A DNA stretch of 55,906 bases, from positions 1 to 55,906 of the IMG/VR virus record IMGVR_UViG_3300031552_000006. One strand, given 5' to 3'. Under the pieces are notes generated by a model. That model made no database searches and was not told the origin of the DNA. It was given only the letters and a program-made list of their open reading frames with translations. Below are positions 1 through 55,906 of this stretch, piece after piece. A program made the translations under genes and the position numbers. Every line of letters starts with the position of its first letter. Position 1 is the stretch's first letter. This stretch comes from a virus.

Positions 1-127
1 GAATATCTATTACTGTATCAATTAATTTTTTTACCGTTATTGATGCCATGGCTTAAGCTTCAAATAATCTGTTTATCCGCAAAGAAATTGCTTCATTTCT
101 ATAAGTTTCGGGGGATTTCCGGTTATC
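1..127. repeat. Direct terminal repeat, left copy
   Basis: Bases 1-127 are identical to bases 55780-55906, so the contig closes on itself. The repeat carries the first 16 codons of the head-tail adaptor gene (minus strand, start at 49) and the 3' end of the gene at 53-577, so both genes are complete only when the circle is closed. A repeat of exactly 127 bp equals a common assembler k-mer and is more likely an assembly mark of a circular or circularly permuted genome than a physical terminal repeat. Confidence 0.95.
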
Positions 128-577
128 GAGCTTTATTTCTTTCCCAAACTCTATTGCAATATAATCAATGATTTCTTTTGGATCTGTCATTGCCTCTAAC
201 TTTTTGATATCCGGATCTTCGTTTATGATACGCTCTTTTTCTTCCTGAGCCAGTTCTTCCTTAGTTTTATCCTCTTTCTTGATATCTACCCCTTCTTCCT
301 TCAAAGCTTCATCAAGATTCTTCTTTTCCTTCGCCTCGATCTCGGCTTCAAGACTGGCTATCTCAGCAGCCTCAACGCTGATTTTTTTATCGATAGGCTG
401 CGGGGAAGTCTCCTCAAGTTCTTTAAGCCTACGCCTAAGGGCTTTTATTCGAATCTGGGCCTCATCAGGATTATGTTTTATAAAATCTTTGCGGTTAAGC
501 ATTGATTCTGTTCCGGGATGCCTGGGATTAACTATATAGATTCGGCCGGTTTTTGCCTGTCTTACAAATTGTTCCAT
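53..577 (-). CDS. Hypothetical coiled-coil virion-region protein, 174 aa
   Basis: The function is not recognised. The N-terminal 40 residues have a small-domain look (TGRIYIVNPRHPGTE); residues 40-130 are very rich in E and K with heptad-like spacing and are probably a coiled coil. It lies between the capsid-side gene (630-1151) and the head-tail adaptor gene (start 55828, reached across the circle junction), so a head-assembly or head-tail role is likely by position only. The ATG at 577 has an AGGAGAG site. The TAA stop at 53-55 sits just before the adaptor ATG. Confidence 0.8.
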   Translation of the reverse strand: MEQFVRQAKTGRIYIVNPRHPGTESMLNRKDFIKHNPDEAQIRIKALRRRLKELEETSPQPIDKKISVEAAEIASLEAEIEAKEKKNLDEALKEEGVDIKKEDKTKEELAQEEKERIINEDPDIKKLEAMTDPKEIIDYIAIEFGKEIKLDNRKSPETYRNEAISLRINRLFEA

Positions 578-590
578 TTTACTCTCCTGA

Positions 591-612
591 AAGGCGGGAT
601 ATCACCCGCCTT
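591..612 (-). terminator. Intergenic hairpin between capsid-region genes
   Basis: A perfect 8-bp stem (591-598 with 605-612, AAGGCGGG/CCCGCCTT) and a 6-nt loop separate two late genes. The T-run is good on the plus strand but short on the coding (minus) strand, so it is more likely an mRNA stabiliser or partial terminator than a full stop. Confidence 0.55.
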
Positions 613-629
613 TTTAATTTGTATTTATA

Positions 630-1151
630 CTATGATATTGCGGAAACCATCGCTCCACGAACCCAGAAATCTACCACCGACGTATCAGTGGCATGATTAA
701 AGAGAACGCAGATGTTCCCATCAGTTATGAAAAGCTCTCCGATCTTGTTATCGGTTCCACCCGCATCCGCGTCACCGGTTCCAAGCAGAACGCCCGCAGT
801 TTCTATAGATCCTGCATCTTCCCATAAATTATCAACGGCTGAAAGACCATGCGTTGAAGTGGCTGAATTTAGACCGATATCAATAGTACAGGTAGCCCCT
901 TCACCGGTTACGACATAATATTCTACGCCATAAACGATAAAACCTTTTGGGATTTGAAAAAGTTCCAGCTTATCTGCTGCACCAAATCCTGTTGAAGCAA
1001 GCTTTACTGCGGTGGTTTCGTCAGTTATATTTGCGAGCTTTTTATTCGCGATCAGGTCCGGAACGTTGAGCCTTCTTTTAAATGGAGGCGCGTCAGAACC
1101 TTTGTATGGTATGCCGGCTCCTTCCTGGTAAAATTTATATGTATCTGCCAT
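630..1151 (-). CDS. Probable capsid decoration or head protein, 173 aa
   Basis: The gene lies immediately downstream of the major capsid gene in the late operon, the usual place for a decoration or head-stabilising protein. The sequence is beta-rich, with many G, T, A and D residues and the look of a small virion jelly-roll (IPKGFIVYGVEYYVVTGEG), but I do not recognise a named family. The start at 1151 (MADTYKFYQ) is chosen because AAAGGAGG lies 6 nt upstream. A longer reading to 1190 would begin inside a hairpin and lacks a ribosome binding site. Confidence 0.75.
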   Translation of the reverse strand: MADTYKFYQEGAGIPYKGSDAPPFKRRLNVPDLIANKKLANITDETTAVKLASTGFGAADKLELFQIPKGFIVYGVEYYVVTGEGATCTIDIGLNSATSTHGLSAVDNLWEDAGSIETAGVLLGTGDADAGGTDNKIGELFITDGNICVLFNHATDTSVVDFWVRGAMVSAIS

Positions 1152-1168
1152 TTGTCCTCCTTTCGAGG

Positions 1169-1190
1169 ATGGAGGCCCTAGAGCCTCCAT
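1169..1190 (-). terminator. Intergenic hairpin after the capsid gene
   Basis: An 8-bp perfect stem (1169-1176 with 1183-1190, ATGGAGGC/GCCTCCAT) and a 6-nt loop sit between the capsid stop and the next ribosome binding site. No U-tract follows on the minus strand. It resembles the hairpin at 591-612 in size and placement, which suggests a role in setting relative levels of capsid-region proteins. Confidence 0.45.
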
Positions 1191-1223
1191 AAAATGTGTT
1201 AATCAACCGGTATTAAGGTTCCC

Positions 1224-2144
1224 TTAACCTTTTCTGATATAAAGATCGATCAGAGATCCGCCTTTAAGGACCTGATAACCATAAACGTTGAGTCCTCTTA
1301 CAAGGGTCCCGAAGGTTCGGGATGTACGCAGGCTTTCCATATTTGTCATCTGAGATGCAAAGCTGAGTGCCGATTTATGGCCCACAAGCGCATGATAGGC
1401 CCTATAACTGCCATCCGTGACATAATACAGAAGATTCGACTCATAAAGAGTTAAGTCTGCTATCATACCTATCCGACCATTACGCATAATACTGGTCCCG
1501 TCACCGGCCAGGGATGCATCTTTCAGGTCTGATTTCATGATCATACCCGCCATCCATTCAGGTATAACACCCCATCTATTCTGTTTCGGAACATTCTGTT
1601 CAGAAAGACCGGTTCTGCAATCAACCAGAACATCAAGTACAGACGCCTTGGTAATTGGGAGAGGTGTCCCAGTTACTCCAAAGTTAAGGTCTCCGCTTAT
1701 TTTACCAGCTGTAAGACCCGCATTATAGGTATCTGCGTCGGCATAAATATCGGCCAGGATTTCGGTATCAATAAAAATACCCATTTGCTGACCTGCATCA
1801 TCCGAAAATTTATCCATCAGGGGAAGATCGGATTGATGTTTATCAATGTCATCACAGATAAAGTTAAAATAGTTTGCCTGGTCAATGGTAAGTTCTACCA
1901 TCGGGCTATCAGGATGCTCTATTTCAAGATCCTGATTCTTTTTATACTTCCTGATAGTAATATCAGGAACGGTCCGGATATTGACCTTATCACCCTTGGT
2001 TTTTATTTCACCCTCATACTCGGTATTGGAAATAGCCGCGAGCACTGTTGTGGCATAAAATTTGATCAGTATATTACCTGACCATATTTCGGGGATAAAA
2101 TTTCCGCTATACTGAGGGGTCCCTGCCGCTACTGGAACTGCCAT
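1224..2144 (-). CDS. Major capsid protein, 306 aa
   Basis: This is the expected capsid position (scaffold upstream, decoration-like protein downstream) and length for a coat protein of podoviruses. The sequence opens as many N4gp56/P22-like coat proteins do (FIPEIWSGNILIKFYA near residue 15), then has a charged beta-hairpin region and the segment QANYFNFICDDIDKHQSD near residue 90. It should form the icosahedral shell around the scaffold. The ATG at 2144 is chosen over a TTG at 2150 because AAGGAGG is 7 nt from the ATG and only 1 nt from the TTG. Exact coat family is inferred. Confidence 0.88.
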   Translation of the reverse strand: MAVPVAAGTPQYSGNFIPEIWSGNILIKFYATTVLAAISNTEYEGEIKTKGDKVNIRTVPDITIRKYKKNQDLEIEHPDSPMVELTIDQANYFNFICDDIDKHQSDLPLMDKFSDDAGQQMGIFIDTEILADIYADADTYNAGLTAGKISGDLNFGVTGTPLPITKASVLDVLVDCRTGLSEQNVPKQNRWGVIPEWMAGMIMKSDLKDASLAGDGTSIMRNGRIGMIADLTLYESNLLYYVTDGSYRAYHALVGHKSALSFASQMTNMESLRTSRTFGTLVRGLNVYGYQVLKGGSLIDLYIRKG

Positions 2145-2194
2145 ATGCAATCCTCCTTATAATTTTATCAGCAAGGGAGACAGGTCAATTTTCA

Positions 2195-3214
2195 TCATGC
2201 CAGTCCTTTCCTTACTGTTTCGTTGAAATATTTCTGAATCTTATCGAATTGTTTTTTTGTGATTTTCCCGAGTGCCATTTTTTTACATGCCGTAGCATAT
2301 TGCGTTCGGGTCACAATTGGGGTATCTTTGGTTTCAATCTTTTCCTCTCCCGTTCCACTTAGGTCGGGTAAAATCTCATCTTCCATCCTGGGTTTGGAAA
2401 GAGGCGCTGCTACTTTGTACCCGGTAGTTTTAATGAACAGATTGAAAATTCTTGCTGCCCTGATCGCATCCAGGTTCATACCATAATGGAATATATCGTC
2501 ATTTAGGTCAGGATTTTCAAGTAACCAGTTTTTGAAAAGGGGATCTAGATTGATTTGTTCCCATGCAGGATTTACCAATCTCGACATATCAGATTTGAAA
2601 TCTCTTAATCTAATATTATTCGAATCTTCCTCAAGCTTAGAACTGGTTGATACCTGATCTGCTCTGAGCTTTTCATTCTCGTCTACAAGGCTATTGACCA
2701 TATTTGCAATATCGACGATCTCATCGCCATAATCAGTAAACTTTTCAGGGTCTAATCTGTTTACCTTTCCTTTCTGGGTCGATGCTCCTGGGTCGTCTTC
2801 TTCCTGGCTTCCCTTAAATGCGCCTCGTTCAATTATCATATTCAAATTATCGATAACTTTTCTAAGACTTTTTATTTCTCCAAGTAGTTCATCTTCCCTT
2901 GCCTGGGCCTCACGTTTGTGCTTATCAAACATGCCCTGTAAAACAGATTCTCTCTGTTCATCCGGTTTTTTTGTTTCTGTTGGCTTATCAGGTTCTTTGG
3001 CTGGCTCATCTTCAGCAAGAATGGCTTCGATGTCCAGATCATCAGTATCATCACTTTCGGGCTTATCAATAATCTCTTTTTTCTCCGGATCCTGAATATC
3101 TTCCGGTTTTCCCTCGGCAAACTCTTTCTGCCTTGTCTTGGCAAGATTGCCTTGCATCAATACTGCTGTTGGTATCCCTGATAAATTGTTCCTTTCCATT
3201 ACGTTACCTTCCAT
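2195..3214 (-). CDS. Capsid scaffold protein, 339 aa
   Basis: The protein lies just upstream of the capsid gene and has the composition of a scaffold: a strongly acidic N-terminal third (runs of D and E around residues 45-75), a long coiled-coil middle, and a basic, helical C-terminus that could bind coat protein. It is predicted to guide procapsid assembly and then leave. The start at 3214 (MEGNVMERNN) has AAGGAGG 7 nt upstream. The open frame continues upstream to 3316, but that part overlaps a hairpin and is probably leader. No protease motif was seen. Confidence 0.8.
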   Translation of the reverse strand: MEGNVMERNNLSGIPTAVLMQGNLAKTRQKEFAEGKPEDIQDPEKKEIIDKPESDDTDDLDIEAILAEDEPAKEPDKPTETKKPDEQRESVLQGMFDKHKREAQAREDELLGEIKSLRKVIDNLNMIIERGAFKGSQEEDDPGASTQKGKVNRLDPEKFTDYGDEIVDIANMVNSLVDENEKLRADQVSTSSKLEEDSNNIRLRDFKSDMSRLVNPAWEQINLDPLFKNWLLENPDLNDDIFHYGMNLDAIRAARIFNLFIKTTGYKVAAPLSKPRMEDEILPDLSGTGEEKIETKDTPIVTRTQYATACKKMALGKITKKQFDKIQKYFNETVRKGLA

Positions 3215-3308
3215 GTGGTAACCTCCTTTGTGCGATCCCTCCCGGGTATTCGCTGTCTTATCCCCGGAATCCTGCTCATAGCCGGTTGTTTCCAGGTGAC
3301 AAAAATAA

Positions 3309-3357
3309 AAAGCCAAGCCGAAAACATGATATTACTCATATTTCCAGACTTGGCTTT
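3309..3357 (-). terminator. Hairpin plus U-run in the scaffold-capsid leader
   Basis: A 9-bp perfect inverted repeat (3309-3317 with 3349-3357, AAAGCCAAG/CTTGGCTTT) has a 31-nt loop and, on the minus strand, is followed by CTTTTTATTTTT. It lies between the promoter at 3437-3466 and the scaffold start, so it could act as an attenuator or terminate transcripts from upstream late genes. Confidence 0.5.
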
Positions 3358-3436
3358 GTGAGCGGGGTCTGCTTCCCTTATTCGAGGCTTTATAGCTTGG
3401 AATTAAGGGGTATATATTAAATCATTAATTTTGCAT

Positions 3437-3466
3437 ATGATAAGCAAATATTTTAAGTTTTATCAA
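3437..3466 (-). promoter_or_regulatory. Candidate promoter for scaffold-capsid genes
   Basis: On the minus strand TTGATA (3461-3466) and TATCAT (3437-3442) are separated by 18 bp; each matches the sigma70 consensus at five of six positions. Transcription would start near 3430 and give a leader of about 215 nt before the scaffold start. This 196-bp gap (3317-3512) contains no convincing gene. Confidence 0.45.
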
Positions 3467-3512
3467 CTTCTTTTTATAAACCCGAAAGATTCTATTGCTA
3501 CCGCTACGTCTC

Positions 3513-3971
3513 TTACTGATAATTATAACGAACCAAATATTGAATATTGGTCGGAATAATAAGGCCTGAAGCTTTTTTCTTACCCCCTTTAATTCTAAGG
3601 GGTTCGGAGATCCAGTACGCGATCTCGTTATGATGATAGAAATAAATTCCGGACTTCCAGAAATTTTCTCCAGGGTATCGTCGTCGCTCCACTTTCACAT
3701 CAGCTTTTTTCATTTCTTTATCGATAAGTTTTTCAAGAAATGCTTTCTGGCGCCGATTTGGATATTTTTTCATCATTGAAAGCTGATCGATCCCAAGCTT
3801 TGAAAGGCATGCATTCGTTAAAGTTCCCATAAAAAACATAGCATCTTTTTCATGATCGAACCATTTCTCTTTAAGTTTCTGGTGAACAAGTTTAAGGTTG
3901 TCAATATCCCTGGCTTTAATGTCTTCCAGGTACATATGTTCGGTTGCGTCGCGCCGGAAGTCTTCTGCCAT
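3513..3971 (-). CDS. Hypothetical protein, 152 aa
   Basis: No family recognised. The protein is basic and mostly helical in its first 90 residues, then ends with an aromatic-rich beta-like segment (YFYHHNEIAYWISEPLRI). Its ATG overlaps the TAA of the upstream gene by one base (TAATG), so the two are translationally coupled and may act together. The position between the triple-repeat protein and the scaffold suggests a morphogenesis or virion-associated role, by context only. Confidence 0.75.
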   Translation of the reverse strand: MAEDFRRDATEHMYLEDIKARDIDNLKLVHQKLKEKWFDHEKDAMFFMGTLTNACLSKLGIDQLSMMKKYPNRRQKAFLEKLIDKEMKKADVKVERRRYPGENFWKSGIYFYHHNEIAYWISEPLRIKGGKKKASGLIIPTNIQYLVRYNYQ

Positions 3972-4525
3972 TATGCCTCTCCCATATCAACATCATAAAT
4001 AAGTTTGCCCATAAATTTAATGGTTCGATACCTACCATTAGAATTATTTATCCTGTATGCAACATTGTCACCAATTTGAACTCCCCGATCGGGATCAGCG
4101 GTATGGGCCGCTATACTAAAAACAAAATTATGTTCGACGAGCGGGTCACGGACTTCATCCGGTATTTTTCTGAGTTCTGGTTGCCCAGATTGAGGATTGG
4201 GAACGATTAAGCCAAGCAATTCAATCCTGCGTCTCATGCGTCCTAAGACCTGAGATACTTTATACCCAAACCCATTAACACCAAAAATCATGTCTTTTAC
4301 AGCCAAAGGGTCTTCATAGCCTGGTCTAATCTTTATAATTCTGCGTGGAATTTTAACCGGTTTTCGATCAGAAGAAAAGGTCTCTGGCTCTTCTTCCTTA
4401 GAATCAAGAATAGCTTTGGCCTTAGAGCATATTTCTGCGGCAGCCCTTTTTGCTTCTTCATCATCTGACCATTTGGTAACTTCCTTTACTGCAAGATTTT
4501 TATTTTCTAATTCTGGTTTATTCAT
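3971..4525 (-). CDS. Hypothetical protein, 184 aa
   Basis: No family recognised. The N-terminal 65 residues are charged and helical; the C-terminal half looks like a small beta barrel (QIGDNVAYRINN followed by GRYRTIKFMGKLIY). The ATG at 4525 overlaps the TGA of a small upstream gene by 4 bases (ATGA) and the 3' end overlaps the next ATG by one base. It has an AGGAGA site. Confidence 0.75.
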   Translation of the reverse strand: MNKPELENKNLAVKEVTKWSDDEEAKRAAAEICSKAKAILDSKEEEPETFSSDRKPVKIPRRIIKIRPGYEDPLAVKDMIFGVNGFGYKVSQVLGRMRRRIELLGLIVPNPQSGQPELRKIPDEVRDPLVEHNFVFSIAAHTADPDRGVQIGDNVAYRINNSNGRYRTIKFMGKLIYDVDMGEA

Positions 4526-4635
4526 GTTACTGGTTCTCCTTTTTTTACTTTTTCCAATATGTGGATCGCGTATTTAAAAATTCTGATAAATGCGTTCACT
4601 AATATTTTTGTATCAGTATTCAAAATTTTTTCCAA
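4522..4635 (-). CDS. Small protein, 37 aa, TTG start
   Basis: An open frame begins at TTG (4633-4635), with GGAGG 5 nt upstream, and ends in a TGA that overlaps the next gene's ATG as ATGA. The product is an amphipathic, lysine-rich helix (ILVNAFIRIFKYAIHILEKV). The good ribosome binding site and the coupling to the next gene are the evidence. The function is unknown. Confidence 0.45.
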   Translation of the reverse strand: MEKILNTDTKILVNAFIRIFKYAIHILEKVKKGEPVT

Positions 4636-4654
4636 TTATTCCTCCATTTTTATA

Positions 4655-4746
4655 GGGGTCCCCGGGGAAAAAGTACGGGACGCTACCGTAGGAAAAATCC
4701 CCGGGGAAGGGCCGCGCGATCTAGGAGAGGAGAGGGACGCGACCCG
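4655..4746. other. GC-rich palindromic intergenic element
   Basis: In an AT-rich genome this gap holds two copies of CCCCGGGG (4660-4667 and 4699-4706) around a TACGG/CCGTA hairpin (4674-4678 with 4686-4690), each joined by A/T-rich 5-mers, so the whole 47 bp can fold on itself. A purine-rich stretch (ctaggagaggagaggg) and a short CGCGACCCG tract follow. No gene fits. It could be a terminator, a packaging or replication signal, or a recombination scar. Confidence 0.5.
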
Positions 4747-4751
4747 ATTTT

Positions 4752-5756
4752 TTAATAAGCCCTGAGAACTACACACCAGATCTTATGTGCCGTACTTGGA
4801 TCAGCCGACATTGTTACTGTAACAGTATTTGCCGCGCTTACCGCTGCCGAAACTATCGTATCCGTATCATTTGTCCCGGCATAACCGGCAAGGACAACGT
4901 CTCCCGACGTTGCTCCGGTAATAGTAATATCGTTTGTGGCTCCGACCGCGGCCGTTGTCGTATGAACTGCCGCGCCCACGATATAATGAGAGGGCTGAAA
5001 ATCTCCTTTCGGACGCAATACCATGTAATCGATTGAATGCGTCGCGCCGGGATCCACTGAACAAGTGACGGTTACAGTATTTGCTGTGCAGACTACTTTC
5101 GCGATTACATCGGAATCATCGGTTACACTATAAGATGCAAACGCGATATCAGTGGCCAGGACTCCGGTAACTGTAATTGCTTCAGCGGCAGCCCCTCCCG
5201 TAGTTACATGCGTGCCAGCCGCGACAATATCGAAAGCAGGTAAGCATTTATCCCGCATTACTCCATAAACATATCCGTGAGCTGTACTTGGATCAACTGA
5301 AAGAGTGAGGTCTATTGATCCTTCATTTGCAATAGCTGCAACAATAGTATCGCTATCATTGGATACTTCATGACCTACAACCGCAATATCACTATCCATG
5401 ATAATGCCCTGCAGAGAGATTGATTCAGCAGTATCTGCACCCAAACTCGTTACGGGACCTCCGCCAGTTAAAAATCCATATCCCATAACCGGGCCGAATG
5501 GTCTGAATTTGCATGAAGTGGATGATCCGAGATTGATCCATCTGGGATATTGCCCATAGGCAGCGTCTGTTTTTTCAAATACACAACCAGGCGCAAAGCC
5601 TTTATTTGGCAAATAGGTTACACCATCAGCCGGAATAGATGTACCTGAGCATTCCTTGATATTTCCATTTCTGTCAATTTCAGTTACATGGAGTGCTGCG
5701 TTTCCTATTCCTTCCTTAAAAATTTGTCCAGTGCTAAGCTCTTCAATTCTTGACAT
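4752..5756 (-). CDS. Triple-repeat beta-sandwich virion protein, 334 aa
   Basis: After about 95 unique residues the protein contains three tandem domains of about 80-95 residues, each ending in the pattern TVT(M/C)S(V/A)DP(S/G)(T/A)AH and a VLR or VMR tail (near residues 160, 250 and 325). This is the look of repeated Ig-like or decoration domains exposed on a phage head or fibre. It lies between the portal side and scaffold-capsid genes of the late operon, so a capsid surface protein is likely. GGAGG sits 8 nt from the ATG. The specific family is not recognised. Confidence 0.75.
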   Translation of the reverse strand: MSRIEELSTGQIFKEGIGNAALHVTEIDRNGNIKECSGTSIPADGVTYLPNKGFAPGCVFEKTDAAYGQYPRWINLGSSTSCKFRPFGPVMGYGFLTGGGPVTSLGADTAESISLQGIIMDSDIAVVGHEVSNDSDTIVAAIANEGSIDLTLSVDPSTAHGYVYGVMRDKCLPAFDIVAAGTHVTTGGAAAEAITVTGVLATDIAFASYSVTDDSDVIAKVVCTANTVTVTCSVDPGATHSIDYMVLRPKGDFQPSHYIVGAAVHTTTAAVGATNDITITGATSGDVVLAGYAGTNDTDTIVSAAVSAANTVTVTMSADPSTAHKIWCVVLRAY

Positions 5757-5830
5757 TTTAAAATCCTCCGATTAAAAGTTTATCGCCCAACGCCTGCCAT
5801 TTTCTCCCGATGAGAAATTGCGGAGCGTAC

Positions 5831-6115
5831 CTATTCTGGTTTAAAAGGTGAAACATTTATTCTTCTTGCATCGTCTAAGGCATCCAAAAGTTCTTTAAGT
5901 ACTGTTGCCGCCCCTTGGGCTCGATAAAGGGGTGCCCCGTCATATGTGACACAATAAATTTTTGCCTGGATTTCAGCCCGTTTTATCATTGCTTGCAACG
6001 AAATGAAATCATCATTTTCTTGTATCCTGGAAATTTCAAATATTTCCCGATCATTCTCAGGAAGTTTAACCGTTTTTATCATGACTTGACCCAGTCGCAA
6101 TAGATTCATTAGCAA
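5831..6115 (-). CDS. Hypothetical protein, 94 aa (83 aa from ATG 6082)
   Basis: No family recognised; an alpha/beta small protein. Three starts are possible: TTG 6115, ATG 6109 and ATG 6082 (MIKTVKLPEN). None has a strong ribosome binding site; the last gives the more natural N-terminus. It belongs to the minus-strand late operon. Confidence 0.6.
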   Translation of the reverse strand: MLMNLLRLGQVMIKTVKLPENDREIFEISRIQENDDFISLQAMIKRAEIQAKIYCVTYDGAPLYRAQGAATVLKELLDALDDARRINVSPFKPE

Positions 6116-6141
6116 TACATCGGGTGCACATTAAAACGATT

Positions 6142-6339
6142 TCACCCGCGCCTAAATGTACCATTTTGAGAAACATAGAATTCGTCAGAGTCCGCATATC
6201 TCTCTATTGCGTCCTCAAGATGGCGAATCATCTGTTTCGCTGAATCTTTGGTATAAATTACACCAAGAACATCTTTGTCAGTTTTGTCAGTTTCAGGATT
6301 ACCAGGATTAAATATTAAAGATTTTTTTTCTTCTGTCAT
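6142..6339 (-). CDS. Hypothetical protein, 65 aa
   Basis: No family recognised. An acidic small protein whose ATG has AGAGG 6 nt upstream. It lies at the border of a short plus-strand islet (6369-6971) inside the minus-strand late operon. Confidence 0.6.
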   Translation of the reverse strand: MTEEKKSLIFNPGNPETDKTDKDVLGVIYTKDSAKQMIRHLEDAIERYADSDEFYVSQNGTFRRG

Positions 6340-6368
6340 AATAACCTCTTATTGAAAGGATTAATAAA

Positions 6369-6635
6369 ATTGAATCTAAACATGGCATTGTTTTACATCC
6401 TTCATGGAAAACTGAACTACCAAAATCTATCGATTTCCTCGTGAGAGATGCCCTCTATATTGATTGCATCTCCTACGAAATTGGCAATTATTACATCGAG
6501 ATTGAGGCAATAGAACAAGGACTACAAATGGGCACTGTTCGATTACTAATTCCACATCGATTGATTTCAGCAATTGTCGTTGATCAGAAAACACCAATTG
6601 GTTTTGATTCATCAATTGAGAATAAGGAATCTTAG
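6369..6635 (+). CDS. Plus-strand hypothetical protein, 88 aa, no normal start
   Basis: The plus frame from 6345 to 6635 has the composition of a real protein (IEAIEQGLQMGTVRLL), unlike the arginine- and cysteine-rich opposite frame. It has no ATG, GTG or TTG before an internal GTG at 6441. An ATT at 6369 sits 9 nt after AAAGGA, exactly where the neighbouring gene at 6720 has ATG in a matching context (TTAATAAAA then M-E-S versus I-E-S). Either ATT is used as a start, or the ATG was lost. The function is unknown. Confidence 0.35.
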   Translation: MESKHGIVLHPSWKTELPKSIDFLVRDALYIDCISYEIGNYYIEIEAIEQGLQMGTVRLLIPHRLISAIVVDQKTPIGFDSSIENKES

Positions 6636-6719
6636 AGCCATTTGCGATTGCTGTTCGAGTCCAAACATCTTTTTGAGTATTATCTATTTCCATAATAATT
6701 TATAAAGAGGTTAATAAAA

Positions 6720-6971
6720 ATGGAATCTATTGAACATTCACAACCATATCCATCATTGTCTCATCTCAATCCAGATATAGAGAAATTAAAAATTAACAAA
6801 TATACACAAACATCCAATGACAAATTAGACGACTTCGAGTTCAAAATAAAAGGCCCCCATGGTATTAACGAGGAACAATTTGGGGAGCAATTTGTATACA
6901 CACTTTATTGGAAGCATCCAAAAGATTCAAAAGCTTACTGTCTGTGGAAGTTATGCTGTAAAAACCATTAG
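6720..6971 (+). CDS. Plus-strand hypothetical protein, 83 aa
   Basis: ATG with GAGG 9 nt upstream. Acidic, proline-containing N-terminal half; no family recognised. The last 107 bp overlap the 3' end of the minus-strand gene 6865-7071, so the two genes converge. Its start context resembles that of the gene at 6369, which suggests the two share an origin and entered the late operon together. Confidence 0.4.
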   Translation: MESIEHSQPYPSLSHLNPDIEKLKINKYTQTSNDKLDDFEFKIKGPHGINEEQFGEQFVYTLYWKHPKDSKAYCLWKLCCKNH

Positions 6972-7071
6972 AATCTTTAGTAATAAGTAAGAAATCAACA
7001 TCATTTTCTATACATTTTGGCATTACAGCTTCTAATATTTCGCCATGAGTTTTTTTAAATTCTTTAGACAT
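6865..7071 (-). CDS. Hypothetical protein, 68 aa
   Basis: An ATG with GGAGG 5 nt upstream makes this start certain. The product is a small alpha/beta protein (MSKEFKKTHGEILEAVMPKC), family unknown, just downstream of the portal gene in the late operon. Its tail overlaps the plus-strand gene 6720-6971. Confidence 0.65.
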   Translation of the reverse strand: MSKEFKKTHGEILEAVMPKCIENDVDFLLITKDSNGFYSITSTDSKLLNLLDASNKVCIQIAPQIVPR

Positions 7072-7102
7072 AAAAACCTCCTAACCAAAAGTTCAAGGCG
7101 AT

Positions 7103-7120
7103 CCGGCGAAAGACTGCCGG
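7103..7120 (-). terminator. Intergenic hairpin after the portal gene
   Basis: A 5-bp GC stem (CCGGC/GCCGG, 7103-7107 with 7116-7120) between the portal stop and the next ribosome binding site. There is no U-run, so it is probably an mRNA-processing or stability hairpin. Confidence 0.3.
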
Positions 7121-7136
7121 GCTCCTTAACTTCACG

Positions 7137-9302
7137 TTAATAATTCATGCCGGCACGTCTATTGATCGGTGTCATGGTCCTCCCGGGAGGAGATCCTGCC
7201 CGACCTCCCGCCGCATCTAAGACGGCCGAGTGAGGAGTGTTTGGCTGTTGTCCACCGGCCCCAGGTTGCATGTCCTCATGATAGATTCCCAATTCAGCCG
7301 CCGCATTCTGTTGGGCCAATGCCATCATTTGATTATATTCTTCCATCTGATCCATTTTATCCTCGTCAGGAATGATGCCGTCAGTATCAAGATGGAGTGA
7401 TTCAAAAGCTTCTTCGAGCATTTTCGCCCGCCCACGATCTCCAATAATTTTTCGATCCCAGTCGTTATTTGTGGCTTGAAGCATTTCGGTGCGTCTGAGC
7501 TGTAGTTGCTCCTCTATTATTAAGTGCTGGCTGGCCCGGGCCACAACATTGATATCACCACTCTTTTCGATATCATCGTCATAAAGCATAACATGTATCC
7601 AAAGAGCTTTAATGCTCGGGGATATTACTTTTTCATCAATATGAGTAATAACTCCTTTAAGGTTTTTATTTGCGGCATTCATCAGCATGCCGAGTCCTGA
7701 AGCTGTTTTGCCGGCGCCCCCGACATTTTCATTCCCATAAATATAAGCAGGAATCCCGGATTGTTCCGAAGCTTGCTGAAAGAAAAATTTAAAAACCTGC
7801 AATAACACAGCAGATCTATCGTCAGGCTGATAGAAATTTATTGCCGGATTATTGGATCCCATACCATCATCTTCAGTCGGGATAATCATCCATGGATAAA
7901 GAGTTTGAAAATCGAATCCGGGCGCGAGTCTATTTTTATAATATTCAACCAAAGGTCCCGATGCAATTCCTATATTATTACACAGTGCACGAGCAAGGGC
8001 ATTACATATGTCCTGACAGTCTGAAAATAATTCAACCGGAGCTTTACCCCATATACTGTCATTCACAGATTCGAAAGAGGCTGAAAAATAATCTCTTTTT
8101 CCCAACGGATTAGGATTGAGCCTGGCCATTATTACCCAGTTATCAATTAACCAGCAACAGACTTGATATGATTTTGTAGGGTCGTCAATCTTTTCTTCAG
8201 GTATTCCCCAGTCGAGCAGCATCTGGCCGCGGACCGAACCCCAGAAAATTATCGTATCAATTAGCGGATTAGGGTCTTCATATTCATTTCCCCTGTCTTC
8301 AATAACTGCCCTTTCCTGGTCAACCGTTAACCATTGCCGGATACCACCTCCTTGATATTCTTTGATAACAGCCTTGATGGCAGATTCTTTAAACCCGGGA
8401 ACTCCAATCATTTCATCCAAATCATTTATTCTAAGCCGTGCCCGCTCACATAAAGAGCCATCCTGAAGATTTTTAGCACCTGGACTGGGAAAAATATCGT
8501 ATCCGGATACCCGTTGCCATTCCCTGACCGCTTTTATTTCAACTTTAGGAAGCCAATCGCCGGAAGTATCTTGGGACCAACTCAATTTTTTCTTTCTTTT
8601 GACAACAGGTCCCTTTAAAAATGCGGTGGGAAAAGTGGCAAGATCTGTGATGAATTCAGATAAGGCTCCATAATAATTTCCTTCGACGAGCTGGTCATCA
8701 AGATGCAACTCCATTCGTTTCACATCTTTCTTGGCCCGTTTTCTCTTTTCCTTCATTGTTTTATCTTTGATTTCCTGTAGACGATCTCGAATATTTTGAG
8801 TAGTAATTGATTGTATGCCTTGATTTTGAATAACGGTACTTGCTTCCAATATGACTTGATTCGCAATATCAAGTTCTATCGCTTCGGGAAGGGTGGGGAC
8901 TGGAGTAGGACATATTGACCAGGGCTTATCTCCGGGAGGAAGCTCAACATCTCTGATCCAGCTTTCAAGCGCCCGGCATTTTACAGAGCTAAGTTGCATA
9001 TAAATTTCGGATCCCCCGGTTTGTCGGATTTCAGCCAGTTTATCCGGATTATAGATACCTTTCCTGCGCCTGGCGCATTCCAGCATTCTCTGATCAATCT
9101 GGTTTGATGTCTTAGCCCTTAACGCAGCATCAAAAGAAGTTCTGACATATGAATGCAGGTTTAAGAGATATGGCTTATTGTTTTCTTTCGACGCTTTATC
9201 GATTTCATCTTGTTGGGCTCTTTCTCTTTTTTGCAGCATGCTTTCCGTGACCCTGATCCCCAGGCCAAGTGGCATCCCTCCGGATTTATTTGTCATGTCC
9301 AT
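7137..9302 (-). CDS. Portal protein, 721 aa
   Basis: The size and sequence are those of a P22-like podovirus portal: an N-terminal wing region, a long helical segment rich in K and R (near residues 190-215), a core with tryptophan-rich strands, and a C-terminal helical and glutamine-rich barrel region (MEEYNQMMALAQQNAAAELG). A dodecamer would form the DNA entry vertex and bind terminase. It sits two genes after the terminase subunits. The ATG at 9302 has AGGAG 10 nt upstream and overlaps the end of the preceding gene; an ATG at 9296 is an alternative. Confidence 0.9.
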   Translation of the reverse strand: MDMTNKSGGMPLGLGIRVTESMLQKRERAQQDEIDKASKENNKPYLLNLHSYVRTSFDAALRAKTSNQIDQRMLECARRRKGIYNPDKLAEIRQTGGSEIYMQLSSVKCRALESWIRDVELPPGDKPWSICPTPVPTLPEAIELDIANQVILEASTVIQNQGIQSITTQNIRDRLQEIKDKTMKEKRKRAKKDVKRMELHLDDQLVEGNYYGALSEFITDLATFPTAFLKGPVVKRKKKLSWSQDTSGDWLPKVEIKAVREWQRVSGYDIFPSPGAKNLQDGSLCERARLRINDLDEMIGVPGFKESAIKAVIKEYQGGGIRQWLTVDQERAVIEDRGNEYEDPNPLIDTIIFWGSVRGQMLLDWGIPEEKIDDPTKSYQVCCWLIDNWVIMARLNPNPLGKRDYFSASFESVNDSIWGKAPVELFSDCQDICNALARALCNNIGIASGPLVEYYKNRLAPGFDFQTLYPWMIIPTEDDGMGSNNPAINFYQPDDRSAVLLQVFKFFFQQASEQSGIPAYIYGNENVGGAGKTASGLGMLMNAANKNLKGVITHIDEKVISPSIKALWIHVMLYDDDIEKSGDINVVARASQHLIIEEQLQLRRTEMLQATNNDWDRKIIGDRGRAKMLEEAFESLHLDTDGIIPDEDKMDQMEEYNQMMALAQQNAAAELGIYHEDMQPGAGGQQPNTPHSAVLDAAGGRAGSPPGRTMTPINRRAGMNY

Positions 9303-10000
9303 GCTTTCAGGCTCCTGTTATTCGATTTTTGGTATGAAAGGATGTTTTCAGAATCGTATCTATCTCCCCATCCGGTACTTGATTGCTGCATAATAGTCTT
9401 TGGTGGTTCTTTTACAAATCCCGCCAGTAGAATTCTTAACGCATGGAAACAAAACCATTTCGGATCTTTCAAGTTGCTGTCAATATCCATGCCATGATCT
9501 GTAAATAACTGATTTTTTAGAATAGTATCAACGAAAATTGGTAAAATCAATGCCTTTTCTTTTCTCCATTCCCTGATCAAAGCATCCCCATATCGAAAAT
9601 CTTTTACAGATATCGCAGGCTTAACCCGATATGGCAGATTATTTCTATATCTATAATCCCATAAATCTTTATAAAAACCCTGAACAGCTCTTTTTTCAGT
9701 AGGGATAGGTGTATAAATCATTGAAGCTTTGAGACGGCTTGCATCATCACTGATATCTTCGAGGATGCCATGAAATGTTTCAACTGTTTTCTCATGAAGA
9801 AAAAGGAGAGGATATTTTGAATAGGTATTAGGCTCTTTGAGCATCCCCAAAAACAAATAATAGCCTGGATAAACATCTTGGGGTGGGATTACAGCGGCTC
9901 GGATCTCTATCAACTGAATATCGACATTCTGTCCATTGTCCGACATTCCTTGTGCCAAGAATCCGGTACCATACCGCTGTATGAAATATATTTCTTTCAC
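9293..10000 (-). CDS. Hypothetical protein, 235 aa, GTG start
   Basis: Located between large terminase and portal, where phages often carry an extra packaging or head gene. No family recognised; it is alpha/beta with many aromatic residues (PPQDVYPGYYLFLGML). The GTG at 10000 is chosen because AAAAGGG lies 7 nt upstream and because it overlaps a TGA as GTGA. An open frame reaches 10036 without a site. The C-terminus overlaps the portal start by 10 bases. Confidence 0.7.
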   Translation of the reverse strand: MKEIYFIQRYGTGFLAQGMSDNGQNVDIQLIEIRAAVIPPQDVYPGYYLFLGMLKEPNTYSKYPLLFLHEKTVETFHGILEDISDDASRLKASMIYTPIPTEKRAVQGFYKDLWDYRYRNNLPYRVKPAISVKDFRYGDALIREWRKEKALILPIFVDTILKNQLFTDHGMDIDSNLKDPKWFCFHALRILLAGFVKEPPKTIMQQSSTGWGDRYDSENILSYQKSNNRSLKAWT

Positions 10001-10284
10001 GTTAAAACCCTTTTGGCCATTTTCGAGGCCTCGCAAACAATTTTTATCGCCGATCGCTGCTCAAAAATGGACAGATTGCAGCTGGTGAAACCTGACGAAA
10101 TCGACCGTTCCGGTCATGACTTCAACGGGTCCACAAGATCGATCAATTCTATGATAAGGTCCTGAGTGTCTAAAAGGGACTGAGGTAATCTAGGGGGTAA
10201 ACTGTCAAGCTTGCATTTCTTTACAGTCTCTGCTCGTAGAATGTTAGCCTTTTCCCGTATCGCTTTAATTTTTATCATGTCCAT
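9997..10284 (-). pseudogene. 95-codon frame interrupted by an in-frame TGA
   Basis: The frame that starts at ATG 10284 meets TGA at 10114-10116 and then stays open for 38 more codons, ending in a TGA that overlaps the GTG of the next gene (GTGA). The second half (SIFEQRSAIKIVCEAS) looks like protein. TGA here is followed by C, a context known to be leaky. Options are a nonsense mutation, readthrough, or chance. Confidence 0.35.
10114..10284 (-). CDS. Small protein, 56 aa
   Basis: ATG with AAAGGA upstream, directly after the large terminase gene. The product begins MDMIKIKAIREKANILRAET and is helical and basic; no family recognised. The TGA stop lies in the same frame as a continuing open frame (see the entry at 9997-10284). 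Confidence 0.55.
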   Translation of the reverse strand: MDMIKIKAIREKANILRAETVKKCKLDSLPPRLPQSLLDTQDLIIELIDLVDPLKS

Positions 10285-10323
10285 TGTTTTAATCCTTTCG
10301 TGGTTGCACCATGTTTATCTTTT

Positions 10324-11994
10324 TCATTGATATCGTTGTTTAGATTTACCCATTCTTGCCATAGTTTCGTATGCTTGTGCAAGTCTAAAATGATCAGGGC
10401 CTCCCAATTTAGGGATATAAATGTATCTTTTCGTGCCGGTTTTCTCATCTGTCTCAAGTTTTTTTGCTGTGGCATGGCAATGATCAGCATACTTATCTAC
10501 CAATTTAGAGCGATGAGGTAAAAGAAGCGCGCCGGCCGCAAGCTCCTCGTGGCTTTCATCCATGGCGTCGGTTCTGTAACTGTTTACTTTGAAATCTTTT
10601 TCATCCCATTTATACGGACCGGATTGATGCTCTGAAAAGAATGAGAGGAAAACTTTTCCCTTGTGACGATTTGCAAATTTATAGGCGTCTTTCTGGTTTG
10701 GTAATCCATCGATTACACACCGATAAATGTTGAAACGTTTCATGTATTTATCAAGCTCATCCCACCCTTTCAGAATCGATAATTTCAAGATCTGGGCCTT
10801 TATTGTTGAGTGAATCGTAATCTTTTTGCCTACAACGACATGAAACAGGTCCCCTTCACCGCCGCCCTGGTCAACCCCCATACTGCAGGAGCCTGCATCG
10901 CTATCATACATACCCTGTTTACCACAGCAATCATATATCTGCTGATGTGTCAGCCTGTTCTCTGCTTCGATATATGGGCGCCCAAGTCTTAACCGGATAA
11001 AATTCCCACGGTCTACATCCGGGCTTTCCCATACTTTGAGCAATTTTGTAACATTAATCCAGGGATAAGAGGCATGACCAATCGTAAATCCAAGAATGTC
11101 CTTGATATCAGCTTTTTTTGCAACCCATTGACCCAATTGAGGATAGAGTTCTTTTCCACAGTGCCTGCAGGCGCGATACGCCGTTCCATCTTTTCGCCAG
11201 CGAATCGCCAGGCACGGAGATCCATCCTCGGGCCAGTACTCTTCGAGATCCAGGCACGTATACCAGCCGCAATGTATACATTTACAATGCCAATACTCTT
11301 GGCTTGATTTCTGAAACTTAGTATCTGATGCATAATCCGGGATAGTCGGATTTGCGAGAAAAGATTTTGTCCCAATCTCAGATTTGGCAAGGCGCCCGTC
11401 AACAAACTCCTCCGACTTCATATCCATTTCGTCATACTCATCAAAAACGGCATGGTCCGCGGGGTCTCCTTTCAGGTTTGCGCTCGATTTCATATCACCT
11501 CGGCCGCCAATATCCTGCCCGAGTCTACCCGATCTAAAATAAAGAAAAGCATCCCTGATACGTTTCAGGGTGGCAGAATCAGTCCCTTTGACGAATTGTC
11601 CGATAGTGTCTGGATTGTCATCGATTAAAGGTTTGAACCTGGATTTGGAAAAATCTGAAACTTTATCCTTGGAGGGGAAGAGATAATACACGCCTTTTTT
11701 GTAATAACCGGTTATCATCCCATGAAGGGTATTTAAGACTTCTCCTTCCGTGAATGTTCCCTGGGTAGACTTCCTGATTACTTTTTCTGGGGGCCTGACG
11801 CTCATGGGGCGTTGCTGGAATTCATGCCCACTCCATGAGAATTTTGCAGCAACAAGTTTAATCTCATTCGAGAAAGCCCAATACCAGGCATTTGTTATTT
11901 TAAGAGCTTCCTCCGCTTCCGGACTGTATTCTTTCCCCTGCTCTCTTAAAACGAGCTTATAACGCTGAAATTCGCTAAGTTCAATCCCCATCAT
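10324..11994 (-). CDS. terL: Terminase large subunit, 556 aa (GpA-like)
   Basis: This is the DNA packaging motor and maturation nuclease. Seen: an adenine/Walker A-like segment near residues 65-85 (PPEKVIRKSTQGTFTEG), Walker B with coupling acid near residue 185 (AVFDEYDEMD), a four-cysteine zinc-like module near residues 237-285 (CKCIHCGW and CRHCGKE), typical of the lambda GpA family, and a C-terminal RNase H-like nuclease with acids at MGVDQGG and CVIDGLPNQ. It should act with the small subunit at the portal. It overlaps the small-subunit gene by 14 bases; GAAGG precedes the ATG pair at 11994/11991. Confidence 0.92.
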   Translation of the reverse strand: MMGIELSEFQRYKLVLREQGKEYSPEAEEALKITNAWYWAFSNEIKLVAAKFSWSGHEFQQRPMSVRPPEKVIRKSTQGTFTEGEVLNTLHGMITGYYKKGVYYLFPSKDKVSDFSKSRFKPLIDDNPDTIGQFVKGTDSATLKRIRDAFLYFRSGRLGQDIGGRGDMKSSANLKGDPADHAVFDEYDEMDMKSEEFVDGRLAKSEIGTKSFLANPTIPDYASDTKFQKSSQEYWHCKCIHCGWYTCLDLEEYWPEDGSPCLAIRWRKDGTAYRACRHCGKELYPQLGQWVAKKADIKDILGFTIGHASYPWINVTKLLKVWESPDVDRGNFIRLRLGRPYIEAENRLTHQQIYDCCGKQGMYDSDAGSCSMGVDQGGGEGDLFHVVVGKKITIHSTIKAQILKLSILKGWDELDKYMKRFNIYRCVIDGLPNQKDAYKFANRHKGKVFLSFFSEHQSGPYKWDEKDFKVNSYRTDAMDESHEELAAGALLLPHRSKLVDKYADHCHATAKKLETDEKTGTKRYIYIPKLGGPDHFRLAQAYETMARMGKSKQRYQ

Positions 11995-12634
11995 CTATGC
12001 CTTCAACCGCCTTTATGTCTTTCAGCAGCATAATGTCATGGATCCGATTTATATCTGCGACGCGCTCCGCTGTCCTGGGGATCAGTAATTCTTTCCGGAT
12101 CTCTTCGGTAAGTTCTGTTAGCGCCTGTCCTTTTTGTTTGTTGTCTTTTTCAAATAAACCATGGTATCGAGCCATCATATCTCTGGATTTATTTTTTTCA
12201 GGAAATTTATATTTTAAGCGTCTATTAACTGTTTCATTTCCTTTTTCAGAAATAGTGGTAGTTTCATATTCTTCATACCCCATTAAGCAAAGTGCTGTCT
12301 CGGCATCTAAATCATTGATTCTTTTATAATTTCCATCCTCGTCCATAAGCTTTCGAGGATCAAAGCGAGATTCCATGGTTAACCCAACCAATATTTCCTC
12401 AATTGAGGCGATTTTTTCTTCATTCAATTGTTTTCTGAGGATTTTTATCCTTGTCTTAATCTTGTCGAGCTTATCAAGGCGACAGGCTTTTTCATGTATC
12501 GTTTTTTGTTTCCATTTTTCTGATTTTGGAAAAGCTTTCCGGAAGGCAGTGGATTTAACATTATAATTTAATGGATTAACTCTTTCCTGGCAATATATCT
12601 CTTCATTTATACTTAATTTATCTTTATTAGCCAT
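11981..12634 (-). CDS. terS: Terminase small subunit, 217 aa
   Basis: The protein overlaps the large-subunit gene and has the usual layout: an N-terminal helix-turn-helix DNA-binding part (NEEIYCQERV...STAFRKAFP), a basic helical oligomerisation core, and an acidic C-terminus that would contact the large subunit. It would recognise the packaging site. This is the first gene after the late promoter at 12669-12698. AAGGGAAAAT precedes the ATG. Confidence 0.85.
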   Translation of the reverse strand: MANKDKLSINEEIYCQERVNPLNYNVKSTAFRKAFPKSEKWKQKTIHEKACRLDKLDKIKTRIKILRKQLNEEKIASIEEILVGLTMESRFDPRKLMDEDGNYKRINDLDAETALCLMGYEEYETTTISEKGNETVNRRLKYKFPEKNKSRDMMARYHGLFEKDNKQKGQALTELTEEIRKELLIPRTAERVADINRIHDIMLLKDIKAVEGIDDGD

Positions 12635-12668
12635 ATTTTCCCTTATATCTTAAGTTAACGTCTGGAAA

Positions 12669-12698
12669 AGTGTAGCCATGATTGTGAATTTTTGTCAA
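12669..12698 (-). promoter_or_regulatory. Late promoter upstream of terminase
   Basis: On the minus strand TTGACA (12693-12698) and TACACT (12669-12674) are 18 bp apart. It is the only strong minus-strand promoter I see upstream of terminase and would drive the late operon, which continues across the circle junction. Confidence 0.65.
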
Positions 12699-12739
12699 TT
12701 TTTAAACATAACTTTACAGATTTAAAATTCCATGCTATT

Positions 12740-12840
12740 TTCGGAGGTACGAACGCGCGACCAACTTTTTAAAAACATATAAGAAGGTGGGAGCCGCTGA
12801 AAGCGCGACCGATGCTGGGTTGCACTCCCCGAAACTTCGA
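12740..12840. other. Structured non-coding element between divergent promoters
   Basis: This GC-richer stretch of the 355-bp gap (12635-12989) contains no gene. It can fold into GGGAG/CTCCC enclosing a perfect CGCT-GAA-AGCG hairpin and a CGACC/GGTTG stem. It repeats the CGCGACC motif also seen near 4738. Its place beside the small terminase gene would suit a packaging (pac/cos) site or a small RNA; neither is proven. Confidence 0.4.
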
Positions 12841-12924
12841 CCTCTCTTCCTCAAGATTTTCATGAACTTTTTGTAGTTTGACATTTTTACCTTAAATATT
12901 TTTTAAAAATAATCACTTTTTTAC

Positions 12925-12953
12925 TTGACATAATGATATAATGATACTATATT
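12925..12953 (+). promoter_or_regulatory. Strong sigma70-type early promoter
   Basis: TTGACA (12925-12930), 17-bp spacer, TATATT (12948-12953) on the plus strand. It would give a leader of about 30 nt before the AAAGGAGAG site of the gene at 12990 and drive the early cluster to 14366. Confidence 0.8.
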
Positions 12954-12989
12954 ATATGTAACATTAACAATCAAAAAGGAGAGAAAATC

Positions 12990-13304
12990 ATGAAAAGAAT
13001 TAATATTTACGAAAGTAATGAGTATGGAGATAGGATTTTTATCGGTTGGTTTAATATGGACTCTGCTACATGTTTAGCCAAACATCAACGGGGGGACGCA
13101 TACACAGAATATACATGGGTATATTTGACAGCAGGAGGAAAGCTTATTGTTGAGAGAAGTAATAACTCAGGGATGAGGGAACATTATTCGCCTATCTCCG
13201 CTAAAGAGGTTGTCATGTTAATAAACGAATCAGGTACAAGTGAAGGCCATGAGTGGGCCGAAGGCAAAGGATCCGAAGAATTTGCAAAAGCTGAAATAAA
13301 ATAA
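12990..13304 (+). CDS. Early hypothetical protein, 104 aa
   Basis: First gene after a strong promoter, with an AAAGGAG ribosome binding site. The product begins MKRINIYESNEYGDRIFIGW and is a small alpha/beta protein with an acidic tail. No family recognised. Its place in a promoter-proximal run of tiny genes suggests an early host-takeover or regulatory role. Confidence 0.7.
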   Translation: MKRINIYESNEYGDRIFIGWFNMDSATCLAKHQRGDAYTEYTWVYLTAGGKLIVERSNNSGMREHYSPISAKEVVMLINESGTSEGHEWAEGKGSEEFAKAEIK

Positions 13305-13350
13305 TAAACAGACCCAGCCGGCAATGGCCGGTAAATCAAAGGAGAATGCC

Positions 13351-13521
13351 ATGAAAAAACTTTATAATTTTAAATGGTTTGCAATCAGCGATAAAAACTA
13401 TACCGATGATGAATTATTGGCGCGGGGATATCATTGGCATACTGGCACGCTCGAAACCGGGGCTATCTACTCTAAACAGATTAAAAATAGTGTTATTTAT
13501 CTGCGTTGTAACCTTGTTTAA
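13351..13521 (+). CDS. Early small protein, 56 aa
   Basis: ATG at 13351 with AAAGGAG upstream; an ATG at 13324 is open but has no site. The product (MKKLYNFKWFAISDKNYTDD) is aromatic-rich, family unknown. Its stop lies inside the 40-bp hairpin repeat at 13517-13556. Confidence 0.6.
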   Translation: MKKLYNFKWFAISDKNYTDDELLARGYHWHTGTLETGAIYSKQIKNSVIYLRCNLV

Positions 13522-13556
13522 TCCCTGCTAGAGCCTCTGGCCACTCAGGGGCTTTA
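13517..13556 (+). terminator. Hairpin repeat, copy 1
   Basis: 40 bp, 39 of 40 identical to 14124-14163. It contains an 8-bp stem (AGCCTCTG with CAGGGGCT, one G-U pair) followed by TTTA. It lies right at the stop codon of an early gene. It is a weak terminator or processing hairpin that has been duplicated. Confidence 0.5.
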
Positions 13557-13597
13557 TGGAGTGATTAAACTGTAAACACACATAAAGGAGAAAGAAA

Positions 13598-13759
13598 ATG
13601 GTAAAAGATTACAAAACACGGGAAACATTAGATAAAATACCTCATAACCAAAAATTTAATATCTCTCAGTGGTGTTATCTATACAATCGAGATAACGACA
13701 CAAACTATTTACCGCATCATTATAACGCCTCAAAAGGAATCTGGTTTGTTATTAAATAA
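13598..13759 (+). CDS. Early small protein, 53 aa
   Basis: ATG with AAAGGAG 7 nt upstream. The product (MVKDYKTRETLDKIPHNQ...) ends in an aromatic beta-like segment GIWFVIK. No family recognised. It lies between the two hairpin repeats. Confidence 0.6.
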   Translation: MVKDYKTRETLDKIPHNQKFNISQWCYLYNRDNDTNYLPHHYNASKGIWFVIK

Positions 13760-13776
13760 TAGCCAAGGAGAAAAAA

Positions 13777-14121
13777 ATGGAAACAAGAAAATTAAGAATC
13801 ACAGCTTTAGAAGACAACCGCAGACGTTTCGCAGTAGTATTTATGGGCGTAAAAGTAGCAGTCGCGTTTGATCGTGACAGTGGTGCTAAAGTTGGCTACA
13901 ATGCCCGTTTGATATCTGGTGATATCGACTCCGGCGGATCTCGTAAAAATTGGTATTGTATTGTTGCCGAAGGCACAATCTTTGAACTTGAAGTTGATGC
14001 CGAGTTTTACGAGAAAAACAAAAACCGCATCAAGAAATGGAAGATTGAAGAACTTGACGATTTTACGATGTCAAAAGAGCGCTCCGATGCTTTAAAATCA
14101 ATGGATGATAATATTGAATAA
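13777..14121 (+). CDS. Early hypothetical protein, 114 aa
   Basis: ATG with AAGGAG 7 nt upstream. A beta-rich first half (FAVVFMGVKVAVAF) and an acidic helical C-terminus; no family recognised. The hairpin repeat copy 2 follows immediately. Confidence 0.7.
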   Translation: METRKLRITALEDNRRRFAVVFMGVKVAVAFDRDSGAKVGYNARLISGDIDSGGSRKNWYCIVAEGTIFELEVDAEFYEKNKNRIKKWKIEELDDFTMSKERSDALKSMDDNIE

Positions 14122-14123
14122 TC

Positions 14124-14163
14124 TTTAATCCCTGCTAGAGCCTCTGACCACTCAGGGGCTTTA
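14124..14163 (+). terminator. Hairpin repeat, copy 2
   Basis: Second copy of the 40-bp hairpin element at 13517-13556, differing by one base in the loop side. It follows the stop codon of the 114-residue gene by three bases. Confidence 0.5.
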
Positions 14164-14231
14164 AACACACAAAGAAGCTCATTAAAAATATAATTAGCCT
14201 TTTTACCGCCCTATTGGGCAGGAGGAAGAAA

Positions 14232-14366
14232 ATGGATAATAAAACAACAACAATCCGAATCCCAAAAGACCTCCATACCCAGATCATGCACAAAGTGATT
14301 GATCTAGGTATATCGTTCAACACCTTTATTCTGCAAGCTATCAAAGAAAAGATTGCTAAAAAATAA
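14232..14366 (+). CDS. Ribbon-helix-helix DNA-binding protein, 44 aa
   Basis: GGAGG 6 nt before the ATG. The sequence has the Arc/CopG pattern: a short beta strand (TTTIRIP) followed by helix A (KDLHTQIMHKVIDLG), a turn, and helix B (FNTFILQAIKEKI). Such proteins dimerise through the strand and insert it in the major groove. It is the last gene of the early plus cluster and is probably a transcriptional regulator of phage or host promoters. Confidence 0.75.
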   Translation: MDNKTTTIRIPKDLHTQIMHKVIDLGISFNTFILQAIKEKIAKK

Positions 14367-14399
14367 TATCATTATCATTTGTCAAAGAACAGTGAAAAA

Positions 14400-14426
14400 G
14401 CGATCCGTTTACATGAAACGGATCGC
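14400..14426 (+). terminator. Terminator between convergent early operons
   Basis: A perfect 11-bp stem (14400-14410 with 14416-14426) with a 5-nt loop. It separates the early plus cluster from the minus-strand operon that ends at 14548. T-runs are modest on both sides. Confidence 0.65.
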
Positions 14427-14547
14427 CCGTTGTTTATAACCACCTCATGTCTGATCGAATAAAAAATTAATATTCGTCATATTTATCTTCCTTCATACCA
14501 ATTATTTAAAAATTTTTTAAACTCGGTTTCTTTTCTATAATTCCTAC

Positions 14548-14895
14548 CTACAGACTTTCCTCCGGATCGTACTCATCCAGAGAATCATCATCCATTTCCT
14601 GCTGTTTAAATGGAATCTGCCGCTGCGGATCAAATCCTATTTCCCATGCAACAATCGGTCTTGAATCTATCCGTTTTGCCATTTCCCGGGCGATTTGTTC
14701 AGATACAGGATTTATCCCATAAATTGCAGCGGGACCGAAAAATCTTGTAAACCCTTTAACATCATCCTTGACTTGTGGCACGTCTACCCGGATAAAAGTG
14801 GCACCTCCGATCTGTGCATCTGAAACAAGTCCCGCAATTCTATTATGTCCAAATAATTCAATCACACACCATTGTTCAAATTTTTCCTGTTCCAT
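14548..14895 (-). CDS. Conserved phage protein often labelled acetyltransferase, 115 aa
   Basis: The core (VIELFGHNRIAGLVSDAQIG, then FIRVDVPQ and FTRFFGPAAIYGINPV) matches a small protein family common in phages and mobile elements that databases often call acetyltransferase without biochemical proof. It lacks the acetyl-CoA loop of a GNAT domain. It ends in an acidic tail. AAGGAG precedes the ATG. It is the last gene of the early minus operon. Confidence 0.65.
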   Translation of the reverse strand: MEQEKFEQWCVIELFGHNRIAGLVSDAQIGGATFIRVDVPQVKDDVKGFTRFFGPAAIYGINPVSEQIAREMAKRIDSRPIVAWEIGFDPQRQIPFKQQEMDDDSLDEYDPEESL

Positions 14896-14951
14896 CTATT
14901 TGTCTCCTTTTTAAAATGTTATTATTAATAACCCTCATACCATTTTTCGCT

Positions 14952-15410
14952 TTAATTCTCATAATATTCCTTTAATAGCCGGCCCTTTGTCGGATGCCGT
15001 AATTTTCTCATCGCCCCCCCTTTTTTTACCCTTCCTAATCCCTCAATTTGTCTGACCCGCTCTCGGGTTATCATCATTGAATCGCCGATTTCTTCCAGAG
15101 TACCACCTCCTTTATCAGCAATATCAAGCACACATGTTTCCGGAAGGGAAAAGATCATGTCTATAAAATATTCATCCAGGTCCTCGTCAGGAAACCAGGC
15201 CCCAGATCTATGCTGTAATTTTTCCCAGACAATTGTGACTGTATTCAAAGCTTTTTTTACTTTTTTTTCCATCAGCATCGAGGCTATGTGATAATAGCAG
15301 CTGATAAAAGGGCAGGGGCGCGGGCGTTCAATGCACTCTATGCGCTTCCTTGGCTTAAATTGCCGGTTCGCCCATGTATCTTTTCTAATCATTAACACTC
15401 TTTTTTGCAT
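14952..15410 (-). CDS. Sigma-70 region 4-like regulator, 152 aa
   Basis: Residues 90-145 carry a sigma region 4 helix-turn-helix (TLEEIGDSMMITRERVRQIEG), the part of sigma factors that contacts the -35 element and the flap of RNA polymerase. The N-terminal 50 residues are basic and contain CPFISCYYH, a possible metal site. There is no region 2, so it is not a full sigma factor. It could be a phage transcription activator that redirects RNA polymerase to late genes; that role is inferred. Starts at 15410 or 15392 are both possible. Confidence 0.75.
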   Translation of the reverse strand: MQKRVLMIRKDTWANRQFKPRKRIECIERPRPCPFISCYYHIASMLMEKKVKKALNTVTIVWEKLQHRSGAWFPDEDLDEYFIDMIFSLPETCVLDIADKGGGTLEEIGDSMMITRERVRQIEGLGRVKKGGAMRKLRHPTKGRLLKEYYEN

Positions 15411-15417
15411 TTTTTTC

Positions 15418-17088
15418 TCAAATAAGTTGGTTTTCTTTTATAGCGCTCATTATTGGTATTACTACCTGCCATACTATTCCATTTCCGAAAGCACGGAGGA
15501 GATCATTTCTATGGGGATACCTATGAGCCAGGACTGGAATATATTTCACGTAAAACATTCCACCAATACCATCCCAGATCCTTTTTTTACTTTCGTCAGA
15601 TATGGTTGTCCATACTTCTTGAATCTCAGGTAATGTTTTTCGCAATAACCCACTGATAATTTCGATGATTCCACTCCACAAAATTTGCAATAAAGCTTTA
15701 CCTTTGGTCTCTTCCGATATTCTTTCCAATGATATTTCAGATGACATGAGCTGCATAAAGTCTCTAAATTCTGCGGGTCGTTGTTGATAGGCTGAAAATC
15801 CTTGTGATGAACATGAAGGTCTTTCTCCGCTCCACATTTCTGGCAATAAGGTTTCAGATATTGCGTGGCTCTTTTGTGATATTGATTCTCTTTCACGACT
15901 TTTCTCGAATTTCCACAAATACGATTGCAATATTTCCTCCGCAGGAACACCCCACGATCTTCCAATCTCCCGTTCATTCTTTTCCTGATTAATTGCTTTC
16001 CGCAAAATTCGCAGTATTTTATAGGGTCTTGTTTGATTCTCGGCGCCATCTATTTGTCCTCCTTTAAATAATTCATAGTTTTCTCTATCATTGAAAGCGG
16101 AATACCCATCAAATATGCAACAAAACTCGGAGAAAGCCGGAGGGATTCGCCTTTGTTTTCCGTCGTATCCTGTGATCCAGTCGTATTCATCCCAAATTGA
16201 ACAAAGTTTCTTAACCTCTGGTCGCAAGTCTTTAAAGTTTGGCTTTGATAGCGTTCCTTCACTTTTAATCCATCGGTTTTGTGATCTTCCGTTGAAGGTG
16301 TCGGCCACATCGCAAAGACTTGTCTCGGGAGTTGATCTATCCTCTGCCGACTGCTGCCGTCCGGGTTTATCCCCGACTGATTCATCCCATGATGGAGTCT
16401 TAAAAGACTCTCCTCTATACTGACACCTCTCGAATGCTTCAACCGATTTATTAAACATTCGCCCCTCGGACTGCCTTTGCTGTCTGACGCTTTTGGAGTA
16501 TTCCACATTGCCATTTTCGTTTGAGTTGACAATCCGTCCTGACTCGTTTTCGATGCGCCTTTTCGATTGTGATTGCCATTGACTGTCGGCGTGGCCCACA
16601 ATGAACACCCTATCTCTTTTGTGGGGCGCGTTTTGGGAACAAGCTGGAAGAACAATCGGCGGGAGGACTTCGTAGTTTTCATTTTCCAGCTCAGTGTAGA
16701 TTCGGTCGAGAAGTAATCCTCCGTCAAGATTGAGGAGACCATAGACATTTTCCAGGATGATATTTTCGGGGTGAGCATTCTGTATGATTCCAAGAGTTTC
16801 CGGCCACTTCCAGCGGTCATCTTTGTCTCCCTTTCTTTTACCTGCGATGGAGACTGGTGGACAGGGAATGCCTGCCGTAAAAAGGTCAATTGTTGTTCCG
16901 TCGTGTCTGTAAGTTTTTGCATCGTCATGTATTGGTACTCCCGGGAAATTTGCTTTAAGCCATTTCTGGCAAAATTTATCTATCTCAATGAAACAATGGT
17001 TTTGATGTGATTGTCTCCACACATATTTAGCTGCCAAGGTGAAAAGACCGAGACCCGCGAAGGCATCCAAATGTTTAAACCCGTCCAT
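15418..17088 (-). CDS. DNA cytosine-5 methyltransferase, 556 aa
   Basis: It transfers a methyl group from SAM to cytosine C5, probably to protect phage DNA. Seen: motif I near residue 10 (DAFAGLGLFTLAA), the catalytic loop near residue 75 (TAGIPCPPVSIAG), the ENV motif near residue 113, motif VIII near residue 158 (APHKRDRVFIVGHAD), and motif X at the C-terminus (NDLLRAFGNGIVWQVV). Between residues 347 and 514 the gene also encodes an HNH protein in another frame, and residues 53-346 overlap a second open frame. The middle is weakly Dcm-like. ATG 17088 is chosen because the upstream small gene ends just inside; 17112 is open too. Confidence 0.8.
   Translation of the reverse strand: MDGFKHLDAFAGLGLFTLAAKYVWRQSHQNHCFIEIDKFCQKWLKANFPGVPIHDDAKTYRHDGTTIDLFTAGIPCPPVSIAGKRKGDKDDRWKWPETLGIIQNAHPENIILENVYGLLNLDGGLLLDRIYTELENENYEVLPPIVLPACSQNAPHKRDRVFIVGHADSQWQSQSKRRIENESGRIVNSNENGNVEYSKSVRQQRQSEGRMFNKSVEAFERCQYRGESFKTPSWDESVGDKPGRQQSAEDRSTPETSLCDVADTFNGRSQNRWIKSEGTLSKPNFKDLRPEVKKLCSIWDEYDWITGYDGKQRRIPPAFSEFCCIFDGYSAFNDRENYELFKGGQIDGAENQTRPYKILRILRKAINQEKNEREIGRSWGVPAEEILQSYLWKFEKSRERESISQKSHAISETLLPEMWSGERPSCSSQGFSAYQQRPAEFRDFMQLMSSEISLERISEETKGKALLQILWSGIIEIISGLLRKTLPEIQEVWTTISDESKKRIWDGIGGMFYVKYIPVLAHRYPHRNDLLRAFGNGIVWQVVIPIMSAIKENQLI
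15546..16049 (-). CDS. HNH endonuclease nested in the methyltransferase gene, 167 aa
   Basis: A typical phage HNH protein: zinc-binding pairs YCEFCG and YCQKCG, the HNH core LHVHHKDFQPINNDPQ followed by CSSCHLKYH, and a C-terminal zinc module YCKFCG ending in KKYGQPYLTK. Its ATG has AAAGGAGG 8 nt upstream and follows directly on a TAG stop, so it is translated in its own right. It lies in a different frame of the same strand within the methyltransferase gene, just before motif X, as if a mobile HNH gene had inserted while keeping the host frame open. Confidence 0.85.
   Translation of the reverse strand: MAPRIKQDPIKYCEFCGKQLIRKRMNGRLEDRGVFLRRKYCNRICGNSRKVVKENQYHKRATQYLKPYCQKCGAEKDLHVHHKDFQPINNDPQNLETLCSSCHLKYHWKEYRKRPKVKLYCKFCGVESSKLSVGYCEKHYLRFKKYGQPYLTKVKKGSGMVLVECFT
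16050..16928 (-). CDS. Second-frame ORF inside the methyltransferase gene, 292 aa
   Basis: An open frame of 292 codons runs in another frame of the methyltransferase gene and ends in TAG directly before the HNH ATG. Its sequence resembles proteins seen next to phage Dcm enzymes: STLSWKMKTTKSSRRLFFQL near residue 78, WATPTVNGNHNRKG near residue 108, MWPTPSTEDHK near residue 207 and LSPSFVAYLMGIP near residue 268. Those patterns are also what the +1 frame of Dcm motifs gives. GGGAG lies 9 nt before the ATG. It may be a real overlapping gene or a conserved shadow. Confidence 0.4.
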   Translation of the reverse strand: MTMQKLTDTTEQQLTFLRQAFPVHQSPSQVKERETKMTAGSGRKLLESYRMLTPKISSWKMSMVSSILTEDYFSTESTLSWKMKTTKSSRRLFFQLVPKTRPTKEIGCSLWATPTVNGNHNRKGASKTSQDGLSTQTKMAMWNTPKASDSKGSPRGECLINRLKHSRGVSIEESLLRLHHGMNQSGINPDGSSRQRIDQLPRQVFAMWPTPSTEDHKTDGLKVKERYQSQTLKTCDQRLRNFVQFGMNTTGSQDTTENKGESLRLSPSFVAYLMGIPLSMIEKTMNYLKEDK

Positions 17089-17230
17089 CTTTATCCCAAA
17101 CATCATTGACATATTTTTCTATTTTTTGCTTTTGTCTGCGCTGATCATGGATATCTTTTGAAGCACAAACCCTGAGATATGGTTGCACGATGTTAAACAG
17201 TTTTATTAATATATCATTGTCAATCCGCAT
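17075..17230 (-). CDS. Small protein, 51 aa
   Basis: ATG at 17230 overlaps the end of the VRR-NUC gene, with AGGTGA upstream; the TAA lies inside the start of the methyltransferase. The product (MRIDNDILIKLFNIVQPYLR then a basic helix) has no recognised family. Its tight overlaps on both sides argue that it is translated. Confidence 0.55.
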   Translation of the reverse strand: MRIDNDILIKLFNIVQPYLRVCASKDIHDQRRQKQKIEKYVNDVWDKDGRV

Positions 17231-17702
17231 GATATTCACCTAATGAATAATACCAGGTAATGACAGTCTTAGCCTTTTCAAAACCCCAGCATACTTTTAC
17301 ACAGTATCTATGTTTCTGTAACCGTTCGATCCATTTGTCCTGGTTTTTAGAAGTTCCGGAGCCTCCATCACTTCGTTTCATTTCTATGTATAAGCCGTGA
17401 TATGTTCCACGGGGAACTGGTAATATCAGGTCCGGAACTCCGCTTTTAACTCCTTCTGAAGAGAGGAGGGCCGCCGTTTTTTTATCTCTCAGATCCCCGT
17501 TAGGCACCGCAAATATTAAATCAAGATCAGGATATTGATATTTCATTACCTCACACCAATAAATAAGGGAGCGCTGTTCTTCAGCTTCTGATGGAATTAA
17601 TTGTTTCGACACCGATTTTTTAATATGCGATTTTATACCTGGCTTGTGAGCGAACCTGTCTGCCCAAGCCAAAGCCTCTTCTTCTGTGTTAAATTTTAGC
17701 AT
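17220..17702 (-). CDS. VRR-NUC domain endonuclease, 160 aa
   Basis: A PD-(D/E)XK-type nuclease of the VRR-NUC family. Seen: E at the N-terminal helix (SEAEEQRSLIYWCE), FAVPNGDLRD, the catalytic block GVKSGVPDLILPVPRG followed by LYIEMKRSDG, then KNQDKWIERL and the final helix. In phages these small enzymes sit with replication genes and may resolve branched DNA. Here it lies between the helicase loader and the methyltransferase. Confidence 0.85.
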   Translation of the reverse strand: MLKFNTEEEALAWADRFAHKPGIKSHIKKSVSKQLIPSEAEEQRSLIYWCEVMKYQYPDLDLIFAVPNGDLRDKKTAALLSSEGVKSGVPDLILPVPRGTYHGLYIEMKRSDGGSGTSKNQDKWIERLQKHRYCVKVCWGFEKAKTVITWYYSLGEYHAD

Positions 17703-17745
17703 AGCTCCCCAGATGTAATTTCCTTTCCTTGTGAAAATCTAACCA

Positions 17746-18564
17746 TTATTTCCTGTAACTATCCCAATTAAAAAGAAGTTTTATTCCCTGATTTTCCCGC
17801 ATCCGATCTATAATTCTTTCCCCGCAATGCCTTGTGAGGTCTTCAAAGTTTAGATTAGATGCGAGTATTGTAGGAAGAGATCTTTCATACCTTCCATTAA
17901 TTACCTGATATAATAAAATCTTTTCTGTTTCACTACCGAAGGAAATCCCCACTTCATCAATTATTAAAACATCGGGTTCACAACATTGATTTATTATCAT
18001 TTGCTCATCCGGCCCAGAATTTTTCCAAGTGTCTTTTATTCTTCGAATTAAATGATATTCAGTAAGATATAGTGAGCAGTAATCATGCTCTTTAAATTCA
18101 AAATCACTATATTTTTCATTAAATTCATATGCTACATAAGATTTTTTAATAATTTCTTTTATCATACAGCAGATAATTAAAGTTTTACCAGTCCCCGGGG
18201 GGCCATATATTATTATACTGCGCCCTACTTCCCTATTCTGATCAATGTTTAATATATAATCTTTGATTGTATTAAGAACCTTGACTTTACCTGCGTGCTC
18301 ATCTGTTTTAAAATCATCAAGCACATTTTGTGAAAATCTTTCTGGTACGCCAGAGTGATTTAAAAAACTCTTTATCCGCTCATTTGTTCTTTCTGTGATG
18401 ATCTTGTTCTGTTCTTCTTCTTGGCATTTTTGGCATGAACCAATTAATTTTTTTTCCCCATAAAAATTTTCAATCTCCTTTAGAGGATATTTACCATGTT
18501 TTTCACAATATCCTTCTTTATCTTTGGTAATAGTCTGGATTTTTAAATTGTTCTGATTTTCCAT
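17746..18564 (-). CDS. DnaC/IstB-like helicase loader ATPase, 272 aa
   Basis: An AAA+ ATPase: Walker A GPPGTGKT near residue 122, Walker B VLIIDEVG near residue 193, sensor region PTILASNL near residue 230 and an arginine-rich end (CGERIIDRMRE). Residues 18-47 hold a four-ligand cysteine/histidine motif (CEKHGKY and CQKC), as in other phage DnaC-like loaders. It would load the host replicative helicase at the phage origin. Its 5' end overlaps the initiator gene by 47 bases. Confidence 0.85.
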   Translation of the reverse strand: MENQNNLKIQTITKDKEGYCEKHGKYPLKEIENFYGEKKLIGSCQKCQEEEQNKIITERTNERIKSFLNHSGVPERFSQNVLDDFKTDEHAGKVKVLNTIKDYILNIDQNREVGRSIIIYGPPGTGKTLIICCMIKEIIKKSYVAYEFNEKYSDFEFKEHDYCSLYLTEYHLIRRIKDTWKNSGPDEQMIINQCCEPDVLIIDEVGISFGSETEKILLYQVINGRYERSLPTILASNLNFEDLTRHCGERIIDRMRENQGIKLLFNWDSYRK

Positions 18565-19327
18565 TTATCCCTCCGTTGCTCATTTTCATCCACAATTGAT
18601 CAAACTTTTCTCTCAATTTCTGAGTCGATAATATATTAACCTTCCAAAAGTTATCTGATTGGCAAAATTCAATAATTATTCTAATATCTTCTGGAGTTCT
18701 TTTATCAAGGTGTATCATTAAATCAATATGTTTTGACCATATCTGTAGGTTTGGGTCTTTAAAGCGTGAATTATTCTCTTTTATTTTTTCCAAAAGAAAT
18801 TCTGCAAGTCGGTATTCGATAGAATCCGACAAGTAGTTATTTCCTTTCCTTTTATTTCCTTTTATTTCCTTTCCTTTCCTTTGTGTATTATCAGGGTAAG
18901 TTATAGGGTTTTCATCGGAAGTTACTGGATAATTATCGTAAGAAACGTATTTTTTGACCAATTCTGCCATTGTAATTATCTTATTTTTGCGATTTTTATA
19001 TGCCTCGGTTAAACTATCAAGAAGATCCTGTGAAGCAATAACTCTTACTTGCCATAACTCCTTGTTTATCTTACCTGTTTTTGACATTATGTTAAGCATG
19101 TCAAGAGCTGATTCTTCATCGCAATGGCACTTAGAGAAAAAATATAACTTATCGGTTTCTTCCTGAATATTAACGTGATGATGGGTTTCAAGGGTAAGAA
19201 ACCGCATAACATTGGTAAAAAACCCCGTTCCTTTGCATTGATATTTACTTTCAAGAAGAAAAAGAGTTCGTCCATCTTTAGCATAAAATGGAAAATAATC
19301 AGCGTTTGCGCGTTCAGGTCTAGCCAT
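18518..19327 (-). CDS. Replication initiator-like protein (Lin1244/DnaD type), 269 aa
   Basis: The N-terminal domain (ARPERANADYFPFYAKDGRT and onward to about residue 120) fits the Lin1244/DUF4373 N-terminal domain of phage replication proteins. A low-complexity KRKGN-type linker (near residues 148-163) joins a DnaD-like C-terminal part ending with a tryptophan-containing helix. It is followed by the helicase loader, the classic initiator-loader pair. ATG 19327 is chosen because homologues begin with MARP-like sequence; the open frame extends to 19390. Confidence 0.75.
   Translation of the reverse strand: MARPERANADYFPFYAKDGRTLFLLESKYQCKGTGFFTNVMRFLTLETHHHVNIQEETDKLYFFSKCHCDEESALDMLNIMSKTGKINKELWQVRVIASQDLLDSLTEAYKNRKNKIITMAELVKKYVSYDNYPVTSDENPITYPDNTQRKGKEIKGNKRKGNNYLSDSIEYRLAEFLLEKIKENNSRFKDPNLQIWSKHIDLMIHLDKRTPEDIRIIIEFCQSDNFWKVNILSTQKLREKFDQLWMKMSNGGINGKSEQFKNPDYYQR
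18838..18883. repeat. Polypurine/polypyrimidine direct repeats in the initiator gene
   Basis: The stretch is built of TTTCC and TTTTA units (purine strand GGAAA and AAAAT), with two full TTTCCTTTTA units. It encodes the linker between the two domains of the initiator. Repeats inside an initiator gene's linker recall the lambda O gene, where the origin iterons lie; an origin here is a hypothesis. Confidence 0.5.
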
Positions 19328-19345
19328 TAAGCATCTCAAATACAC

Positions 19346-19462
19346 ATCGCCACTTTCCAAGGACAAAAGGAAATGAGTCTGCGAGAACACAAATACCTAA
19401 TGGTGAGTTCCCTGGAAAATGGCGATCTATTTTTGATGATGTATGGTATTTATATTCTCGCA
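19346..19462 (-). promoter_or_regulatory. Two interleaved inverted repeats in the initiator leader
   Basis: Arm A 19346-19362 pairs with A' 19410-19426 (15 of 17 positions); arm B 19380-19397 pairs with B' 19445-19462 (about 15 of 18). The order A-B-A'-B' means that in RNA either stem excludes the other as simple hairpins, or both form an H-type pseudoknot. The element ends 19 bases before the initiator ATG. There is no gene in 19391-19521. Confidence 0.6.
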
Positions 19463-19521
19463 TTTGCGTGTTTTATTATAATTTCTACCATGAGTCAATA
19501 AAAAAATACTATTTGATTATT

Positions 19522-19872
19522 TTATAAATATTTTTCATTCTGCATCGCCGAGATATATTCCCTAGTCATTTTATCAGCCTGCTGTGCTGTAAGTTTTACT
19601 GCCGGCCCGCATCCGTGGGGACATATTAACTTTGGATCGTTAACAGTTCCAAATAGTCTGCACATATAAGGCCTGGTTTCATATATATCGCAACCTTGTT
19701 CTGACTCATAAGGGCAATGTAGGAAAGATTCACGTTTCCGTTTATCCTTCACTCTATTCCATTCCCACTGAGAAAACGGTATAGGGCCGCAACAGTCGTG
19801 ACAACCGGGCTTGCATTTAAAAGTCGGTATTTTCCTGTATAAATTTTTTATGACCTTTGATTCATGCGACAT
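19522..19872 (-). CDS. YkgJ-like cysteine-cluster protein, 116 aa
   Basis: The CxxxCxxCC start (CKPGCHDCCGPIP near residue 20), CPYESEQGCDIYETRPYMCR near residue 53 and a final CPHGCG match the YkgJ family of metal- or Fe-S-cluster proteins of unknown function. Members are scattered in phages. It lies between the HTH regulator and the replication initiator. Confidence 0.75.
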   Translation of the reverse strand: MSHESKVIKNLYRKIPTFKCKPGCHDCCGPIPFSQWEWNRVKDKRKRESFLHCPYESEQGCDIYETRPYMCRLFGTVNDPKLICPHGCGPAVKLTAQQADKMTREYISAMQNEKYL

Positions 19873-19952
19873 TTGCTATTCCTTAACAAACTTCTGCCCG
19901 GGGTCGTATAACCCAGGAGGATTGAATGGACTACCGGAACACAGGGAAAGCG

Positions 19953-20126
19953 TTATAGAGATTCAATTTTTTGAACCATATTATTGATTTTCTCGGCAAG
20001 AAATTTGCCGACATGCTCATCCTTGCGCACATAGTATAATTGCCGTTTAGAGATACCAATTTTCTTGGCGAGATCATCATGTGAACATTTATAAAATTCC
20101 AATAATCTATCAATTTGTTTTTCCAT
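19953..20126 (-). CDS. Small helix-turn-helix regulator, 57 aa
   Basis: MEKQIDRLLEFYKCSHDDLA followed by KKIGISKRQLYYVRK is an XRE/Cro-like helix-turn-helix, and the rest is a short dimerisation helix. ATG 20126 has AGGA 8 nt upstream; the open frame to 20168 lacks a site. It is transcribed away from the promoter at 20214-20242, and a 30-bp palindrome lies between them, so it probably represses that promoter and perhaps its own. Confidence 0.8.
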   Translation of the reverse strand: MEKQIDRLLEFYKCSHDDLAKKIGISKRQLYYVRKDEHVGKFLAEKINNMVQKIESL

Positions 20127-20182
20127 AAAACAAATCCTAAATGAAATTATTGCAGAAATCAAGAACAAAATTAATTTGTATA

Positions 20183-20212
20183 AAAATAATCTGCAATCTT
20201 TGCAATTATTTT
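20183..20212. promoter_or_regulatory. Palindromic operator
   Basis: AAAATAAT and ATTATTTT arms enclose TGCAA and TTGCA half-sites (one-base asymmetry). It lies one base upstream of the -35 of the plus promoter and 57 bp upstream of the HTH gene, the natural binding site for that protein. A TATTGCAGAAAT variant near 20147 may be a weaker site. Confidence 0.7.
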
Positions 20213-20213
20213 C

Positions 20214-20242
20214 TTGACATCATTTTTTGATGAGTGTATCTT
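20214..20242 (+). promoter_or_regulatory. Strong promoter of the main early plus operon
   Basis: TTGACA (20214-20219), 17 bp, TATCTT (20237-20242). Predicted transcription start is near 20249, a few bases before the structured RNA at 20256-20330. The operator overlaps its upstream edge. Confidence 0.8.
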
Positions 20243-20255
20243 ATTAAATATAAAA

Positions 20256-20330
20256 GCTGTGGGAATGCACAGCCTGGCGGGGAGATGCCCCTAACCTAGA
20301 AGCCCCCAGTTTTACGGGGGGAGCATTCAC
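20256..20330 (+). ncRNA. Orphan omegaRNA-like RNA (IS200/IS605 right-end type)
   Basis: The 75 nt contain the layout of the 3' part of TnpB guide RNAs: an opening GCTGTG/CACAGC hairpin with GGGAATGCAC, a GGGG/CCCC hairpin (near 20278-20291), the AGAAGCCCCC...GGGGGGAG terminal hairpin (20299-20322), and the ending ATTCAC. GCATTCAC at the end can pair back to GTG-GAATGC at the start with a 2-nt bulge. In TnpB systems the guide follows directly, here from 20331. No TnpB-like gene is in the genome. The resemblance is from memory of such ends, not from a search. Confidence 0.6.
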
Positions 20331-20365
20331 ATTCGTATTTAGATAACTTTTTAAATGATTTAATA

Positions 20366-20438
20366 TGCGTGGTGGAAAAACGGTAATTCGCCAGCCTCAT
20401 AAACTGGAGATCCGGGTCCGAATCCCGGCCACGCTACC
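20366..20438 (+). tRNA. tRNA with CAT anticodon (Met-type), no 1-72 pair
   Basis: Cloverleaf: acceptor GCGTGG with CCACGC, D-arm GAA/TTC with a GG-containing loop, anticodon stem CCAGC/ACTGG with loop CTCATAA (anticodon CAT), T-arm CCGGG-TCCGAAT-CCCGG. Positions 1 and 72 would be T and T, a mismatch as in bacterial initiator tRNAs, and the D-stem has A11-T24, also an initiator trait. The anticodon stem lacks the three G-C pairs of initiators. CCA is not fully encoded. Confidence 0.75.
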
Positions 20439-20477
20439 TACAGAATGTTAGGAAAATATAAATGTTATCATGCACCA

Positions 20478-20496
20478 GGCGGGGGAAAGACCCGCC
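20478..20496 (+). other. Intergenic hairpin after the first tRNA
   Basis: GGCGGG/CCCGCC 6-bp stem with a 7-nt loop, no T-run. It lies between the tRNA and the next gene and may help tRNA processing or protect the mRNA end. Confidence 0.4.
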
Positions 20497-20513
20497 ACAA
20501 ACACGGAGGGAAC

Positions 20514-20741
20514 ATGATAATACAATTTGATGAAATCAGCCTCAAAGGCCGAAAATCAGGCATTTGTCCAAAATGTGGGGAACGTGCTAAAAGATCTTTT
20601 AAGTTTTATCAGACCCTTAGTATATTTAATAAGAATAAAAATGGATTTGTTAAAACAGAAAAAGAAATAATGGAGGAAAATACAAAAGCTTATCTAAAAT
20701 GGGCGAAGACTCCGACATATCATGCCAAGTGTGAGGACTAA
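20514..20741 (+). CDS. Small zinc-ribbon-like protein, 75 aa
   Basis: ATG 20514 with GGAGG 4 nt upstream. The product carries one CPKCG pair near residue 17 and ends HAKCED, so a metal site is possible. No named family. A longer open frame to 20445 would overlap leader and hairpin and lacks a site. Confidence 0.6.
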   Translation: MIIQFDEISLKGRKSGICPKCGERAKRSFKFYQTLSIFNKNKNGFVKTEKEIMEENTKAYLKWAKTPTYHAKCED

Positions 20742-20831
20742 ATGACAGAACAATTTATGGGCTTGGGGAGAGATAAGAATCGGTCAAAAGGAGTAGTATC
20801 AGGGTCATTAACAATGGGTACAGGATTTTAG
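20742..20831 (+). CDS. Possible small peptide gene, 29 aa
   Basis: ATG directly follows the preceding TAA, with GAGG 5 nt upstream; TAG ends at the first bases of the second tRNA. The peptide MTEQFMGLGRDKN... is G-, S- and T-rich. It may be no more than a spacer. Confidence 0.3.
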   Translation: MTEQFMGLGRDKNRSKGVVSGSLTMGTGF

Positions 20832-20904
20832 CGGGGTGGCCAAGAGGTTAAGGCTCCGGTCTCATACGCCGGTATCGGCAGTTCGAATCTGCCCCCCGCA
20901 ACCA
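20830..20904 (+). tRNA. tRNA with CAT anticodon (Met-type), CCA encoded
   Basis: Acceptor GCGGGG with CCCCGC, D-arm GCC/GGC with GG in the loop, anticodon stem CCGGT/GCCGG with loop CTCATAC, T-arm GGCAG-TTCGAAT-CTGCC, then CCCCGCAACCA, identical to the 3' end of E. coli initiator tRNA. Positions 1 and 72 would be A and A, unpaired. C11-G24 is the elongator-type pair. The function could be initiator, elongator Met or lysidine-type Ile. Confidence 0.8.
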
Positions 20905-20915
20905 AAGGAGGTTTC

Positions 20916-20996
20916 ATGGATAAACGAATTAAAAATCAAATCTGGTTTGCAATCGGTTTCTTGATCGCAATGATTTATGTTCTCAGTTACATCTAA
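20916..20996 (+). CDS. Small membrane peptide, 26 aa
   Basis: AAAGGAGG, overlapping the tRNA 3' end, lies 5 nt before the ATG. A basic start (MDKRIKNQ) followed by one hydrophobic helix (IWFAIGFLIAMIYVLSYI) predicts a single-span inner-membrane peptide. The role is unknown; superinfection exclusion or a lysis function would both fit. Confidence 0.55.
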   Translation: MDKRIKNQIWFAIGFLIAMIYVLSYI

Positions 20997-21140
20997 AATT
21001 ATACTTGTTCCCGACGCTTAGGCTCGCAATAAAGATCGATTCCCCGATGAGTGGTTATCTCGTTTTGGAACAAGTTCAATGGGTGGGATAATTCGGGAGG
21101 GATTATCCCACCTTTCACCTTTAATTTTATGGAGGCAATT

Positions 21141-22166
21141 ATGTTTGAAAAGACAGAACAGCAAAATATTTTTGATGCGGTTCATACTCAAATTGAAACC
21201 GCAAAAAAAGATGGATGGAATTTATTATTACCATCTTTTCCTATCTCGCCAACGCCTGAAAGTCTATTTGTCCCTTGCCTGGAAAAAGTTGAAATTGATA
21301 CAGCAGACGGCTCAAAAGATATTTATAAAGGTGCAGGAAGTACTAAGTTTCGTCTTCATGCCGCAGCTCTGAACCGAATCGCTATTGCCGGCGAATTAAA
21401 ATGGAATAATGATTTCACTGGATACGCAAAGGATCAGGACGGCACACAGATATTTAGGGCGGTGGGCGGAGTGGTTAATTCAGCAGGAAATATTCACCAG
21501 GAATCAGGATATTATCCATTGAATCTTGCAGATATAAAAGATGATCTCATCGACCAATACACTGAAAAGGCAAAAAAGGATGGAAAAGATCAGAGTTACA
21601 TTGATTATTGTGTTAATAGAGATTATCGAGCCAAACGCCAACATCTTTTGAAGCTTACAGAGACTGGGGCAAAAAATAGAGTCATCCGGAAAATATTCAA
21701 TATCAAAAATGAATACACATTGGCGGAACTCAAAAAACCCTTCCTTGTTCTCAAATTTACCATCTACATGGATTTTAAAGATCCGATGGTTAAACAGATG
21801 GTCCTGGGAATGAAGATCCAGGCAGCCCTGGGAGTATACGGGGTGAACAATACTCCGTCACTTCCATCACCACAAAACTTTTCTATTCCGGCACCTAAAG
21901 CAATGGAACCATTCGACCCCGATAATGATCCAAATTTGACACCGGTTGATGACGATCTGACTGAACAGGAAGAAGAATTGAGTAGTGCCGAATTTGATTT
22001 CATTAATGCTGATAAGGAAACTCAGGATATCGCATTAAAAACTCTTGCAGATAAAGTTAAGGTTACTTTGAAAGATATGACTTTCCCTGACAATATAACC
22101 GATAAAAGGCTTTATGCGTTCAGGCAGCTTAATAAAAAATTAATTAGCGATGAAATTCCATTTTAA
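21141..22166 (+). CDS. Probable recombination protein (single-strand annealing type), 341 aa
   Basis: The core (TKFRLHAAALNRIAIAGELKW, then ETGAKNRVIRKIFNIKNEYT and a strand PFLVLKFTIYMDFKDP) resembles a phage protein found beside RecB-like or SbcCD-like nucleases and thought to bind or anneal single-stranded DNA. The C-terminal third is acidic, as in single-strand binding proteins. It precedes SbcD and SbcC. ATG 21141 has GGAGG 5 nt upstream; the open frame starts at 21051. Family assignment is from pattern memory and context. Confidence 0.55.
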   Translation: MFEKTEQQNIFDAVHTQIETAKKDGWNLLLPSFPISPTPESLFVPCLEKVEIDTADGSKDIYKGAGSTKFRLHAAALNRIAIAGELKWNNDFTGYAKDQDGTQIFRAVGGVVNSAGNIHQESGYYPLNLADIKDDLIDQYTEKAKKDGKDQSYIDYCVNRDYRAKRQHLLKLTETGAKNRVIRKIFNIKNEYTLAELKKPFLVLKFTIYMDFKDPMVKQMVLGMKIQAALGVYGVNNTPSLPSPQNFSIPAPKAMEPFDPDNDPNLTPVDDDLTEQEEELSSAEFDFINADKETQDIALKTLADKVKVTLKDMTFPDNITDKRLYAFRQLNKKLISDEIPF

Positions 22167-22176
22167 GGAGGGCGCA

Positions 22177-22323
22177 ATGATATATCAGATAATGATTTTT
22201 ATCGGCCATCATCAGAAGTTATTTATGGGAATTATTTTATTAATTATTGCTGGTATTTGTGCCTATTGGGGAAATCAGAGTTTTGATAAAAATGAAGAAA
22301 CTAAACCATGGGAGGATCTGTAA
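22177..22323 (+). CDS. Small membrane protein, 48 aa
   Basis: AAGGAGG 7 nt before the ATG. One hydrophobic helix (LFMGIILLIIAGICAYWG) in the middle and an acidic tail. The TAA is directly followed by the ATG of the SbcD-like gene. The function is unknown. Confidence 0.6.
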   Translation: MIYQIMIFIGHHQKLFMGIILLIIAGICAYWGNQSFDKNEETKPWEDL

Positions 22324-23559
22324 ATGAAATGTCTTCAAACTTCAGACTGGCACGCAGACGCTAATTTGGATGAATTCAAGAAGTGCTCAACCTTTCTCCT
22401 CGCCACAGCAAAAGAAGAAAATCCGGACCTGATCATTATTGCAGGCGATATCTTTAACAGCCGCGACATTAAGCTTGAATCTGAGACCTGTAAATTGGTT
22501 TTTGAAAAGATTCATATCTTATCAGAAATTGCCCCTGTCAGTATAGTCACGGGGACCCCGACACATGAGGGTACTGCTACGGAATCCCTTATCTATACCT
22601 CAGCCTTTGAGCATAATGTGACCGTTTCTTCAATGCCAGAACAACTTTTTCTTGTAAACGGTGAATTAAAAAGAGAAGTATGGACAGAGGAGGAAGGGTA
22701 TAAAATTGAACCTGACGCCATTATCTCCACAATGCCTACTCCGACAAAGAAATGGATGCAGGGCACAAATGATGAAATAGCTCAGGCATTAACTCCAATT
22801 TTCGCCGGCTTCGGGGCCGGGGCGTCAGATTATAAATGCCCCCACATCCTGATCGGTCATTTCTCAGTTCGAGGAGCATCGATTTCGGACACCCAGATCA
22901 TGGTTGGGAGAGATATTGAAATCAGTAAGGACCAACTTGCTTTAGGTAACTTTGACCTTGTTTGCTTGGGGCACATCCATAAGGCGCAGCAGATCGATAA
23001 TATTTTTTATGCTGGGTCCCTCTTTGCAAATAACTTTGGCGAAAAAGAGGATAAAGGATTTTATATCCACAATATAAATAAACCGAAGGGAACTCTCGAA
23101 CCATCCTTTAATAAGTGGGATATCCAATCGAGATTTATAAAAACTCCTGCCAAGAAACTGGTAACAGTGAGAGCGAATCTTACAAAAGAAAACTTTGACC
23201 CTATCATCGACGAGTCGGTTAAAGGAGCCTCAATAAAAATTGAACTCAGCATGTTCCAGGATGATAAGTTTTCGATCAACCTTGATGAGATTAAAAAACA
23301 GTACCTTGATGCCGGCGCCACAGAAGTAAAATTGATAACGGCACATATTCCACGTGAGAATGTGAGAAGTGAATCGATTATGAAACTTTCCACTCTGCCT
23401 GATAAAATCGAAGAAGGGGCAAAGATAAAGGAGGAATCAATTCCGGAAGGAGTCCTTGATATCGCCCATGATTTTGAAACGCTGCCAGAAAAGGAAATAT
23501 ATGGAAAAGTCACAAGCGGAGATTACGACCGGCCAGGTCCCGGGGTATCCGCATCTTGA
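22324..23559 (+). CDS. sbcD: SbcD/Mre11-like nuclease (gp47 type), 411 aa
   Basis: A calcineurin-like phosphoesterase that would pair with SbcC to process DNA ends and hairpins, as T4 gp47 does in recombination-dependent replication. Metal-binding motifs: SDWHAD near residue 7, AGDIFN near residue 41, ILIGHFS near residue 178 and LGHIHKAQ near residue 220. The usual GNH(D/E) reads GTPTHEG near residue 78, a change also known in some phage members. The gene starts without a gap after the membrane peptide. Confidence 0.85.
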   Translation: MKCLQTSDWHADANLDEFKKCSTFLLATAKEENPDLIIIAGDIFNSRDIKLESETCKLVFEKIHILSEIAPVSIVTGTPTHEGTATESLIYTSAFEHNVTVSSMPEQLFLVNGELKREVWTEEEGYKIEPDAIISTMPTPTKKWMQGTNDEIAQALTPIFAGFGAGASDYKCPHILIGHFSVRGASISDTQIMVGRDIEISKDQLALGNFDLVCLGHIHKAQQIDNIFYAGSLFANNFGEKEDKGFYIHNINKPKGTLEPSFNKWDIQSRFIKTPAKKLVTVRANLTKENFDPIIDESVKGASIKIELSMFQDDKFSINLDEIKKQYLDAGATEVKLITAHIPRENVRSESIMKLSTLPDKIEEGAKIKEESIPEGVLDIAHDFETLPEKEIYGKVTSGDYDRPGPGVSAS

Positions 23560-23788
23560 TGAAACGTGTGGATATTGCCAACATTTCATATACAAAGCTG
23601 GTAATCCGGAAATAGGAGAAAGCTATTGCAGGCTTTATAAAAAATGGTTCCCGAATCAATTCGACAACAATAATAAGCCTGCACCGTCACGGACATGTAA
23701 TCGATGGTTACGCAAAACATTATTTAATTTAAACGAGAAAGAATATGAAGATACTATCATTAAAGGCAAAGGGATTAGTTGGGCTTAA
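23501..23788 (+). CDS. Cysteine-rich protein between SbcD and SbcC, 95 aa
   Basis: ATG 23501 with AAGGA 5 nt upstream lies inside the 3' end of the SbcD-like gene, and its own end overlaps the SbcC-like start by 44 bases. Metal ligands: CGYCQHF, YCRLYKKWF and TCNRWLR. The tight overlap with both subunits suggests co-expression and perhaps an accessory role in the complex. No named family. Confidence 0.65.
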   Translation: MEKSQAEITTGQVPGYPHLDETCGYCQHFIYKAGNPEIGESYCRLYKKWFPNQFDNNNKPAPSRTCNRWLRKTLFNLNEKEYEDTIIKGKGISWA

Positions 23789-26225
23789 AAAAGGCATAGG
23801 AATTGAAGAAATTAATCTTGACTTTTCAAACCTTTCAGGACTTATAGCTTTGGCCGGCGTGAACGGTAAAGGGAAAAGCACTGTGCTTGAAAGTTTACCA
23901 CCATACGCAATGATGGCAAGTAAAGATGGAGCTATTCAGAATCATTACTTCCTGCAGGATAGTTTCAGAGAACAGGAATATCTTTATAATGGGGATCTTA
24001 TCAGAACGCGCCTTGATATTAGGGGCGGAACAAATTACACACCTGATGGCTATATCTGGATCAATGATCAGCCAAAAACTACAGGCAAAATCTCAGAATA
24101 TAAAGGCCTCATCAATGAGATCTTCGGCACCTCTGATCTTTTTTTTAACTCTGTTATGCACGCCCAAAACAGTAAGAGATTATCAGATTTGCGCCCCGCG
24201 CAACTGAAAGACCTTTTCGCTGAATTTCTGCGCCTGGATCGATATATAAAGTACGAAGATATGGCGAAAAGAGCATCTTATATACTTGATGGCAGGGCGG
24301 AAGGTATAAAAAAATCATTACTCATACTTCAGGACCATGCGGACCAGATTCCAGAAAATATTAATGATGAAATAACAGCCATTTCTATAAGTATTGCAAA
24401 TAGAGAGGCAAGTCTTAAAATGCTTGCTGAAGGGCAGGAAAAATTTATTCAACAAATCGAATCATTTGGAAAAATAGCACAAAATAACAAAACACTTGAA
24501 GCGTCTAAGGTCGAAATTGTTAAATCAATTCAGCAGATCGATTTAGATATTCAAGCTGATAAAAAGCAGTCAGAATCTGAACTGGCAACTATCAGGGAAA
24601 AGGCCGCAAAGATTATTTCTCTTATAAAAGAGAATGAAAATATTATCGGAAGCAAGGATAAAATTGAATTAGCAGTATCAGAACTTGCAAAATTAGAAAA
24701 TGATCAAGTTAGGATTCAAGCCTTAATCAGTCAATGCAATGATAATATAGCCGCCAGGTCCGAAGAAATAAATAAACTACATACCACGCGCATCGAAGCA
24801 AATAAAAATGCCCAGGCCGATGAACTTAAAATATCCACCAGGATCGACGATCTTGAGAAGCAGCGTAGGGAGGCCAAGACAAACCTCGATAAAGCCCTTG
24901 ACCCTACGGCTACGGCTGCGCTCGAAGCTGAATTAAAAGCGTTACGGGAACAATCCGAGATACTTGGAAAGAGGAACCTAGATCCCTTTTGTCCGGACCA
25001 TACAGCGGCATGCATTTTTGTAAAAACAGCAATGGAGGCAAGCACAAGGATTCCGTTAGTAAAAACCCATATATCAGACAAAAAAAAGGAGCTGGAGCTC
25101 GCTCGGGAAAATGCGGTTAAGGAAATAAAGGAGCTTGACTCTAAGATATCTGATGAAAGCATCGCATTAAAAAGAATGGTTAATAAACATAAAGAAGCCG
25201 ATACTGGATATATTGATAGGCAAAAAGTTGAAAGGGACCTTTATGATAAGGATCAAAGAACAAAAACAGCTGAAATAAAAAATCTCGAAGACTTGGTCCT
25301 TAAAATAAATCTACTGCGACCTCAGGCAGCTATGATTGATAAAATAAAGACAGCCGAAAACACTCTCGGGTCTCTTAGAGAACAGAGAGAAGATATAACT
25401 CGGGAAGGCACAGAACTTAAAAAGAAATGGGATCAGCGAATCAATAATTTATTGGCTCGAAAATCATTGAATCAGGATTCAATCGAGACAATAAACAAGG
25501 AAATCGTTGAAGGCATTGATCAGAAACTTCAATACGAAAAAGATAATCTCAAAATAACGGAAAAACTGATCATTCAGGAGAAGGAAGAGATTTCTAAGGA
25601 GAAAAGCCAAATCGAAAATTTGAAAGTCAAGTCTCAGGAAAAAGAGAAGATACAGGAGGATATTGGTACCCAGAATAAAAATAAAATTGCCATCATGAAT
25701 GCGATATCCGACTTTAAATATATTCAGGCCATGTGCTCAAAAGACGGACTCAGGGCGCTTGAAATAGATGCGGTGAGACCAACTATCACTCATTATGCGA
25801 ACGACCTGATAGTCAATTCTTTTGGCCCTTCTTCCACTATAAAAATCGTTACTCAAGATGACAACGGTAAAGAGATTTTCGACATAAGAATTATTGACGA
25901 AGACGGTGAGGAGGTTTCCCTGGGAAATAGATCCGGAGGTCAGCAGGTCTGGCCCCTGAAGGCACTGCAGCTGGCAATGGCCCGCATCAATAAGGAGAAA
26001 TCCGGGAAAAATTATTTAACCTTACTTTCGGATGAGGAAGATGGAGCCCTATCTAGCGAAAATGCTAAAAATTTTGTATCTCTTTATCGCGGCATGTTGG
26101 CCCCGGATAAACAAACAGGCATAAAAACTTTTGAAAGCTGTTTCTATATATCTCATAAGTCTGAGTGTGTGGATATGGCTGATCATCGAATCATTTTCGA
26201 TGGAAATGGGATAAGCATTGAATAA
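23745..26225 (+). CDS. sbcC: SbcC/Rad50-like ATPase (gp46 type), 826 aa
   Basis: An SMC-type ATPase partner of SbcD. Walker A GVNGKGKST near residue 40, a long coiled coil (residues 190-640), a central hook with C-X6-C (CPDHTAAC near residue 420) instead of the usual CxxC, the ABC signature NRSGGQQ near residue 723, Walker B TLLSDEEDG near residue 755 and an H-loop ISHKSE near residue 808. The complex would use ATP to open DNA ends for nuclease action. Shorter than E. coli SbcC but usual for phage. Confidence 0.88.
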   Translation: MKILSLKAKGLVGLKKGIGIEEINLDFSNLSGLIALAGVNGKGKSTVLESLPPYAMMASKDGAIQNHYFLQDSFREQEYLYNGDLIRTRLDIRGGTNYTPDGYIWINDQPKTTGKISEYKGLINEIFGTSDLFFNSVMHAQNSKRLSDLRPAQLKDLFAEFLRLDRYIKYEDMAKRASYILDGRAEGIKKSLLILQDHADQIPENINDEITAISISIANREASLKMLAEGQEKFIQQIESFGKIAQNNKTLEASKVEIVKSIQQIDLDIQADKKQSESELATIREKAAKIISLIKENENIIGSKDKIELAVSELAKLENDQVRIQALISQCNDNIAARSEEINKLHTTRIEANKNAQADELKISTRIDDLEKQRREAKTNLDKALDPTATAALEAELKALREQSEILGKRNLDPFCPDHTAACIFVKTAMEASTRIPLVKTHISDKKKELELARENAVKEIKELDSKISDESIALKRMVNKHKEADTGYIDRQKVERDLYDKDQRTKTAEIKNLEDLVLKINLLRPQAAMIDKIKTAENTLGSLREQREDITREGTELKKKWDQRINNLLARKSLNQDSIETINKEIVEGIDQKLQYEKDNLKITEKLIIQEKEEISKEKSQIENLKVKSQEKEKIQEDIGTQNKNKIAIMNAISDFKYIQAMCSKDGLRALEIDAVRPTITHYANDLIVNSFGPSSTIKIVTQDDNGKEIFDIRIIDEDGEEVSLGNRSGGQQVWPLKALQLAMARINKEKSGKNYLTLLSDEEDGALSSENAKNFVSLYRGMLAPDKQTGIKTFESCFYISHKSECVDMADHRIIFDGNGISIE

Positions 26226-26229
26226 TTTT

Positions 26230-26251
26230 TAACCTGTATAATAACTGGTTA
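26230..26251. repeat. attC-like palindrome 0 (short)
   Basis: TAACC and GGTTA arms around a 12-nt loop, between the SbcC stop and the next ribosome binding site. It is the weakest member of the set at 26230-33435. Confidence 0.3.
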
Positions 26252-26264
26252 TGTGTGGAGGAAT

Positions 26265-26540
26265 ATGGATAAGCATCAAAAAGATCTATATGAAAAAGAA
26301 ATTTTGGAAAAGTTAGTTCCTGCATTAAATAAACATTTAACGCTAAAGGAGGGTTGGAAGTTTTTGGACACAGTGAATCCAATACTTTCAAAATCGGGAT
26401 CGCCTTGGGTTTATATGATTTTTGCGGACGGTATAGCTGTTGTACTTGCTGAGAGCTTAAAAAGAACGGCAGACGCTATACGTAAAGCAGAAGGAGTCCA
26501 CGGAAGTTCTGTTGGTTGGGATAAAGACATTTTCACATAA
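26265..26540 (+). CDS. Hypothetical protein, 91 aa
   Basis: ATG 26265 with GGAGG 4 nt upstream. Helical small protein (MDKHQKDLYEKEILEKLVPA), family unknown. First of a run of small genes flanked by attC-like palindromes; its TAA lies in TAACC at the start of the next palindrome. Confidence 0.6.
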   Translation: MDKHQKDLYEKEILEKLVPALNKHLTLKEGWKFLDTVNPILSKSGSPWVYMIFADGIAVVLAESLKRTADAIRKAEGVHGSSVGWDKDIFT

Positions 26541-26545
26541 CCTTA

Positions 26546-26588
26546 GTTTCAACAGTGACCGCGCAAAAGACCAATCGGCACGTTAAAC
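26546..26588. repeat. attC-like palindrome 1
   Basis: GTTTcAAC (26546-26553) pairs with GTTAAAC (26582-26588), and GTGaCCG (26555-26561) with CGGCAC (26576-26581). The unpaired bases (lower case) all lie on one strand, as the extrahelical bases of integron attC sites do, and GTTAAAC fits the core GTTRRRY. At 43 bp it is shorter than usual attC sites. Confidence 0.5.
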
Positions 26589-26614
26589 CAATGTTATTTT
26601 CATGGAGCAATTAA

Positions 26615-26797
26615 ATGGAACATTGTAAAAAATGTGGATACAAAACAGTTTTAGCAACATCACTGGTTACATATTTTACTCCAGACGACGAACCCTACGA
26701 ATCCGGAGATTGTGAATTACCCGAAACAATGGAAGAAGATGACGAAATTTACGCTCATGTAATGGTTGGAATACATTGGTGTGAAAGTGGAGTGTAG
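26615..26797 (+). CDS. Zinc-ribbon-like protein, 60 aa
   Basis: CKKCGYK near residue 4 and HWCESG at the end, with an acidic middle. GGAGC precedes the ATG. No named family; accessory region. Confidence 0.55.
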   Translation: MEHCKKCGYKTVLATSLVTYFTPDDEPYESGDCELPETMEEDDEIYAHVMVGIHWCESGV

Positions 26798-26798
26798 C

Positions 26799-27125
26799 AT
26801 GGATGGTAATCAATTCAGCAATTTGTACTTGGGTAATTTTCAACCTTCTGAGGAAAGTGCATTTCTTTGGGAGTTGGCAAAAGAATACCATGAACGAACA
26901 GAGTCATATGATAGAACTGTTTGTACTGGTCCTATTATAAATGATGCTATAGTTCCAATGAATAATTTTGAGAGAAGCAAAACATTAATGAACGCACATA
27001 AAATAAGAAAAGAAATATATCAAAGGGCCTTAGATAGAGGCATTGAAAAAAACAAAGTAAAAAAGGCTATAGTCAACTATTTATCCACTAACCCACGCAT
27101 CAACGCAGACCTGCAAACACCGTAG
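26799..27125 (+). CDS. Hypothetical protein, 108 aa
   Basis: ATG 26799 follows the preceding stop by one base and has GGAG 6 nt upstream. A helical basic C-terminal half (NAHKIRKEIYQRALDRGIEK). The last 13 codons lie inside the attC-like palindrome at 27086-27147. Family unknown. Confidence 0.6.
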   Translation: MDGNQFSNLYLGNFQPSEESAFLWELAKEYHERTESYDRTVCTGPIINDAIVPMNNFERSKTLMNAHKIRKEIYQRALDRGIEKNKVKKAIVNYLSTNPRINADLQTP

Positions 27126-27147
27126 GCTGGTTATGCGGAATGTTATG
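27086..27147. repeat. attC-like palindrome 2
   Basis: Outer CTAAC/GTTAT, inner CGCAT(c)AAC(g)CAG (27095-27107) with CTGGTTATGCG (27126-27136); the two extra bases bulge on one arm. The 62-bp length is within the attC range. It spans the stop of one gene and ends 10 bases before the next ATG. Confidence 0.5.
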
Positions 27148-27157
27148 AGAGTTTACT

Positions 27158-27412
27158 ATGAAATTAAGTGAGATAATAGCAGAAAGATTGTTTACTAATG
27201 GAGCTGGGCATAAAGCTCAACGCCTTGTGCTTGAAATGGAAAATGGTTCGGATGGCGGAGGATGGTGTAAAAAGACAGTTATAGATCAAATAGACAGAAT
27301 CCTCACAGAACTCACAAATCAACAGGAACAGGCAGGGAAATGTCCAGATTGTGGAGTTGAGAAAGGTGAACACCATTTATACCACTGCCCAGAGATCGGA
27401 TTCAATCTTTAA
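27158..27412 (+). CDS. Hypothetical zinc-binding protein, 84 aa
   Basis: ATG at 27158 with a weak upstream site (GAGAG). The C-terminus has CPDCGVEKGEHHLYHC, a treble-clef-like pattern. The N-terminal part is helical. Family unknown. Its TAA opens the next palindrome. Confidence 0.6.
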   Translation: MKLSEIIAERLFTNGAGHKAQRLVLEMENGSDGGGWCKKTVIDQIDRILTELTNQQEQAGKCPDCGVEKGEHHLYHCPEIGFNL

Positions 27413-27450
27413 CCGCCCGGCTGGTTATTTGGGCGTTATGCCTTTGGAGG
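27408..27450. repeat. attC-like palindrome 3 (copy of 33054-33096)
   Basis: 43 bp, 40 identical to 33054-33096. AAC(c)GCCC (27411-27418) pairs with GGGCGTT (27431-27437) leaving one bulged base; it ends in GTTATGCC and a GGAGG ribosome binding site for the next gene. Confidence 0.6.
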
Positions 27451-27454
27451 GAAT

Positions 27455-27712
27455 ATGGATAGAATTCGATTAATTGAAGAAATAACAAAAATATCAAATT
27501 CATTGGACAAATCGATCTCTGATGCATCAGTCAGGGCTATTGAGGAATATCCTGATTTAGGAGTTATTTTAAATAAGGATGAAGATCCTATCGATGAGAC
27601 CTATATACAAAGAGCTAAAATAACCATGGAAAAAGCTTATGAGCGCAAAAGAACTTGCAAAGAAATAATCGATCTTATTAATAAGAACTGGCATGAGATA
27701 GTCAGTGGTTAA
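27455..27712 (+). CDS. Hypothetical protein, 85 aa
   Basis: GGAGG upstream, supplied by the palindrome element. Helical, charged (MDRIRLIEEITKISNSLDKS). Family unknown. Confidence 0.6.
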   Translation: MDRIRLIEEITKISNSLDKSISDASVRAIEEYPDLGVILNKDEDPIDETYIQRAKITMEKAYERKRTCKEIIDLINKNWHEIVSG

Positions 27713-27733
27713 TTTCAAGCATAATACTCATTC

Positions 27734-27767
27734 AACCACCCGGACAGCATAGCTGACGGTTAACTTA
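27734..27767. repeat. attC-like palindrome 4
   Basis: AACC (27734-27737) with GGTT (27758-27761) around a perfect CAGC-ATA-GCTG hairpin (27745-27755). Followed by TTAATGTTAG before the next ribosome binding site. It is weaker than palindromes 1, 2 and 6. Confidence 0.35.
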
Positions 27768-27790
27768 ATGTTAGTTGGAAAGGAGAGAAT

Positions 27791-27988
27791 ATGCCAAAAA
27801 AATCACAAGATACACAGGTAGTTGATGAAATAACAGCGATTGTTAAAAATTTTTATGCACAGAGTCATACAGATGAAGCCCCTATAGTTTCACGTGAAAA
27901 TATAGTTTTAATGGTCGGCGCGGTTTGTAAGGATTGCGAAGAAGCTATCCGGCTGATTAGAACTATCAGGCAGGTTACAGGGGGATAA
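27791..27988 (+). CDS. Hypothetical protein, 65 aa
   Basis: AAAGGAGAG before the ATG. Helical; contains CKDCEEAIRLIRTIRQ near the C-terminus. Family unknown. Confidence 0.55.
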   Translation: MPKKSQDTQVVDEITAIVKNFYAQSHTDEAPIVSRENIVLMVGAVCKDCEEAIRLIRTIRQVTGG

Positions 27989-28004
27989 AAAGACTGGAAA
28001 CTAT

Positions 28005-28033
28005 TTGACATCCAAACCCATATAATATATTCT
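28005..28033 (+). promoter_or_regulatory. Promoter upstream of the HNH gene
   Basis: TTGACA (28005-28010), 17 bp, TATTCT (28028-28033), with TATAAT just inside the spacer. The start would fall near 28040, exactly at the first base of the leader stem. Confidence 0.6.
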
Positions 28034-28040
28034 CCAAAAT

Positions 28041-28128
28041 GCTATGACAACTCAAATCGAAAATAAATTTGACCTCGCTTCCGGGATAATCTTAATGGGT
28101 TGTCATAGCACCGGGGGCGGGGTTTTTT
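28041..28128 (+). promoter_or_regulatory. Leader with terminator and competing antiterminator stem
   Basis: Stem P: GCTATGACAAC (28041-28051) with GTTGTCATAGC (28099-28109), perfect 11 bp. Stem T: CCTCGCTTCCGG (28073-28084) with CCGGGGGCGGGG (28111-28122), 12 bp with three G-U pairs, followed by six T (28123-28128). The two stems are interleaved, so they form a pseudoknot or exclude each other. T is an intrinsic terminator; P could prevent it. The HNH gene starts 15 bases after. Confidence 0.6.
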
Positions 28129-28142
28129 ATTGGAGAGATAGG

Positions 28143-28631
28143 ATGGGTATACCAGAGGGATATTGTCAATGCGGATGTAATCAAAAAACGTCTATTTCAA
28201 CGGTAAATAATAAAAATAGAGGATTGGTTAAAGGTAAACCTTTAAAATACGTAAGAGACCATGTGAATAAAGTCAAAAATTATAAAGGGGAAAACCATCC
28301 TCAATTTAAAGGAAGAATATATAGAAGGGGATATATTTATCTTTACATGCCATCACACCCAAAAGCAACAAAACAGGGATACATAGCGGAACATCGACTT
28401 GTAATGGAATCTAAAATAGGAAGATATTTAAAATCATGCGAGGTGGTACACCACATCAATGAAATTAAAGATGATAATAAGCCCGAAAATTTATTGCTTT
28501 TTAAAAGCGCTGGAAAACATTCAATAAGGGCCAAGCATGTTTTAAAAAATAATAAAGACGGTAGATTCATCTCTCCCAATAATTGTCAGTGGCTGACATT
28601 AGAAGAAAACGCCGCAAAAGGGAATAGTTGA
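28143..28631 (+). CDS. HNH endonuclease, 162 aa
   Basis: An HNH_3-type nuclease: CQCGC zinc pair near residue 7, EHRLVMESKIGRYL near residue 87, then the core EVVHHINEIKDDNKPENLLL near residue 105. Such genes are usually free-standing homing or packaging-associated nucleases. ATG 28143 has GGAG 7 nt upstream. The frame is open to 28044, but that stretch is the structured leader. It overlaps the helicase start (TGATG). Confidence 0.8.
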   Translation: MGIPEGYCQCGCNQKTSISTVNNKNRGLVKGKPLKYVRDHVNKVKNYKGENHPQFKGRIYRRGYIYLYMPSHPKATKQGYIAEHRLVMESKIGRYLKSCEVVHHINEIKDDNKPENLLLFKSAGKHSIRAKHVLKNNKDGRFISPNNCQWLTLEENAAKGNS

Positions 28632-30271
28632 TGTCCTTAATTTTACGCAAACACCAATTTGAATTTGGTCAAATAGTAGAAGAAATCCGAAGCGGGAAGC
28701 CTATAAATAGAATTGTAGCTTATGTTGTTCCTGGAGGTGGAAAATCCTTATTTTCCCTATTATGCTGGCCATTAATAAAATATGGCCACTCAAATTCAAT
28801 ATGTTGGGTAGTCCCACGATTAACCCTAGCATATCAGGCTGAACTCAATGCGATTGATCCATTTTTTAAGAAAGAGCTCAATCATGGCATGATTATCAGG
28901 GCAGCAACAAACGAATATAACCCAAGACGGAACTGTACAGGCTACACAACAACCTACCAGGCAATAGGACAGGATTCTAATTTTTATAACGTTCGGGAAT
29001 TTGAACAAAGGAAATATATCCTCATCCTTGATGAAAATCATCATATAGCCGCAGATAATGGTCAATGGCATAAATCGATATCCCCTTTAGTAGAAAGATG
29101 TAATTTATTAATACTTCTTTCAGGTACACTCAATAGAGGCGATGAAGATAAAATCGCTTTCATGGATTACGAAGACAGAGGTAATAATATTTGCCTTGAC
29201 CTTAGTGAAAATGATTATACCCGTGTTATACGCTATACCCGGAGTGATGCATTAAAAGAAAAAGCAATACTCCCCATCAAATTTACATTATTTGACGGCG
29301 ATGTTGAATGGGAAAGGAAAGGAAAAGAATTTAAAACAAAACTGTCAAAGGCTTATGAACATTCCGGAGATGCAATACAAACGGCTTTAAATACTGCATT
29401 TGGAAATCATATCATGAAAAATGGATTTGATCATTGGATCGAATATAAAAAATATGATCCAGGATCAAAAATAGCGATTGTCGCAGCAAATATTAAACAT
29501 GCCAAATCATTACTATCAATCCTTAAGGATTGGGGTTTTAATCCTTTAATAGCAACAAGTGATGATTCTTTGGAAGCTCTAAAAGCAATAAAAGAATATC
29601 GATTTGGATCATGTGATACTATGGTCTTTTGTGGTATGTGCTCAGAAGGTCTCGATGTTCCTGAAATGACACATATTATAGTTCTCACTCATTTTCGCAC
29701 CGAAGCATATATTGAACAGCTTGTATCCAGGGCTGTACGGGTTAATAAAAAGGCCGGACCTTATGAAAGTCAGGTGGCTTATATCTTCGCTCCTGATGAT
29801 CCTCCTTTCAGAAGAGTAGTAGAAAAAATAAAAAAGGAACAATCAAATATCATTGTAAATGATTCTGATAAATCCGAATTACCAGAAAAAAAGAGAAATG
29901 GCAGAGGAGAAAGAGGGCCAGGCATCACGTTTATAAACGGCTCCATATCCGGCGCCCGTGAAATATCACTTGGTGAGATCCCGTCAGGCTATACTCCGCC
30001 CCCTACAATCAGCGAACAGGAACACTCATTAAGAAAACAGATAGATGACCATGTGAAAAGCTTCTGCCGCGTTTATATGGCAGAGCATAAAAAAGTGAAT
30101 GGAGAGATAAAGACTGTTTTTAAAAAGTCTCGGGACCTAATGGAACTTTCAGAACTCGAGCGCTGCTATGAATATGTCAAAGATTTCTATTCATTAGTTG
30201 AGAGGCCAAAAAAGAAAGTCAGGAAAAGAGGCAGATTAATACCTACTAAGGCAGTACCCTGGATAAATTAA
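28631..30271 (+). CDS. Superfamily II DEAD/DEAH-type helicase, 546 aa
   Basis: Motif I VPGGGKS near residue 35, motif II LILDENHH near residue 138, motif III LSGTLNR near residue 165, and a C-terminal RecA-like domain with motifs V (CSEGLDVPEMTHI near residue 338) and VI (QLVSRAVRVNK near residue 362). It should unwind DNA or remodel nucleoprotein with ATP. The basic tail has KKKVRKRGR. Coupled to the HNH gene by TGATG; ATG 28631 is preferred to TTG 28628. Confidence 0.85.
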   Translation: MSLILRKHQFEFGQIVEEIRSGKPINRIVAYVVPGGGKSLFSLLCWPLIKYGHSNSICWVVPRLTLAYQAELNAIDPFFKKELNHGMIIRAATNEYNPRRNCTGYTTTYQAIGQDSNFYNVREFEQRKYILILDENHHIAADNGQWHKSISPLVERCNLLILLSGTLNRGDEDKIAFMDYEDRGNNICLDLSENDYTRVIRYTRSDALKEKAILPIKFTLFDGDVEWERKGKEFKTKLSKAYEHSGDAIQTALNTAFGNHIMKNGFDHWIEYKKYDPGSKIAIVAANIKHAKSLLSILKDWGFNPLIATSDDSLEALKAIKEYRFGSCDTMVFCGMCSEGLDVPEMTHIIVLTHFRTEAYIEQLVSRAVRVNKKAGPYESQVAYIFAPDDPPFRRVVEKIKKEQSNIIVNDSDKSELPEKKRNGRGERGPGITFINGSISGAREISLGEIPSGYTPPPTISEQEHSLRKQIDDHVKSFCRVYMAEHKKVNGEIKTVFKKSRDLMELSELERCYEYVKDFYSLVERPKKKVRKRGRLIPTKAVPWIN

Positions 30272-30293
30272 TGTTATATTTGGAAGGAAAGGG

Positions 30294-30485
30294 ATGAAAA
30301 TGGATGACATGGGATTTTATTTTTTACAAAGAGATATCCAGGATATTATGGATAAACTTAAAAAATTGCAAAGCGCATATTTAAAAGAAACAGGGAGAGA
30401 GTTTATTGATGGTCAAAGGATAAATGGTTTAATGCAGTGTCCGGCATGTGGCCATTTTAAACCACTACCGCGGCACGGCGCTTAA
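30294..30485 (+). CDS. Hypothetical protein with CPACG pair, 63 aa
   Basis: GGAAAGGG upstream of the ATG. A helical N-terminal part and one CPACGHFKP pair at the C-terminus. Family unknown. Confidence 0.5.
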   Translation: MKMDDMGFYFLQRDIQDIMDKLKKLQSAYLKETGREFIDGQRINGLMQCPACGHFKPLPRHGA

Positions 30486-30635
30486 TATTTCAAAGCACCC
30501 GGAGCCTCCAAGGGTGATAGGCTGACGCCTCGTAAACCAAGTCCTTCTCGTATATCCGGGATCATTCGTGATTGAATTATGAAAGAGGGATACAGCCTAA
30601 CATTTTAAAAGCTAACATTTTAAAAGGAGAGATCA
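30486..30635 (+). other. Non-coding stretch with hairpins and a short direct repeat
   Basis: CACCC/GGGTG and AGCCT/AGGCT stems compete near 30497-30523. A direct repeat CTAACATTTTAAAAG occurs twice just before the next ribosome binding site. I do not recognise a known riboswitch here. Confidence 0.35.
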
Positions 30636-30749
30636 ATGTCGGAAACAAAACAGAAAATTATCACGTTGTTAAATGAAACGAAAAGAGATGGAATAGGTTA
30701 TCTGATTAACTATCTCGTAGAAAACGGTGTTGTAGTTGCGGCAAGCTGA
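30636..30749 (+). CDS. Small protein, 37 aa
   Basis: ATG with AAAAGGAGAG upstream. MSETKQKIITLLNETKRDGI is like the N-terminal helix of longer phage and bacterial proteins, so it may be a truncated gene. It overlaps the next frame, which suggests a frameshift (see 30710-30886). Confidence 0.5.
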   Translation: MSETKQKIITLLNETKRDGIGYLINYLVENGVVVAAS

Positions 30750-30886
30750 TAAATGTTGGAGAAATTTGCAATAAGTATTCAAGATACCGATACCCATATG
30801 ATGAGATTGAATCTGGTAAAATCAGATCCTTTGTAGTCTCTAGGATAAGCAAAAAGATCAACAAGGCTCAGTGGTGGGATAGATGA
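30710..30886 (+). pseudogene. Zinc-ribbon reading frame without a start codon
   Basis: The frame RRKRCCSCGKLINVGEICNK and onward to KAQWWDR has the look of a real zinc-ribbon protein, and its TGA overlaps the next ATG as ATGA. It has no ATG, GTG or TTG. It may be reached by a -1 frameshift from 30636-30749, start at CTG, or be a decayed gene or an assembly error. Confidence 0.35.
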
Positions 30887-31068
30887 AAAATCAAGCAGAC
30901 TATTCAAAATATAAATGTCCTTATTCTCATCTCGAAAAAGAATGCGGGCATGAATTACATGGCCCTGAAGGGTATGAAGATACATATGGTGTATGGTGCC
31001 CCTGCGGATTTAGAGGCCCGGTATTTTACCTCGATCCCAAAGATTTAAAACTTGAACCCAAGGAGTAA
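30883..31068 (+). CDS. Lar-like zinc-ribbon protein, 61 aa
   Basis: KCPYSHLEKECGHELHGPEG and GVWCPCGFRGPVF recall the restriction-alleviation Lar/zinc-ribbon family of phages, which have CPFCG and a later WCxCGxxGP. If so it may blunt host restriction. The homology is partial. Coupled to the preceding frame by ATGA. Confidence 0.5.
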   Translation: MKNQADYSKYKCPYSHLEKECGHELHGPEGYEDTYGVWCPCGFRGPVFYLDPKDLKLEPKE

Positions 31069-31071
31069 GCA

Positions 31072-31275
31072 ATGAAAAGGCCAAATGATAGCGCAGGTTA
31101 TAATACTGCAAAGTATATAAAATACCTTGAATCCCGTATCCAGTCCATGCAGGAAGTGGTAGACGCTGCAATTAAATATCATGAATATTCTGATTTTGAT
31201 CCTAAAGAAGGATGCTGTCCAGAATGTGATTTGCTATTAACAATTGACAAATATAAAGCCATAAAGGAGGGATGA
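31072..31275 (+). CDS. Hypothetical protein, 67 aa
   Basis: AAGGAG before the ATG. A helical first half and CCPECDLLL near residue 49; family unknown. Confidence 0.55.
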   Translation: MKRPNDSAGYNTAKYIKYLESRIQSMQEVVDAAIKYHEYSDFDPKEGCCPECDLLLTIDKYKAIKEG

Positions 31276-31276
31276 T

Positions 31277-31486
31277 ATGAATGCAAAAATACATGATGGT
31301 GTAGGTGGATTTTATATAGAATTAATCACAGAAGATCCTAAAGAAATTTGTCAATTAGCAAAACTTAGCCTTAATACTTTGGCAAAACAATCTATAAAAA
31401 TTCATGTATCATTTATGACGGATGGCATGGTGATAAGCGGATTTTCTTTAAGGAAAAAGAAAGATCTGACCCTAACAATTGGTTAA
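31277..31486 (+). CDS. Hypothetical protein, 69 aa
   Basis: AAAGGAGG before the ATG, one base after the previous stop. Alpha/beta; family unknown. Confidence 0.55.
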   Translation: MNAKIHDGVGGFYIELITEDPKEICQLAKLSLNTLAKQSIKIHVSFMTDGMVISGFSLRKKKDLTLTIG

Positions 31487-31536
31487 TTAAATGATTCATC
31501 CAGATCCTAACCCTGTTCATATAAAGAAAAAAATAA

Positions 31537-31710
31537 ATGGATAACTGTTACGCACAAAAAAGTGAAAAATCAAAAGTAGAACATATATATAATTTTGATA
31601 AGGGCAAGACGTATTGTGGATTAAGAGATATTTATGCCAAATATAAAATATTATCAGGACGCTCTATTTGCAAAAAATGTTTGTCAATATTTCACAAGGA
31701 AAAGGAATGA
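31537..31710 (+). CDS. Small cysteine-containing protein, 57 aa
   Basis: MDNCYAQKSEKSKVEHIYNF and CKKCLSIFHKEKE at the end suggest a small metal-binding protein. The ribosome binding site is weak (AAAGAAAAAA). Family unknown. Confidence 0.45.
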   Translation: MDNCYAQKSEKSKVEHIYNFDKGKTYCGLRDIYAKYKILSGRSICKKCLSIFHKEKE

Positions 31711-31713
31711 TTT

Positions 31714-31900
31714 ATGGACACAATCTACACCCAAATGTACCCGAGCCCTAAAGTAAAACAATGGAGATCAGAAAAATCTATATATATCAGGTAAATCTCA
31801 TTATCATAGGGCATGTCAAAAAGAATATGACAGAATCAGATGGTCGAAGAAAAACAAATCGAGGATGGAACAATTATCTTTGATGATATGCAAGCAATGA
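31714..31900 (+). pseudogene. Probable frameshifted gene remnant
   Basis: A frame starting MDTIYTQMYPSPKVKQW stops at 31794, while the +1 frame (31757-31900) continues with a protein-like sequence, GKSHYHRACQKEYDRIRW, similar in style to small zinc or HNH-like proteins. Together they look like one broken gene. Confidence 0.3.
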
Positions 31901-31953
31901 TTTGTTCGCTGAATCTTTTAAATGAATATTTAATGGAGAGAGGGATAAAATGA
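31840..31953 (+). CDS. Small protein, 37 aa
   Basis: ATG 31840; the TGA overlaps the next ATG as ATGA. MVEEKQIEDGTIIFDDMQAM is acidic and helical. It overlaps the remnant at 31714-31900. The ribosome binding site is weak; coupling to the next gene is the main support. Confidence 0.45.
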   Translation: MVEEKQIEDGTIIFDDMQAMICSLNLLNEYLMERGIK

Positions 31954-32273
31954 AAAGATGTGATCCATGCCCAAATCCAATTGACTTCTGTTCTTGTATT
32001 TTGCATCCCGATTACATCTTAAAGAAAAAGAGAAAAGACAGGTATAGCACATATGATTCTATTAAACAGATTGTAAGTGAAATCGCAAAGGATTCGGGGT
32101 TATCGATCGAGGATCTTACTGGAAAAAGCAAAATGCAAAGGATTACAAGGGTGCGGACCATGGCTATAAAAAGATGCAGGAAAAATACAAACGCCACTCT
32201 TCAGGAAATAGGTGATTTCTTTAACAGGAATCATGCAACAATAATTTACACTTTGGGAAAAGGATTAAAATAA
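31950..32273 (+). CDS. DnaA domain IV-like DNA-binding protein, 107 aa
   Basis: Residues 38-106 match the C-terminal DNA-binding domain of DnaA: a helix, GKSKMQRITRVRTMAIKRCR, then LQEIGDFFNRNHATIIYTLG, where NRNHATIIY stands for the DnaA signature RDHTTV. In DnaA this domain binds DnaA boxes. There is no AAA+ part. The N-terminal CDPCPNPIDFCSC may bind metal. It could recruit or block host initiation, or regulate phage replication. GGAGAG upstream of the ATG. Confidence 0.75.
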   Translation: MKRCDPCPNPIDFCSCILHPDYILKKKRKDRYSTYDSIKQIVSEIAKDSGLSIEDLTGKSKMQRITRVRTMAIKRCRKNTNATLQEIGDFFNRNHATIIYTLGKGLK

Positions 32274-32441
32274 TTGCAATTATACCGATATAGATGGAAG
32301 AATAACTCGAAGCGCAAAACTTTATATAACCGGATATTTAAAGTTCTTGTACGAGGCCGGACCAATAGCGCAAAGGTGCAATTTATTGATAACGGCCAGA
32401 AGGAAATAATCAGCAGGAATGCAATGGAGAGAGTGAAATGA
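32274..32441 (+). CDS. Small conserved phage protein, 55 aa, TTG start
   Basis: TTG directly follows the preceding TAA, with AAAGGA 9 nt upstream; TGA overlaps the next ATG as ATGA. The sequence (IFKVLVRGRTNSAKVQFIDN, then ISRNAMERVK) matches a short phage protein I have seen often in accessory operons, function unknown. It is basic and beta-rich, like a small nucleic-acid-binding fold. Confidence 0.6.
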   Translation: MQLYRYRWKNNSKRKTLYNRIFKVLVRGRTNSAKVQFIDNGQKEIISRNAMERVK

Positions 32442-32794
32442 AAGAAATTAAATTCAGAGCATGGGATAAAAAAGACAAACACTGGGTTTCTGATGCTTGG
32501 GTTAAAACCCACATTGGGTTATATGATCAATATCCTGAATTGATTTTCATGCAATATACCGGGCTATTGGATAAAAATGGTATGCCGATCTATGAAGGCG
32601 ACATTGTTAAAATACTCATGTATCAAGGAGATCTGAAATACGAACCTGAAATATTTACAATTGAATGGATAGAGAAAGATTTAGGATTTGGCGCAAGAGA
32701 TATTATTGATAAAGATACATGGGGTTTAGGTGATAATGATATTGAAATAATTGGCGATATCCATGAAAACCCTGAATTACTCGAAGAGGGGTAA
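32438..32794 (+). CDS. YopX family protein, 118 aa
   Basis: MKEIKFRAWDKKDKHWV, the motif QYTGLLDKNGMPIYEGDIVK and GDIHENPELL at the end are diagnostic of the YopX family, common in phages of many hosts and of unknown function. Confidence 0.85.
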   Translation: MKEIKFRAWDKKDKHWVSDAWVKTHIGLYDQYPELIFMQYTGLLDKNGMPIYEGDIVKILMYQGDLKYEPEIFTIEWIEKDLGFGARDIIDKDTWGLGDNDIEIIGDIHENPELLEEG

Positions 32795-32812
32795 AATGAC
32801 AAAGAGGTGAAA

Positions 32813-33058
32813 ATGCGATTAACAATAAAAAATAGACTAATATTATGTTGGGAAATACTGACTGTTAAAAGCGGCCATGTTCATAATGCCGATGAAAAAC
32901 AGTTATCAACATTTATTCGTGGTTATGAAGCCGGACGCAAAGATCAGCAATACGAAAATACCCTACAAACAAACTTAGACCGGGCTCCTGAATGCAATTG
33001 TTTTAAACCAGATACTTTAGTGCATGAAAGTTGTCCAGTTCATACTTTAAAACGTTAA
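32813..33058 (+). CDS. Hypothetical protein, 81 aa
   Basis: AGAGG 5 nt before ATG 32813; a GTG at 32807 is open too. Segment FIRGYEAGRKDQQ is typical of small phage proteins. The end CNCFKPDTLVHESCPVH could bind metal. The TAA opens the palindrome at 33054. Confidence 0.55.
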   Translation: MRLTIKNRLILCWEILTVKSGHVHNADEKQLSTFIRGYEAGRKDQQYENTLQTNLDRAPECNCFKPDTLVHESCPVHTLKR

Positions 33059-33096
33059 CCGCCTGGCTGGTTATTTGGGCGTTATGCCTTCGGAGG
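33054..33096. repeat. attC-like palindrome 5 (copy of 27408-27450)
   Basis: 40 of 43 bases identical to the element at 27408-27450, and in the same place relative to the preceding TAA and the following ribosome binding site, although the adjoining genes are unrelated. Confidence 0.6.
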
Positions 33097-33102
33097 AAAT
33101 AA

Positions 33103-33432
33103 ATGGATATTGCATTTTTTCATGATTGTGCAGTTGATGGATGTTACAAAAAATCAATCAAAGGAAAACAGATGTGCAGACAGCATCAAGCCGAATATGA
33201 TAGCGGCAAAAAATTAAAGGCCTTTTATGGCAAGACGGTACAAAAGAATTTAAATTGTAAATATTTAGAACTATTAGATTTTGAATATTTGGATTGTGAA
33301 TATTTAGTTGGTGTTTCTATTTGTGATCTTAATGATGCTCAGAAATCTGATTGTTGTCCGTTAAGGGGAACTGAATATGAGCATAACCAAACCTTTCACA
33401 GCGACCGCGCCACAGATCGGCGCGACGCGTGA
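33103..33432 (+). CDS. Hypothetical cysteine-rich protein, 109 aa
   Basis: GGAGG from the palindrome precedes the ATG. CAVDGCYKKSIKGKQMC and CRQHQAEY near the N-terminus form a probable zinc site; the middle has ELLDFEYLDCEYLVGVSICD. The last 14 codons lie inside the next palindrome. Family unknown. Confidence 0.55.
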   Translation: MDIAFFHDCAVDGCYKKSIKGKQMCRQHQAEYDSGKKLKAFYGKTVQKNLNCKYLELLDFEYLDCEYLVGVSICDLNDAQKSDCCPLRGTEYEHNQTFHSDRATDRRDA

Positions 33433-33435
33433 AGG
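33392..33435. repeat. attC-like palindrome 6
   Basis: CCTTTCAC (33392-33399) with GTGAAGG (33429-33435), GCG with CGC, and CGCGCC (33406-33411) with GGCGCG (33419-33424), loop 7 nt. Extra bases lie on one arm only. It is similar in sequence to palindrome 1 (TTTCA-CAG-GACCGCGC...TCGGC). Confidence 0.5.
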
Positions 33436-33461
33436 CTATCGTTATGAGACTTGGAGGAAAT

Positions 33462-33662
33462 ATGGTAAAAGCAAAAAAATATAAATGTCCGCATCACGCA
33501 TGTAAAACTACAGCTACATCTATGCCGGGTGAGTCACAGGATAGTTTTAATATCCGGCTCATAAACGAGGGATGGATATGGAGATTTAAAAGAATAAGGG
33601 GCAAAACAGATTGGGATTACATGCGTTTTTGCCCTGACTGTTCTAAGAATCATTTAATATGA
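33462..33662 (+). CDS. Hypothetical zinc-binding protein, 66 aa
   Basis: GGAGG before ATG 33462 (an earlier ATG at 33429 lies in the palindrome). CPHHACKTTATS and FCPDCSKNH give a four-ligand site. Last gene of the plus operon. Confidence 0.6.
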   Translation: MVKAKKYKCPHHACKTTATSMPGESQDSFNIRLINEGWIWRFKRIRGKTDWDYMRFCPDCSKNHLI

Positions 33663-33682
33663 GAATTGTTAGAAGGAGGAAG

Positions 33683-33717
33683 CTCCCGGACGGTATGATG
33701 TGCCCGGGGATTTTTTT
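33683..33717 (+). terminator. Rho-independent terminator of the plus operon
   Basis: A CCCGG/CCGGG stem (33683-33710 region) followed by seven T. It separates the early plus operon from the end of the minus late operon at 33716. Confidence 0.75.
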
Positions 33718-33922
33718 ATTTTTCTCGCTCATCAATCTTGGCTTGTGTATCATGGGATGAAGGTCTGATAAATTCAAGAGCATTGTTAAAAACCATATAT
33801 ATTTTCATCATCCACTTAACTTTGAATTGCTTTGATATGCTCTTAAGCATTATCAAAAATATACCCATGGCAAGCCAATTCTGATCTATAAATTCCTTAA
33901 CAGGTATATCTAAGGATATCAT
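33716..33922 (-). CDS. Hypothetical protein with hydrophobic helix, 68 aa
   Basis: GGGGAGG before the ATG. One hydrophobic stretch (NWLAMGIFLIMLKSISKQF) near residue 15 and a charged tail; a weak membrane anchor. Last gene of the late operon, in the lysis-type cluster. Confidence 0.6.
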   Translation of the reverse strand: MISLDIPVKEFIDQNWLAMGIFLIMLKSISKQFKVKWMMKIYMVFNNALEFIRPSSHDTQAKIDEREK

Positions 33923-33937
33923 ATTATCCTCCCCTCT

Positions 33938-34093
33938 TTATCCAGGCATCTTTTCAACTTTGAGGTTACGAAAATCTTCAGCAGTTGGATTTTCAAGAAT
34001 TGTTCCATCAGTGAATTTCATAAAGATCGGTACACCTTTTTCGGCAACTGCCCCAATCAAAGATACAATTAAATCTATTGTTTTCTTATCCAT
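33938..34093 (-). CDS. Small protein, 51 aa
   Basis: AAGGAAGG before the ATG at 34093. MDKKTIDLIVSLIGAVAEKG then GTILENPTAEDFRNL; family unknown. Its stop overlaps the ribosome binding site of the next gene. Confidence 0.6.
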   Translation of the reverse strand: MDKKTIDLIVSLIGAVAEKGVPIFMKFTDGTILENPTAEDFRNLKVEKMPG

Positions 34094-34124
34094 ATCAACC
34101 TTCCTTTATATAATAACCATTTAT

Positions 34125-34277
34125 TTAAATTGTTATTGGTTTAGTTAATATCCATTGCTCTATTTCGCGAGCATGTTTTAAAACTTTTACTGATTCTTCA
34201 GCAAGTTTAAGTCTACGCTGAATTTCTTTTTTTATTTTTTTGCTAGTTGTAAATTGTCTAAGCGTCAATTGTTTCAT
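34125..34277 (-). CDS. Small basic protein, 50 aa
   Basis: AAAAAGGA before the ATG at 34277. A basic helical protein (KKIKKEIQRRLKLAEESVKV); family unknown. Part of the lysis-type cluster. Confidence 0.55.
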   Translation of the reverse strand: MKQLTLRQFTTSKKIKKEIQRRLKLAEESVKVLKHAREIEQWILTKPITI

Positions 34278-34295
34278 GTCCTTTTTCCATTATAA

Positions 34296-34688
34296 TTATT
34301 CAAGTTTTACGAAATAGGGAGTAGCTGCTTCGATAAAAGAAGTCAGGGCCTTTGTTATCGCAAGCACTTTTGCATTAGCGACATCCTTCGATGCTTTGCC
34401 TTCTACATACTGAGCCATGGATTCACTGGCAGCATTGTGAGTGTCGGCATATATATCACCATACTTTTTTAGATTCTGATAAGTCTCTTCCGAAATGAGT
34501 TTCTTATCTCTCAGATCCACGATAGTATCCTTGGTCTGGTTATAGGTAACCTGTGATCTATCCAGGATTTGATACATTTTTGCCTCGAAAGAAAGAGGTT
34601 GCCCGGATGGCCCAACGGTCGCACATGCCATAATCATCATCATCATCATAACCATAAAAATCATTAATAGTTCTCTTTTTCTTTTCAT
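34296..34688 (-). CDS. Predicted lipoprotein, 130 aa
   Basis: A basic N-terminus, a hydrophobic run of methionines (MIFMVMMMMMIM) and a cysteine at residue 22 in ACATVGPSG form a lipoprotein signal. The mature part is helical. In a Gram-negative host it would sit in the inner or outer membrane. It could be an outer-membrane spanin subunit or an exclusion protein; the spanin partner is not clear. AGGAG precedes the ATG. Confidence 0.65.
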   Translation of the reverse strand: MKRKRELLMIFMVMMMMMIMACATVGPSGQPLSFEAKMYQILDRSQVTYNQTKDTIVDLRDKKLISEETYQNLKKYGDIYADTHNAASESMAQYVEGKASKDVANAKVLAITKALTSFIEAATPYFVKLE

Positions 34689-34697
34689 TTTTTTCTC

Positions 34698-35093
34698 CTA
34701 ATAAAAGTTTACAAACTCAATATTAAAATCGTTTACATTGTAAAGCAATCCCATAAATTTCATAAAGGTATTTCCAGAATTAAGGACCGCTCTTTGCCCC
34801 ATGAGTTTACCTGGATACTGCCCGAGCAAAACACAACCTCGGGAATCAGCCTCAATGTTGCCGGCATGGAAGAGAAGAGCCGTATGATCTTGAACCACAA
34901 TCTCAAAAGTGTTTTTAAATTTTTCTCCGTGGAATCTTTTGCAATAATATCGACCTTCCGGAATTTGAAATCTATCAGGATCATTATCGTCGGGTTCAAG
35001 TGTACTGCAAAAATAATGTCCGTATAAAAGCATGGCGCCAAGGGCGCCTTGAACTGACTGTTCTAACCGAACAATTTTACATTCAATCCCCAT
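34698..35093 (-). CDS. DUF5675-like protein, 131 aa
   Basis: The sequence has the DUF5675 layout: TLEPDDNDPDRFQIPEGRY near residue 32, then LFHAGNIEADSRGCVLLGQ near residue 73. The H...S-x-GC arrangement recalls L,D-transpeptidase-like folds, so a role in wall processing at lysis is possible. It lies in the lysis-type cluster and is the best lysis-enzyme candidate seen. A truncated copy of its N-terminus lies at 35464-35547. Confidence 0.7.
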   Translation of the reverse strand: MGIECKIVRLEQSVQGALGAMLLYGHYFCSTLEPDDNDPDRFQIPEGRYYCKRFHGEKFKNTFEIVVQDHTALLFHAGNIEADSRGCVLLGQYPGKLMGQRAVLNSGNTFMKFMGLLYNVNDFNIEFVNFY

Positions 35094-35145
35094 ATTTTAC
35101 TTTCCAATTATATTTTGAACATTCACAAATTTCATATAAACACCT

Positions 35146-35448
35146 CTAGTATTTTAAAAGATAAAGAATAATTCCAATAAGAGCTTGCACAGCAAGTGCA
35201 ACTCCGATACCGATAGCAATTGATCTTGAGTTTTTATCTACTTTATTGTTTAAATTTTCATGTTCGACTCTATATACTTCTATTGGTACCATGTCTCTTC
35301 GAGTATTATTTAATAATTCATACTGTTTTTCAGCTTCTCTCCCTGCAAGAGTAAGCGCATTATCCATAGCTTTTAGTCTTGTTTCAATATTTTTGATAGA
35401 TAGCATAATTACTTCGTTAAAGTGGTCACGTAAAGGCACTGTATCCAT
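35146..35448 (-). CDS. Coiled-coil protein with C-terminal membrane helix, 100 aa
   Basis: Residues 15-70 are helical and coiled-coil-like; residues 76-100 form one hydrophobic helix (IAIGIGVALAVQALIGIILY). The layout is known from holin-associated (XhlA-like) phage proteins. No strong ribosome binding site near the ATG. Confidence 0.6.
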   Translation of the reverse strand: MDTVPLRDHFNEVIMLSIKNIETRLKAMDNALTLAGREAEKQYELLNNTRRDMVPIEVYRVEHENLNNKVDKNSRSIAIGIGVALAVQALIGIILYLLKY

Positions 35449-35463
35449 TTATTCACCACTATA

Positions 35464-35547
35464 TTATCCTCTGTTAAATAAAACCATAGCGCCAATTGCG
35501 CCCTGGTCAGTTTGTTCTAAACGAATTATCTTACATCTTACTTCCAT
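35464..35547 (-). pseudogene. Truncated duplicate of the DUF5675 gene, 27 aa
   Basis: MEVRCKIIRLEQTDQGAIGA matches the first residues of the protein at 34698-35093 (GIECKIVRLEQSVQGALGAM) and then stops. The DNA is also alike. It is a partial tandem duplication or remnant, and overlaps the end of the upstream gene by 17 bases. Confidence 0.65.
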
Positions 35548-35818
35548 TGTTCATTTTATTTCTGATAGAGACTAAGGTTTGCTGCATTAATTGGGCGGTC
35601 GTATCCAGGCTATGTAAACATTCTGTTTGGCGATCAAGTTTTTGATCTATTTTTTCAAAACGCAATTTGCCTTCTTCGAGATCTTTGACAACGGCTTTGT
35701 GTTCTGCCATGAATACATCTTTATCCAATTTACAGTCCACTTTATAATTAAGCCACTTAAATGTTCCACCAGTTGCCAAGATTAATACTCCTCCAATGAT
35801 GCTTTCTATTAGATTCAT
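35531..35818 (-). CDS. Holin-like protein with N-terminal membrane helix, 95 aa
   Basis: ATG 35818 with GGAG 8 nt upstream. MNLIESIIGGVLILATGGTF is a membrane helix; the rest (KLDKDVFMAEHKAVVKDLEE) is a coiled coil. One-span proteins of this kind are often holins or holin partners. Position in the lysis-type cluster supports this. Confidence 0.6.
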   Translation of the reverse strand: MNLIESIIGGVLILATGGTFKWLNYKVDCKLDKDVFMAEHKAVVKDLEEGKLRFEKIDQKLDRQTECLHSLDTTAQLMQQTLVSIRNKMNNGSKM

Positions 35819-35929
35819 ATATAATTCTCCGAAAATAAATAAGGTCGACACAGTATACTTTCAAATTCATAACTCACTATAAGCATAAAATCAATTTATT
35901 ATATATGAACCATTTAATCATGTATTTAT

Positions 35930-37102
35930 TTAAGGTCTACTCCTGTATATTTTCCCATTCGGATATGTCCCGGCCAGAGCAATCCCATCACCTAGATAAG
36001 ATAACGAACGAATATATGTTTCCGAACCCTGCTGACCCAGATCGGTCCAGGTTGCACCATAATCAACGCTCCTGTATATTTTACCATTAAGAGCTGTACC
36101 CGCCAGGGCAATACCATTGCCTAGATAAGATAACGAAAAAATATATGTTTCCGAACCCTGCTGACCCAGATCGGTCCAGGTTGCACCATAATCAACGCTC
36201 CTATATATTTTACCATTCGGATATGTCCCGGCCAGAGCAATACCATTGCCTAGATAAGATAACGAAAAAATATATGTTTCCGAACCCTGCTGACCCAGAT
36301 CGGTCCAGGTTGCACCATAATCAACGCTCCTGTATATTTTCCCATTCGGATATGTCCCGGCCAGAGCAATCCCATTGCCGAGATAAGACAACGAAAAAAT
36401 TTGTGTTTCCGAACCCTGCTGACCCAGATCGGTCCAGGTTGCACCATAATCAACGCTCCTGTATATTTTACCATTAGGATATGTACCCGCCAGGGCAATC
36501 CCATTGCCGAGATAAGACAACGAACGAATATATGTTTCCGAACCCTGCTGACCCAGATCGGTCCAGGTTGCACCATAATCAACGCTCCTATATATTTTCC
36601 CATTCGGATATGTCCCGGCCAGAGCAATCCCATTGCCGAGATAAGACAACGAAAGAATTTGTGTTTCCGAACCCTGCTGACCCAGATCGGTCCAGGTTGC
36701 ACCATAATCAACGCTCCTGTATATTTTACCATTAAGAGCTGTACCCGCCAGGGCAATACCATTGCCGAGATAAGACAACGAAAGAATTTGTGTTTCCGAA
36801 CCCTGCTGACCCAGATCGGTCCAGGTTGCACCAATACTTTCCTGTATGCCTGGCAACATTCCGTCATGCTGAAGAAGTAAGTCATCTTTATCAGTCAATT
36901 CAAAATTTACTCTGGCCCCAAATTTAGTAATAGCCCCAGTTCCACCATTGGCAATCGGAACTGTGTCACCTGCAACATATCGACCAAGGGCAGTAATATC
37001 ACCAGTACCATTTTCTATCGCTTTTACGGGTATTTTATCGCCAGCATGGACGGTGGTTACTAAAGATAGTAAAATCAATGTAAAATATAATATTTTTCTC
37101 AT
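35930..37102 (-). CDS. Exported BNR-repeat protein, predicted seven-bladed propeller, 390 aa
   Basis: A signal peptide (MRKILYFTLILLSLVTTVHA) leads to about 85 unique residues and then seven 43-residue repeats, each with the Asp-box RSVDYGATW and an NGIALAG strand. Seven such units make a closed beta propeller of the sialidase type. Repeats are nearly identical; two neighbouring sites vary (Q or Y; L, R or F) and one TALNG/TYPNG site. AAGGAG precedes the ATG. It may bind host glycans or be an exported virion-associated protein. The signal peptide is unusual for a tail protein. Confidence 0.75.
   Translation of the reverse strand: MRKILYFTLILLSLVTTVHAGDKIPVKAIENGTGDITALGRYVAGDTVPIANGGTGAITKFGARVNFELTDKDDLLLQHDGMLPGIQESIGATWTDLGQQGSETQILSLSYLGNGIALAGTALNGKIYRSVDYGATWTDLGQQGSETQILSLSYLGNGIALAGTYPNGKIYRSVDYGATWTDLGQQGSETYIRSLSYLGNGIALAGTYPNGKIYRSVDYGATWTDLGQQGSETQIFSLSYLGNGIALAGTYPNGKIYRSVDYGATWTDLGQQGSETYIFSLSYLGNGIALAGTYPNGKIYRSVDYGATWTDLGQQGSETYIFSLSYLGNGIALAGTALNGKIYRSVDYGATWTDLGQQGSETYIRSLSYLGDGIALAGTYPNGKIYRSRP
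35935..36833. repeat. Seven tandem 129-bp repeats
   Basis: The DNA repeats with a 129-bp period (for example around 36024, 36153 and 36282) and only a few changed bases per unit. The repeats leave several other frames open on both strands; these are shadows. Copy number may vary or be mis-assembled. Confidence 0.85.
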
Positions 37103-37113
37103 GACAGCTCCTT

Positions 37114-38085
37114 TTAAGGTATTATTAAAGCAATATTATCTTGAACCCCTGATTCGTTATAAAAAGGAATTTCTGAATTAGAAGTAAGGGCTATTTTTTC
37201 TAAAACACCTGATTCGTTATAAAAAGGAATTGATCCGACAGCAGATATGGAGTCATCCACATATTTTTTGTCAACAATTTCGGTATCGGATGTAAAGGTA
37301 GGATGAGAAGTATAACTTCCCATGCTTCCAATAACAAAATTATCATCAGTTTTAAGGGTATCGGCAGTACTCCGGTAAAGATTTGTATCGGTAGCATTTG
37401 TACCATCGCCCCAATCAAATAATCCATCAGCATGAATATGGAGTCTGTAATCAGCATCACCGGCCACATTGATTATTTCTGCAATATCGCTTGAAGAACT
37501 TGCCTGCATATGGATTCCAATAACATCTGGATCGGACCATTCCAAATGCATCATGTATGTAGTGGTAGGGTTGCCAGTATCTTGTTTTAATTCAAAAAGA
37601 TGACCACTTGCATCTCCAGTCCATTCCATAGCAACGCCGCCACTGGGATTTGTAAACCGAAAAGTAAGCGTTTTATTTGCCATTGTGAATGTCTTATCGG
37701 TTGTAGGATCTTCAATTTCATTCAGAGCTATGCCTGTTACTGGCCCCGTAAAAGTTGCTCCGGCAAATGTTGGTGAGGCATCTGTGGTAAGGTCCTGATT
37801 AAGCACGCTCGTGCTTTCTACTGTGAGACTACCCAATAATGATATCGTTTGACTTTGAATACTTGTTAGATTTGGAAGAGTGTCGATCGCATTTTCGATA
37901 GTAGCCTCTGTTGTAGAATCAATTCCAGTTACATCTTTAATATTTAAAATATCCAGCGTCCCCCCGCCTTCAGGCTGAACATTATCAAGAATAGCATCAC
38001 CATCATAGGCAAAACAAGTTAATGAAAATATTGAAATTAACAAAAATATTATGATCGATTTGCTTCGTGAGTTCGCATCACGCAT
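37114..38085 (-). CDS. Exported fibre-like protein, 323 aa
   Basis: GGAGG 6 nt before ATG 38085. A signal-like N-terminus (SKSIIIFLLISIFSLTCFA) is followed by beta-rich repeats of the tail-fibre style (TDASPTFAGATFTGPVTGIA, then DWGDGTNATDTNLYRS). The C-terminus has two copies of IPFYNESGV, 20 residues apart. It looks like a virion fibre or a secreted passenger; the signal peptide is odd for a phage fibre, as in its neighbour. Family not assigned. Confidence 0.65.
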   Translation of the reverse strand: MRDANSRSKSIIIFLLISIFSLTCFAYDGDAILDNVQPEGGGTLDILNIKDVTGIDSTTEATIENAIDTLPNLTSIQSQTISLLGSLTVESTSVLNQDLTTDASPTFAGATFTGPVTGIALNEIEDPTTDKTFTMANKTLTFRFTNPSGGVAMEWTGDASGHLFELKQDTGNPTTTYMMHLEWSDPDVIGIHMQASSSSDIAEIINVAGDADYRLHIHADGLFDWGDGTNATDTNLYRSTADTLKTDDNFVIGSMGSYTSHPTFTSDTEIVDKKYVDDSISAVGSIPFYNESGVLEKIALTSNSEIPFYNESGVQDNIALIIP

Positions 38086-38567
38086 ATTCCGCCTCCTATA
38101 CAATCAAAAGTTGCGATTCTATAACCTGAAAGTATCCATGTCGGACTGGGTAATTTAAGATAGGTCCCTGCATTGATTGTTATTGTATGACCACTGTTTG
38201 CCAAAATATAAATTGTCTCACCTTTTGAAAGTCCCGAGATTTGATCAAGATCATCTGCGGTACCTGATTCCGATGATATAGTTACCATCCCTGAACCGGA
38301 TACAGTTATTATGCCACTCAATATCGTAGTATCGACCGGGTCATTCATTCCTTGTGCTGAACTTACTGAATATGAAATAGCAGATGCAATTACACCACTC
38401 GATAAGATAAATTTCTCAAGATCCCTAAAGGTAACAAATTTATCGAGAAAATAACCGGAACTGTCTTTTTGGCCAATATACCCCAATCCAATCTCAAGAT
38501 TTTTTTTAATGGCCAGGATACATTTTTTTATATCAGTTATTCCCGGTATGGCTGAGAAAGAACTCAT
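38049..38567 (-). CDS. Fibre-region hypothetical protein, 172 aa
   Basis: The C-terminal half is beta-rich (SGIITVSGSGMVTISSESG). It overlaps the next gene by 37 bases and the previous by 4 (ATGA). Probably a fibre-associated structural protein by position. Confidence 0.6.
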   Translation of the reverse strand: MSSFSAIPGITDIKKCILAIKKNLEIGLGYIGQKDSSGYFLDKFVTFRDLEKFILSSGVIASAISYSVSSAQGMNDPVDTTILSGIITVSGSGMVTISSESGTADDLDQISGLSKGETIYILANSGHTITINAGTYLKLPSPTWILSGYRIATFDCIGGGICVMRTHEANRS

Positions 38568-39148
38568 AATAAAATTTCATACAAGAACTCAAGGCCCCAG
38601 GTAACGCCGCCAGTATTTGCGTAATTCATAACGAGGCCATCATATGAACCGAGATAATCTGAATATTGTGTACGATCTATTATTCCCCCAAGGGCTCCAT
38701 TCGCATTAACAGATCCAAGAGGAACATTCCATGTGTCACCTGAATTATGATCAAGGGTCTGAGACAGGGCTTCATCCGCTCCGGCTGCATCTAAGGTCAA
38801 CCTGGTTTGAAGAATCCGCCAGCCTCCCGGAAGCATATGGAGCACATTATACATATCAAAATAGATAGCATAGGTCTCGGTGCCTGCGGGAGTTTCGGCA
38901 ACATAGGCAGCCGTGATATTTACTGTATTGGCATCGGCAACAGTAATTTTATGAATGCCATCATAGTTAGTTGTTCCGATTATTATTATATGGGTACCAT
39001 CAATTAAACCATGCGCTGTGATAACGATGCCAACGGTTCCATCACCATTATTTATGACCGCCGAATTGGCCAAAGTACCATTTAAAGCCCCGGTACCATA
39101 AAGCCTGGACCTATCGATTATAATATTTTTCTTATCCCAGGTGTTCAT
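38564..39148 (-). CDS. Fibre-region hypothetical protein, 194 aa
   Basis: A beta-rich protein with GDGTVGIVITAHGLIDGTHI, a pattern common in repeated virion domains. AGGAGG upstream of the ATG at 39148. It lies between the giant internal protein and the exported fibre-like proteins. Confidence 0.65.
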   Translation of the reverse strand: MNTWDKKNIIIDRSRLYGTGALNGTLANSAVINNGDGTVGIVITAHGLIDGTHIIIIGTTNYDGIHKITVADANTVNITAAYVAETPAGTETYAIYFDMYNVLHMLPGGWRILQTRLTLDAAGADEALSQTLDHNSGDTWNVPLGSVNANGALGGIIDRTQYSDYLGSYDGLVMNYANTGGVTWGLEFLYEILL

Positions 39149-39157
39149 AATTTCCTC

Positions 39158-42100
39158 CTATTTTTGATTTCTTTTTAATTCGTTATATTTTTGATTCAAA
39201 TTATCTAAAATATTCCTGAATCGAAGTCTATCCTCTTGAGACATGGATCTATTACTTATTTTATTGATATATTTTTTCCTGAATATAGGAATTATTTTTA
39301 ATAACTCTTTATCATTTGCATATTGAATTCCATAGGCTAAATTTTCAAGACTTAAATATTTTGCCGTTTTTTCAATAGGATCTTCTTTAGCTTTTCTTTG
39401 AATATCAAGTTTATCCCGATATGTAATTGATCCATTTTTTAAAGCATCGTTTAATTTTATTCCTGCATCTTTATCTTTACGCCTTAGAGCCATTTCTAAT
39501 TGTCTTTTAACCTGACTCTTTTCAAATTGTTTTTTAGTACGTAAACCTCTATTCTTTTCTCGTGAAATTTTAAAGGCCCAATCTTCAAATTCCGATCTTG
39601 TATAAGTTGATGGTGCTGGCATAACACCAAATTCAGGACCGATCAATTTCATAGGATGTTTTTTTAAAGTTTCTAAAAATCCACCACTTCGATCTGATTC
39701 TTTTTTTGCACCTCTTAACCAAAAAGGAGTAAATTGTTTTAAAATATATTGTCCTTTTTCTATTTGTCGAATAATAAAAGGATCATCCTCATTATATATT
39801 TTAACTCCATAATAATCTTCATTCTGAGCAATATCCTTGATAAGCCCAATTAAAGGATGTGTTTTGTTTAGAATAACTTCTTTGGGATTCCTTGAATATG
39901 CCCAGACATCTTTCATATAAGATGGTAGTACCATCCTTTCAGGTCTGCCATATTCATCAATTCCACCGGTCCGGAATGCCCAGAAATCTTTACCTTGTGG
40001 TTTCTCCCCAGTAAAGGCATATGTCAAAAGCCCTCCTAATATTCCAAAAACAGTAAAAAGAGCCATTGTATAAGCTATTCTATCCGGCATATTTTCAGGC
40101 ATCTTTTTTGTCTTTACCCATTCATTAAGAAATTTACCTGTGTCTTTAATAGAACCTCCAATTTCTGCAATTGTACCGCCTGTCCATCCAGGAGCCCGAA
40201 TTAAAGCCTGAACAATATTTTTGGACCAATTTTTAATAAATAAACGATTATAACGAACTTGGCCAAGACGAGCATCCACTCTATTCCATGCCTGCCTGAA
40301 TTCAGGTATTAATTCTTCCAATGTTTTATCCGGGTTCATGTCAATGATACGTCCGGCAAGTTCTCCGAAAATACCGGCTTTTTGGCGTGGAACCAAAATA
40401 TCAATAATAGGTTTAGCCATTACCTCAGAAAATATAAAAGGAGATTTAAGGCCAAGTTTTATTTTTCCTTTCATTCCACTATTCAAATCTTTGTTAATGT
40501 CCTGAAATAAATCAGTTCTTAAGCCTCTTTCCATCTTAAAGCCACCTCCGGCTAGTTCAGCAGCTTTTGTAATCATGGCGATTCGAGTAGGATTGTCAGA
40601 TGGTAATTCAGATATTTTTTGATCAATAGGAATATCAATTGTAGGAGATATCCATTCATTTAATATTTTACTTCCCTCCATGGGATTCAAAATAAATCCT
40701 ATAGGAATTCTTTTTGTAGTTTTATAAAGATCTGTTATCGATCGATTTCCTTTAATAAGACCATATAAATCTTTATACATACCTGCTGTTTGAGAGGTTA
40801 TTGCTTCACCAGTAGTAAAACCTGCATGAAAAGCAGATCCGATACCGAGTTGAAATTGATTCAATAAATTAGCAGTTCCCATATAGGCAGAAAAAACTTT
40901 CCCAATATATTTATTATTATAGAGTGGAGAAGAAAGATAATTATTTAAAACATCTGCAACCGCTTCCTTTGCAATCCATTGTCCTATTATCGGAAAGCCT
41001 CCGATATTTATTTTGTTCTGTAATTCTTTATATGAAATTCCAGCTTTAATCTCTGTTAAAGGTTTAAGTTCTGGAACACTTTTTAAAAATTTTTCAAATG
41101 CATCATAGACATGAGGCGCAACTTCCATCAATCTTTCAGGAGCCTGAGTATAAGCTTCAAGAATATGTGCAATTTTTTCAGCTTTTGTCCTAACTTTTTG
41201 TTTAAAATATTTTGAAGGAGCTTTTCCTTCCCAGGTAAGATCTGATAAAGCTCTCAATTCATTCTGGATTGTTGCCTGTAATTTTTGAGTCGCACCTTTT
41301 GTAATATTTCCTCTTTTTCCAATACCTCGCGCATCTTTTACGATGCTATTCCATAGATTATATTTTTGATCTAAAGCATGCCCTATTTCATGCCCAAATA
41401 TTCCCAATTCTGTAGCATATTGAGTTTTTATCCCTTCAAGTGGTGAATATGCACCCAATCGCCCACGTCCAGCATTCATTTTTCTTTGATGAGAAATTCC
41501 TAGATTTTTAGCAGTTTCTGATAAAGCATTATAAATATTCTGATCTACATACTCAGAGGTTAAAACTTCAGGAGGGCCATATACAGTTCCATATCGATCA
41601 TCTATTTTTGCAAATCCTTCTGGGATATTTTTTCCTGATTTAAGAAATTGGATATCTCCTTTTTCTTTCCATTCTTTTATGGCTCTGTTTGCCATAATAG
41701 ACCGATCCATTTCGGCAAGTTTAAGCCTTATAATATCAATAGGATTATTTGAAATAGGTCTAAGTCCAAGGTCTATTCCTGACATAATATCGTCAAAAAC
41801 TTTTTGTTTTCGGAACGATTCTTTTCCTTTAAATGGTCTTTTTGATAAATATTCAAGGCCGTTTTTATCTGAGCCTTTTCCTTGCTTCAATAATTGATTG
41901 ACTCGATTTTTAATAACTGCTTTTTGTTTATCGGAAAGCATATGAATTTTATCAGCAATGACAGGATATTTTTCAAGCGCTTCAGCAATAGCTTGGTTAA
42001 AAGCCCGTCTTGATTCCCATGTCCACATACCGGGAAAATAATTTTCTCTTACAGTTTGAAGCGGGACATCAGCAGCTTCAAGTTTATCGAGTCTATCTTT

Positions 42101-45100
42101 AAAAAATGTGTTGGCCATGATTTTTAATTTATTCATCGCATCAGACATTCTTCGTCCCATAGACATATCTGACATAAATTTCAGGCCTGGATTTTGATTA
42201 TCTGGCATATTAGGATCATGAACTTTAAGTCTATTAAATAATTTTGAGGCATCTTTTAAAGTATTATTTGCTATTTCAGCATCACGTCCCATTGATCCAA
42301 GGTTCTTTCCCAATACTTCGGCTGCTTTTAAATGTTCAGGACTTTTATTTGTGGGAATTAAAAGACTTTCCAAACTTCCTTTTATTTCTTTAAAAGGTTC
42401 AAGAATTTTTTCCAGCCCGGGAGTATACAGTTTTGCCAAACCTTTGGATTCTTCTTCAGGAGTACTGATCTGATTCTCTTTTGTCCCTTTTTCATTTATC
42501 CATGATTCAACATTTTCAGCATTTTTATTTTTAAAACTGATTGATCCGCGATCCTCTTTAAGTTTATCGAAAATAGGTTTGAATACATCGCCGAATATTT
42601 TATCTTTTATCCTTCTCAAAGTATGAAGAATCTTTTCCCAGAAGGATTTGGTATAATTTTCTTTGATCCTGAAAGCTTCGGCAGCCTTTTCCTCACTCCC
42701 ATATTTTTTAAATATATTTGCCCTATCTTCGCGTTTCAATAAATTGAAAAGAAAATGAAATTTCTCATGGCTCAGGTCTCCCGGGTCAGACCATGAGGCT
42801 AATTCAATAAGGCTTACGCCGTTCCTGGGAGTAAAAGCGCCATTTATTCTGGCTTCATCGCTCGCAAACTTTCTCTTTATCTCATCCGGTGTCTGGCCAT
42901 AATCCTTCGCAATTTGGTCAATGTCACCCACTATAAAATCATTTTGAGGGTCAATAAGTAATTGTTTACCATTTGGTAATTCCACGAAAAATCCGGTTAT
43001 TGATTTATCATCGAATTTCAAAATTATGTTTTGCCATGTCTTACTGCCCGGGAAAGCCTTCTGTATGTCCTGTTTCGTCACTCCCTGAAGTTTTTCTTTT
43101 TGTGCTTTGGAGAGGGAGAACTTCTTGCCTTTTATATAATTCTTTGCTTCTTCTAATGAATTAAAGGATCGTATATCTTCAGGCTTATAATTAACAACTT
43201 CATCAGTCATTGGAGAAACTACGCCATCATATCCTAACTCCTGTAGATATTTTCCTGGATCAGTATAATCTTTTCCAAAATCTCTTATATTTTTATATTT
43301 TGTATTTTTTAGAATCCAATCATCAAGAGATTCATAATTACCAAGAATAAGAGGATTTTTAGGATAAGCATTAACATATGCTTTTGGCATACCATATGAT
43401 TTTGCCTTATTTTTATTAAGCCCAAAATATGTGCCATATCCTAATGTGGCAGTTCTTTTACCTGTATTTTCATCTTCTCCGCGCCATAATATTTTATCAG
43501 GATTCCTAGTTTTCTGGATAGAATATTTCTTACCGGATTCCTGAGAAGGATATTCCCGTATCTGCTCAGGCTGGACCTTGACTTTCTTTCCGGTTGCAAG
43601 GGTTATTTCAATCTTACCGGAGTCCTTACCCCTTTTAATTTCTCGGTATTCTGTGAACGGCTTTACGCCGCCCTTGTCGAGCCTGACCATACCGGGAGTA
43701 GTTGCCTTAGTCTCTTCCTTCGTTGATTGTGGGGCAGATTTGGGAGCTTCTTCACTATAAAATGATTTAAATGAATTGCCTGAAGGGCTATGGAGGACAT
43801 CGCTGTCAGTTGAAGTTCTTGCGCCTCCCCACCCTGTTTTTAATAAGACCATCGCTGTATCAGTTTTTATAGCATCTTCAAGATCTGATATTTCAGCTTT
43901 TGTGGCATCTCTTAAACCCATGCCTGATTTTTTTATTTTTTCAATACCTTTACTCGTAACTCTAAAATCACCCTCCCCAATTATCCTTACGACTGGATAT
44001 TCTATTCTTCCAGATTTACTTACAACCCCTTTATCTGTTTTATCGGTAATTGCTTTCCATAAATCAGACTCATTTTCAGCAAGTCTCGGTTTATTTGACT
44101 TCTTCTTCTCCGGCTGAAATTCTGGTTTACTTTCTTCCGCCTTTGCCGCCTCTTCCACCTTTACATTTTTTGTTTCGGTCCCCTTAACCTCTGTCTGTGA
44201 TGTTTTTTGCGGAGTATCGGCAGGCGTTTTAGGGGCCTTCTTTTCCTCCGGTCTCTGCTCAAGCTCTGCCATTGCCTGTGGCTGAGCTTGGACTTTTTTT
44301 TCTTTAAGAATTTTTCTAGGCCCTGTTTCAGATGAATCTAATTCAACATTCCATGTAAAACCCTTTTCTACAGTTTGCCCATAATTATTAGGGTCAAGAG
44401 CTTGGTTAACTTTTTCTGTAGGATAATCTACATATTGAAGCTCTGCATCTTCTCTATAATTTTTTGCATATTTTTTATTTGTGCTAAACCATGCCGGACC
44501 AGTTACCCTACCATTTGTTGCGCTACCATGATATAGCCTTGTCATTCCTTTTGGAATAGGAGGCTCTTTAACCAGTGGCTCCCTTGTCGACTTTTCAGAT
44601 GGTATCTTTTCCCCTATATTCTCCCCACGTCCTGCCGTTGCCTCTGGCTGAACCTCGCCCCCTGCGACTTCCTGTACCGGCTTGGGCGAGATCGTCGATC
44701 CTGGGGCATTTTTGGAGTTTATCGCATCTTTAAGCTCATTAAAGGAATAAATCTTTTTATGACCATCAATAAGGAATTTTACCCTTTTTACATCGACATT
44801 GGAATCAATCAAGACTTCCTTTGTATGAGCATCGGTTTTTTTAATAATCGAATCTTTTGGAAAGACAAGGGCCATATTATGTTTCTCATACGAACCATAG
44901 GCCGCAAAAACATCATCATTCTTGCCCAGAATAGGCTGGGCATGAATAGCGCCATATTCTGAGGAGACAGGCATGTACCCATTTTTAAGGATAGATTTTA
45001 TTTCATCTACGGTCCCGAATCTGACTGCACCATCAAACTCACCACTTTTTATACCCGCAACCACTTGGTTTTTCAGCTTTGTTTTTTCTGCTATGACTTC

Positions 45101-47329
45101 TTTTTGAGAAGCTTTTGGATTGTTAATCACTTCATCAATGGATTTTTCTGAAGAGGATAGATTTTCATTTCCGGATCTGGCGGTATTTTCCATTCGTCCA
45201 GGTTCTGCCTTGGCTTCTAAAGTTTCCCTTAAGAGCTGCGCCCGGGTAGCAAGACGGGTCCCTTCATTTATGAGTTCATTTGCCTTGGCCCTCTTTCCCT
45301 GCTTATTCGCGGCCATCGCCTCATCCATGATCTTTTTTCTTTGAGCTTCTACTTCTTCCCGTAAAGCATCAACTCTTTTAAGCTGTGCATCGGATGCAAC
45401 TTTTGAAAAAGCGATCGCATCTTCGGTGCTATTCAGTTCCGGAATTTCAACATTATTTTTTTCAGCCGGTTTTGTCTGGTCTCCATTTTTCAGCCAGTCC
45501 TTAAACTCATTGATGGAAAATTCCTGTATACTTCCAAGACCTTTCCATCCTTTCTTGTAATTTGAAAGATATCCGATTCGAGCCTTTTTTTCATTTTCAT
45601 AACCCATTAATACCTTGTTTTCATCAAATTTATTAGTATTAGGGTTCATCTGCTTTACAACATAGACCTTTTCGCTTTCAGGTTTAGGGCCGACAAAGAC
45701 ATCAAGTTGCTCATTTTCTCCACCTACGGTTCGACGAATATATCCGTAATGGGAGGTCATTTCATTTTTCCAGGGCTTCCCGGATTTTGAAATACCTTTC
45801 CTGATCGATCCTTTTGGGTTCTCAATACTGATATCAAGCCCATGGATCTTTATTTTGCCTTTTTTATAGTTGCCGGCCTTGACCTGGGCAGGGGTGGGTT
45901 CAGGAGTTTCATTCTGAGGGGATGTCGCTGCCTGGTGCGCCTGCTGGTCAATATCGATATTTCCATTAATATTGAGCGGATCGAGTTCCGGCGCTAACTG
46001 CTGCCCCTCCCCACGTGCGGATTGTTCGGGTTGGAGTTCCATATTCTGGCCGCCGATCCCTGGGCGTTCTTGTATAGGCGGTCCCTCGTTGCCTTGGACA
46101 TATTCTCCCTGGGATGTCTGGCTTCCCAATTGTCCACTTTCTTCTGGAATTTCTGATCCCTGATTTTCTCGTAACCTGCTGGCATTATCAATTTCCTCCT
46201 GTGATAAAGGTAATTTTGCTTCTTCGTCTGTTAAATTTACCTCTTCCCCCATAAATTTTTGAGCTTCCTGATTTATTTCCTCAGGAGTTGGTTGTGGCTC
46301 AGGTTCAGCTTTTGGCACCGGTTTTGTCGGACCCGATTTAAGATCGGTCAAATCTATAGGCTCAACAGGAGAAGGTTCGGGAGTTATTTCTTGTTTTTTA
46401 GTAATAATTTGATCAGTTAAATCTGTGGGCTCGCTCTTAACTCTTAATTCATTAAGCTTTGCATTCCACAAATCACTGCCAGGACCGGCTTTTCTTAATA
46501 AATCACCCTCTGACATATTAGGGTTCTTTTTCATGGTATCGGCAAAATCTTTAATAATTATACGCCGTTCCGGAATAGTAAGCTGTCTATAAGCTGTACT
46601 ATTTTTTATTTCATCAAATATGCCAAATAGACCGAATGTGGCTGACACTTCGCCGATACTCGAAAGAAATGGCTCAAGGACTGGAATAGGATCTTCATCC
46701 TGTGGCATATTGGGATCTTTCAAGGCATTATTTATAATCTGCCCTACCATTCCTAAGCCTTTCCCGGCTTTTTCCGGTATGTAAGACATAACTTTATTTA
46801 ATGCTTCTAATCCCTGAGCATCTTCAGGAGTTTTTATGAAATTCATGGCGCTCATACGCTTATCCAAAGTCTGTTGCGCCTCTTTCAGACTTCCAGGTTC
46901 AAGTTTATACCATGGAGCATTAGGATCTGTTGAAATACGGGGAATAAGTTTTGTTGCTGCCTCTACACCTGCGCCAGGTGTTACTGCCATTGAGCCGGCA
47001 ATTGTTCCTAATACTCGAGACGGAGATGCGTTATCTTCAACGTTTGATATTTTGTTATTTCCCCTATCGATGGAAATAACTCCTAAAGGACCACCCATAA
47101 GATTAGGTACATAAGTAGTTTTTTGAGGACCTACTTGCATAGCGGGAGCTGAGGAAGAAGGATTATTTGATGGCGCAGCATTATGCTGTTCTTTTACAAG
47201 ATCATTGAAAAGGCGATCACTCTGCTGGTCCTCTTTGCTTTTAGGGGCCTCGTAAATCCCAAGAGGATCAAAATTACTTTGTTTAGTATTATCGCTCGAT
47301 TCATTATATATCCCAAGAGGATCGATCAT
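39158..47329 (-). CDS. Giant polyvalent internal virion protein, 2723 aa
   Basis: A very large protein with several enzyme-like domains. Two DPLGIY repeats open it. Near residue 500-600 is an InPase-type polyvalent domain (SHYGYIRRTVGG, then LDVFVGPKPESEKVYVV). Near 930-1010 (MTRLYHGSATNGRV) and 1280-1390 (WRGEDENTGKRTATLGYGTY) are ADP-ribosyltransferase-like parts. A zincin HEKFH lies near 1520, a second HEIGH near 1980. A hydrophobic stretch (MALFTVFGILGGLLTYAF) lies near 2430. Such proteins are packed in the virion and ejected with DNA. Its start overlaps the previous stop by 4 bases. Confidence 0.8.
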   Translation of the reverse strand: MIDPLGIYNESSDNTKQSNFDPLGIYEAPKSKEDQQSDRLFNDLVKEQHNAAPSNNPSSSAPAMQVGPQKTTYVPNLMGGPLGVISIDRGNNKISNVEDNASPSRVLGTIAGSMAVTPGAGVEAATKLIPRISTDPNAPWYKLEPGSLKEAQQTLDKRMSAMNFIKTPEDAQGLEALNKVMSYIPEKAGKGLGMVGQIINNALKDPNMPQDEDPIPVLEPFLSSIGEVSATFGLFGIFDEIKNSTAYRQLTIPERRIIIKDFADTMKKNPNMSEGDLLRKAGPGSDLWNAKLNELRVKSEPTDLTDQIITKKQEITPEPSPVEPIDLTDLKSGPTKPVPKAEPEPQPTPEEINQEAQKFMGEEVNLTDEEAKLPLSQEEIDNASRLRENQGSEIPEESGQLGSQTSQGEYVQGNEGPPIQERPGIGGQNMELQPEQSARGEGQQLAPELDPLNINGNIDIDQQAHQAATSPQNETPEPTPAQVKAGNYKKGKIKIHGLDISIENPKGSIRKGISKSGKPWKNEMTSHYGYIRRTVGGENEQLDVFVGPKPESEKVYVVKQMNPNTNKFDENKVLMGYENEKKARIGYLSNYKKGWKGLGSIQEFSINEFKDWLKNGDQTKPAEKNNVEIPELNSTEDAIAFSKVASDAQLKRVDALREEVEAQRKKIMDEAMAANKQGKRAKANELINEGTRLATRAQLLRETLEAKAEPGRMENTARSGNENLSSSEKSIDEVINNPKASQKEVIAEKTKLKNQVVAGIKSGEFDGAVRFGTVDEIKSILKNGYMPVSSEYGAIHAQPILGKNDDVFAAYGSYEKHNMALVFPKDSIIKKTDAHTKEVLIDSNVDVKRVKFLIDGHKKIYSFNELKDAINSKNAPGSTISPKPVQEVAGGEVQPEATAGRGENIGEKIPSEKSTREPLVKEPPIPKGMTRLYHGSATNGRVTGPAWFSTNKKYAKNYREDAELQYVDYPTEKVNQALDPNNYGQTVEKGFTWNVELDSSETGPRKILKEKKVQAQPQAMAELEQRPEEKKAPKTPADTPQKTSQTEVKGTETKNVKVEEAAKAEESKPEFQPEKKKSNKPRLAENESDLWKAITDKTDKGVVSKSGRIEYPVVRIIGEGDFRVTSKGIEKIKKSGMGLRDATKAEISDLEDAIKTDTAMVLLKTGWGGARTSTDSDVLHSPSGNSFKSFYSEEAPKSAPQSTKEETKATTPGMVRLDKGGVKPFTEYREIKRGKDSGKIEITLATGKKVKVQPEQIREYPSQESGKKYSIQKTRNPDKILWRGEDENTGKRTATLGYGTYFGLNKNKAKSYGMPKAYVNAYPKNPLILGNYESLDDWILKNTKYKNIRDFGKDYTDPGKYLQELGYDGVVSPMTDEVVNYKPEDIRSFNSLEEAKNYIKGKKFSLSKAQKEKLQGVTKQDIQKAFPGSKTWQNIILKFDDKSITGFFVELPNGKQLLIDPQNDFIVGDIDQIAKDYGQTPDEIKRKFASDEARINGAFTPRNGVSLIELASWSDPGDLSHEKFHFLFNLLKREDRANIFKKYGSEEKAAEAFRIKENYTKSFWEKILHTLRRIKDKIFGDVFKPIFDKLKEDRGSISFKNKNAENVESWINEKGTKENQISTPEEESKGLAKLYTPGLEKILEPFKEIKGSLESLLIPTNKSPEHLKAAEVLGKNLGSMGRDAEIANNTLKDASKLFNRLKVHDPNMPDNQNPGLKFMSDMSMGRRMSDAMNKLKIMANTFFKDRLDKLEAADVPLQTVRENYFPGMWTWESRRAFNQAIAEALEKYPVIADKIHMLSDKQKAVIKNRVNQLLKQGKGSDKNGLEYLSKRPFKGKESFRKQKVFDDIMSGIDLGLRPISNNPIDIIRLKLAEMDRSIMANRAIKEWKEKGDIQFLKSGKNIPEGFAKIDDRYGTVYGPPEVLTSEYVDQNIYNALSETAKNLGISHQRKMNAGRGRLGAYSPLEGIKTQYATELGIFGHEIGHALDQKYNLWNSIVKDARGIGKRGNITKGATQKLQATIQNELRALSDLTWEGKAPSKYFKQKVRTKAEKIAHILEAYTQAPERLMEVAPHVYDAFEKFLKSVPELKPLTEIKAGISYKELQNKINIGGFPIIGQWIAKEAVADVLNNYLSSPLYNNKYIGKVFSAYMGTANLLNQFQLGIGSAFHAGFTTGEAITSQTAGMYKDLYGLIKGNRSITDLYKTTKRIPIGFILNPMEGSKILNEWISPTIDIPIDQKISELPSDNPTRIAMITKAAELAGGGFKMERGLRTDLFQDINKDLNSGMKGKIKLGLKSPFIFSEVMAKPIIDILVPRQKAGIFGELAGRIIDMNPDKTLEELIPEFRQAWNRVDARLGQVRYNRLFIKNWSKNIVQALIRAPGWTGGTIAEIGGSIKDTGKFLNEWVKTKKMPENMPDRIAYTMALFTVFGILGGLLTYAFTGEKPQGKDFWAFRTGGIDEYGRPERMVLPSYMKDVWAYSRNPKEVILNKTHPLIGLIKDIAQNEDYYGVKIYNEDDPFIIRQIEKGQYILKQFTPFWLRGAKKESDRSGGFLETLKKHPMKLIGPEFGVMPAPSTYTRSEFEDWAFKISREKNRGLRTKKQFEKSQVKRQLEMALRRKDKDAGIKLNDALKNGSITYRDKLDIQRKAKEDPIEKTAKYLSLENLAYGIQYANDKELLKIIPIFRKKYINKISNRSMSQEDRLRFRNILDNLNQKYNELKRNQK

Positions 47330-48483
47330 AGTTTACCTGCCTTGATAGCATCCTGGATATATTTATTTGCCTGCTTTTCATCCATTCCGCCCTGGTCCAT
47401 TAAATATTTTTTTAATGCCGCTTTTTTTTCGGAGGCGGTTCTATATTTTGTTATATCGAATTTTTCAGCTTTCTTTTTAATAGGCATAGCCTCACTATTT
47501 TGAGGCATTTCAGACGGAGGATACCAGTTTCCGGACCTTGGATCTTTTACCAGATCAATCACTTTCCCATTAATTATAGCAGTCCTTTTTTCTTCGCCAG
47601 TTTTGGAATTTTTACGAGAAATATAATTATGGGTCACTCCTTGATTTATATTGCCTGTTACTTTATTACTATTATTTTCAGTGGCATTTCCAAGTTGTAT
47701 GCCCTGAGATTGTTCTCCTGTAATTAGGGACATTTTTGCCTGAATTTGCTCCTCGGTGGGAGCGTCATTTCCGGCCTTTAATAATTGCTCTACTGCCCAT
47801 TTCCGATTTTCCTGATTTGTTTCAGGATTAAGTTTTGCTTTTGATGTATATCCCGAGGCTATAGCTGCAGCAGGCATAAGAAGTTGTTTGATTAGTTCAT
47901 CCGCGTTATTAAACTTTTGAGACTCTGAGCCATTAAAAAATACATCTATTGTTCCATCGCCATTTTTTTTCATCCCATTGACTGTTACTCCTGGAGCGCC
48001 ATAAACATCAAAAAATTGTTTAAAGCCATTGGAGTCACCCATATAAACTGATTGAACAGCCTGATTTATCATATTATTCCTTGTTCCGGCATCAGTTTGA
48101 TTGTTCTGGGAGCGAAGCGTGTCGGCTCTTGTCTGGGCCGCTGTTGCCTGTGTTCCCAATTCATTCGAACGCATGCGACTATTATTGAATTGCATCGCTT
48201 CATTAGAAAGTTTGGCTTTCTCATTTTCAAGCGAGACCGCATCAAGTTGAAGCTGTTGCTTTTTTTTATTTAAAGCATCTTCAATGGCTAGGCTTCTTAT
48301 TTCTGAAGGAGAAGGAAGATTTCCTCTTCGGGTACCTCCTGAAGGATAATTTCCAAATGTTGATTCTGTAGGCATTGCACGACGACCCCCATATACCGAA
48401 TCATAGGGCCGTTTACTTTGTTGTAAAGCTATATCACGTTGACCAAGACTATACCCCTGTGCGTAATCGCTTCCCATTGACAT
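47326..48483 (-). CDS. Internal virion (ejection) protein, 385 aa
   Basis: A helical, glutamine- and asparagine-rich protein (residues 65-140 coiled coil: NKKKQQLQLDAVSLENEKAK) with a C-terminal helical pair. It lies directly upstream of the giant protein and shares the motif PYxSVYGxR with its neighbour at 48486. Position and composition match ejection proteins of podoviruses. Confidence 0.65.
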   Translation of the reverse strand: MSMGSDYAQGYSLGQRDIALQQSKRPYDSVYGGRRAMPTESTFGNYPSGGTRRGNLPSPSEIRSLAIEDALNKKKQQLQLDAVSLENEKAKLSNEAMQFNNSRMRSNELGTQATAAQTRADTLRSQNNQTDAGTRNNMINQAVQSVYMGDSNGFKQFFDVYGAPGVTVNGMKKNGDGTIDVFFNGSESQKFNNADELIKQLLMPAAAIASGYTSKAKLNPETNQENRKWAVEQLLKAGNDAPTEEQIQAKMSLITGEQSQGIQLGNATENNSNKVTGNINQGVTHNYISRKNSKTGEEKRTAIINGKVIDLVKDPRSGNWYPPSEMPQNSEAMPIKKKAEKFDITKYRTASEKKAALKKYLMDQGGMDEKQANKYIQDAIKAGKL

Positions 48484-48485
48484 TT

Positions 48486-49517
48486 TTAAGCTCCTTTAAC
48501 TGATATTGATCTCTGATTCGCTGGCGTTAACATAGGAGTTTTAACGCTTGTCGTTGTACGATCGCCATAAACAGAATTATATGGCATTGCATTTGTCCCC
48601 GCTTCAGCTTTTGCATTTTCAAGACCAAGCATTGTCATGCCAGCGCTCCCATATTGGGAACCTATATCGGCAACTTTCCCCGCCAATGCACCTTTAAGTT
48701 GCATTGCCTGGTTATTCGCATTTGTATCAGCCAGTTGCAAATTTGCTTCTTGATTCGTAAGGCCTGCTTTTGTGGCCGCAATATCTTTCGCTATTCCATA
48801 AGACTTTGATGGATCTATGAGAGAAAGACCTTTTGCTGCCATATCGGACACTCTATTTTTTTCTCCGGTTCTGGCAACATTCATAGCCATGGCCTCATTT
48901 CGTGCCTGATCGAGATAAGATTTTTGAGTTAATGCCCCAAATTTTCCCGAAGTAGGATCTACGCCATAGCTCATCGCTTGCCTTGTATTTTCGGCCAAAG
49001 CTTTATCAGTGGATGCCCGTACATCTGCAGATGCTCTTCCAGCTACACCGGCATAATCTGGTTTAGAAAGGTCCATGAATTGGTTTGTTAAGTCATTTCT
49101 GGCATTGATATCATTCATTGCTGAATTTATTGATGAAGTTTCAACTCCGCCATATTTCTGGCTAAAATCTTTCGATTGTTGGCCTATGTCTGAGATTAAT
49201 CCTTGAAGTTGTTCACTTCCCGGATACATTGATTTTCCGCTTCCGATATCATTAATGGCACCATTTAATGTGCTTAAGACCTGATCATTTATATCGCCCC
49301 ATTTTTTGAGAAATTCCTGCGTATAATTTCCGCTTCCGGCTCCCCCCGATGACTTTCCACCTACTGTCATTGAGGTGCTAGTTCTATTTCCCATCTGAAG
49401 ATCATAGGCATGGTCTGCTGCCCGAGCCGCTTCAATAGTGGGGTATGTTCTACCATCTTTTCCATATATAGTGGATTGAGGTCCCCATGCACCATTATGA
49501 GATGTTATTACATTCAT
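48486..49517 (-). CDS. Internal virion (ejection) protein, 343 aa
   Basis: Mostly helical and rich in A, S, N and Q with few hydrophobic cores, as in pore-forming ejection proteins. It ends MPYNSVYGDRTTTSVKTP, sharing PYxSVYGxR with the next gene. No named family. ATG 49517 with a moderate upstream site (GGAGGAT). Confidence 0.65.
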   Translation of the reverse strand: MNVITSHNGAWGPQSTIYGKDGRTYPTIEAARAADHAYDLQMGNRTSTSMTVGGKSSGGAGSGNYTQEFLKKWGDINDQVLSTLNGAINDIGSGKSMYPGSEQLQGLISDIGQQSKDFSQKYGGVETSSINSAMNDINARNDLTNQFMDLSKPDYAGVAGRASADVRASTDKALAENTRQAMSYGVDPTSGKFGALTQKSYLDQARNEAMAMNVARTGEKNRVSDMAAKGLSLIDPSKSYGIAKDIAATKAGLTNQEANLQLADTNANNQAMQLKGALAGKVADIGSQYGSAGMTMLGLENAKAEAGTNAMPYNSVYGDRTTTSVKTPMLTPANQRSISVKGA

Positions 49518-49518
49518 T

Positions 49519-50025
49519 TTATCCTCCCATTAATTCCTCTACAGATGTCGCCATAACAAACCTTTTAACCGGAACATTACCTTCTATCTGAACTTCAAAT
49601 ATCCTTCCTCTATATTTTTCTTTAATAGCAAAAGGGATATCAGTTGCATAGACTTCTTTTGTAAAATATAAGGATCCATCTACATAAAATTTTACAGAAA
49701 GATTAAAATCCCCTGAATAATCAGCAACCGTGGGCACTGTTTCGAGTAGGTCCCCGTTAATTGAAAATTTTCCAATCACATCTTCACCAACGGCGCCATG
49801 AATAGCGAGGCCTGATATTCGGCTCACGTTTCTTTCAATGGTTTCATTTCTGGCAATGATCGAATCATAATAATCCTGCCTATCTCCGGTATCGGCGATT
49901 ACCCGAGCCCGGGTAAAGCTCAATTTAAAAGGGAATATCCACTTTCGACTTTTCCAAATATAATTATTTGGATAGGGCTGAGAGCTGTCTCCCTGCCATT
50001 GATATATTCGGTTTCGATAATTCAT
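49519..50025 (-). CDS. Hypothetical tail protein, 168 aa
   Basis: A beta-rich protein (SRISGLAIHGAVGEDVIGKF, then FNLSVKFYVDGSLYF). It lies between the nozzle-like protein and the ejection proteins and is probably a small tail component. Family unknown. Confidence 0.6.
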   Translation of the reverse strand: MNYRNRIYQWQGDSSQPYPNNYIWKSRKWIFPFKLSFTRARVIADTGDRQDYYDSIIARNETIERNVSRISGLAIHGAVGEDVIGKFSINGDLLETVPTVADYSGDFNLSVKFYVDGSLYFTKEVYATDIPFAIKEKYRGRIFEVQIEGNVPVKRFVMATSVEELMGG

Positions 50026-50089
50026 ATTAACCTTAATTGTTATATCAAAATTAACATTTCTCGTTTTTACACTTAAATTGAGGCAAAAA

Positions 50090-52120
50090 TTAAGTGGTTT
50101 GATACATTACCTGGTAATCATTTGAGCCATCAGGATCAGTCGCAAATTGAATCGTTCCATAAGTTGTACTTATTGTCTGGGAAGCGACCGGCGAATCATC
50201 ATCATTTATATTAACTTTAAGGATATCTGATTCTACCTCAATACTATTCCCGAGACCAAATTTTTTACCATATCCCAGATCTAAGGTATCACCAGACCCA
50301 GCTCCTGTTACTGAGTTTATAGTGATAGAATCAATATGTGAAAAAGCTACGTTCAGATCGTTTGATCCTATTATCAGATCGGTCAATGTTTTATTTTCAG
50401 AGCCTGCAGACCCATCCGCCAGTGTTCCAGCAATGGTAATATCTATGGCAGAAATTGAAGTATCACCATCAGTAATAGTAAGGACAACATTTCTGGGATA
50501 ATCTGGTTGTGAAATGCCGGCCATCACTCCGGCTCCTCCGCTCAAATCATATTGGGTGGCTTTCCCTGAAGTTGCCCTGGCATCTGGATTTAGTAAAGAT
50601 TCTTTAAACTGAGACATCGATGTGCTCCTGATAAAATAAAGTTTGTCGTTGGGTCCCACATATGTGGAAAAACAATAAAAATCCAGTGTGGTCGGTTCCG
50701 AATTTGATAAAAGGTCAAATACAAATCCCCCTTCACTGTCCCCGGAATAGAACCCATAATATTTATTATTATGAATAGCTCCATGCATTGTTGATGGGTA
50801 AAGATTTTTCCATTCCTCCACAGTATAATGGGCCTTAGTTATGATATTATTGGCGCCATTTCCTACATACCTAAGCCCATCAGCGGCTGGATATATTACG
50901 CCATTTTCATATGGAACCGCGCCTCTTTTGGATAAGTTCGGTTTGGTGTGTTCGAGAGGATCAATAGTTATGGCTGCAGGAGAAGTGCCCTGTAAAATAT
51001 AGGCTTTTTTTGTTGTGCAAATTACGGCTGCACCTTCACCGATAGAGGTAATGGATACTATTGATTCCGGTACTGCCTGGCTAAATTCAATAGGGAACGC
51101 CCACATTTTATATGGTATTGAAAAATATATATCTTTCCCTTTAAATGCTACCGCTATCCCATTTCCGATATAGCAGAGTCCAAGCAAATCATCGTCAGCA
51201 GGATCATAATCAGCTATTCCCGCCCCTCCCCGGGAAATACTGATGGTAGGACATGAATTACTAAGATCAGCATCTTCTTTACTATCAGCATAAGTTGTGG
51301 TCGAAATAGCGATTTGAGTTACAAATTGATATGTAGCGGTCTCATTTCCGATTATTATTCGATAAATTCTTTTATAAGATAAATTATTATTAAAACATTG
51401 CCATACCGCAGAACCATCATAAGTGTATCCATTCACAGTTTCATTCCAGGTTGGTTCGCTTGAACCGGTTGTTCCGGACTGAACACATTTAAAAAGATAA
51501 GTTCCGCCTTCATCTGTAGTCTTATATACTGAATTTGAGGCTTTTACTTCAGTGGCAGACTGCCATATCATAGACATATCAGATAAATTGACCAATTGCC
51601 CATTCTTAGCCGTGACCTGGCTGCTTGCATTTGAAGGATACCCCTCTTCTCCCCATTCGCTTACAACAGTCCAGATATAATTTATATACCTGTCATCGCC
51701 TGAGCCCGCAGGAGGAGAACTTGCCGATGCGGTTGGAGACAGTAAGGGTGTCGGAATCGAAAGTGGATAAGCATCCCTGGGCATAGCCCCGGTACCGGTA
51801 ATTATCATGTCTCGTTTTGATTTTTTTGGTATACCTGATCCGGTCCAGAATATTTTCCCTTCGGTATCCCCGGAAACGGGGGCCTCTATCAAATCAACCT
51901 CTGCCTCCCATTCGAGCCAATATTCATCCTGATAGAGATAAATCTTTTTCACAATCCCTATATTATCAAGAGTATCGGCTATCAGATAATTATCCCATGG
52001 CCTCAAATTCCCATTCCAGAGCTTACAATTCTGAGCTATTTGAGCCTCATTATTTCCGATATTGTCAGGCGAAACGCTTGGGCGAATGCCTTGGAAGAAT
52101 GGTATTGATATTTTTGTCAT
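50090..52120 (-). CDS. Tail-nozzle-like protein, 676 aa
   Basis: Size, position and sequence recall the propeller-type tail hub (P22 gp10 / T7 gp12 class): repeated strands (LLGLCYIGNGIAVAFKGKDI, then GLRYVGNGANNIITKAHY) and a loading N-terminus NIGNNEAQIAQNCKLWNGNL. A hexamer would plug the tail tube and bind the adaptor. Residues 570-676 form an extra beta domain. The assignment is by pattern, not search. Confidence 0.7.
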   Translation of the reverse strand: MTKISIPFFQGIRPSVSPDNIGNNEAQIAQNCKLWNGNLRPWDNYLIADTLDNIGIVKKIYLYQDEYWLEWEAEVDLIEAPVSGDTEGKIFWTGSGIPKKSKRDMIITGTGAMPRDAYPLSIPTPLLSPTASASSPPAGSGDDRYINYIWTVVSEWGEEGYPSNASSQVTAKNGQLVNLSDMSMIWQSATEVKASNSVYKTTDEGGTYLFKCVQSGTTGSSEPTWNETVNGYTYDGSAVWQCFNNNLSYKRIYRIIIGNETATYQFVTQIAISTTTYADSKEDADLSNSCPTISISRGGAGIADYDPADDDLLGLCYIGNGIAVAFKGKDIYFSIPYKMWAFPIEFSQAVPESIVSITSIGEGAAVICTTKKAYILQGTSPAAITIDPLEHTKPNLSKRGAVPYENGVIYPAADGLRYVGNGANNIITKAHYTVEEWKNLYPSTMHGAIHNNKYYGFYSGDSEGGFVFDLLSNSEPTTLDFYCFSTYVGPNDKLYFIRSTSMSQFKESLLNPDARATSGKATQYDLSGGAGVMAGISQPDYPRNVVLTITDGDTSISAIDITIAGTLADGSAGSENKTLTDLIIGSNDLNVAFSHIDSITINSVTGAGSGDTLDLGYGKKFGLGNSIEVESDILKVNINDDDSPVASQTISTTYGTIQFATDPDGSNDYQVMYQTT

Positions 52121-52129
52121 TATATTCCA

Positions 52130-53563
52130 TTAGATTGTTAGTAAAATTTTACCGGAATCTCCTACGACAACAATAAGACTTGATGTCACGAACACATCAT
52201 TAAGATTGACTGTTTCACTATTTATTTTTTTTGTCCAAGTCGATCCTCCGTCATCAGAAACATAAATAAGTGAATGATCTCCAACGATACAATAAAGATC
52301 TTGAACACTGTTATAATTTATTCGATTAAAATTATAAACCTCATCTACAGAATCATCGATCCATGAAGAGGCTTGATCATAAGATGAGGACGCATGCCTG
52401 ATATTACCAGATTCCCCAACAGCGATAAGGTCATTTCCATTTGAAATTAAATGATTAAAGCCTTTTGTAAATACATTTACAACATTTAAGGCAAATGGGC
52501 TACTTGGGTCTAGGTTTCCGCTGCCATCTATTATTTGAGGATTTGCAATTGTGGTTATTGCTAATGTCCCATCATCGAAAACAATGACAATATGTCCATC
52601 TGGTGTAAATGCTAATCCGGTTGGAGAGGAAGTCGAATAACTGCTTAAATCTTGAATTAAACTATATGTTTTAAATTTAAAAATTATCCTGGGACTACCA
52701 TTATAAGTTCCAACTAAAATCTGGGCATCCCAAAGGGTTGATCCATCATTCCAATAATCTGATGCAATTATTACATCGTTTACGATATGCAGAGATGTAA
52801 GACGACCTGACCCCGCATCCTGGTTCCATGTTATTCCATCAGACGAATACTCAATATAAAGCCATTGATACGCCCTGAAAAATGTAGAGCCTCCAAATAA
52901 TTCATATATAAGCCTTGCTGGTGATGGGTCAGGCGTAGGAATGGGAAGTTTATATCCTTCGTCTGTCCATTCTTTAAAATCGCCATCGATTGAGGTTAAA
53001 ATTCTGCCATTTTCAGAGGCTGCTATTGCTAAACCACTATTGTCATAGATTACAGCTGTTAAATTTTCATCAGTCCCTGAAGATATCAAATCTATATCAT
53101 AAGGAGATCCCGCGATTAATTGCCAGGAAGTTCCTGTAATATTTTTCCACCATCTTTTTTGAAAATCATATGCTCCATTTTGAAAAACCTTTTCACCCAC
53201 ATATTTAGCCGTAAGCACTCCGTTTGGATTATATGCAATTTCCCTGAAAGCTTCTTTTTGAATAAATTGGCTCGCATCATCTTCAGTGATTCGCTGTGAA
53301 ATTACACAACCATCTGTCCAGGACCTGGCACTCACTCCGCGTGAAGCGGTCAGCTTATTATTTTTGAAATCGATATCTGTAATAGTGATAACTTCCCTGT
53401 TACCCAGACGATCCACAATGGTAGCGTGTAATGATTTTGCCGTGATCCAATTCGTTGCCAATGTATGAATATAGCCTGGATAAAGTTCAATCGAAGTATC
53501 GATATCGGTTATGCCGCCCTTAATCCTGCCATAAGCTTTTGTATTAAACCTAAGTTCTGTCAT
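52130..53563 (-). CDS. Tail fibre/spike-like protein with BNR motif, 477 aa
   Basis: After an N-terminal adhesive domain (MTELRFNTKAYGRIKGGI) there is a segment shared with the protein at 54073 (GVLTAKYVGEKVF and NITGTSWQLIAG), then a propeller-like C-terminal half with an Asp-box (YVSDDGGSTWTKK near residue 450). It probably attaches to the virion and binds host surface. ATG 53563 has AAGGG upstream; the open frame extends to 53644 across the next gene. Confidence 0.7.
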   Translation of the reverse strand: MTELRFNTKAYGRIKGGITDIDTSIELYPGYIHTLATNWITAKSLHATIVDRLGNREVITITDIDFKNNKLTASRGVSARSWTDGCVISQRITEDDASQFIQKEAFREIAYNPNGVLTAKYVGEKVFQNGAYDFQKRWWKNITGTSWQLIAGSPYDIDLISSGTDENLTAVIYDNSGLAIAASENGRILTSIDGDFKEWTDEGYKLPIPTPDPSPARLIYELFGGSTFFRAYQWLYIEYSSDGITWNQDAGSGRLTSLHIVNDVIIASDYWNDGSTLWDAQILVGTYNGSPRIIFKFKTYSLIQDLSSYSTSSPTGLAFTPDGHIVIVFDDGTLAITTIANPQIIDGSGNLDPSSPFALNVVNVFTKGFNHLISNGNDLIAVGESGNIRHASSSYDQASSWIDDSVDEVYNFNRINYNSVQDLYCIVGDHSLIYVSDDGGSTWTKKINSETVNLNDVFVTSSLIVVVGDSGKILLTI

Positions 53564-53567
53564 ATAA

Positions 53568-53837
53568 TCAAAACCCTTCCTGCGATTTGCCACACATTGG
53601 GCAATAAATTCCGTCCAGGGATATGCAAAAAAGTGAATTTCCACAATTACAATGCCAATGTAATCCTTCTCTTTCTACTTGATTTTTAAATACCATTTTA
53701 AAGCAATGGCATTTTTCGCATTCTAAGAAAGTTATTCCTATTGGTGCTATAGAAATACCTTCATGGCCACATTGAAGGCAAATCGTTTCTCCTGAAAGAT
53801 GAGGATCAGGCTTATAATCATTAATATTTTCAATCAA
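53568..53837 (-). CDS. Zinc-ribbon protein, 89 aa
   Basis: Four CxxC pairs: CLQCGH, CEKCH, CNCG and CPMCG, so two zinc ribbons. Inserted among tail genes. A regulatory or structural zinc protein; family unknown. Weak upstream site. Confidence 0.65.
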   Translation of the reverse strand: MIENINDYKPDPHLSGETICLQCGHEGISIAPIGITFLECEKCHCFKMVFKNQVEREGLHWHCNCGNSLFCISLDGIYCPMCGKSQEGF

Positions 53838-53851
53838 AAGGAAATTTCCTT

Positions 53852-54058
53852 TTACCCTTTTACCCGGTTCAGTCTCGGATTTGCTTTCTTTGCCTTAGCA
53901 CTTGCACCCCTGGTTTTTGATGCAAGTATAGCGCCAGCCACCTCTTCTCCATAGGGCTTCCCGGTTTTAGGATTTATCTCTTTTGCTATACTTGATTGAA
54001 CCTTACTGAATCCGGGATGGGCGCCAAAATGATTCTGTGAGTGTATTACTTTAGACAT
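53852..54058 (-). CDS. Small basic protein, 68 aa
   Basis: A glycine-, lysine- and alanine-rich protein with KTGKPYGEEVAGAILASKTR and a basic tail. Family unknown. Ribosome binding site AGGAA. Between tail and zinc-ribbon genes. Confidence 0.6.
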   Translation of the reverse strand: MSKVIHSQNHFGAHPGFSKVQSSIAKEINPKTGKPYGEEVAGAILASKTRGASAKAKKANPRLNRVKG

Positions 54059-54072
54059 TTTTCAATTCCTTT

Positions 54073-54504
54073 CTATGAACTCATAAGTTTCCAGGAAGTT
54101 CCTGTAATATGCTTATACCAAAGGCTGTTTGTGGTATCCAGAACCTCCTCGCCAGTATACTCTGCAGCAAGGGTACCGTCTGGGCTTCCATCAACCTCTC
54201 TATAAACTCCTTTTTGAAGGAGAAGATTTAAAACAGTGGCACTTATCGCATGAATAACAGTCGAGCCTTTTGGAAATGAATTTGAATCTGTTCTGGAAAC
54301 TGTTAATGTATCCGAACTTCTTCCAGTGCATATCATCCAGGAGCCAGTATTGCCATTTTTTACATATATTTCAAATTGCTCGTCTGCACCTGGATCAGGA
54401 AAGTTTACCCCCTCACCACTATTTAATGTCAATGTGGTATCTGATCCACCCATGGCGGAGAGTAGCGTTCCAGAAGCATTATTTGAAAAAATATATTCTG
54501 TCAT
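54073..54504 (-). CDS. Fibre-like virion protein, 143 aa
   Basis: An N-terminal head- or tail-binding domain (TLTLNSGEGVNFPDPGADEQ) and a C-terminal segment, GTLAAEYTGEEVL and HITGTSWKLMSS, that matches a segment of the larger fibre at 52130. The pair may share an attachment domain. It overlaps the previous gene by 4 bases. Confidence 0.65.
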   Translation of the reverse strand: MTEYIFSNNASGTLLSAMGGSDTTLTLNSGEGVNFPDPGADEQFEIYVKNGNTGSWMICTGRSSDTLTVSRTDSNSFPKGSTVIHAISATVLNLLLQKGVYREVDGSPDGTLAAEYTGEEVLDTTNSLWYKHITGTSWKLMSS

Positions 54505-55181
54505 GCCAGAGGCCTCATTTTGACTTGTAGATTCATATTTGTAGCACCGGTTATTCTTCTGCTTTTACCATTATTACACGCAGCCATAAAAGGTACATTA
54601 TGATATGCGGCCATATTGGGATCAAACCATGGCATATTTTTTTTCATGTATAGATTTGCGAGTGCCCCATGTCCTATTTCCTCTCTATACTCATTATAAA
54701 GAAAATCCGGTAACGAGGTGGCTGTTTTTAAAGGTTTTAAAATAACTGTGACTAGCAGCCCCTCAGTACTTGATTCCGTAGGATTACCCACAAAATAAAG
54801 AGTGGTTTTATCTACTGGATCAACATAAAAATTATATGGAGATTCAATATCAGAATATTTCCAGCCGCCTCCGCTGTTTCTATTTTGCTGAACCTCTGAG
54901 ACGGGATAAACGGTCCTGAATTGATCGTCATCCTCTCCATCAGATTTATATTGGACGTCATCAATAACAATTATCTCCGCCTGCAGAGAGGCATCCACTG
55001 TCAATGAATAATCTCTATCATTTATATTCGTGGTGATACGGGCAAGATCGACTTTCCAAAGATGGGTTTTTTCACAAAACTTTATCGCGGCGCTTCGAAC
55101 TGCTTCTCGAAGCCCGGTAAATGGCACATTAGAAATATCCGGCTCTATTTCCGGATACCATAAAGTAAATGCTTTTGACAT
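54501..55181 (-). CDS. Head-tail adaptor or tail-tube protein, 226 aa
   Basis: LREAVRSAAIKFCEKTHLWK near residue 24, then beta-rich segments and FLYNEYREEIGHGALANLYM, resemble podovirus adaptor proteins below the portal (T7 gp11 type). It follows the first adaptor at 55193. The family is inferred from position and pattern. Confidence 0.7.
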   Translation of the reverse strand: MSKAFTLWYPEIEPDISNVPFTGLREAVRSAAIKFCEKTHLWKVDLARITTNINDRDYSLTVDASLQAEIIVIDDVQYKSDGEDDDQFRTVYPVSEVQQNRNSGGGWKYSDIESPYNFYVDPVDKTTLYFVGNPTESSTEGLLVTVILKPLKTATSLPDFLYNEYREEIGHGALANLYMKKNMPWFDPNMAAYHNVPFMAACNNGKSRRITGATNMNLQVKMRPLA

Positions 55182-55192
55182 TACACGCGCTC

Positions 55193-55828
55193 CTAAGTTG
55201 CGCGGGCTGCAAGACCTGACATAAACTCTTTATTTGCATCATCTTCCCTGACTTTATTTCCAGGAATATCAGAATCTTTCTTGTATGAAAGCTCTATGAT
55301 TTTTTCCTGCAGAGTCAAAACAAAATCATCTATAATGCCAACTAATGCATTTTCCCAATCACCTTCATCATCATAAACGATGTCATCAGGTATTTTAGGG
55401 AATCTTGCCAGAACATATGTTGTTCCATCGGAGGGGGGATAAACATAGAATGTTTTTTTGTCATTTGGATCGGATATCCAGTTAATAATGACATTATCCG
55501 CGTCGGCTGTGCGCCAACTCCGATCAAATGCTTTTATGGACATAAGATCAGCCTGGGATATCGTATCCCCTTCGGTTTTACCATCCGTCCCCATATTACA
55601 AATAATATCAAGAGCTTTAAACGCATATGCGGGCATAGATTGTTTTGAACCAGATGCAAGTTTAATAGGTTCTTCAACAGCGTTCGCGGAATCGTTCATA
55701 GATATGATTTCTTTGGTTGCCAGATTATAATTAGTGATAAGCTGATCAAGGCTCCACTGATCATAGTCCAGGTCCTGAAGAATATCTATTACTGTATCAA
55801 TTAATTTTTTTACCGTTATTGATGCCAT
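55193..55828 (-). CDS. Head-tail adaptor protein (DUF6682-like), 211 aa
   Basis: The N-terminal half (LIDTVIDILQDLDYDQWSLD then YNLATKEIISM) and the LASGSKQSMPAYAFKALDI stretch fit small podovirus adaptor proteins annotated as DUF6682. The ring would bind below the portal. The first 16 codons are repeated at 1-49. Confidence 0.7.
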   Translation of the reverse strand: MASITVKKLIDTVIDILQDLDYDQWSLDQLITNYNLATKEIISMNDSANAVEEPIKLASGSKQSMPAYAFKALDIICNMGTDGKTEGDTISQADLMSIKAFDRSWRTADADNVIINWISDPNDKKTFYVYPPSDGTTYVLARFPKIPDDIVYDDEGDWENALVGIIDDFVLTLQEKIIELSYKKDSDIPGNKVREDDANKEFMSGLAARAT

Positions 55829-55906
55829 GGCTTAAGCTTCAAATAATCTGTTTATCCGCAAAGAAATTGCTTCATTTCTATAAGTTTCGGGGGATTTCCG
55901 GTTATC
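55780..55906. repeat. Direct terminal repeat, right copy
   Basis: Identical to bases 1-127. It holds the 5' end of the adaptor gene (to 55828) and the 3' end of the gene given in full at 53-577 (minus strand, 55832 onward). Confidence 0.95.

Follow-up and report, generated by a model that had tools for sequence, protein, structure and literature searches.

TnpB guide RNAs are familiar as transposon parts that lie alongside the nuclease gene, and derivatives without tnpB are regarded as debris. The ISDra2-type omegaRNA (reRNA) overlaps the C-terminal codons of tnpB, has a terminal hairpin and a 3' guide, and pairs its stem-1 loop with the bases before the guide (PMC10097598, PMC10278001). The pseudoknot in the ISDra2 structure joins UUC at positions -5 to -3 with GAA, and the core RNA works without the 5' extension (PMC10097598). 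PATEs of Haloquadratum (PMC3119063) and Halanaerobium (PMC7290912) have lost the body of tnpB and kept the right end, the non-autonomous IS605 elements of Halanaerobium retaining the last 58 nt of the gene (PMC7290912). Prophages carry TldR guide-RNA cassettes, and a locus with a broken tldR may still supply guides in trans (PMC13418256). Against plasmids that lack the insertion, TnpB of IS elements works as a gene drive (PMC11870625); its guide equals the flank of the insertion, and copies without the insertion would therefore be cut.

The window analysed here is the whole of a 55,906-nt IMG/VR virus record (IMGVR_UViG_3300031552_000006). The same 127 bp open and close the record, and this direct terminal repeat indicates that the phage genome is probably complete. 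It encodes a podovirus-type portal, a terminase and internal virion proteins; the terminase relatives are distant, and a search with the region 20183-20438 revealed no cultivated relative. A first-pass annotation had placed in this region an orphan omegaRNA of the IS200/IS605 right-end type, and direct reading of 20183-20438 recovered all of the sequence features it had described.

The RNA shares with the ISDra2-type omegaRNA the pairing of the stem-1 loop, the terminal hairpin, the tnpB codon overlap and the 3' guide, and differs in that its genome lacks tnpB and that it has a predicted short transcription unit of its own. Its scaffold is 84 nt in length, compared with 116 nt in ISDra2. The deletion of tnpB with retention of the right end is shared with PATEs; unlike these, the RNA is single-copy, has no recognisable left end and lies in a phage, and a fusion of promoter to guide RNA is evident. 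Like the TldR cassettes it is a TnpB-type guide RNA borne by a phage, but this phage encodes no TldR or TnpB relative and the locus has no fliC-type target. As in the plasmid gene drive, the guide would correspond to the insertion flank; tnpB acts in cis there, and here it would have to be supplied in trans.

Identification of the omegaRNA scaffold

The scaffold and its parts were assigned as follows.

20247-20330, plus strand: omegaRNA scaffold (TnpB guide RNA minus the guide), 84 nt; covariance models R2 and R1, covariation
20247-20294, plus strand: relict TnpB C-terminal frame, N-I-K-A-V-G-M-H-S-L-A-G-R-C-P-stop; direct translation
20255-20274, plus strand: stem 1, arms 20255-20260 and 20269-20274, loop GGGAATGC at 20261-20268; covariation
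20263-20268, plus strand: pseudoknot 5' strand GAATGC within the stem-1 loop, partner 20323-20328
20279-20291, plus strand: stem 2, hairpin GGGG-AGATG-CCCC; sequence, minimum free energy fold
20303-20321, plus strand: stem 3, hairpin CCCCC-loop-GGGGG, immediately 5' of AGCATTCAC; fold, covariation
20323-20328, plus strand: pseudoknot 3' strand GCATTC, ending two bases 5' of the guide
20331-20346, plus strand: putative 16-nt guide ATTCGTATTTAGATAA; position only

Covariance model R2 was built from seven tnpB-linked omegaRNAs, the window being excluded from its training. In a search of 223 kb its match to the window (20247-20330) scored 60.7 bits (E = 4.6e-13); the E-values of both models are approximate owing to short calibration. 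Model R1, whose training set includes the window, scored the scaffold at 74.6 bits. The covariance-model search proposed with the first-pass annotation therefore returned a match. In an Rfam search of the window only tRNAs reached the gathering threshold and matches below it were at chance level, no family being found for the RNA. The scaffold starts with AATAT at 20247 and ends at 20330, its last bases being GGGGGGAGCATTCAC. The annotation had drawn a 75-nt RNA at 20256-20330; its assignment as an omegaRNA of the right-end type stands, while the conserved RNA is longer (20247-20330).

In the window, 20 of the 22 modelled pairs are formed. Stem 1 contributes five of its six pairs and shows two-sided changes at five of six among 13 sequences. 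All six pairs of the pseudoknot are present, and its core joins UUC at -5 to -3 with GAA of the stem-1 loop, the equivalent of that in ISDra2. Since the pseudoknot is almost invariant across the aligned set, it counts as conservation and not as covariation. In alignment A4 of 13 RNAs, which was fitted to the model and hence favours the structure, 95% of cells are paired, two-sided change occurs at 13 pairs, and there are 46 compensatory cells versus 13.3 ± 3.1 in shuffles, none of the 500 shuffles reaching as many. A4 agrees in direction with the MAFFT alignment A1 and with controls by shuffling and sliding. The compensatory changes in the window RNA may be older than the loss of tnpB. The thermodynamic fold is unremarkable (z = -0.8 and -1.6); thus, free-energy folding was not used as evidence, and alone it would have missed the RNA.

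The codons of the window read NIKAVGMHSLAGRCP-stop, open to the stop and in the same frame as NILxLGMQSLG; intact TnpB proteins end in NILRLGMQSLGL (L137) and NILTLGMQSLG (L117). Because these codons are in the frame of the TnpB C-terminus, the RNA derives from the 3' end of tnpB, and the overlap with the coding sequence is present as a relic only. The R2 match, the pseudoknot, the covariation and the relict TnpB codons together make a chance likeness untenable. The RNA fits the model of tnpB-linked omegaRNAs and shows all the sequence and structural features of a TnpB omegaRNA. Hence, 20247-20330 is almost certainly a genuine scaffold of the IS200/IS605 (IS1341-like) kind, and the annotated orphan RNA is borne out by the excluded-window model, covariation, pseudoknot and relict C-terminal frame.

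Neither the TNB (PF07282) and OrfB (PF01385) domains of TnpB nor the Y1 transposase (PF01797) were found in the window record or its close relative. Likewise, PF07282 and PF01385 revealed no gene for a nuclease-dead TnpB (TldR) beside the guide RNA, in agreement with the earlier statement that the genome lacks TnpB and its dead relatives. PADLOC and Pfam applied to neighbouring genes showed no RNA-guided or defence partner except an orphan C5 cytosine methyltransferase (15418-17112, 564 aa), which probably modifies the phage's own DNA. Elsewhere in the window, a gene for a BNR/Asp-box repeat protein (35930-37102) contains in-frame tandem repeats of ~129 bp; its matches to the relative overlap one another, which suggests that the number of repeats varies.

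Promoter, operators and the exchangeable module

Upstream and downstream of the RNA the following features were located.

19953-20126, minus strand: divergent small HTH-like protein, putative repressor; weak Pfam matches
19956-20890, no strand: exchangeable module comprising HTH gene, operators, promoter, omegaRNA and tRNAs; blastn against the relative
20183-20212, no strand: imperfect palindrome AAAATAAT(C)TGCA-ATCTT-TGCAATTATTTT, probable operator; sequence
20214-20242, plus strand: sigma70-type promoter TTGACA-17-TATCTT, predicted start ~20249; 10 of 12 consensus bases
20218-20232, no strand: palindrome CATCATTTTTTGATG within the spacer of the promoter, possible operator; sequence, present once in the genome
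20366-20438, plus strand: tRNA-Met (CAT), directly 3' of the guide region

The consensus promoter reported earlier is in place, with TTGACA at 20214-20219, a 17-nt spacer and TATCTT at 20237-20242. It is the best of four sites in a simple promoter scan; shuffles also give 4.0 sites, which leaves the promoter without significance of its own. The long palindrome described at its edge is present but imperfect, with 12-bp arms and one bulged C. The divergent HTH gene was found as well, encoding 57 aa from ATG or 71 aa from TTG at 20168; the product is HTH-like by weak Pfam matches below the curated cut-offs (PF13022, E 0.002). Judged from this layout, control of the omegaRNA promoter by a repressor is plausible, and 5' maturation of tRNA-Met may set the 3' end of the omegaRNA. 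Descent of the promoter from that of tnpB was considered, and the ATTTTCTTGAC common to L117 is too little to claim it. The window has two tRNA genes with the CAT anticodon (20366-20438 and 20830-20904), and the relative keeps one in place despite the module swap.

The only close relative in IMG/VR (L003/G001) is 96-99% identical across much of the genome. In the blastn comparison homology stops at 19955 and restarts at 20891, and between these points the relative has a different HTH-like gene, TTGACA promoter and structured leader, together with a tRNA-Met. The omegaRNA thus sits in a module that is swapped as a block, as immunity regions are. The exchange of the module, with its putative repressor, operators and divergent promoter, is seen directly between the two relatives, and the module may be an early-operon leader or immunity region. 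Comparison with a close relative had been put forward as a check on insertion or loss: the relative indeed lacks the RNA, but the whole repressor/promoter/RNA/tRNA module is replaced. As it carries another module and not an empty site, it does not bear on whether the RNA by itself was gained or lost. Where the window has the omegaRNA, the relative carries another leader RNA, of three hairpins, between its TTGACA promoter and tRNA-Met (L003 2351-2444, minus strand; z -1.8). This leader matches nothing in Rfam and neither R1 nor R2, and may likewise be a small RNA that was swapped in.

Relatives of the RNA

A strict pattern of the layout matched only three loci in 257 Gb of genome sequence from bacteria and archaea. 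The first (L137) has an intact 369-aa TnpB whose final codons (NILRLGMQSLGL-stop) make the motif, the second (L136) a degraded tnpB, and the third (L138) is a phage contig with no tnpB. In IMG/VR a looser pattern matched eight stretches, and each of these is an omegaRNA; four continue from tnpB coding sequence (L117, L170, L172, L174) and four have no adjacent tnpB (L171, L173, which is the same as L138, L175 and L176). Another loose pattern gave four extra matches (L183-L186); these fall within ordinary genes and so serve as a chance control, and the compensated pseudoknot GGGAGTGC...GCACTCAC that was sought occurs in none of them.

Other candidates were rejected. The first IMG/VR pattern, GGGAATGCAC-N-GAAGCCCCC, gave a single chance match in coding sequence (L002), a 15-base pattern was too loose to use, and an R1 match of 14.5 bits (L135 470-565) lies inside coding sequence. 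Three R1 matches of 28-31 bits (L179, L180, L182) were set aside; they come from two Elusimicrobiota genomes and one of Atribacterota, have GAAGCC hairpins and similar ends, and are possibly right ends of other IS200/IS605 groups. A 132-kb phage record (G353; L188, L193, L195, L197, L198) has five TNB-domain matches and at least two kinds of right-end RNA.

Nuclease-less guide RNAs in other phages

omegaRNAs without tnpB were seen in two further phage lineages. One phage (G351, the same as G350) encodes an intact TnpB of 374 aa, accompanied by an omegaRNA that belongs to the same family as the window RNA. It also has two 180-bp mini-elements without tnpB, which are 98.9% identical (1268-1446 and 38209-38388, both minus strand). 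By locus, the elements of this phage are listed as follows.

L199 1268-1446
L200 18209-18388
L200 15238-15311

Each mini-element follows TTTAT and has a left-end hairpin and a promoter, TTCTTGAC...TATATT, resembling that of tnpB; ATGCTTA is kept, and the sequence then skips to AATATTTTGAGACTGGGAATGC. They are mobile internal deletions of the tnpB element, in which the tnpB promoter now stands directly before the omegaRNA, and they match PATEs exactly. Hence, abutment of promoter and omegaRNA can come from deletion, and a TnpB acting in trans can share the genome. The first-pass annotation had argued from the near coincidence of promoter start and RNA start that the window RNA is in use and not a scar; this argument is weakened, since internal deletion of tnpB yields an equal fusion in G351. 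The phage offers a natural system in which omegaRNA use in trans could be tested.

The other lineage comprises L205 (= L138) and L207, in which the scaffold lies at one site, behind the same small gene and with no left end.

L205 3254-3327: orphan omegaRNA
L207 4747-4820: orphan omegaRNA

The two are 97.7% identical through the last scaffold base and wholly different from the first guide base, and pairing of stem 3 is kept across two substitutions. L171 shares the downstream region with L207, and an assembly join at a repeat is possible in L205. The remaining portal relatives, several of which are fragments, gave no model match. The guide of L207 (AACCTCAAATATCTTAG) resembles AACCTCGAATATTTTAG, which is found after TTTAT just upstream, as if tnpB had been lost by recombination between the flank and the 3' end of tnpB.

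Guide and target searches

The scaffold ends at 20330, and the covariance model and pseudoknot support the earlier placement of the guide start at 20331. The unprocessed spacer 3' of the scaffold (20331-20365) comprises 35 bases before tRNA-Met. The target search that had been suggested in related phages was unsuccessful, the best matches to the guide being 12-13 of 16 bases, which is the chance level. An exact 18-mer of the guide gave one chance-level match in IMG/VR, inside a gene and without TTTAT, and BLAST against phages and plasmids gave no convincing match. By analogy with the related elements, the motif beside targets would be TTTAT.

A host partner is not guaranteed, as TnpB is scarce in Elusimicrobiota, the phylum of the contig of one orphan: 3 of 150 genomes passed the cut-off for TnpB, and no TnpB was found in the genome to which the contig belongs.

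Discussion

The locus is most likely the remnant of an IS200/IS605-type element from which tnpB was deleted and an expressible omegaRNA kept. The best explanation, to which we assign a probability of about 0.6, is that this RNA can be expressed and is usable with a TnpB supplied in trans. Whether the scaffold is in fact used in this way or is preserved as a fossil we regard as evenly balanced.

As sequence and covariation show, the scaffold is the surviving 3' end of a tnpB gene whose body was lost along with the left end of the element; with the left end lost, the element can no longer transpose. According to this explanation, transcription would proceed from the promoter at 20214-20242, starting at about 20249 and heading a phage operon with tRNA-Met genes, under control of the divergent HTH protein. 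The transcript would bear 20331 onward as its guide, TnpB would trim the 5' end, and the 3' end would lie at or before the tRNA. Having no nuclease in its own genome, the RNA can act only with a trans-supplied TnpB, which the host or a co-infecting phage might provide and onto which it would be loaded. The complex would cut DNA having the guide sequence beside the insertion motif, TTTAT in related elements. The natural target would be the same phage site without the RNA, and the RNA-bearing allele would be protected in a gene-drive-like manner.

The leftover right end may instead be a passive fossil, transcribed by accident in an operon leader and without function, a possibility that we take seriously with the odds somewhat against it. 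Internal-deletion derivatives (PATEs) are common and known (PMC3119063, PMC7290912), and the deletion in G351 retains left end, promoter and omegaRNA. The RNA is missing from the close relative, no target of the guide was found, and the structure may have come intact from a recent functional tnpB and not through selection. Against this, all helices and the pseudoknot are intact (20 of 22 pairs) though left end, tnpB and transposition are gone, and the scaffold that L205 and L207 share at one site has kept its stem pairing through substitutions.

That the locus is a non-autonomous MITE or PATE moved by TnpA in trans, the RNA being merely its right end, is unlikely. The 180-bp elements of G351 are of this kind, being near-identical copies that each follow TTTAT at a site of their own and have a left-end hairpin and a right end, and the R2 match shows that the right end is present in the window. 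However, comparison of the upstream sequence with L137, L191, L175 and both G351 copies showed no G+C-rich left-end hairpin and no TTTAT before the promoter of the window RNA, the element is single-copy, and the window genome has no Y1 transposase.

A decoy RNA that titrates the TnpB of a host or rival, thereby protecting the phage, is possible and supported by the anatomy, namely a complete scaffold behind a possibly strong promoter heading a phage operon in a genome without nuclease. TnpB is not known to restrict phages, however, and the TnpB of G351 with its matching RNA favours use over sequestration there, making this role very doubtful.

The RNA could be a leader of the phage (an attenuator, an antiterminator or an immunity RNA) that bears only a likeness to an omegaRNA. 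This would accord with the different structured leader before the tRNA in the relative, but is highly improbable and as an origin is refuted by the R2 match (E 5e-13), the pseudoknot, the covariation and the codons left over from TnpB. A secondary leader role of the omegaRNA is possible.

In favour of an RNA usable in trans, unrelated phages carry similar nuclease-less guides; hence, phages may keep such RNAs to borrow another's RNA-guided cutter. More broadly, phages could domesticate stand-alone omegaRNAs with swappable guides under phage control, programming the TnpB of a host or co-infecting phage against rival phage alleles, in what would be a gene drive or exclusion system reduced to its RNA; this generalisation is tentative, and we consider it rather improbable.

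What is new is a phage-borne omegaRNA without tnpB and without a transposon left end. A probably complete phage genome keeps an intact guide RNA and promoter with no nuclease, and the arrangement recurs in two other lineages. As the RNA, TnpB and insertion motif are all readable from these genomes, the question of use is directly testable. If such RNAs are used, a phage would borrow an RNA-guided cutter for about 100 bases of DNA. There would then be a simple path from transposon gene drive to conflict between phages and, in principle, on to stand-alone guide loci like those of CRISPR.
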